IMG/VR virus record: IMGVR_UViG_3300020385_000069 | Span: 1 to 22,242 of that record | Reading direction: 5' to 3' (one strand) | DNA length: 22,242 nt | Source of the DNA: a virus | Shown here: piece after piece, positions 1-22,242 of the stretch | How positions within the stretch are numbered: position 1 is the stretch's first letter | Layout: every line of letters starts with the position of its first letter | The notes under the pieces: generated by a model | Told to the model about the DNA's origin: nothing | Databases searched by the model: none | Seen by the model: the letters and a program-made list of their open reading frames with translations, nothing else | Position numbers and translations under genes: made by a program

Positions 1-332
1 ACAGAGTTTTCGGTAATTACACCGGCTTTAATTAGTTCAATGACATCCATCCCTAATTGGGTCTTGGCAATCTCGGCTTCAAAGACAAGACCTTTCTCAT
101 CTTCCTCCAAGTTGACCATTTTCCCGATAGGCTTATCCATATCGTGTTGGTAAAGGTACTTTACCCTTCTACCGTTTTCGGCAATGGTTTTCTTGTATGC
201 CCCGGATTTAATTATATCATTGTCAGAATCAACGTTGTTAAATACCGATGCGTAACCTTTTACGATTCCCGCTTTTTCATCGGCATCAATTATCTCCCCC
301 ATTGGGGATTGCTTAAATATAATATTATTCAT
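1..332 (-). CDS. HK97-type prohead protease, N-terminal part (runs off left edge)
   Basis: Reading the minus strand from the ATG at 332 gives 110 complete codons that stay open to the window edge. The start has the pattern of U35 (HK97-type) prohead proteases: GYASVFNNVDSDNDII at residues 26-41, YLYQHDMDKPIGK at 59-71 (H63 the likely catalytic His), a beta-strand segment near 81-88, then IKAGVITENS at 101-110. In this family the serine after this helix is the nucleophile, so S110 is probably catalytic and lies right at the truncation. Such proteases mature the procapsid by cleaving scaffold and capsid N-termini. The gene starts 12 nt after the gpF-like gene, in the usual portal, gpF, protease, capsid order, so the major capsid gene should follow to the left of the window. 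The start is preceded at 4 nt by TATCTTTG (337-344). The assignment is based on motif recognition and is strong. Confidence 0.9.
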   Translation of the reverse strand, partial: MNNIIFKQSPMGEIIDADEKAGIVKGYASVFNNVDSDNDIIKSGAYKKTIAENGRRVKYLYQHDMDKPIGKMVNLEEDEKGLVFEAEIAKTQLGMDVIELIKAGVITENS

Positions 333-344
333 ATTGCAAAGATA

Positions 345-1196
345 TTAAATTTCATCAATAACATTTTGAGCAACCATTTCACCGGCTAATCCAAACGCCA
401 ACCCTTCAAGTTGTGTTGTGGGTTGTGCATCCGGTTTTGGTATATGGGCAACCGCACACCGGCAGTTGATAACATTCGCCGCCCTACCTCTTGGATCACC
501 CGGCATCATTAGCAGTTCGCCACCTACATTGAACGGCTTATCCATATCTACGACTTGACCGTTGGTTGATCTATGCGATGCCCTTTCACGACCATCAATG
601 GATGTCAACCATTCTTTTTGCAAACCATCTGATCCGAACATATCAAGAGCAGACCTTTCAGCACCAAGATTCGCCGCATAAGTTGCCTCAGTTCGCACGA
701 TTCTTTCCGCTTGGTATTTTGACAACTTGTTAAACCTTGACCGTAAAATACGACCCCTTTGGTCAGCACCTAATGCCATAAACTCCGGGTCTTGCATAAA
801 TCGTTGTAAGTTTTTTATCACCTCCGCCTTAGCGGTGCCTTGTAATAAAACAATCCGTTGACCGGCAACCTTTCTTCCCGCCTCGGCAAAACCCTCACTC
901 CAAACATCATCAAACCCGGAAACATCTTGTCGTTTTGAAATTAGGCGATCATAACTTTTGGCGTACCACTTAGCAAATCGTAACCCGATATTGGAATAAA
1001 GTCCAATGTAAAGGTTTTCAAGTTCGCTTGATTTGAATAAATTATTGCCACCTCTTGGATTGTTGTCCAATAGAAAACCATCAATGGCGGTTTTGTACTG
1101 TTCATTGTAGTATCGTTTGAATCTCGCAACCTCGGCTTTTTCTCCAATATCGAGTTGTTGGGAAAATTCTTTTCTCCAAGTTTCCCTATCGAACAT
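345..1196 (-). CDS. Mu gpF-like phage head morphogenesis protein
   Basis: This 283-residue protein carries a C-terminal Mu gpF domain at about residues 160-250. The visible family pattern is RIVRTEATYAANLGAERSA (166-184), W196, D201-G-R-E-R, H208, NG at 212-213, MPGDPRG (231-237) and NVINCRCAV (241-249). The N-terminal 150 residues are largely helical and variable, as usual. Proteins of this family sit on the capsid interior near the portal and are needed for correct head assembly; some are ejected with the DNA. It starts 3 nt after the portal stop and is followed 12 nt later by the protease, the standard head-gene order. The domain order and length are normal, with no fused toxin or ADP-ribosyltransferase domain. 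Confidence in the family is high; the exact role in this phage is inferred. Confidence 0.92.
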   Translation of the reverse strand: MFDRETWRKEFSQQLDIGEKAEVARFKRYYNEQYKTAIDGFLLDNNPRGGNNLFKSSELENLYIGLYSNIGLRFAKWYAKSYDRLISKRQDVSGFDDVWSEGFAEAGRKVAGQRIVLLQGTAKAEVIKNLQRFMQDPEFMALGADQRGRILRSRFNKLSKYQAERIVRTEATYAANLGAERSALDMFGSDGLQKEWLTSIDGRERASHRSTNGQVVDMDKPFNVGGELLMMPGDPRGRAANVINCRCAVAHIPKPDAQPTTQLEGLAFGLAGEMVAQNVIDEI

Positions 1197-1199
1197 ATT

Positions 1200-3500
1200 T
1201 TATTCGTTTTCAGAAATACGCTTTGCCCAAGATACCATCGCCGCACCACCCCAAAGGTTGTACGCAACATATCCCCGGTCTTTCCACGGCTCATCTTTAT
1301 ATTGTGGGTCAATCTTTGCATTGTCCTTATGTCTTGCCAAAAAGGAGTTGACACGCCTTACGGTATCCAACGATAATGCCTCACGACTTGCAAGTTGATT
1401 GGCTCTCTCCCATCCGACCCTTGTCCCACCTTTGACAACATCACGACCATATTTCTCACGCCATTCCAACATTCGCTTGGCGTTGTTGGTTGCACCTTGT
1501 GGGTAATCAGAATAAGTTTCTGCCTTTACGGTTTTACCCTTTGATGATAATGGGTGTTCTTCCGGTAGTAAATCGGTATCGTATGCCCTTCTCTTGAATT
1601 TGCCAGTTCTAAGTGCGTAAAGCAATCCGTTGACCCTACCTAATGCCCATTGATCTTCACTCGATACATTTGGTCGCACCGATGATGGGTTTGTTCGATA
1701 TGCACCAATCCCCCTTACAAATGACCGTGCCAACATTGAATATGTTGCCCTTTTTGCCGGGTTGTCACCATATTCCTCATTGTGGTCTTTTACTTTATTA
1801 CGCAACGCCGTTTCCATCGCCCCACGAATCTTTGGTGCTTTTTGGATGATTTGATCCTCGCTGATTGTGTCGGTATCTTCATCATCATCATATCGACTAT
1901 CAAGTTCGAAATTGTATTCAAAAGAATCGGCATCCATTTCGCCGTAAAATTCATCAAGGCGATTTTCTTTTGCCGCCTCATATTCCTCGTGGGTTTCAAA
2001 TGGCATATAAATCGTGTAACCATCGTAAATATGGGAATGATATCCATCCCCTCCCATTTCTCTTGCTCTACTTTGTGCCTCACTTATTGTTGTAAATACA
2101 TCATTCATACCCGGCACTTGTCTTTTCTCTGCCGGTTCAATTTCTATTGGTTCGGGTGTCATATCGGGCATATCGGAATCACCAAGTGGCAAAAGATTCG
2201 CCGGGATGTAGTATTCATCCATTCTTTCGTTTTCCTCATCCTTACCATAAGACATCGCCGCTCGTTTCTCGTTTGGTGTCAGCCACCACGCTTGGGACAT
2301 CTGAGCAACCACCTTATCGGTTTCCTCTTGCAGTTCCGGGATGGTAGTATAATCAAAATCAATAAACACCTTTTCGCCATACTTGGGTGCTAACCAACGA
2401 TTCAGTTCATCCCTTATTTTCATAAGTTCGGGAATCACCGAGTTAGTGTATAACATTTTTCGTGCCTCTTTTATATTGTTGTACGTTGCCGATTCAACAT
2501 TGTTAAGCAATACCGCCGGGACATTGTAAACGTTGCAAAGGTCTTTGATGGTGGTGTTATACTGTTCGATTAGGGAAAGGTCTGCGGCGTTTAATCCAAA
2601 GTTGACCCACGACAATTTCTTGGGGGTAATGATAACATCCCCGGCATTGTTTGAACCTTGATATTGTTGTCTGAATTTCTCCTTGAGTTGCTTGGCTTGT
2701 ACTTCATTCAAATCTCCTTCCTCGGACATAAGAACACCCCTTGCCGTTTGGTTTTGTAGATATTTGACCCCGGTAGTAAGTGCCTCATTGTTGGCATCCA
2801 TTGATCTGAGTCCGGCTCGTAATGGTGACATACCATAAAGGTTTTGTCCCGACCCATCGAAATAGGGATTGAAATCTTTGATATGGCAAACATCATCGGC
2901 ATCGATTCTGAATGTACCATTATATTCTAATGTATAATGGTCGACCGGTTTCATAAACCCACCGGAATGGATTTCCATCGCTTGACTTGGCAAAACATAA
3001 AGTTCGCCATACTTGGATTGGTTTGCACCCCTCTCCGGTGTAATTCCGTAGATATAACGGTTTCCGGTTAACTTACCAAATGCAATGACCTCGGTCAAGA
3101 ACGATGCGTAAGACTGTGCGGGGTTTGGTCGGTTCAACAGTTCGTGGATTTCAGTCCCCTCCAATTCAATCATTTCGTTTTTCAAAATGACTTGTGCCTT
3201 GTGAGTTGCGTTGGCATCGAATCCGTTTGATGTTAGTGCCTTATATCTTTTAAGGGAATTTTGACTTTGCACCTCATAAACTTGGAACGGCACCGTTGAT
3301 GCCGCCTTTGTTATAAGGTTGACAATCGAATAAACGGTTGAGTTGAAACGATATCCCTTGTTGATATAAGAATCATCATTCTCTGCACTCGTGATTATTG
3401 TATCGCCTAAAAAGTTGTAAATCGCCCGATTAAATAGTTGATTTGTGGCTTGACTGTTTTTAGTCACGAGCCTTTTGAAATTATCGAATAGTGATGCCAT
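1200..3500 (-). CDS. HK97-family portal protein with long C-terminal extension
   Basis: The first ~430 of 766 residues are a HK97-type portal, the dodecameric ring through which DNA enters and leaves the head. Family-like segments include STVYSIVNLITKAASTVPF (54-72), LLNRPNP (121-127), GKLTGNRYIY (142-151), YGMSPL (222-227), VPAVLLNN (327-334) and STYNN-like ATYNNIKEARK (338-348). HK97-type portals are usually 400-500 residues, so about 300 residues are extra. The extra part contains an acidic linker, a small module (VFTTISEAQSRAREMG...YTIYMPFETHEEY, 468-507), an Asp/Glu-rich stretch (514-549), a basic module (553-650, including NVSSEDQWALGRVNGLLYAL at 611-630) and a terminal basic module (666-762, with NNAKRMLEWREKYG and YNLWGGAAMVSWAKR). 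I recall similar short modules attached to phage structural proteins but know no assigned function. The ATG at 3500 follows a candidate -7 element. Confidence 0.9.
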   Translation of the reverse strand: MASLFDNFKRLVTKNSQATNQLFNRAIYNFLGDTIITSAENDDSYINKGYRFNSTVYSIVNLITKAASTVPFQVYEVQSQNSLKRYKALTSNGFDANATHKAQVILKNEMIELEGTEIHELLNRPNPAQSYASFLTEVIAFGKLTGNRYIYGITPERGANQSKYGELYVLPSQAMEIHSGGFMKPVDHYTLEYNGTFRIDADDVCHIKDFNPYFDGSGQNLYGMSPLRAGLRSMDANNEALTTGVKYLQNQTARGVLMSEEGDLNEVQAKQLKEKFRQQYQGSNNAGDVIITPKKLSWVNFGLNAADLSLIEQYNTTIKDLCNVYNVPAVLLNNVESATYNNIKEARKMLYTNSVIPELMKIRDELNRWLAPKYGEKVFIDFDYTTIPELQEETDKVVAQMSQAWWLTPNEKRAAMSYGKDEENERMDEYYIPANLLPLGDSDMPDMTPEPIEIEPAEKRQVPGMNDVFTTISEAQSRAREMGGDGYHSHIYDGYTIYMPFETHEEYEAAKENRLDEFYGEMDADSFEYNFELDSRYDDDEDTDTISEDQIIQKAPKIRGAMETALRNKVKDHNEEYGDNPAKRATYSMLARSFVRGIGAYRTNPSSVRPNVSSEDQWALGRVNGLLYALRTGKFKRRAYDTDLLPEEHPLSSKGKTVKAETYSDYPQGATNNAKRMLEWREKYGRDVVKGGTRVGWERANQLASREALSLDTVRRVNSFLARHKDNAKIDPQYKDEPWKDRGYVAYNLWGGAAMVSWAKRISENE

Positions 3501-3517
3501 TAAAGTCTATATTTTTA

Positions 3518-3525
3518 CAAAAATA
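3518..3525 (-). promoter_or_regulatory. Candidate Bacteroidetes -7 element upstream of portal
   Basis: The minus strand reads TATTTTTG, matching TAnnTTTG, 17 nt before the portal ATG, in the 45-nt gap after the PAPS-reductase-like gene. No TTTG lies at the usual ~20-nt spacing upstream, so only half of the promoter is visible. In AT-rich DNA this match can arise by chance. Confidence 0.3.
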
Positions 3526-3545
3526 ATAATTAAATATCAAAGGAG

Positions 3546-4394
3546 TTATATTCCACAATAACCAGAATCGCATTCGTTAAAATCATCTTCAAACATATTG
3601 ACTTGTTTAAAGCTATTTCTTATCTGCTCGTATGTTACTCCGTTTTTAAAAGTTCTTATATTATATCCCGTTTCTTGTTCAGCATCTACAAACCAATTAA
3701 ACTTAATTGGGTGTTTATCACTCATCAATTTTAAAAGGACTTCGTTTCTGTGAAAACAACCAATGCAATTATTCATATACGCAAATCTTACTTCTTTACC
3801 TATCCAAAACTGTTCAACATTGTCTTTGTAGATATTATCATCTATAAGTGGAAATATAGGTTTTTGCCATCCTATTTCTGCCCACTTGTTTTGTGTTTTT
3901 CTTTTTCCAACAATTACTTTGTGTGTAAGCAATCCATCTTCATTTTGCCTTTCATACATTTTTTTTGCTCTACGTTGTTCGTTTGCTCTGTAACCTATTC
4001 TTGTTTCTATTGGTTTATTTATATTAGTTTGCCACCACTTAAAAATTGGGTTAAGTTTCATTTCTGTTGTGCAAAACCTTTGAGTTACATTAGGTAAATA
4101 TTTCTTGCCTTTTCTTAAAATAATTTCATCAAATGTTTTACCCGTTACCCAAGTTATTTTTCTACCTATGTATTGCTCTAAATCTAACATAGTGTAGATA
4201 ATCATATCATCTTCGGCAGTTGCAATAAATGGTGCTTGTATTCTATCCTCTACCTCTTGCCTTATCTTCTTATCAGAAAATTTAGATGCCTCGTGTTCGA
4301 TTCTTACAAGTGCAAACACATCGTAGTCAGCCGGATAATTAGCGGCAATATAAGATGATGTTTTGCCACCGCTTAAACTGTTTACTGTTTTCAT
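3546..4394 (-). CDS. PAPS reductase-like (adenine nucleotide alpha-hydrolase) protein
   Basis: This 282-residue protein opens with the PP-loop SGGKTSSY (8-15) that binds the adenylyl pyrophosphate in PAPS reductases and related N-type ATP pyrophosphatases. It continues with RFCTTEMK (106-113), an Arg-rich GYRANEQRRA (134-143), C210-x2-C213, and a C-terminal CDSGYC (275-280). The cysteines at 108, 210, 213, 275 and 280 could hold an Fe-S cluster or act in sulfur chemistry, but that is inference. Such genes are common in phages and islands, and relatives (DndC) take part in DNA phosphorothioation; no Dnd partners are visible here. It interrupts the terminase-portal pair, and its DNA is much more AT-rich than its neighbours (for example 13 G+C of 60 at 4081-4140 against 30 of 60 at 4681-4740), suggesting later acquisition. 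Substrate unknown. Confidence 0.85.
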   Translation of the reverse strand: MKTVNSLSGGKTSSYIAANYPADYDVFALVRIEHEASKFSDKKIRQEVEDRIQAPFIATAEDDMIIYTMLDLEQYIGRKITWVTGKTFDEIILRKGKKYLPNVTQRFCTTEMKLNPIFKWWQTNINKPIETRIGYRANEQRRAKKMYERQNEDGLLTHKVIVGKRKTQNKWAEIGWQKPIFPLIDDNIYKDNVEQFWIGKEVRFAYMNNCIGCFHRNEVLLKLMSDKHPIKFNWFVDAEQETGYNIRTFKNGVTYEQIRNSFKQVNMFEDDFNECDSGYCGI

Positions 4395-4426
4395 TTAAAA
4401 AAGTTTGGTTGTCTAATTTAATATAA

Positions 4427-5623
4427 TTAAATAACAAAGAAGTCATTTCGCTTGGAGTATTGCGAATAAACTCCGTATCGAAGACAGTCCATTTGGTGGT
4501 TCAGCCGATCTTGTGGCTTGTTTATAATTGTGCCATCTTTTAACTGTTCCCAATAGTATCCATTGTATTCCTTAAATATGTTTTTGGATTCTTGGCTCAC
4601 GATGACATCAAACTCCTTGAGTAATGAAATCCCGGCGGTGATTGACCCTTGACCCTTGATTGCCGGTTTGCAAACTATTCCCAACCTTCGGAGTTCCTCC
4701 CCGGACTTGGGTTCGGCACTATCATAAAACGTTAACACTTGATCATAACCATTTGCCTTGAAATAATCAGCGATGTCACCGTTGGTCATACCGGTGTTGT
4801 ACAAGATTTCGTGGACATACAATTTATCTGACTTGCGGAATATTATTGCCGCCGCCGATGGATCGTTGCTAAATCCAAAATCCAATCCAATGACCGCCTC
4901 GGTATGCAAATCAAATTCCGGAAAATCTTTGTGAGGAATAAATTTCCAATTGTTGAATATCTGCCGGGCGGAAAAGATTGCCTTTTGACCCTCACCAAAA
5001 ACCCTCCAATAATCCGGATCACGCTCACGCATCCTTTCAATCTCATAAACAAGATCATCAGACAAAAACATATTGTCTTTGTAAGTGGTGATCCAAGTAT
5101 CACAATCCTCCCTTGGGATGATATCATCATATATCCAATGTACCGGGTCGGATGGATTGAAGTCCATAATTATGTTGTCGGTGGTTCTCATATTGATTTG
5201 GCGAAAGTCCTCAAGTAATAATTCGTTTGCCTCATTTAGCACGGCGATATTTCTCTTTCTCCCACGGATTTTCTGCGGCAAATCAACAGATAAAAATTCA
5301 ACAAAGTGTTTGCCATACCTAAAAGTGTTCTCCGCTTTATTGTGATTGCCATCGAAATACATCCCGGTCTGTTCTAATATAGAAATAAAGTCCCTTTGAA
5401 TAGAGCCTTTTAATGCCGGTAATGTTTTTCTTATAAGGGAAATGGTAAGTGGTTCTTTTGCAGTCGTTAGAATGTACGCCACATATTGACAGATGGCGTA
5501 TGTCTTACCACTTCGAGTCCCTCCTTGTAGGACTTTGAATCTTTTATTTGAATTTATTAAATCGTAGAATTGGCGATTACACTTCTGTTCTACTACTCCG
5601 ATTCCCTTTTTGCCGGTTTCCAT
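4427..5623 (-). CDS. terL: Terminase large subunit (PBSX/Terminase_3-like)
   Basis: The 398-residue protein is the packaging motor ATPase and nuclease. The ATPase half shows Walker A GGTRSGKT (34-41), the Walker B-like NIAVLNEANEL (125-135) typical of the PBSX-like terminases, and MDFNPSD (153-159). The nuclease half has VIGLDFGFSNDPSAAA (244-259, D248), FYDSAEPKS (299-307, D301) and LNHQMDCLRY (374-383, D379), the three acidic residues expected for the RNase H-like fold. Length and domain order are complete. The ATG at 5623 gives a 31-nt overlap with the small subunit gene; no other in-frame ATG precedes the Walker A motif, so I keep it. It is followed after a 32-nt gap by the PAPS-reductase-like gene rather than directly by the portal. 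Confidence 0.96.
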   Translation of the reverse strand: METGKKGIGVVEQKCNRQFYDLINSNKRFKVLQGGTRSGKTYAICQYVAYILTTAKEPLTISLIRKTLPALKGSIQRDFISILEQTGMYFDGNHNKAENTFRYGKHFVEFLSVDLPQKIRGRKRNIAVLNEANELLLEDFRQINMRTTDNIIMDFNPSDPVHWIYDDIIPREDCDTWITTYKDNMFLSDDLVYEIERMRERDPDYWRVFGEGQKAIFSARQIFNNWKFIPHKDFPEFDLHTEAVIGLDFGFSNDPSAAAIIFRKSDKLYVHEILYNTGMTNGDIADYFKANGYDQVLTFYDSAEPKSGEELRRLGIVCKPAIKGQGSITAGISLLKEFDVIVSQESKNIFKEYNGYYWEQLKDGTIINKPQDRLNHQMDCLRYGVYSQYSKRNDFFVI

Positions 5624-5958
5624 TCAATTAATGTTGACTTGATTCCGCCATCGTGTTTTATTTCTTGCCTTGTTCCATTCAGTCGATGTGCCTCGTGTTC
5701 CTCAGAAATCATTTTCATCGCCGCAATTTGTAGTGATGGCGTTTCCGAATCAATCCAGTTGGAAAGCATTTTAGTTTTTTTAGATATACGCATTTCCTCA
5801 ACTGCCTTTTTTATGGCGTTAGATTCGTTAAGTTTTAAGTCATAAAAAGTAGGTTTTGAACAAGGTAAAAAAGCAATTATATGTTCCAAAAACATCAGTT
5901 TGTGTTTTTCGATAGCAATCAACGCCTTTTTTTCAAGTTCTTTTTTATCGTATGCCAT
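5593..5958 (-). CDS. terS: Terminase small subunit (putative)
   Basis: A 121-residue protein directly upstream of and overlapping terL, the canonical place for the small terminase subunit that selects viral DNA for packaging. Residues 27-48 (IIAFLPCSKPTFYDLKLNES) look like a helix-turn-helix, followed by a charged helix (49-75) that could mediate oligomerisation. The C-terminal part (DGGIKSTLIEWKPAKRESE) would contact the large subunit, by analogy. This sequence type resembles small terminase-like proteins that I recall from Bacteroidetes phages. Start ATG at 5958 overlaps the stop region of the preceding small gene by one base. Function is from position and the HTH-like segment rather than strong motifs. 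Confidence 0.75.
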   Translation of the reverse strand: MAYDKKELEKKALIAIEKHKLMFLEHIIAFLPCSKPTFYDLKLNESNAIKKAVEEMRISKKTKMLSNWIDSETPSLQIAAMKMISEEHEAHRLNGTRQEIKHDGGIKSTLIEWKPAKRESE

Positions 5959-6119
5959 TATTTATCAATGTACCAATTAATGTTAAATCCAAATATTCCA
6001 ATGAACACTTGGATAGTGTGTTTGAAATCCTTTTCCTCGTTTATTTCTAAAATATTATCGTTTGAATAATTAAAACCAACCGTGAAACCGTAAAGGGGAA
6101 AAAATTCAACTTCAAACAT
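5958..6119 (-). CDS. Small hypothetical protein upstream of terminase
   Basis: A 53-residue protein of unknown function, rich in aromatic residues (FFPLYGFTVGFNY near the start and FIGIFGFNINWY near the end). The two hydrophobic stretches flank a charged centre (EINEEKDFKH). I chose the ATG at 6119 because it overlaps the upstream gene by only 8 nt; an ATG at 6170 would add 17 residues but overlap the upstream gene by 59 nt. Similar short proteins next to terS occur, as I recall, in other Bacteroidetes phages, with no known role. It may be membrane-associated, but the stretches are short. Confidence 0.6.
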   Translation of the reverse strand: MFEVEFFPLYGFTVGFNYSNDNILEINEEKDFKHTIQVFIGIFGFNINWYIDK

Positions 6120-6321
6120 CCTTAAATTTTTTGTAAAGGTAAATATAAAATTCTTTCCACTTGGTGTCATATTCTTTTTTGGAATATGTTTTGCCGGATG
6201 TTTTGGGTTGTCCGTTTATCTCATAAACCAAAATATATTCCTTTCCTTGGGGTTTTGGATAACATCGGATGGAGTTACTTTCACACCAACGGAAAGCGTT
6301 GTAATATTCGTTTAAATTCAT
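6112..6321 (-). CDS. Small hypothetical protein
   Basis: A 69-residue, Lys/Tyr-rich protein of unknown function. Visible features are a Trp/Cys motif (FRWCESNSIRCYP, 10-22), a predicted beta-hairpin (EYILVYEINGQPKTSG, 28-43), and a basic aromatic helix at the end (WKEFYIYLYKKFK, 55-67). Its start ATG overlaps the methyltransferase stop by one base (6321), and its end overlaps the next small gene, so it is tightly embedded in the operon. The Tyr-rich, charged tail could bind nucleic acid, but nothing proves it. Confidence 0.65.
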   Translation of the reverse strand: MNLNEYYNAFRWCESNSIRCYPKPQGKEYILVYEINGQPKTSGKTYSKKEYDTKWKEFYIYLYKKFKDV

Positions 6322-6965
6322 TAAAATATTTCTAATTGATTTATATTTTCTTTTCTTATAATTCCCAAAGCGGTTTCTAATATTGTTTTACCAGCCTCAA
6401 AATCTACCAAGTTTCTGCCAATTTTAACTTTATTTTGTTTCCCTTTATATTTATTTAAATCAATGTTATGAAATTTAGATAAAATTTTAAGTTCGTTTTT
6501 TGTTTGTGATATTGCAATCCTTCTATCATTTAAATTATTTGGTAAGTTAAAATTTGTCCAATATAAATGCCTCCCTCTTTTATGAGCAATAATTAATGGT
6601 TCGTAATATGGAATAACATTTTCCACCACAAACTTACCCTTAAAATGATGTTTCAAAAAAAGTATTTCTTGATACAATTTCATATCAGGATAAACTGGAT
6701 TTTTTCCATTTGCACCTATTCCCCAAAACCTTGCTCTACTATGAGATGGACAAGGGGGCGATGTCCATATAAAATCAAACTCTTTATAGTGGTCTAATAA
6801 ATATTGATGTGCATCAGTAACAACAACTTTATCTTTTGGAAATCTTTCTTGATATAATCTTGCACATTCAGGGTCTAATTCAACGGCAGTAACCTCAACA
6901 TCAGTCACTTCATCCCATTTGTAACGGTTACCACCTAAACAAGCATATAAATTTAAAATTTTCAT
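6321..6965 (-). CDS. Cytosine-C5 DNA methyltransferase, compact
   Basis: A 214-residue protein with C5-methyltransferase motifs: motif I variant NLYACLGGNRYKW (5-17) for S-adenosylmethionine binding, VELDPE (28-33, motif II), DAHQYL (51-56), the catalytic SPPCPSHSRAR (69-79, C72, motif IV), FVVENV (112-117, motif VI) and RGRHLYWTN (130-138, motif VIII). It would methylate phage DNA, probably to evade host restriction. Standard enzymes are over 300 residues with a target recognition domain of about 80 or more between motifs VIII and IX; here only ~40 residues separate motif VIII from the possible motif IX/X region (GRNLVDFEAGKTILETALG, 183-201). The DNA is more AT-rich than the replication genes (12 G+C of 60 at 6481-6540). 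No cognate restriction enzyme is adjacent, so it is an orphan enzyme. Confidence 0.88.
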   Translation of the reverse strand: MKILNLYACLGGNRYKWDEVTDVEVTAVELDPECARLYQERFPKDKVVVTDAHQYLLDHYKEFDFIWTSPPCPSHSRARFWGIGANGKNPVYPDMKLYQEILFLKHHFKGKFVVENVIPYYEPLIIAHKRGRHLYWTNFNLPNNLNDRRIAISQTKNELKILSKFHNIDLNKYKGKQNKVKIGRNLVDFEAGKTILETALGIIRKENINQLEIF

Positions 6966-6967
6966 AA

Positions 6968-8641
6968 TTAAAAAGGTATTGTATCTTTTACTACTGTGAT
7001 TCTGTTTTTCTTTTCATCGATAGGTTTATACACCCCACCATTTTTAAAGTCCGGTGCCACGGTGAAATATCCTTGTTTTCCGTTTTCTTTTCTTTTTACT
7101 TTTTGGATATGTACTTGCACCGAATCGGATTCATACATTGTTCGTTCGCCGATTGACCGGTAAACCGTTAAGCAATTATAAGACTTATTGAAAAAGTCAG
7201 ATGACCCGGAAATGTCATAGGGGGTTGGTATTTTAAAAACACCATTGTCGGATTCCATTTTCCTTGGGTGGGCAACCAAAAAAAGGTGGGTGTTTGTCTG
7301 TTGTACGAATTGGGTAATCTCTGAAAGCACCCGACCAACGTATGAATGGTCTTTTTGTGCCGAATGGTCGAGCATATTCCACGGGTCTATTGTTAGAACG
7401 TTTACACCTTTTTGAAATACGAGTTCCCGGAATTTATCAAGTATTGATTTTAGGGTTAGATTTTCAAGGTCTATTTTCACAAAGTAAAAATGTTCTTCAA
7501 TAAAGTTTTTTGTACGATTCAGATCATCAGTTGTGCAATGCTTTTCATTTAGCTTATTTGCCAATCGTTTTATATGGCTTTCATAGGGAAAAGATTCCGG
7601 GGAAAAGTACGCCGTTCTAAATCCATATTTAAGTGCAAGATTGCAAGATATTTGATCTACAAAGTCCGATTTTCCTGAATTGGGTATTCCGGTAATGGTT
7701 GACCACTCCCCAAAAGCCATTTTAAACCACTCATCCGAGTCCGCAAGTTGAATTGAATAGTTGACTATCCCTTTTTCATTATAGTTGATTACATCTTGCC
7801 AAATGTCGTTGATGTTGATCACCCCTTCAAGTGGAAATGACTTGGTTTCTTTTAATATTGATCGTAATGTTTCTGCACCTTTTTCGGTTAGAACCTCATT
7901 GGCATCTTTGTAATCTCCAAAATCAACATATTTACAACGGAATTTTCCAAACCTCCTTGCGAGTTCATTTCTAAGTGATAACCCGGCATCATCGTTGTCG
8001 GTGCATAATACTATTTCCTTTTTTTCTGTAAAGTATTCAAAGCAGTTGTCGAGATATTCAAGGCGTTGATTTCCCTTTGATGCACCATTTGGAACACTAC
8101 AAACAGAATAAATGCCCGATTCCGATAATGACAATGCATCCATTTCGCCCTCGACAATGTAAATGGTGTCCATTTCTTTTATGTTGTCAATGCCGTAAAA
8201 TATCAGTTCGGCACCGCTAACCATTTTAAAATTCTTTTCGCCATCACGGAATTTAGTATTGATTAGTTCACCATTTCGGTAATAATTGAAATTAACCGCT
8301 TTTCTTCTTTTATCTACTTGGGGAAAGTATTCAATCGATTCGCCAATTTTCCAATGGGATAGAGTAGCGGTAGAAATACCTCTTTTGTTAAACCACCGAA
8401 TTGTTCGGTCAGATAGTTGAATTTTAGTTTCAACCGGTTTTATATATTCCTTTTTTGGTTTGAATTTTACGTTTCCAGACCAATTACAATGGTGGCAATT
8501 ATAAACACCCTTTTCAATATTTACCGACAAACAAGGGTCGGATTTATTTTTTCTTTTGTGAGAACATTTTGGACATTTTGTTTTTTGTACGTTGGCGTTG
8601 GATTTAAGTTCAATGCCAAGACTTAGAAATTCATCAATCAT
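6968..8641 (-). CDS. Bifunctional primase-helicase (T7 gp4/DnaG-DnaB type)
   Basis: A 557-residue replication protein with three parts in order. First is an N-terminal zinc ribbon with C23-x2-C26 and C49-x2-C52, used for template recognition in phage primases. Second is a Toprim domain: YIVEGEMDALS (161-171, E164) and VLCTDNDDAG (211-220, D215 and D217), the metal-binding residues of the catalytic site. Third is a RecA-type helicase: Walker A GIPNSGKSD (318-326), a segment AYFSPESFPYE (344-354), Walker B VNVLTIDPWN (413-422, D419) and LFLVAHPRK (453-461). This is the architecture of T7 gp4, which unwinds the fork and makes primers. It overlaps the upstream nuclease gene by 8 nt and ends 2 nt before the methyltransferase. 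Alternatives such as a Twinkle-like helicase with inactive primase are less likely, because the Zn ligands are all present. Confidence 0.93.
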   Translation of the reverse strand: MIDEFLSLGIELKSNANVQKTKCPKCSHKRKNKSDPCLSVNIEKGVYNCHHCNWSGNVKFKPKKEYIKPVETKIQLSDRTIRWFNKRGISTATLSHWKIGESIEYFPQVDKRRKAVNFNYYRNGELINTKFRDGEKNFKMVSGAELIFYGIDNIKEMDTIYIVEGEMDALSLSESGIYSVCSVPNGASKGNQRLEYLDNCFEYFTEKKEIVLCTDNDDAGLSLRNELARRFGKFRCKYVDFGDYKDANEVLTEKGAETLRSILKETKSFPLEGVININDIWQDVINYNEKGIVNYSIQLADSDEWFKMAFGEWSTITGIPNSGKSDFVDQISCNLALKYGFRTAYFSPESFPYESHIKRLANKLNEKHCTTDDLNRTKNFIEEHFYFVKIDLENLTLKSILDKFRELVFQKGVNVLTIDPWNMLDHSAQKDHSYVGRVLSEITQFVQQTNTHLFLVAHPRKMESDNGVFKIPTPYDISGSSDFFNKSYNCLTVYRSIGERTMYESDSVQVHIQKVKRKENGKQGYFTVAPDFKNGGVYKPIDEKKNRITVVKDTIPF

Positions 8642-9077
8642 TTAATTTAAGTTTTAATAAGTTTAGTTGGTGGTGAAAATTAATAATTTCTTTTCTTATT
8701 TTTATATCTGAATGGGGGAAATCTTTTGATGTTTGTTTATTCATTCTTATACGTTCAATTTTTCCCATTTCAAATATGTCATCAACCTTAAAAAGAAACC
8801 CATCATTTTTTACAACAATCAAAAGGTAAATTCTCAAGGGGTCTTTTGTTTTGTGTTTTAGTTTTCTAAGGTTGTCGATTTTTTGTTTTTCGATAAACCA
8901 TCGATCCCACATTTCAGATCGTTCTTTGATTTCGATTAATGTTTTTACATTGTTTGTATATCCATATAAATCAAAAGGCGAATACTCATCTTCAGACAAT
9001 TTAAAATCGCCATATTTTGAAAGGGCATCCAAGCACCTTTTTTCAGTTTGTTTTGTTTTGTTTTTATCGTAGTGCAT
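8634..9077 (-). CDS. PD-(D/E)XK nuclease, possibly resolvase-like
   Basis: A 147-residue protein with a likely PD-(D/E)XK core: SPFDLYGY (33-40, D36), a strand TLIEIKERS (46-54, E49-I-K51), and a following helix with WFIEKQKIDNL (60-70). This spacing of D, E and K is that of small restriction-like nucleases and archaeal-type Holliday junction resolvases. In a replication operon it could resolve branched DNA before packaging; that is inference. I start at the ATG at 9077 because GGAGGAAGGG, an unusually good Shine-Dalgarno for this genome, lies just upstream; the longer reading from 9095 would use a TTG codon inside that purine tract. It overlaps the upstream gene by 14 nt and the primase-helicase by 8 nt. 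Confidence 0.7.
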   Translation of the reverse strand: MHYDKNKTKQTEKRCLDALSKYGDFKLSEDEYSPFDLYGYTNNVKTLIEIKERSEMWDRWFIEKQKIDNLRKLKHKTKDPLRIYLLIVVKNDGFLFKVDDIFEMGKIERIRMNKQTSKDFPHSDIKIRKEIINFHHQLNLLKLKLND

Positions 9078-9756
9078 CAAATTCCCTTCCTCCAAGTTTT
9101 TGAATTAATTGTTCTAATTTTGGGAGTTTACCCTCTTTTGATTTTCTAAGGTCTTGAATACTTAAAACATTCTTTTGCCAAAATGAATCTTTTCTTGCCT
9201 TGCTAACTATCCACCAAAGTTGCCGTGGATTGCAATTATCTTTTTGATCTGCCAATCGGATTGTATCAAGCCACTTGATTTTTTGTGCCGTTGTTTTTGG
9301 TCTTGTTCTTTGAGGAAATAATTCAATTATGGCATCGTAACATTTAATATAGTTGTCCGCATAATCAGACACTTTTTTGCTTGTTTTTGATTTGCGGTTA
9401 TTTATATTTATATTATTATTACTATTTACTATACTATTATCCATTAACTTTTCTTTAATACCCCCTTTAAGTTTTCTTTGTGGGGGGTTTAAGAAAAGTT
9501 TACGGGTACTAATTTTGTTTTCATCCAATTCATATTGGGCATTCAAATACTTAAATTCAATGAGTTGATTTATCCATTTGGATATTGACACTTTTGACAC
9601 TTTATAAAGTTGAGCGAAATAATTATTGGTGGCAAAACAAAATCCTTTTTTATTGGACAAGGCAGTAATCTCACCATAAAGTAATTTGGCATTGGGGGTC
9701 AATCTCTCATCATACCGAACATCTGCCGGAATGATTGCATAATAGTTTGGTTTCAT
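9064..9756 (-). CDS. Helix-turn-helix replication protein (initiator or helicase loader)
   Basis: The N-terminal ~75 residues (YYAIIPADVRYDERLTPNAK, then LLYGEITALS and FATNNYFAQLYKVSKVSISKWINQLIEFKYL around 41-71) form the winged-helix domain common at the start of phage replication proteins and plasmid initiators (HTH_36/DnaD-like). An Asn-rich linker (107-120, NSNNNININN) leads to a helical C-terminal half with a basic and Trp-containing region (IKWLDTIRLADQK, 160-172; QLWWIVSKARKD, 179-190), which would contact the helicase. Such proteins bind the origin or load the replicative helicase, fitting its place two genes upstream of the primase-helicase. The DNA around the linker is a run of Asn/Ile codons of low complexity. 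Whether it is an initiator or a loader cannot be told from sequence alone. Confidence 0.78.
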   Translation of the reverse strand: MKPNYYAIIPADVRYDERLTPNAKLLYGEITALSNKKGFCFATNNYFAQLYKVSKVSISKWINQLIEFKYLNAQYELDENKISTRKLFLNPPQRKLKGGIKEKLMDNSIVNSNNNININNRKSKTSKKVSDYADNYIKCYDAIIELFPQRTRPKTTAQKIKWLDTIRLADQKDNCNPRQLWWIVSKARKDSFWQKNVLSIQDLRKSKEGKLPKLEQLIQKLGGREFDALR

Positions 9757-9757
9757 T

Positions 9758-10012
9758 TTAGTCCTCGGTTAAATCTTTAATTTGATTGCAAAATCCTCTT
9801 AGATCAACAAAAATATCTCGAAATTGTTTTAGTGTAATTTTTCGGTCATCGAATAGTTCAAAGAGTATTTCCAAAAACAATTCAAATTCTGCCTCAGTCA
9901 TTCTGCCAACATAATCATATCGTATGGAAATATCATCCATTGATGTATTGGTGCGCCAAACTCGTTGGTCAATCTCGTTCCAAAAAACGTTTTTAAATTC
10001 GTGAAAACTCAT
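9758..10012 (-). CDS. Hypothetical acidic protein
   Basis: An 84-residue acidic protein of unknown function. It is predicted to be mostly helical, with a hydrophobic/acidic helix FELFLEILFELFDD (43-56) that could be amphipathic, followed by ITLKQFRDIFVDLRGFCNQIKDL. It starts with an ATGA overlap with the 29-residue membrane peptide gene upstream and ends 1 nt before the HTH replication gene. The composition suggests a protein-protein interaction partner, possibly for the replication proteins, but I recognise no family. Confidence 0.65.
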   Translation of the reverse strand: MSFHEFKNVFWNEIDQRVWRTNTSMDDISIRYDYVGRMTEAEFELFLEILFELFDDRKITLKQFRDIFVDLRGFCNQIKDLTED

Positions 10013-10098
10013 TTACTAAACATTAAAATTAAAACTCCAATGCTCATAATTAAAGCATATACTCCACTAATATATTCAAATGATTCCAAAATACTCAT
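10009..10098 (-). CDS. 29-residue single-pass membrane microprotein
   Basis: A short reading frame beginning MSILESFEYISG and continuing through a hydrophobic segment (VYALIMSIGVLILMF, about residues 13-27) to FSK. The segment is long enough to span a membrane, with the basic residue at the C-terminal end. It fills the gap between two genes exactly: its start overlaps the end of the DnaA-like/nuclease gene by 23 nt, and its stop forms an ATGA overlap with the ATG of the 84-residue gene at 10012. This coupling is the main evidence that it is translated. Function unknown; a membrane-targeted phage peptide (for example superinfection-related) is only a guess. Confidence 0.5.
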   Translation of the reverse strand: MSILESFEYISGVYALIMSIGVLILMFSK

Positions 10099-10726
10099 CA
10101 ATTATTTGCTTACATTCATCAAAATCGTAAGAAACGACAGTTTTCCAATTCTTATTTTCAAGCGTTTTAAGACACTTTTGTTGGTTTTCGGTAGGTTTGT
10201 TTGGTTTGATCTTTAATTCGATTGCTAAGCCGTTAAAATTGCCCTTAGAATCAAAACAAAGAACATCCGGGACACCGGCAACCCCTCCGAGTTTTTTAAA
10301 CTTAAATCTTTCAAATGGTGTTCGTTTGCCCTCATTTGGACAATGGATCACAAATGCATCCGGATATTGCATCTTGAAATACTGCATCACGGCGTTTTGG
10401 AATTGATCCTCTTTGGTTAAATATTTATTAAAATTATTCGGCATAATATTTTTTTCTATTGATTCAAAATTTTCTTTTAGAAATGGGTCTTGGTTGTACT
10501 GAAAAATGTTCTCAATTGTTTTGATGCCGTGCATAACGGTAGCGTGATTTACTTTTACTTTTTCGCCAATTGCACTGTATGAGATAGGGCGAACGTGATC
10601 CCTTGACAATTTATAATAAATTGACCGGGCATCAATGAATTGCCTCAATCTTGTTTTTCTTCCGATGTCAAATCCAAAATAGTAATCGACTTCTTTTTTA
10701 ATAATTTCGGTTGTAAGTCTTTCCAT
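10076..10726 (-). CDS. DnaA domain IV-like DNA-binding domain fused to VRR-NUC nuclease
   Basis: A 216-residue two-domain protein. Residues 25-76 resemble domain IV of DnaA, the helix-turn-helix that binds DnaA boxes: RLRQFIDARSIYYKLSRDH (26-44), SYSAIGEKVKVNHATVMHGI (49-68); the NHATVMHGIKTI stretch parallels the DnaA signature DHSTV-hA-k-I. There is no AAA+ ATPase domain. Residues 105-210 look like a VRR-NUC nuclease of the PD-(D/E)XK superfamily: GGVAGVPDVLCFD (147-159, D154), LAIELKIK (167-174, E170 and K172), then Q182 in PTENQQKCLKTL and a terminal strand WKTVVSYD. VRR-NUC proteins act on structured DNA. The fusion could direct a nuclease to an origin or DnaA-box region. It lies between the exonuclease and the microprotein in the replication operon. 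Confidence 0.82.
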   Translation of the reverse strand: MERLTTEIIKKEVDYYFGFDIGRKTRLRQFIDARSIYYKLSRDHVRPISYSAIGEKVKVNHATVMHGIKTIENIFQYNQDPFLKENFESIEKNIMPNNFNKYLTKEDQFQNAVMQYFKMQYPDAFVIHCPNEGKRTPFERFKFKKLGGVAGVPDVLCFDSKGNFNGLAIELKIKPNKPTENQQKCLKTLENKNWKTVVSYDFDECKQIIDEYFGII

Positions 10727-10728
10727 AT

Positions 10729-11496
10729 TTATAAAATTAAAGAACCATCCTTTGCCATTTCACTTGTTCCATAGCCATTTGCGATTCCGGTCTGTAAATA
10801 TTCATTCCATTGTTCCAATGCGTTTTGGTAAGCCAAACGACCCTTGTCGATCATCTCATTGCTGAGTCCATAAACAACCACCGAAAACGGATGCTTGGTT
10901 TCTATTGCAATAAAACGAAATCTCTTTGGGTCGAATCCTAATGCATCGGAATAAAATGCCGCTTGTAGGTGATACCCATAATTGTAGATGTCCCTTATAA
11001 ACGCCCTTGGCGAATTATCTTGGCACGTTTTAATGTCGCTGATCCATCCATCCCCTTTTACATCCGGGCGAACACGAACCGGAACGCCGTTGTGAGTTCC
11101 ATAATGTGATAATTCAATATCACCTTTTGTGTAAAATATAGCCAAATCGTTTTGCATAAATCGGCGTTTTATACTTAAAATAATATTTCCCGGTTGTTCC
11201 TTGTCATTGCTTATGTATAAAAGTTCCTTCCCCTTGTGATCTTCTTGTTGCTCTTTTCTTTTTTTCATATACCCTTCCCCTCTTGGTATATAATCAACAA
11301 TGGCATATTTCTTATCAAATTCCTTTGGCTCAAGTAGTGCCTCGTGTACTGCCGTACCAAGTGCCAATGAATCACTCGAAAAAGGTCTTTGATTTAGAAA
11401 ATGATAAACCGATTTCTTGTGAATCGTTTTCAATCCCGATGCGGAGATTTCCGGTCGGGAATGATAGTTTTCATTTGAGTCCTTTTTAATTTTCAT
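10729..11496 (-). CDS. RecE-like PD-(D/E)XK exonuclease
   Basis: A 255-residue protein matching the C-terminal nuclease of RecE/exodeoxyribonuclease VIII-type proteins. Visible motifs are YHSRPEISASGLKTIHKKS (11-29), LALGTAVHEALLEP (44-57, with H51), VRVRPDV (139-146, D145), GWISDIKTCQD (150-160, D154-I-K156) and YHLQAAFYSDAL (175-186, Q178). D145, D154 and K156 would form the metal site. The enzyme would degrade one strand to give 3' single-stranded DNA for the annealing protein encoded at 12019-12426. I start at 11496 because this ATG forms an ATGA overlap with the coiled-coil gene stop and directly precedes the conserved N-terminal motif; a longer reading from 11568 lies inside the upstream gene. 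The gene ends 2 nt before the DnaA-like/nuclease gene. Confidence 0.88.
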   Translation of the reverse strand: MKIKKDSNENYHSRPEISASGLKTIHKKSVYHFLNQRPFSSDSLALGTAVHEALLEPKEFDKKYAIVDYIPRGEGYMKKRKEQQEDHKGKELLYISNDKEQPGNIILSIKRRFMQNDLAIFYTKGDIELSHYGTHNGVPVRVRPDVKGDGWISDIKTCQDNSPRAFIRDIYNYGYHLQAAFYSDALGFDPKRFRFIAIETKHPFSVVVYGLSNEMIDKGRLAYQNALEQWNEYLQTGIANGYGTSEMAKDGSLIL

Positions 11497-11684
11497 TTTT
11501 TTGATTGTAATACAATAATTTTGGTTTGTAGTTTTGCGTTCTCCGTTTTCCAATAGTCCACCCGGCATTCCAAGTTTTCTATTTTTTCGTTCTTGTCCTT
11601 GACTATATTTTCAAGGAATTTTATGCGTTCTTGCATAAATGTAATGTCCGATTCGGGGGTTTCATCAACTATAAAATGCATCAT
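11493..11684 (-). CDS. Small coiled-coil protein
   Basis: A 63-residue protein whose central and C-terminal parts form a predicted coiled coil: MQERIKFLENIVKDKNEKI followed by ENLECRVDYWKTENAKLQTKIIVLQ shows hydrophobic residues in heptad positions. The start is taken at the ATG at 11684 (a second ATG follows at 11681), because the reading further upstream would begin with GTG inside a terminator hairpin. The gene ends with an ATGA overlap with the exonuclease gene, so the two are probably translationally coupled. It may serve as an oligomeric partner of the exonuclease; no family recognised. Confidence 0.62.
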   Translation of the reverse strand: MMHFIVDETPESDITFMQERIKFLENIVKDKNEKIENLECRVDYWKTENAKLQTKIIVLQSKK

Positions 11685-11685
11685 A

Positions 11686-11716
11686 ATAAAAATAAAAAGC
11701 ACCCCCTAAGGGGTGC
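11686..11716 (-). terminator. Intrinsic terminator inside the recombination cluster
   Basis: On the minus strand a perfect 7-bp GC-rich stem GCACCCC/GGGGTGC with a 4-nt loop (positions 11699-11716) is followed by a T-rich tract (11686-11698). It lies 9 nt after the SSB-like gene stop and its T tract abuts the start codon of the coiled-coil gene. The plus strand lacks a matching T tract, so it acts on minus-strand transcription. Being mid-operon, it may act as a partial terminator. Confidence 0.8.
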
Positions 11717-11725
11717 GGTTAATGT

Positions 11726-12016
11726 TTAAAACGGTAAATCGTTTTCCTCTTTTACCACTTGGGTTTTTGTTTCCCCACCCTTGTAGGTGTCTAATTGGAA
11801 ATTTATCCCATATTGACCCTCAAGTATTTCAAAATGCAATTGATTGTGAGTTTCTCCATTTTTGTCTGTGTATTCTTTGTAATGTTCTTCAACGGTTTTT
11901 GCCCATTCAAAAAACGCATTTAAACTGATACTCATCTTACCTTTCACAAAGTCAGGTTGATTAGGGTGTTTTTGGAATGTTGTTATTCCTTTTGGTTTAA
12001 TCTTCTCGTTGCTCAT
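11726..12016 (-). CDS. Single-stranded DNA-binding-like protein
   Basis: A 96-residue protein with an SSB-like layout: a basic beta-rich body followed by an acidic tail ending in EENDLPF. Bacterial and phage SSB proteins end in a D-D-I/L-P-F tip that recruits partner proteins; here the tip is N-D-L-P-F. The body (GITTFQKHPNQPDFVKGKMS, 10-29; QLHFEILEGQYGINFQLD, 59-76) could be a short OB-fold but is smaller than a typical SSB. Its position directly after the single-strand annealing gene and just before the exonuclease cluster supports the call. It is followed by a terminator. I rate the ssDNA-binding role as probable on the C-terminal tip and context, not on a clear full-domain match. Confidence 0.65.
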   Translation of the reverse strand: MSNEKIKPKGITTFQKHPNQPDFVKGKMSISLNAFFEWAKTVEEHYKEYTDKNGETHNQLHFEILEGQYGINFQLDTYKGGETKTQVVKEENDLPF

Positions 12017-12018
12017 AA

Positions 12019-12426
12019 TTAAAAAATATTAGTGTTAGAATTAAAATTTGATTTTGGTGTTTGGGGTTTGCTTTGGTTTATTTTAGCGTTGGCAATTTCA
12101 TCATAAGATGCAACCGATGCATCAATACCGATTCCTAAATTACCCAATGCCCTACCAACGGCAGATGTTTCACAATTTTCAACGTGGGATGTTTTATTGA
12201 TAAAACTACTCCCTTCTCTTTCCATTGCCATACCGGTGGACATAATTTTGCCATCAGCATCAATAACAATCGCTTTTATTATAATTGCCTTTTCATCACG
12301 ATAAATAATTTCCGTGTCCATACCCCAACCTCGATATTGTGATGCGGAACGAAAATGCTTTATTCTCGTGTTGACCTCGACATAATCTTTGCCTTGGATT
12401 TTTGTTGTTTTTAATTTTTGATTCAT
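12019..12426 (-). CDS. Single-strand annealing recombinase (ERF/Rad52-like)
   Basis: A 135-residue protein resembling phage single-strand annealing proteins of the ERF/Rad52-like type. It has KDYVEVNTRIKHF (13-25), a beta-rich core with AIIIKAIVIDADGKIMSTG (47-65), the motif ENCETSAVGRALGNLGIGID (83-102) and ASYDEIANAK (106-115), followed by a polar Ser/Asn/Gln tail (116-135). This ETSAVGRAL-type motif is characteristic of the group. Together with the SSB-like protein and the RecE-like exonuclease downstream it forms a complete phage recombination cassette for annealing 3' single strands during replication. Its ATG overlaps the upstream HTH gene stop as ATGA. The exact subfamily cannot be fixed from sequence reading alone. 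Confidence 0.8.
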   Translation of the reverse strand: MNQKLKTTKIQGKDYVEVNTRIKHFRSASQYRGWGMDTEIIYRDEKAIIIKAIVIDADGKIMSTGMAMEREGSSFINKTSHVENCETSAVGRALGNLGIGIDASVASYDEIANAKINQSKPQTPKSNFNSNTNIF

Positions 12427-12614
12427 AAGTTTAGTGGGTTTAAATTAAAGTTAAGTTTTTTGAGTTTGTTTAGGTCATCAACGGTAAACCTTCCCGGTTC
12501 TTTTATCTTAGAATTTAGAGTTGGCAATGTAATGTCAAGACATTCCAAAACATCCAATTTGCGGATATGCAAACGCTTTATTTCGTTGATAAAATGGATT
12601 TCGAATTCGTTCAT
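12423..12614 (-). CDS. Small helix-turn-helix-like protein
   Basis: A 63-residue protein with a plausible helix-turn-helix: IRKLDVLECLDITLPTLNSK (17-36) followed by GRFTVDDLNKLKKLNF (41-56). This layout resembles short Cro/XRE-type regulators in which the recognition helix starts after the turn around LDITLPTLNSK. It might regulate the early operon, but it lies inside it as the third gene rather than next to the promoter on the opposite strand. Starts 2 nt after the upstream stop and overlaps the annealing protein start as ATGA. Confidence 0.6.
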   Translation of the reverse strand: MNEFEIHFINEIKRLHIRKLDVLECLDITLPTLNSKIKEPGRFTVDDLNKLKKLNFNLNPLNL

Positions 12615-12616
12615 AT

Positions 12617-12937
12617 TTAAAGTAATTTTATTATTTGTTCTATATAAGTCAAGTTGTAATGTTTGACTTTTACCTTATCCCATCCTTGGCTTGGAATAGA
12701 AATGCCATAATTGGAACGTACAGAAGTTAATGCTGACTGCAAATCTGTTGCATTGGTATGATACCATCTTACCCTCCCATTGGAAGTCATTCTAACCCCT
12801 TTACGGGTGCGTTTAAGGAATCCTATGCCCATCTTGGACACAAACCCCAAATAACTACCATTCAAGTGAACGTTGGTAGTTGAAAAAACCGAATATTTTT
12901 TTCTTTCAAGTTTAGTTGTTAAATCTATAAGTTGCAT
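12617..12937 (-). CDS. Hypothetical basic protein
   Basis: A 106-residue basic protein of unknown function (MQLIDLTTKLERKKYSVFST at the start; GFLKRTRKGVRMTSNGRVRW in the middle). The mid-section looks beta-rich and is heavy in Lys/Arg and aromatic residues, so nucleic acid binding is possible. I start at the ATG at 12937: it follows the preceding gene stop by 10 nt and its leader AAAACAATTATTATG is identical to that of the operon's first gene. The frame stays open to 13075, but that reading would overlap the preceding gene by more than 120 nt. Confidence 0.6.
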   Translation of the reverse strand: MQLIDLTTKLERKKYSVFSTTNVHLNGSYLGFVSKMGIGFLKRTRKGVRMTSNGRVRWYHTNATDLQSALTSVRSNYGISIPSQGWDKVKVKHYNLTYIEQIIKLL

Positions 12938-12947
12938 AATAATTGTT

Positions 12948-13133
12948 TTAATAGGGGCATCTCTGCCCCCGGTTGGTTTGCTTGTTATATGTTTCTCTAA
13001 AAAATTGTGTAAATTTTTCGTGTGCCAAGTGTTTCTTTTTAGTATGAAATCTTTCGACAACATTATAGTTATCATCCCACTTTTTTACTTCATAATTGTT
13101 AGTGTACTTATTTTTTGATATTGTTGCATCCAT
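12948..13133 (-). CDS. Small hypothetical protein, first gene of early operon
   Basis: A 61-residue, very charged and hydrophilic protein (MDATISKNKYTNNYEVKKWD at the start, FHTKKKHLAHEKFTQFFRET in the middle). It is the first gene after the control region and therefore probably made early. No family recognised. It lacks hydrophobic core features expected of an enzyme and could be a small host-takeover or nucleic-acid-binding protein; this is a guess from position and composition. Confidence 0.55.
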   Translation of the reverse strand: MDATISKNKYTNNYEVKKWDDNYNVVERFHTKKKHLAHEKFTQFFRETYNKQTNRGQRCPY

Positions 13134-13145
13134 AATAATTGTTTT

Positions 13146-13179
13146 TAAATATACTGCAATATATAATTTATTTTACAAA
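13146..13179 (-). promoter_or_regulatory. Candidate promoter of the early/replication operon
   Basis: On the minus strand TTTG (13176-13179) is followed after 22 nt by TATATTTA (13146-13153), a 7-of-8 match to TAnnTTTG. This fits the Bacteroidetes -33/-7 pattern, although the spacer is slightly long. The -7 element ends 12 nt before the ATG at 13133, implying a very short leader. It is the only plausible place for a promoter between the tail terminator and the replication genes. Confidence 0.4.
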
Positions 13180-13196
13180 CTAAAAAATATTTTAGT
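13179..13196. promoter_or_regulatory. Inverted repeat, possible operator
   Basis: ACTAAAA and TTTTAGT form a perfect 7-bp inverted repeat around AATA. It touches the candidate -33 element of the early promoter, where a repressor could block RNA polymerase. The arms are AT-rich, so chance is a real alternative. Confidence 0.3.
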
Positions 13197-13218
13197 ATAT
13201 AATTTAAAAAAAAAGGTT

Positions 13219-13256
13219 AAAAAAACCCCCTACGATTCAAGCGAACCAATAGGGGG
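13219..13256 (-). terminator. Intrinsic terminator of the tail operon
   Basis: The minus strand shows a 7-bp stem CCCCCTA/TAGGGGG (13226-13232 and 13250-13256) with a 17-nt loop, which contains a minor TTC/GAA pairing, followed by seven T residues (13219-13225). It sits 21 nt after the stop of the last tail gene (13278) and separates the tail genes from the early operon. Confidence 0.85.
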
Positions 13257-13277
13257 AAGGAAACAAAAGGGGACTTT

Positions 13278-14618
13278 TTATTCGTATTTAATTTGAAAGT
13301 CTGCACTCACATCATCATCTTGATTTGGGATATGGCACACTATTTTGTATTCGTTTTTTTTAAGTGAATAAGACATTGAATCAATAATTGATGAAACCGG
13401 TTCTTGATTAGTTAGAAAGTTCATCCACAATTTATTATGCAACGAAATTGGGATTGGTTCGGGGTTGGTATTAAAAAACGTTCCCTCGAATCTTTTGACA
13501 AATTCACGATAGTCATTTATCATTTCTTGGGTGATAAGTTGGTCAATAGGTTTTACTGCATTTGGACTGATTCTTGTCACAAAATCGCCTAAAATCCTAC
13601 CATCGTGTTTTGAATTTTTAAGTGCGTTTGATAGTATATTATCCTTTGATTGGTAGAAATTTGAAATCACACTTGTAGTCCTTGACTTGTTTTCCATTAT
13701 CGCCGTTGACCTTGTTTGAACCGCCTCGGATATTTTTAGGTTGTCGATAAATATTTGATTGAAATTTGATGCATCAGATGTCAACATTATCGGCAAACTT
13801 AAACGAAAATCAACGTGAACGGTATTTGTGTAATCGCCAATGTTTAATGGGTCACCGGTCAATGAACCAACTGCTAATGGAGGAACGTTTAAGGTAAATT
13901 TTTGCCATTGATTGTGGTCTTGAACCCTTATAAAATTCCTTTCTTTTTTTACTGCCGGGTTTGTGTTATAAACCCAATCAGCCGTTTCCGCATCATAATC
14001 ATAGTCAATCACGGTTGAATTGTGAAAAAGAATATATTTTAATTCAAAAGCGATTTCCAAATCAAAATCAGCATCGGAATCAATAAAATATTCAAATTCA
14101 ATTTTTACATCACTTTTTTGTGGTACCGGTGCAATAGCGTTCACTTCCGATTCTGTAAAGGTACTTGTGTCACCGGTTGCCGTTCCTATCATACCAATTG
14201 CGGATGCCCTTGCGGTACTCATAGTCGATGCTGTGGTTGTTTGTGAATCTCTTGCATATACATTTTTACTCAATGGAAAAGCCACCGGATTACTCCCTTC
14301 TGCCGGACTTACGAAAGTCATACTTGCGGAATTAACCCATTTATATGAATTTGTACTTGTTGAGTACATAAAATGACTGTTCGGATGAACATCTTCAAAA
14401 GCATCAACCTTTGTAATATATTCCGCCTTTTTTATGGGAGTTAAATACTCAACAGTCATATCATTGCCAACCGGAATGACCTCATCCGGGGCGGTTAATA
14501 AAACATCCTCAACTAATGTTTCTAAATAAACCCCATCCTTGTCATATCTTTTGAATTGTATAAATTCCTGACCGGAGTTTCTTAATAAATCTATTTGTGC
14601 GTTTCTTATTGTTCCCAT
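13278..14618 (-). CDS. Putative baseplate/distal tail protein
   Basis: A 446-residue beta-rich protein, the last of the tail module. The N-terminal part starts MGTIRNAQIDLLRNSGQEF and continues with short strands; the middle (about 170-310) holds alternating hydrophobic strands such as KIEFEYFIDSDADFDLEIAF and QWQKFTLNVPPLAVG, resembling a jelly-roll or carbohydrate-binding fold; the C-terminal part contains MINDYREFVKRFEGTFFNT and ends with MSYSLKKNEYKIVCHIPNQ then DDDVSADFQIKYE. I recall that C-terminal pattern from tail proteins of Bacteroidetes phages, adjacent to the distal tail protein. It overlaps the upstream gene by one base (TAATG) and is followed by the operon terminator. Its role in the tail tip, possibly in receptor contact, is inferred from position. 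Confidence 0.7.
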   Translation of the reverse strand: MGTIRNAQIDLLRNSGQEFIQFKRYDKDGVYLETLVEDVLLTAPDEVIPVGNDMTVEYLTPIKKAEYITKVDAFEDVHPNSHFMYSTSTNSYKWVNSASMTFVSPAEGSNPVAFPLSKNVYARDSQTTTASTMSTARASAIGMIGTATGDTSTFTESEVNAIAPVPQKSDVKIEFEYFIDSDADFDLEIAFELKYILFHNSTVIDYDYDAETADWVYNTNPAVKKERNFIRVQDHNQWQKFTLNVPPLAVGSLTGDPLNIGDYTNTVHVDFRLSLPIMLTSDASNFNQIFIDNLKISEAVQTRSTAIMENKSRTTSVISNFYQSKDNILSNALKNSKHDGRILGDFVTRISPNAVKPIDQLITQEMINDYREFVKRFEGTFFNTNPEPIPISLHNKLWMNFLTNQEPVSSIIDSMSYSLKKNEYKIVCHIPNQDDDVSADFQIKYE

Positions 14619-16549
14619 TAGTAACTTGCAAATTGATAGCGTTCAACAACAAAGTCATCTTCTATTCTGACTGTAATTATGTAATTTGAGCCAAAACTAC
14701 TGATAACATCTTTTAAATCTTGTGGGTAGTCGTTTCTTGATGATATTTGTGGCATTGTATTAAAATTAATTCCCAAAGCCGTTGAATAGGATTGTTTATA
14801 TTGTGTAAAGAATCCGTTATTATTTATAAATGGTATTTCGTAAAAAGAATAAAATCCATTAGGTAAACTAAATACCGCATTATCAAAGTCGGGAGTTCTT
14901 GGGAATTTAAAAGTAGTAAATGCAAGTGGATCAGTTCCCGGAATTGTGGGATCATTATCATTATCTGAAACACGATAACCATAATCAAATGCACTACTGC
15001 CGGTTTGATTAGCCGGTACTAAATACCAAACCATTTTTGTTCCAACTTGCGCCCATCTCCAACTGTTTTGGTCGGAACCGTTTGATTGTCCGGCACCAAC
15101 TGAAATACCAAAATTTGATCTACTGAAATCAGTTGGCACTCTGTGGCTTGGCGCAAACAATCTGTTAGAACCTACTGATGAAATTTGATCAAGGATAAAC
15201 GATCTGTGTGTCCTTGAAAAATATCTTGCAACACCTTTCGCCCTTGATAGAGATTCAGTAATATTGTTGCCAAAGTAAACATTTATATAAGGTCTGACAT
15301 TATAAGGTGTGACAACAAATGCCCCCGGCGTAACTGATTGTTCCGGTGCGGCGTTAACGGCAATACCAACAAAAGCGGTAACCGATGTATTTGTGCCATT
15401 ACTTGCGGTGAAAGTGAAAAAGTCAATACCAACAAAATCCGTGTTTGGTGTAAAAGTCACGGTTGACCCGCTTATTGATGTAGAACCAAAAGTTACATCA
15501 TCAACGATTGACCAAGTAAGCGATAACCCATCAGCATCAAATCCGTTGAGTTCTATTGTAGCCGGTATGTTTTCGGTAGTGGTTATATGTATATTTTGAA
15601 CAATCGGAGTTGAAACCGTTGTTTCTTGTGATTGATAAATCCTATTGTCAAGCAAATTGGAATTGCTCATAATATACCAACGCCCTTGACTTTGGAATAT
15701 TCTTGAGTTGACTGATTTTAAAATTTTAACTAATAAATCCTTGGCATTTAAGTTTAGATTTGAATTTGTTAAAACACCATATTCAAAAAGTTCAATATCG
15801 TTTAATATGGTTTTATCATCTGAATCCAAAAACCCTTGACCCCTTATTGAATTGGCAACAAATATGTCAAAATCAAGTCCGGTGTTTTGCAGTATTTTAT
15901 AAACATAGTAAAACGCCTGATCAAAATTGGATTGCGTTGTTTGACTTGGTGATGACCCACTTAATACAATATTGGAGTTCGGTGCATCATAACCATCCAA
16001 AAGACCGAGTCCATCGGATGCCACTAATTTAATCGGATATGGCGTTGTGGTAAATGCCTCTTGAAATCTATCTACAACAATAAAGCCTTCCCAATAAAAT
16101 TCAAATCCTTGACCGGATGGATCATCCCAATCAACTGCGGATGTTTGCCATTGGTCAGTAATTGAATCCCAAAGTGGTGATCCACTTACATCACCGGTTG
16201 AAATTTGTACTTTATATTCTCTTTCATCCGCCTCATACCAATTGTCGTAATTTGTTCCGGATGTTGCAGTTGATTCATCCCATTCAAATTCGCTTAAATT
16301 CCAATTTTCATCAAGTTCATCCCAACCGGTTCCACCGGTTGATTCAGTTACGAAAAGATTTATTTCGCAAGTTGATCCGATTATTGGATTGTAAAAATCA
16401 TCATTGTTGTCCCATTTAATTACTACCGGGTTGTCTGTTCCAATAAGCGGAAAAACTGCCCCGGAATAGTTTTTTTGTAGAATTGAAAGTTTCCGAGGAT
16501 TATTGTAAACATCGGAAAACAACAAAGAAAACTTCTCGCCGTATGCCAT
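14618..16549 (-). CDS. Distal tail/baseplate hub-like protein with inserted Ig-like domain
   Basis: A 643-residue protein directly after the tape measure gene. The N-terminal part (FSLLFSDVYNNPRKLSI, 7-23; DNPVVIKWDNNDDFYNPIIG, 39-58; FEFYWEGFIVVDRFQEAF, 149-166; PYPIKLVASDGLGLLDGY, 170-187) matches the distal tail proteins I recall from Bacteroidetes phages. Two Trp motifs with W at 76/83/90 and 127/134/141 lie in this half. Residues 318-401 form a separate bacterial Ig/cadherin-like domain: TTTENIPATIELNGFDADGL, then SGSTVTFTPNTDFVGIDFFT and TASNGTNTSVTAFVGIAVNA. Such domains in phage tails are thought to bind cell-surface glycans. The C-terminal 240 residues are beta-rich with no family I recognise. 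Start and stop both overlap neighbours by one base (TAATG). Confidence 0.78.
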   Translation of the reverse strand: MAYGEKFSLLFSDVYNNPRKLSILQKNYSGAVFPLIGTDNPVVIKWDNNDDFYNPIIGSTCEINLFVTESTGGTGWDELDENWNLSEFEWDESTATSGTNYDNWYEADEREYKVQISTGDVSGSPLWDSITDQWQTSAVDWDDPSGQGFEFYWEGFIVVDRFQEAFTTTPYPIKLVASDGLGLLDGYDAPNSNIVLSGSSPSQTTQSNFDQAFYYVYKILQNTGLDFDIFVANSIRGQGFLDSDDKTILNDIELFEYGVLTNSNLNLNAKDLLVKILKSVNSRIFQSQGRWYIMSNSNLLDNRIYQSQETTVSTPIVQNIHITTTENIPATIELNGFDADGLSLTWSIVDDVTFGSTSISGSTVTFTPNTDFVGIDFFTFTASNGTNTSVTAFVGIAVNAAPEQSVTPGAFVVTPYNVRPYINVYFGNNITESLSRAKGVARYFSRTHRSFILDQISSVGSNRLFAPSHRVPTDFSRSNFGISVGAGQSNGSDQNSWRWAQVGTKMVWYLVPANQTGSSAFDYGYRVSDNDNDPTIPGTDPLAFTTFKFPRTPDFDNAVFSLPNGFYSFYEIPFINNNGFFTQYKQSYSTALGINFNTMPQISSRNDYPQDLKDVISSFGSNYIITVRIEDDFVVERYQFASY

Positions 16550-18489
16550 TATAAAATTCTTGTTCTGTTCCTATCGGCTCTCTGTAATGCCAAGACCAAA
16601 TCTTGACCCTCTAACTTAAAGCCTCCGGTAATATTTACATTTGTTTGACCTCCGCCAATCATTGATTTTAATTTATCAAGGGGGGCGATCACTTCGGGGT
16701 TTGACCTTGCACCGGGATATTCACCCATCAGTCCAAGAGTTGGTGATGATACAATCCCACCGTTTGCGAATGCCGTAACGCCTCCACTTTGCATTTTTCC
16801 GGCTAAACCTTTGATTATAGTACCCAATGCAATAGCGGCAAGACCGGCGGCGGCACCAACAATCGGAATTGCAAATGTTTTCGCCAAATTTGATGCGGCA
16901 ACTGCGGCGGCACCCATTTGGATGATCAAATCACCTATTATTGATAAAATAGTTTTGCTTAAATCTGCAAAAACATTACCACCGGAAACCAATGCTTGAC
17001 CAAACGTTTCGGCAATTGTTGAACCTATTTGATTAAAATCAATGGTGAATTGATCCTTTAACGATTTAGATTGTTTTTTTAATCCACTAAAATCCGTTTT
17101 TATTTTTTCAAAATTAAATCCAAATGCCGCTTTTTTGCTTGGGTCAAATAAAGAAACTAATCTTTTACCTGAAAATTCCTTAACGGATTCAACTTCTTTT
17201 CGAGTTTGTTGAATCGTATTATTAGACTTTTCTTGTTCTTTATTGTTTTCGGCAATTGCCTTTGTTTCTTTTTCGGTTTCTTTTTTATTTTCTTTCTTAG
17301 TGTTTAAAAGTTTTAATTCATTTTTTGTTGCCTCTTTTATCGCTTTAGATTGCTCATCAAATTTTTTATTTATTGAATCTATGTCGGCACTAAAACCCTT
17401 GCTTAAAACCTCTCTAAATATTGAACCAAGGCGATTTACTTGTCCACCTAAAAGTTCAAATTTTTCCTTTGCTTTAATTAAAAATACATTTAATTTATTT
17501 TGCAGAAAAACCCTTAAACGTTCACCGGCTTCGACTATATCATCAAAATATACAATTAAAGATGATATTGCTATAATTGCAATCGCTATCGGTGCAGAAA
17601 TTGAACCAATCGCCGTTGCGATACTTCCAATAACAATAAGCAAAGGGGGTAGTATTGCCGCTAATCCGGCAAACTTTAAAATGCTTTCTTTTATTTTAGG
17701 GGATAATTCTTTTAATTTTTTAATTAATTCATTCCCCTTTATAACTAATTTCGTAAAAAATGGTAATATAATTTCACCAAATACACTTCCAAGTTCTTTC
17801 AATCCTTGACTAAACATCCTCATTTGGTTTGCCGCACCACCGGAAGTCCTCGCAAAATCACCTTGAGAATTTGCCGTTTTTGACATTATAAATTCATAAC
17901 GCAAAGCAACCTTTTCGGCTTGAGTCATCTTCTTGATGCTCTTTGTCATTCCTTTGTCAATAGCAAATTGTTGCAAATTCACTTCAGTCATAACAATACC
18001 AAGTCTTTTCAAAGATTCAGTTTCACCGGTAAACACCCCCGCCAATGCCGTGGTGACTTCTTCAATATTTATGTTTTTAAAAGATGCTAAATCACCGGCA
18101 AGTCCGGTCAAAGAAATAGACATTTTAGCCGCCTCGGCAGTTGACAATCCCATTGATGTGGACATATCTCCAAAAAGTGCCGCCATATCCAACGCCTGAC
18201 CTCTTGCAATACCAAAACTTTGTAAAGTAGTTTTTGCAAAATCCCTAACCTCTTGTGAAGAACCTTTGAAAGCAACATCAACTTTGTTCAATGATTCATC
18301 GGTGTCAGATGCGAGTTTAATCATAGCCGCACCGGCAAGACCGATGGGTAAAGTTAATCTTGTTGAAAGCCGAGTTCCAATGTCGGTTGTCTGCCTTCCA
18401 AATGCTTTTAATTTCGATGATGCTGATGAAAGTGATTTATTTAATCCTTTTGCATCCCCATTTATTATTACTTCTAAAATGCTTGCCAT
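16549..18489 (-). CDS. Tail tape measure protein
   Basis: A 646-residue tape measure protein, which fixes tail length and passes into the host with the DNA. The N-terminal 55-250 region matches the phage minor tail/tape measure family: LASDTDESLNKVDVAFKGSS (59-78), GIARGQALDMAALFGDMSTS (93-112), KMSISLTGLAGDLASF (122-137), LAGVFTGETESLKRLGI (149-165). Hydrophobic segments at about 272-315 and 525-565 could insert into the host membrane, and a Lys/Glu-rich coiled coil spans 370-440. The C-terminus has FANGGIVSSPTLGLMGEYPG and SNPEVIAPLDKL (574-606), a usual ending. By the rule of about 0.15 nm per residue the tail would be roughly 95-100 nm. It follows the chaperone gene by 17 nt and has TAAATTTG 4 nt before its ATG. 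Confidence 0.93.
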   Translation of the reverse strand: MASILEVIINGDAKGLNKSLSSASSKLKAFGRQTTDIGTRLSTRLTLPIGLAGAAMIKLASDTDESLNKVDVAFKGSSQEVRDFAKTTLQSFGIARGQALDMAALFGDMSTSMGLSTAEAAKMSISLTGLAGDLASFKNINIEEVTTALAGVFTGETESLKRLGIVMTEVNLQQFAIDKGMTKSIKKMTQAEKVALRYEFIMSKTANSQGDFARTSGGAANQMRMFSQGLKELGSVFGEIILPFFTKLVIKGNELIKKLKELSPKIKESILKFAGLAAILPPLLIVIGSIATAIGSISAPIAIAIIAISSLIVYFDDIVEAGERLRVFLQNKLNVFLIKAKEKFELLGGQVNRLGSIFREVLSKGFSADIDSINKKFDEQSKAIKEATKNELKLLNTKKENKKETEKETKAIAENNKEQEKSNNTIQQTRKEVESVKEFSGKRLVSLFDPSKKAAFGFNFEKIKTDFSGLKKQSKSLKDQFTIDFNQIGSTIAETFGQALVSGGNVFADLSKTILSIIGDLIIQMGAAAVAASNLAKTFAIPIVGAAAGLAAIALGTIIKGLAGKMQSGGVTAFANGGIVSSPTLGLMGEYPGARSNPEVIAPLDKLKSMIGGGQTNVNITGGFKLEGQDLVLALQRADRNRTRIL

Positions 18490-18506
18490 AATGCAAATTT
18501 AACAAT

Positions 18507-19228
18507 TTAAAAAACAACCTCCTTTGGAATGTCTTTCATTGATTCCAATAAATCTTCAAATTCTTTTAATTTCTCAGGGGTTGACCTTGGAACGTTCTTT
18601 TTGAGATAAACATCTTGCGGCAAAGGAAACAAATCCGGGGGTTTTATTGTTTGGCTTTTCTTGGTGCAATTTACGTTATGGATAAGTGTTGCCAAATATC
18701 TTAAACGTTCCCATTCAAGGTTTTGTTTGATGATATGGCTTTCACCCAATAGTTGGTTTTCCTTCCAAGTGTTTATCCAAAAATCACCCGGCGCAATACC
18801 GCATTGTCCAATAAAATAATCAGCTAATGAATCCCAAGTTATTTGCTCGGATTCGCTTGTGTTTTTTTTTCCTCGGTGGGGTTTCTTTGAATCCCCATAT
18901 TTAAGTCGTTCCCAAGGATTCGAGATTCAGTCATTGCCGTGACAATCTTTTCAAGTTCATTGGCATCAACATCCTCTAACCACGCACCGACTTTAAATTT
19001 ATTATAGTCAATTTCGTTGCCTTGTTCTTGGTCGTTTGCTAATAAACCACAATAAATAATTTCTCGAATTACACTCAATGATATTCCACCTTCAAAGATA
19101 TTCCCTAATTGGTCAAGTGAAATGTTTAATTCATCGGTGAATGCACTCCAAAAGTTCATTGAAAAGTGCATAGTCCTATTTTTACCACCAATTTTTAGGT
19201 CGTGGTAACCCCTCCTTTTGTTCCCCAT
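18507..19228 (-). CDS. Frameshifted tail assembly chaperone fusion (gpGT-like)
   Basis: The second frame downstream of the gpG-like gene is open without a start codon of its own. A -1 slip on the A9 run at 18862-18870 (codons GAA AAA AAA, then re-reading the last A as AAC ACA AGC) joins residue K122 of the first frame to NTSESEQITWDSLADYFIGQ and on to the stop at 18507. The fusion is 240 residues: 122 from the first frame and 118 from the second. The second part contains GIAPGDFWINTW, a segment found in the T part of such chaperones, and a Pro-rich helical end (PPDLFPLPQ). Lambda gpG/gpGT work this way: the short and long forms bind the tape measure protein during tail assembly. The coordinates span both frames, so the CDS is two overlapping segments, 19228-18863 and 18863-18507. 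Confidence 0.85.
18839..19228 (-). CDS. Tail assembly chaperone, short form (gpG-like)
   Basis: A 129-residue helical protein ending at TAA 18839, located between the tail tube gene and the tape measure gene, the standard position for the lambda gpG class. The body has HFSMNFWSAFTDELNISLDQ (21-40), ISLSVIREIIYCGLLAND (49-66), and a C-terminal region (ITAM-like KIVTAMTESRIL, 94-105) before a hydrophilic tail (NPTEEKKTQANPSK). The tail contains the slippery A-run used for the frameshift to the long form. It begins 12 nt after the tail tube stop. This is the major, unshifted product; it would coat the tape measure protein before tube polymerisation. Function is by position, helix content and the frameshift. 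Confidence 0.85.
   Translation of the reverse strand: MGNKRRGYHDLKIGGKNRTMHFSMNFWSAFTDELNISLDQLGNIFEGGISLSVIREIIYCGLLANDQEQGNEIDYNKFKVGAWLEDVDANELEKIVTAMTESRILGNDLNMGIQRNPTEEKKTQANPSK
18862..18870 (-). other. Programmed -1 frameshift site (A9)
   Basis: Nine consecutive A residues on the minus strand, read in the zero frame as GAA AAA AAA ACA, contain the A-AAA-AAA heptamer that allows tandem -1 slippage. The -1 frame opens directly into the second chaperone reading frame, and the zero-frame stop is only 7 codons later. No strong downstream hairpin or pseudoknot is obvious by eye. Confidence 0.8.
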
Positions 19229-19240
19229 TATGTATTAAAA

Positions 19241-19663
19241 TTACGAGTTGACCGCAGTTGTGATTGTTCCGGTAGTCACGATTGTACCTGAATAGGTAAC
19301 CGCACTTTCCATTTCGCCACTTGTTTCAATTGAAGTGATAAATCCTTCACCTGAAAAAACAGTATCTCCGCTTGTTGTTGTTCCAAAAGACCAATCGATT
19401 TTTGAACGGTTTTCCATTAGCGTAGCCATTGCCGGTACGTTTGTGGTATCCGTATAATCAACAAGACCTTCAAAGCTAATTTCTCCGCTTCTAAGTCCTC
19501 CAATTACCTCTTGATAACCTGCTGAGTCTTTGCTTGTTGCCTCCGGGGCATCCATAGACAACGAAAGAGATGCACTCGTTGAGTGACCGATAGTTGCTAA
19601 AGTACCGCCATCAGCGATGAATTTTAATAATAAATTTGTTCCGTTGTAAACAGTAGATGCCAT
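19241..19663 (-). CDS. Major tail tube protein (TP901-1-like)
   Basis: A 140-residue beta-rich protein matching phage tail tube proteins of the TP901-1/Phage_tail_2 type: GTNLLLKFIADGGTLATIGH (8-27), LSMDAPEATSKDSAGYQEVI (35-54), GGLRSGEISFEGLVDY (55-70), GDTVFSGEGFITSIETSGEM (98-117) and AVTYSGTIVTTGTITT (120-135). It forms the stacked hexameric rings of the tail tube. It is followed 12 nt later by the chaperone gene, as expected. The length is typical. No C-terminal Ig-like decoration is present, in contrast to many tube proteins. The start ATG at 19663 lies after a TATATTTG element, consistent with separate strong expression of this abundant protein. Confidence 0.92.
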   Translation of the reverse strand: MASTVYNGTNLLLKFIADGGTLATIGHSTSASLSLSMDAPEATSKDSAGYQEVIGGLRSGEISFEGLVDYTDTTNVPAMATLMENRSKIDWSFGTTTSGDTVFSGEGFITSIETSGEMESAVTYSGTIVTTGTITTAVNS

Positions 19664-19679
19664 AATTCTTTATTTTTTA

Positions 19680-19687
19680 CAAATATA
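19680..19687 (-). promoter_or_regulatory. Candidate Bacteroidetes -7 element upstream of tail tube gene
   Basis: The minus strand reads TATATTTG, a full TAnnTTTG match, 16 nt before the tail tube ATG and in a 43-nt gap, large for this genome. No TTTG is found at the expected upstream distance. Spacing to the start codon is nearly the same as for the element ahead of the portal gene (17 nt). Confidence 0.35.
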
Positions 19688-19706
19688 ATACTTTTTAATT
19701 TTTCTT

Positions 19707-21737
19707 TTAATTTATTACTTCTGCATAAAGTTTAAAAACTTCATCGCCTTCTAATGCTCTGTTAAAAATCCTTACTTGATCCATTAATCCATCAAAATAA
19801 AGTGTTCCATTTTGTCTTCCAATACGACAATTATCACTTTGTCCATAAGGTGTTTGTGTAGTTGTACCTAATAAGTTACCATTTAAAAACACCTCAACAT
19901 TTACCGCAGAGCCAAAACTTCCTAATGAGTAAGAGGATGCAAAACCTGTCATATTTACAACAATATGATTGTATTGGCTTGTCCAAGTTGTTGAATTAAT
20001 TAAGGTGCTTTGTCCTGCCGTGTTTTGTGTTAATGAATCAGAACCCGAGCCATAAGCATAAGAAACTAAAATTCCGTTTCTATTGTTAATCATATAAATA
20101 GGTCTTGAACCTCCGAGAGTATCGGCTTTTGCCCAAAAAGAAATGCTTGCATCATTACTATTTAAAGACAATGGAGTTTGTATATAATCATTCGACCCAT
20201 CAAAACTTGCTGAATAAGTACCAAATAATGCATCCGTTGTTGTAAAAGTTGCACCATAGTTTGTTCCGTTATTTGACCCGGTACTATCATTGGCATTGTT
20301 TTCCATTTTGTAAAAAGCAATTTCATTGCCATCACCAAAAGGATTGGATGCGTTTTTAGTTATGTATGCTTGTTTTTCATTTTCGAATAAATAATCAATG
20401 TTTGATGGGCTTAATACAGAACTAAAAATGCGGACTTGGTCTATACTACAATCAGGCAGCCAAGAAGTAAAAAGAGCCCCGCCCGTAGCATACATCTGAC
20501 CAATAGTGAATGGATTAGTTGTTGCCACTCTTGTTACGGTTAACGTTTGAGTAGTTTCAAGTGAACCATTAATAAAAATTTGTACTGTATTTCCTGACAT
20601 TGTTACGGCACAATGAACCCAAAGACCCGTGTTTACATTGGAAGTACTTGAAACTGTCGGATTATCAACAGTTGAAGCGTTGCCGGTTTTTATAGCTAAT
20701 TTATTAGATTGTAAAGCTATCTGTAAGTTGCCCCAATAGCTTGTATATCCTTCACCCATTAATGCTTGCGTGCTTGTTTCTGTTGATTTTAACCAAAAAG
20801 AAATAGTTACGGTCGATAGAGATGGTTTTGATGCATTAGAAACCTCTATTCGACTACTTCCATTAAACACCGCAGCAGCCCCAAATCTTCCAAATTCATA
20901 AGTAACATTTGTTTCAGTACCATCATAGGCAGTAACGCCCATCGATTCTTTTGCATCAGAATCAAGATTGTAGTTAGCAATGCATCCAAATAAATGACTT
21001 TGGGTTGTTCCGGTGTAAACACAAGCGGTCTCAGTATAAAGTGTGTCCATTTGTGATTCAGTCAAAGCCGAAGTAAAAAATCTTACTTGGTCAATGTCAC
21101 CGTTAAATATGTATCCCACCGTTGTTGCATAATAACCAACTTGAATAAATTTAGCATTTTTAGTTCCTGAGTTTAATGTATGATTTATATCAGGGGTATT
21201 ATTTCCATCTATAAATAACTTTTGTGTGTTATCACTTGTGTTATTTATTAAAACGAGGTTATGCCAATTTCCGTCATTTACTACGGTAGTTCCCGAAGTA
21301 AAACTTCCCCCACCCGAAAAACTGTTTCCAATATTGAGAGTTCCATTTGCATTTGTTTGAACATAAAAGGCATATTTTACACCATCATAATCATTTATAA
21401 TCGCTTTGGCTGATGTTACGGTAGTTTTAATCCATAATGAAATACTAAAAGTAACTCTTGCAGTTGCATTATTCCCTATCCCACCATCTGCAATTGATAT
21501 ACTGCTATTAGTACCATTAAATCTTGCACCCCAATTTATTTGCCCATCAATTCCGAACTCAACGTTGGTACTCGTGCCTGAGTAATCAGTAGTCGCATCC
21601 GGGGCGGTACTTGCATCATAATCCAAAGAATATAATGCAACGCCGTGTCCATCATCAAAAATGTCTGTTGTGTCAGTTGTACAAGATGGTGTAACCCCTC
21701 CTGAGCCGGTAGTAATTAATCTTTTGCCTATGCTCAT
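19707..21737 (-). CDS. Triple LamG-domain surface protein (putative receptor binding)
   Basis: A 676-residue protein with a short N-terminal anchor (MSIGKRLITTGSGGVTPSCT) followed by three tandem concanavalin A/LamG-type modules at about 30-236, 248-455 and 468-676. Each shows the family pattern: an opening with a strand such as IANYNLDSDAKES or IAFYKMENNANDSTG, then RFNGTNSSISI, VFNGSSRIEVS or SFDGSNDYIQ, a strand with ISFWLKS or ISFWAKA, and a closing IDQVRFF/IDQVRIF/MDQVRIF with ALxxxxxxxLY-like ends. LamG domains usually bind glycans, so the protein probably decorates the virion and contacts the host or its polysaccharide. It precedes the tail tube gene by 43 nt and starts with an ATGA overlap with the upstream gene. 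Whether it sits on tail or head is not clear from position. Confidence 0.85.
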   Translation of the reverse strand: MSIGKRLITTGSGGVTPSCTTDTTDIFDDGHGVALYSLDYDASTAPDATTDYSGTSTNVEFGIDGQINWGARFNGTNSSISIADGGIGNNATARVTFSISLWIKTTVTSAKAIINDYDGVKYAFYVQTNANGTLNIGNSFSGGGSFTSGTTVVNDGNWHNLVLINNTSDNTQKLFIDGNNTPDINHTLNSGTKNAKFIQVGYYATTVGYIFNGDIDQVRFFTSALTESQMDTLYTETACVYTGTTQSHLFGCIANYNLDSDAKESMGVTAYDGTETNVTYEFGRFGAAAVFNGSSRIEVSNASKPSLSTVTISFWLKSTETSTQALMGEGYTSYWGNLQIALQSNKLAIKTGNASTVDNPTVSSTSNVNTGLWVHCAVTMSGNTVQIFINGSLETTQTLTVTRVATTNPFTIGQMYATGGALFTSWLPDCSIDQVRIFSSVLSPSNIDYLFENEKQAYITKNASNPFGDGNEIAFYKMENNANDSTGSNNGTNYGATFTTTDALFGTYSASFDGSNDYIQTPLSLNSNDASISFWAKADTLGGSRPIYMINNRNGILVSYAYGSGSDSLTQNTAGQSTLINSTTWTSQYNHIVVNMTGFASSYSLGSFGSAVNVEVFLNGNLLGTTTQTPYGQSDNCRIGRQNGTLYFDGLMDQVRIFNRALEGDEVFKLYAEVIN

Positions 21738-22237
21738 ACTAAGTGATCAATTGATGGTGGATCAAAGAGGATTGGTGTCCATAGCACTACATTTTTCTTT
21801 GTAGTCAACGCATCAATTTCTGTTTCCCTTTCATCAACCTTTGTTCTTATACTTGCCCTTTCTGTATTTATATCATCGGGGATTGCAGTTCCTAAATCTG
21901 CCTTTCTTGTAACATACCAATCGGTTTTTGCAAGTTGGGTGTTTGCCAAATCTTTAACCGCTTGTTTTTTTTGTGCCTTTAATTCTGCAAGTGTTTCACT
22001 TATTGTCTTGTCGCTCTTTGGATATGTATAATAATTATTTTGAGAATCAAATTCAATCTCTCCAAGTTCTTCAATTCTTGAATCGTAAGATGGTTTTACA
22101 ACATCAAAAAATCCCTCAGATTCAAGAACCTCAGTTGATGAATTTCTAAAATTTACAATATGACCAGATGATCCATCCCAACTTTCGGGCAAACTTCTAA
22201 ATATGGTAATAATACCGTTGTTTTCTCTTGCTTTCAT
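21734..22237 (-). CDS. Putative tail fibre assembly/structural accessory protein
   Basis: A 167-residue protein. The N-terminal half (GIITIFRSLPESWDGSSGHI, 8-27) is beta-rich, and the C-terminal half has a helical coiled region: SETLAELKAQKKQAVKDLAN, then TDWYVTRKADLGTAIPDDIN and ASIRTKVDERETEIDAL. The TDW...R...L pattern followed by a helical pair resembles the C-terminal part of phage tail-fibre assembly chaperones, which fits its place immediately upstream of the LamG surface protein with which it shares an ATGA overlap. The start ATG at 22237 is preceded directly by TAA (22238-22240), perhaps the stop of a gene beyond the right edge. Function is a moderate inference. Confidence 0.6.
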   Translation of the reverse strand: MKARENNGIITIFRSLPESWDGSSGHIVNFRNSSTEVLESEGFFDVVKPSYDSRIEELGEIEFDSQNNYYTYPKSDKTISETLAELKAQKKQAVKDLANTQLAKTDWYVTRKADLGTAIPDDINTERASIRTKVDERETEIDALTTKKNVVLWTPILFDPPSIDHLV

Positions 22238-22242
22238 TTATG

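Follow-up and report, generated by a model that had tools for sequence, protein, structure and literature searches.

The four proteins SspABCD act jointly in single-strand DNA phosphorothioation, with SspD as the ATP-pyrophosphatase. The accessible portion of PMC7188994 agrees with this joint action and reports a complex of SspD with the cysteine desulfurase SspA, whose sulfur SspD is thought to accept. PAPS-reductase-like proteins are also present in BREX type 4 (PMC12839542) and are likewise carried by type IV-B CRISPR systems (PMC8175902), as stated in the available parts of both papers. In phages, cysH/PAPS reductase genes have been treated as auxiliary metabolic genes of sulfate assimilation that steer sulfur cycling (PMC7785012 and PMC10914622, in their accessible sections), and PADLOC flags SspD in three Sinorhizobium prophages, the authors leaving its affiliation open in the part of the report available (PMC12429752). 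This last report is the nearest precedent we found: in the accessible text of the literature searched, which covers few subscription papers, no account of the phage clade treated below as SspD-like was found.

The locus lies in a virus record of 22,242 bp (hereafter the window), in which all ten ORFs profiled first are on the minus strand. A gene with an ATG start and a 282-residue product (3546..4394, minus strand), labeled a PAPS reductase by PHROGs through a match to phrog_424 (E 2.6e-23), is flanked on its 5' side by the gene for the terminase large subunit, terL (4427..5623, minus strand; PF04466 1.7e-21 and TIGR01547 above cut-off), and on its 3' side by an HK97-type portal protein gene (1200..3500, minus strand; PF04860 3e-58). 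A putative terminase small subunit (5593..5958, minus strand), without a profile match, was named by position and reading. The first-pass annotation had described a gene with a PP-loop and cysteine pairs between terL and portal, within an AT-rich island. Its placement and loop were borne out, with SGGKTS at residues 8-13 (4356..4373, minus strand; T for the usual D, by alignment and motif count), as were the cysteines, since C108, C210, C213, C275 and C280 are invariant in our 37-sequence alignment, A1. The gene has indeed a lower GC content (0.320, GC3 0.251) than terL (0.404) and portal (0.431), but "island" applies only in a relative sense, as the record mean is 0.364, many other ORFs fall at 0.27-0.35, and the methyltransferase gene (0.288), a replication-initiation-like ORF (0.320) and several small ORFs are equally AT-rich. 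Elsewhere in the window, a 676-aa ORF at 19707-21737 reads as repeated lectin/LamG-like blocks.

Three further motifs mark the protein: RFCT at residues 106-109 (4068..4079, minus strand), the start of an R-x-C-T-x2-[LM]-K-x2-P motif common to SspD and DndC; CIGC at residues 210-213 (3756..3767, minus strand), which by motif alignment is part of CxGCFH; and, by motif count, a C-terminal cysteine pair, CDSGYC, at residues 275-280 (3555..3572, minus strand). Motifs were counted in 132 relatives, i.e., loci L001-L145 minus twelve duplicate contigs and minus the window itself (L081); because these are the best-scoring matches listed from two scans, distant relatives are under-represented. Counting ran from stop to stop, since ATG-only ORF calling clipped 29 of the 132 loci (L004, L007, L020 and L024 among them); in several of the clipped loci viewed, the aligned start is TTG. 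All 132 relatives carry SGG[KRQ][TS]S and none SGGxDS, all carry both R[FYW]CT..[LMTI]K and CxGCFH, and 131 have CxxxxC near the C terminus, the exception (L023) stopping at its contig end. ECGLH, found in 20 of 20 CysH references, occurs in none of the relatives, and those same references have neither RxCT nor SGGx[DT]S (each 0/20). SspD references share RxCT, CxxCF and the terminal cysteine pair (14/14), and DndC references have RxCT and CWxCT (7/7) with no C-terminal pair (0/7).

Profiles of the phage clade were compared by hhalign with those of SspD, DndC, CysH and CysD. The match to SspD reached E 2e-13 over 202 columns and that to DndC 3e-5 over 46 columns, with CysH and CysD each at about 2e-3. 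The PADLOC SspD model matched all 37 members of A1, and two DndC models matched 4 and 2; as the same SspD model scores DndC proteins about equal to the window's protein, a match to it does not by itself amount to membership. Pfam PAPS_reduct matched 0 of the 37 members, and the window protein matched no Pfam family at E values up to 5. Matches of A1 members to Pfam NAP (7 of 37, E down to 2e-4) and Phage_Coat_A (one) were taken as composition noise.

Two trees were examined, one of 81 rows (without reference rows L168, L205 and L221, although L205 was kept in the CysH profile) and one of 50 rows, from which 31 of the 81, long ones among them, were left out. SspD, two SspD-like prokaryotic rows and the phage clade were joined with support of 95/88 and 99/95, respectively, and CysH and CysD split off at 100/99 in the 81-row tree. 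SspD formed a single clade excluding the phage protein in both (100/100 with 14 references in the 81-row tree; 100/99 with 8 in the 50-row tree); three of the SspD reference loci adjoin SspB/SspC matches. In the 50-row tree, a union of phage and CysH proteins was rejected (AU p 0.007), and a strict clade of phage and SspD proteins without rows L183 and L184 scored a little below the free tree (p 0.21), since these two rows fall between SspD and the phage clade. The phylogeny against DndC and CysH that the first-pass annotation had proposed thus separates the protein from CysH and leaves a union with DndC formally unrejected (p 0.09). DndC membership was nonetheless set aside, as the window protein has CIGC followed by FH in place of CWxCT and no credible partner DndD was found in 37 phage records. 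The relatives named at the outset, DNA sulfur-modification proteins, are indeed related, the nearest characterized family being SspD rather than DndC by the hhalign values above. The further suggestion, that phage copies might affect host sulfur metabolism, is unsupported as far as a CysH role goes, since the protein lacks the hallmarks of CysH and a joint clade with it is rejected by the tree. Altogether, these sequence comparisons support that the phage clade is very likely an SspD-like sister group and not SspD proper, and that the protein is almost certainly not of the CysH type.

An AlphaFold2 model built from 37 sequences had a pLDDT of 83.9, with a poorly ordered C terminus (below 50 at residues 280-282). 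Foldseek against the PDB gave no match at E 0.001; its top three rows were ph0300, NcsA and TtuA (E 1.4e-3 to 3.6e-3), those of NcsA and TtuA being described with a [4Fe-4S] cluster. VIA-align against the PDB placed PAPS/APS reductases first (Z up to 10.2), followed by GMP synthetases (up to 9.5) and by NcsA, TtuA and LarE (8-9), scores so close that the fold alone cannot choose among these families. In BFVD, three viral proteins reached E 0.001; two of them carry a PAPS reductase annotation, and one has no name. A PDB sequence search with the window protein returned no match, and profile matches at E 0.2-5 were taken as chance; one SspD reference is itself without a close PDB relative. With an SGG-type PP-loop on the predicted superfamily fold, the modeled protein is a member of the PP-loop ATP-pyrophosphatase superfamily.

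Among 45 contigs with a related terL, both terL and portal were placed in 42, and the claim that the gene interrupts their usual order was confirmed by 40 empty sites, where the two genes are 29-37 nt apart. In the other pair, L001 and L256, which are close to the window, the gap measures 926 nt and holds the gene. For 22 of the empty sites, terL identity to the window's copy is 94-97%, and a 29-nt spacer is shared by every one of them, which indicates recent gain or loss of the gene; for the other 18, terL identity is 65-72%. An occupied site is 897 nt larger than a close empty one, and site comparison with the 22 defined a clean 897-bp insertion reaching from terL to this spacer (3530..4426, minus strand). 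It is bounded by imperfect 24-nt direct repeats at its portal-side and terL-side ends (3526..3549 and 4423..4446, both unstranded), 88% identical and with a start-to-start spacing of 897, the second being mostly the 3' end of terL. Between pairs of SspD-like genes, dN was 0.06-0.21 (n = 7), with dS about 1.2-1.8 in five of the seven and not computable in two; judged from these sequences, purifying selection acts on the gene.

TAnnTTTG is the Bacteroidota -7 promoter consensus. The 29-nt spacer kept 5' of portal includes TATTTTTG, a promoter-like motif of this form between the insert and portal (3518..3525, minus strand). The motif was conserved in all 40 empty spacers, and in all 12 when only distinct ones are counted (0.66 expected after shuffling), and was absent from the 32-nt stretch separating terL from the inserted gene and from the last 200 nt of terL. 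These motif positions would place the gene on the terminase transcript and give portal its own promoter; thus, the inserted gene probably extends the terminase operon, and portal probably retains its own promoter. The minus strand of the window holds twelve TAnnTTTG motifs altogether, of which those at 19687, 18501 and 3525 stand just upstream of late-gene ORFs starting at 19663, 18489 and 3500.

A terL match was seen at 57 of the loci of the first 80 relatives, and in 49 of the 57 terL identity to the window's copy did not exceed 46%, against 63-91% for the SspD-like protein. By this comparison of sequences, the SspD-like gene moves among phages that are unrelated and differ greatly in their terminases. 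Phages with a window-like terL or primase carry the gene at no fewer than three different sites: between terL and portal in the window, L001, L002, L037-L039 and L042; between a short cytosine methyltransferase gene and the next small ORF in L008; and 5' of the primase in L029 and L032, terL and portal adjoining in L032. The L037 protein (A1row18) falls outside the cluster of the window protein in the 81-row tree, which, given their shared terL/portal site, suggests separate arrivals.

The positions of six neighbor families were compared with 5,000 permutations in the 40 of 73 non-redundant loci in full view, 33 being left out; p values are uncorrected, and the figures are approximate because six families were tried and were defined with a simple ORF caller plus single-linkage BLAST. 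terL lay within two genes of the SspD-like gene at 16 of 24 loci (6.2 expected), a count as high in 0 of 5,000 permutations, and terS-like families did so at 13 of 25 (6.8 expected, p 0.008). A DnaA-HTH/VRR family was near by mean distance only (p 0.011), being within two genes at 8 of 24 loci (5.7 expected), and DUF3799 exonuclease-like and HNH families showed no nearness to the gene by permutation. No constant partner gene was found among the 73 non-redundant loci, families being named partly by reading, and no shared flanks or transposon ends were seen in 21 relatives compared by eye. The terminase bias may simply mark a permissive module boundary.

Methyltransferases are frequent in carrier phages (45 of the 73 non-redundant loci). 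DNA methyltransferase genes lay within two genes of the SspD-like gene at 9 of 26 loci (8.9 expected, p 0.57 by permutation), i.e., no nearer than chance, and a methyltransferase partnership was rejected for this lack of enrichment; a specific link to the adjacent cytosine methyltransferase, raised in the first-pass annotation, is likewise unsupported. The window's short C5-cytosine methyltransferase-like gene (6321-6965, 214 aa, with a PF00145 match at residues 1-79 only) is itself variably present among close relatives. Ten relatives have, in the slot between the small ORF and terS, a 357-389 aa ORF read from its sequence as ParB-like plus DNA methyltransferase (L252:6540-7652, and similar ones in L253, L254, L256 and L260-L265); the same ten carry a different small-terminase-like ORF, and the window is without the ParB-like/methyltransferase gene at that place. 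A slot 3' of the primase holds HNH-like or full-length C5-methyltransferase-like genes (L243:5660-6130, L277:604-1230 and L273:5561-6757), and in Aureispira sp. CCB-QB1 (L151:9283-9972) an adenine-methyltransferase-like ORF stands directly 5' of the relative, all again named by reading. One contig, L146 (NYTN01000016.1, 19,158 bp; noted alongside L140), is filed under a Rhodobiaceae MAG, a host label that is doubtful because the contig equals an IMG/VR phage contig in length and its neighboring ORFs match viral-locus proteins at 100%.

Partner genes were sought in 37 longer records: the window, 30 other IMG/VR records and six named phages. The six are complete genomes and were searched whole; the 31 IMG/VR records, the window included, may be fragments, so that absence from them is no proof and a system could lie outside. 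The cysteine desulfurase family PF00266 was found in 0 of the 37 phage records, with its control detected in 14 of 14 genomes; SspB in 0 of 37, with a model that detected no named control but did detect 3 of 3 Ssp genomes; and SspC in 0 of 37, with its control detected in 6 of 14. DndD gave one 13-bit match in the 37 records, taken as chance, compared to 240-248 bits in two positive-control genomes. That the window has no other Dnd-type genes, as first noted, therefore holds for the models tested and extends to the 37 records. On the host side, of 296 sampled genomes of the phylum to which G002 (Flavilitoribacter), a Bacteroidota carrier, belongs, 13 had strong SspD matches (E 4e-48 or better). 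Genomes of the same phylum also contain a second SspD-like lineage (L241 and L242, i.e., rows L183 and L184), which branches between SspD and the phage clade and has CxxC and C-terminal cysteines, with SGGAAS as the loop of L183.

We propose that the gene forms a horizontally mobile cassette by itself and that its product, a solitary SspD-like enzyme expressed late, transfers sulfur or an adenylyl group onto nucleic acid in an ATP-dependent manner, a reading to which we give an even chance. Its chemical core, transfer of sulfur or an adenylyl group onto nucleic acid, is argued by analogy and could fall either way; DNA rather than RNA as the substrate is a more tentative choice, and a product that is specifically phosphorothioate is unlikely. 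In this scheme, the gene would be transcribed late together with the terminase genes, and the enzyme would use ATP to adenylate an oxygen on nucleic acid. Persulfide sulfur would come from the host's housekeeping cysteine desulfurase, IscS or SufS, a supply proposed by analogy with SspD accepting sulfur from SspA, and would be relayed via CxxC and the flexible C-terminal cysteine pair to the adenylated site, the poorly ordered C terminus serving as a swinging arm. The late, terminase-linked position favors the phage's own DNA, before or during packaging, as the likeliest substrate, and virion DNA so marked would resist host nucleases. The most specific version, in which a solitary T-loop enzyme marks phage DNA with sulfur (or an adenylyl-derived group) at packaging by way of a host cysteine desulfurase and without SspB/SspC, is doubtful; as SspABCD act together, a lone enzyme is unlikely to make the Ssp mark without borrowing host components. 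The replacement of D by T in the PP-loop is the clearest sign that the chemistry may differ from that of SspD and, judged from the loop residues, could mean an altered or lost ATP chemistry.

Several other explanations bear on the same data. If the protein were a CysH-type PAPS/APS reductase boosting host sulfate assimilation as an auxiliary metabolic function, this would agree with its PHROGs label, with the fold it has in common with PAPS reductases (Z of about 10), with the RefSeq label of the relative in Cellulophaga phage phi19:3 (the GenBank twin is a "hypothetical protein") and with the interpretation of such phage genes in the accessible sections of PMC7785012 and PMC10914622. This reading was ruled out by the motifs, with the ECGLH of the references missing from every relative and the SGG-type PP-loop of every relative missing from the references, by the Pfam null and by the tree, and we regard it as highly improbable. 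A tRNA or RNA thiolase, or another adenylating enzyme of the NcsA, TtuA and LarE type with RNA or a free nucleotide as its substrate, would fit the CxxC with further cysteines and the proteins that head the Foldseek rows, although all of those matches are weaker than E 0.001; sequence, trees and the tail tie the protein to SspD, the terminase-linked position suggests a late, DNA-related role, and we consider an enzyme of this kind unlikely.

It is less probable still that the protein serves counter-defense as an SspD/DndC look-alike, titrating cysteine desulfurase or jamming host Ssp, Dnd or type-4 BREX. An accessory, exchanged gene encoding an SspD-like protein without partner genes is what such a mimic would look like, SspD does bind SspA (PMC7188994, accessible portion), and strong SspD occurs in the 13 sampled genomes; yet Ssp is uncommon in the sampled phylum, and the catalytic-type motifs, conserved in 131 of 132 relatives, favor activity beyond mere binding. 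There is very little chance, in our estimation, that the gene is a passive passenger, a cassette that is selfish or neutral and merely occupies a permissive junction: its motifs are invariant and purifying selection on it is strong, both of which count against this reading, as does the absence of shared flanking ends in the relatives compared by eye, against the single-gene content, the direct repeats and the presence or absence among close relatives that would suit it.

The clade has at least 595 matching stretches in IMG/VR, and for it the sequence evidence favors SspD-type nucleic-acid chemistry over sulfate reduction. Were the most specific version above real, phages would be trading a single-gene system for DNA sulfur modification or end marking that surveys would have misread as cysH. 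A lone phage enzyme with SspD-type chemistry would be far simpler than Dnd or Ssp as a DNA-sulfur system; should the gene do no more than jam host systems, it would represent counter-defense of a new kind. The presence of relatives in isolated phages (Cellulophaga phi19:3, Nodularia and Roseobacter phages) makes the question directly testable by mass spectrometry.

Compared to known systems, the phage protein has in common with CysH its overall fold (VIA Z 9-10), but it lacks the ECGLH tail and has an SGG-type PP-loop and RxCT. With DndC it shares the RxCT motif and the PAPS-reductase superfamily; however, the seven DndC references are longer (345-472 aa) and all have SGGxDS in addition to CWxCT, and the profile match is confined to 46 columns. 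BrxP of type-4 BREX is an SspD-related enzyme of a phosphorothioate-type system that is often fused to DUF4007, according to the accessible text of PMC12839542, whereas the phage protein has 282 aa and neither DUF4007 nor extra domains. Direct relatives are found in the phrog_424 phages, including Cellulophaga phi19:3, Nodularia kac68v161, Roseobacter CRP-821 and Salmonella Chi, the phrog_424 relatives being 23-38% identical to the window protein (23 records). The phi19:3 relative keeps SGGKTS, RWCT, CxxCFH and the tail pair, and that of Chi is without RxCT and has SGGQSS as its PP-loop. No terminase is annotated within 3-7 kb on either side in these four phages, and phage C72C1 has a small terminase gene some 2 kb downstream of the relative. 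In Chi, the "ninC-like" PAPS reductase relative gp42 overlaps a nucleoside 2-deoxyribosyltransferase gene (L232:2977-4334), a possible nucleotide-modification pairing. SspD differs in having SGGKDS where the phage protein has SGGKTS, a CxxC tail where the phage protein has CxxxxC, and SspA/B/C encoded with it, none of which was found in the 37 phage records; it is nevertheless the named family nearest to the phage clade in the trees, and the two have RxCTxx[LM]KxxP, GxRxxE, CxxCF and a C-terminal cysteine pair in common (14 of 14 SspD references).

Follow-up and report, generated by a model that had tools for sequence, protein, structure and literature searches.

A DnaA domain IV-like module fused to a VRR-NUC nuclease in the replication operon of a marine phage

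Introduction

As stand-alone proteins, VRR-NUC nucleases form dimers, bind four-way junctions, and cleave them with an active site made of an E-PD-EXK signature plus a conserved Gln (PMC4103454). In DnaA, the residues that contact the DnaA box are R399, P423, D433, H434, T435, and H439 (PMC7561715); among these, D433, which touches position 7 of the box, shows high conservation across bacteria (PMC8235120). A DnaA-type DNA-binding domain is also known from a DNA-cutting enzyme: HUH TnpAREP proteins of subclass 2.1.2 carry a C-terminal Bac_DnaA_C domain, and their flanking repeats are unlike DnaA boxes (PMC6006769).

Here we describe a marine phage gene that joins a DnaA domain IV-like module to a VRR-NUC nuclease. 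Both parts are already well known as separate modules. A literature search of partial coverage returned no published description of such a fusion, its one co-mention hit being, to judge from title and abstract, about a type VI secretion system, and none of 50 697 annotated phage genome records reached 80% coverage with either of the two fused proteins used as queries; in cultured phages the two parts occur apart, annotated for example as “DnaA protein” or “VRR-NUC domain containing protein”. An unnamed viral protein in BFVD (A0A516L0Z0, 218 aa) aligns end to end with our structure model (41% identity), and the fusion thus appears to be present, unnamed, in public data.

A two-domain protein

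The window, by which we mean the whole stretch of DNA analysed, is a virus record of 22 242 bases. The fusion gene and its modules are:

10076..10726, minus strand: DnaA domain IV-like/VRR-NUC fusion gene, 216 aa, stop included (ATG at 10726, stop at 10078–10076)
10445..10726, minus strand: DnaA domain IV-like module, N-terminal, residues 1–94 (Pfam match at 9–71)
10079..10444, minus strand: VRR-NUC (PD-(D/E)XK) module, residues 95–216 (active site E106, P153-D154, E170-x-K172, Q182)

Read for open frames, the plus strand across 10076–10726 contains many stops. The original prediction described the product as a DnaA-box-binding-type helix-turn-helix without an AAA+ domain, joined to a PD-(D/E)XK nuclease of the VRR-NUC family, and both halves were recovered in profile searches. 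Residues 9–71 match Bac_DnaA_C (PF08299) at E = 1.1e-8 and 35.4 bits, above the curated Pfam cut-off of 31.5 bits; a profile built from 32 relatives, all of which match Bac_DnaA_C, finds E. coli DnaA domain IV (1j1v) at E = 2.7e-13. For the nuclease half, the window protein alone matches VRR_NUC (PF08774) at residues 124–198 with 21.1 bits, slightly under the cut-off of 23.8 bits, and all 11 relatives scanned match this family (best 3.6e-8). The solved VRR-NUC structure 4qbl is matched by the window protein with phmmer (4.7e-8) and by the nuclease family profile (4.7e-14), and PHROG_824 matches at 2e-29. Profile and fold searches found only DnaA_C and VRR-NUC in the 216-aa protein and no AAA+ domain, and its TIGR00362 score is 33 bits against a cut-off of 344. 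The fusion protein, which is without the AAA+ ATPase domain III, is not a DnaA protein.

An AlphaFold2 model (55-row alignment) has a mean pLDDT of 94.6 and a pTM of 0.66, so that each domain is confident and their mutual placement and orientation are uncertain. Foldseek searches with this model return 4qbl for the nuclease half (TM by target 0.78, rmsd 2.1) and, for the DnaA-like half, the M. tuberculosis DnaA DNA-binding domain with DNA (3pvp, 0.86–0.87) and 1j1v (0.84). The two results singled out beforehand as decisive, a DnaA_C profile match and a nuclease core in the predicted structure, were thus both obtained. The protein is a VRR-NUC member by sequence, active site, and fold and resembles DnaA domain IV in sequence and fold, and chance is ruled out as an explanation of the two-domain assignment. 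Among near relatives, dN/dS is 0.07–0.28 in the DnaA-like half and 0.05–0.12 in the nuclease half; purifying selection acts on both halves in fused form.

Individual DNA-contacting positions were compared on the 1j1v alignment, with E. coli DnaA residue numbers by our own count:

10649..10651, minus strand: Arg26, equivalent to E. coli DnaA Arg399 (Arg in 108 of 110 phage domains)
10529..10549, minus strand: box-reading helix N60–H66 (NHATVMH), equivalent to DnaA D433–H439

On this alignment, R399, R407, K415, and P423 correspond to R26, R34, R42, and S51, and in the recognition helix D433, H434, T435, T436, and H439 correspond to N60, H61, A62, T63, and H66. The window protein therefore keeps R399, H434, and H439 of the published box contacts and changes three (P423 to S, D433 to N, and T435 to A). 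Across 110 phage DnaA-like domains, the H434 equivalent is kept in all, position 436 is always T or S, and H439 is kept in 99; position 435 is A in 99, and position 433 is occupied by N in 56 and by D in 47. The Flavobacteriaceae DnaA compared reads TRKRHIVQAR...KRDHATVLHA and has the HATVLH-type motif in common with the phage domain. Since this DnaA has A at 435 and D at 433, alanine at 435 is unremarkable in hosts of this kind, but the change of D433 to N is a departure.

In the nuclease half, E106, D154, E170, K172, and Q182 are invariant across 76 aligned relatives, save one row truncated before E106. Judged from these residues, the VRR-NUC active site of the window protein is intact.

Genomic context and likely function

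The gene lies among the following neighbours:

12019..12426, minus strand: conserved phage protein PHROG_11717 (2.6e-39), with motif ETSAVGRALGNLGIG; a PHROG of unknown function
12016–11726, minus strand: small protein, between the PHROG_11717 and DUF3799 genes
10729..11568, minus strand: exonuclease VIII/RecE-like gene (Pfam DUF3799 2.9e-21; PHROG exonuclease VIII 1.4e-59)
9758..10012, minus strand: 84-aa acidic protein, downstream of the nuclease
9064..9756, minus strand: HTH_36 replication initiator/DnaD-like helicase loader (Pfam HTH_36 1.3e-13; PHROG_19658 6.8e-27)
6968..8641, minus strand: primase-helicase, Toprim plus DnaB-like (PHROG_239 9e-89)

The order, which is kept in relatives, is PHROG_11717, small protein, DUF3799, fusion, 84-aa protein, HTH_36/DnaD-like gene, small ORF, and primase-helicase. 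The RecE-like gene is directly upstream, its stop lying 2 bases before the ATG of the fusion, and DUF3799 was found upstream of the nuclease or pair in 13 of 13 loci sampled. The replication setting originally proposed for the gene is borne out; its direct adjacency to a helicase loader-like gene (9756–9064) is not, because the 84-aa ORF (10012–9758) lies between them. That ORF has no family match in Pfam and PHROG profile searches, and similar ORFs are present in related loci (L153, L155, L158, L176, and L183). The operon position of the PHROG_11717 gene is occupied in L155 by an ERF-family annealing protein, which makes the PHROG_11717 product a candidate single-strand annealing protein.

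Other features of the region were noted alongside. A 153-aa ORF (8634–9095, minus strand) has a weak pattern reminiscent of Hjc and of PD-(D/E)XK nucleases (EIKERSEMWDRW; Pfam Hjc E = 0.11), and its counterpart in L158 matches Hjc at 0.006 and NOV_C at 0.0025, both under cut-offs; from this pattern, it is possibly a second branched-DNA nuclease in the operon. The initiator-like gene (9064–9756, minus strand) contains an AT-rich low-complexity tract at about 9395–9450 beside an inverted repeat at 9428–9518, and its relatives also have Asn/Ile-rich runs. Together, tract and repeat resemble an origin lying within a gene, as in lambda O. Further downstream, a 214-aa ORF (6321–6965, minus strand) matches the N-terminal part only of C5-cytosine DNA methylases (2.2e-9), as a short or truncated methyltransferase, and a 282-aa ORF (3546–4394, minus strand) starts MKTVNSLSGGKTSSYIA and has a PP-loop/PAPS-reductase-like motif by eye.

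Because a RecE-like exonuclease and replication genes surround the fusion, and stand-alone VRR-NUC enzymes cut four-way junctions, the protein is most naturally read as a nuclease of junctions or forks. We consider it probable, if not strongly so, that the protein is a phage endonuclease for branched DNA, most likely a VRR-NUC resolvase of Holliday junctions or replication branches that forms dimers and bears a duplex-DNA module derived from DnaA domain IV, within a recombination–replication module. It would cut branched DNA alongside the annealing candidate, the RecE-like exonuclease, the initiator, and the primase-helicase, and the nuclease may trim or resolve branched or concatemeric intermediates ahead of packaging. 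We infer junction cleavage by analogy with the solved VRR-NUC enzymes, and dimerisation would follow the same pattern. Anchoring is the simplest role for the DnaA-like domain, because most of its duplex-reading surface is kept: the equivalents of R399, R407, K415 (as R), H434, T436, and H439 are retained. The module would thereby keep the nuclease attached to duplex DNA, perhaps with a sequence preference. In many relatives the two parts are separate proteins made from adjoining genes.

The fusion gave no match to PADLOC defence models, and a known anti-phage defence protein was rejected on that ground.

Distribution across related phages

IMG/VR relatives were confirmed for at least 407 DnaA-like and at least 534 nuclease loci. 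Scanning IMG/VR with the window protein gave 12 loci, nine of which carry the same full-length fusion at 85–97% identity; L012 is a contig-end fragment, and in L010 and L011 the pair is split, a different DnaA-like ORF overlapping the nuclease ORF. An assembly error as the source of the fusion was rejected, given the nine full-length near relatives on other contigs and the distant fused lineages.

The survey of phage databases that had been proposed was carried out with a nuclease-only alignment as query. Among the best 80 of at least 534 confirmed nuclease loci, 30 are fused, 38 are split, 9 are without a DnaA-like part, and 3 are cut by contig ends. In the split class, the DnaA-like ORF is immediately upstream or overlapping, by 73–115 bases in 12 cases. 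The pair is thus present in 68 of the 77 informative loci among these best 80, a share that may be biased upward among near relatives since the query alignment was built from pair-bearing loci. On a tree of 51 nucleases, from which near-duplicates had been removed and to which loci from the DnaA-side scan had been added (favouring pairs), the fused/split state changes about seven times by parsimony, and at least four changes are forced by strongly supported branches. The fusion is recurrent across several phage lineages. That these phages keep the two parts together, whether fused or in adjacent genes, suggests that the parts cooperate in recombination and replication.

The junction itself is marked by one codon:

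10442..10444, minus strand: Met95 codon, start of the nuclease module; equivalent to the ATG of the separate nuclease gene (MPNNFNKYL) in L010/L011

This Met is kept in 6 of 16 fused representatives and gone in the other 10, so a free nuclease is not obviously made by fused phages. Between the window and L010, DNA identity stands at about 84% on either side and disappears from about 10649 to 10451, within the DnaA-like module and up to the junction, save one short 66-base match; the L010 DnaA-like protein is 53% identical to those of the split phages L120/L128 vs 38% to that of the window. Given that the flanks are so similar and that the module resembles that of another phage lineage, the DnaA-like module alone was exchanged as a unit in L010/L011, a contig pair belonging to the clade of the window, which argues against a finely co-adapted interface.

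The DnaA-like part can also be missing. In L155 (2875–3366) and L160 (2887–3366), nuclease ORFs without the domain have an N-terminus that resembles the linker of fused relatives (FLLLKEICITKLNNLANPF); to judge by this resemblance, they likely lost the domain from a fused ancestor. Given these apparent losses and the 9 of the best 80 loci without the part, the nuclease can work without it. In L158 (734–1048), an unrelated 104-aa ORF occupies the DnaA-like slot, with a weak helix-turn-helix-like pattern (PapB 0.0026, under cut-off), which is only suggestive of displacement of the DnaA-like gene by another DNA-binding protein.

A scan of bacterial genomes gave five nuclease loci, none fused, with a split pair in L185. 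L183 (labelled Gammaproteobacteria) and L185 (Woesearchaeota) share the phage module and look like misbinned phage DNA.

Stand-alone DnaA-like proteins and the regulator alternative

DnaA domain IV proteins also occur on their own. Eight loci (L030, L034, L038, L046, L077, L087, L092, and L096) encode stand-alone forms of ∼135–193 aa not far upstream of small and large terminase-like genes as judged by reading the sequences; many of these proteins have a tail that looks like a coiled coil. By the same reading, stand-alone genes often lie between a DUF3799-type exonuclease and terminase-like genes. Such proteins might be late-gene regulators.

Other nuclease pairings were seen. In L032 (3276–4384) and L071 (3276–4381), the DnaA-like gene follows a 5′–3′ exonuclease-type gene with a 4-base overlap (PF02739 1.9e-12 in L032; by resemblance in L071). 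L040 (3474–3722) encodes an 82-aa VRR_NUC protein (6.5e-8), outside the nuclease family surveyed, two genes upstream of a stand-alone DnaA-like gene.

An alternative to the anchored resolvase is that the DnaA-like protein is an autonomous regulator, either a late-gene switch or a DnaA antagonist, merely co-transcribed with the resolvase, with fusions as neutral read-throughs. Stand-alone copies away from the nuclease family, often before terminase-like genes, fit an independent regulator: they stand just upstream of such genes (by reading) in several phages without the nuclease family, and the cultured Olleya phage Harreka_1 has its DnaA-like gene beside a methyltransferase. Module exchange occurs, and the genes overlap or nearly touch, so fusion would be easy. 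Neutral read-through sits poorly, however, with fusion in several lineages, with purifying selection on both halves when fused, with loss of the nuclease start Met in most fused representatives, and with the prevalence of the pair among the best informative nuclease loci. We therefore regard this alternative as unlikely.

Target sites

More doubtful again is a sequence-guided form of the junction nuclease, in which the DNA-binding domain of host DnaA, captured by marine Bacteroidota phages and repeatedly joined to a junction nuclease, would yield a structure-specific enzyme cutting branched DNA at chosen duplex sites, e.g. host oriC forks or phage replication starts.

The original prediction went further, to a nuclease directed at the origin of the phage or of its host, there to cut or nick: the DnaA-like domain would read DnaA boxes (TTATCCACA-type duplex) and the nuclease would block or cut host oriC or nick the phage origin. 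The gene does sit in a replication operon, most DnaA DNA-contact residues are kept along with a HATVLH-type motif as in Flavobacteriaceae DnaA, and in another DNA-cutting enzyme a DnaA-like domain was suggested as a means of targeting replication forks (PMC6006769). This model predicts DnaA boxes in the phage and is weakened because none are enriched. The box TTATNCACA is not above chance within the window, and 51 related loci contain 13 against 12.5 expected; 20 long related contigs show no obvious clusters, with 34 matches vs 22 in the reversed control by our sums, although these contigs are incomplete and may have a box cluster in a missing part. Canonical DnaA boxes were accordingly rejected as targets. 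Iteron clusters near the pair were rejected as well, the strongest local repeats being no denser than in order-3 Markov shuffles.

Further points tell against origin-directed cutting. The box-contacting D433 is Asn here and in 56 of the 110 phage domains; the operon already has its own initiator-like gene; the precedent of the HUH TnpAREP proteins involves flanking repeats unlike DnaA boxes (PMC6006769); and the VRR-NUC enzymes studied are branch-specific, the solved ones cutting Holliday junctions, rather than origin nickases (PMC4103454). The RecE-like neighbour and, in one relative, an ERF annealing-protein gene upstream likewise speak for another role. Origin-directed cutting through DnaA boxes is not supported, and we consider it improbable.

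Programmed frameshifting, by which split phages with long overlaps would join the two ORFs into the same fusion by +1 slippage, is scarcely credible and was set aside: the nuclease frame is indeed +1 to that of the DnaA-like ORF in split representatives whose ORFs overlap by more than a few bases, but a permissive overlap frame would account for that bias, and the split nuclease ORFs have, immediately ahead of KYLxKED, a conserved ATG of their own, with the frame usually closing a few codons upstream.

Relation to known systems

The fusion links the box-reading end of DnaA to a nuclease of the Holliday-junction type, in a gene pair that is widespread among phages and recurs there, and it offers proteins with which the steering of junction resolution by phages can be tested. 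It also points to a role for those stand-alone phage “DnaA” proteins that carry an initiator annotation though they are without the ATPase. For one partner, the separate, overlapping, fused, and lost states form a natural series that is useful for studying gene fusion.

The closest relatives of the nuclease half are psNUC (4qbl), stNUC, and saNUC (PMC4103454), which have the fold, the E-PD-EXK plus Q active site, and the phage or bacterial context in common with the window protein. They consist of the VRR-NUC domain only, whereas in the phages a DnaA domain IV-like module is fused to that domain or encoded directly ahead of it. FAN1 resembles the window protein as a VRR-NUC nuclease with added DNA-binding regions, but is a monomeric 5′-flap nuclease in which a helical insertion blocks dimerisation (PMC4103454), and it is without a DnaA-like domain.

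On the DnaA side, domain IV (1j1v, 3pvp; PF08299) has in common with the phage domain the fold, the R399/R407/H434/T436/H439 set, and, in a Flavobacteriaceae DnaA, the HATVLH motif. The phage domain differs in coming without AAA+ or any other DnaA domain, in often having Asn at D433, in being fused to a nuclease, and in belonging to phages without box enrichment. Olleya phage Harreka_1 and Polaribacter phages P12002L/S (PMC4615864) are likewise marine Bacteroidota phages with stand-alone “DnaA protein” genes, the P12002 likeness being by annotation only; in Harreka_1 the DnaA-type gene is unfused, and its annotated neighbours include no VRR-NUC. The HUH TnpAREP 2.1.2 proteins offer the nearest parallel in design, combining a DnaA_C-type domain with a DNA-cutting enzyme and DNA repeats that are not canonical boxes, but their HUH single-strand nuclease is unrelated, their context is transposon-like, and their DnaA_C domain is at the C-terminus.
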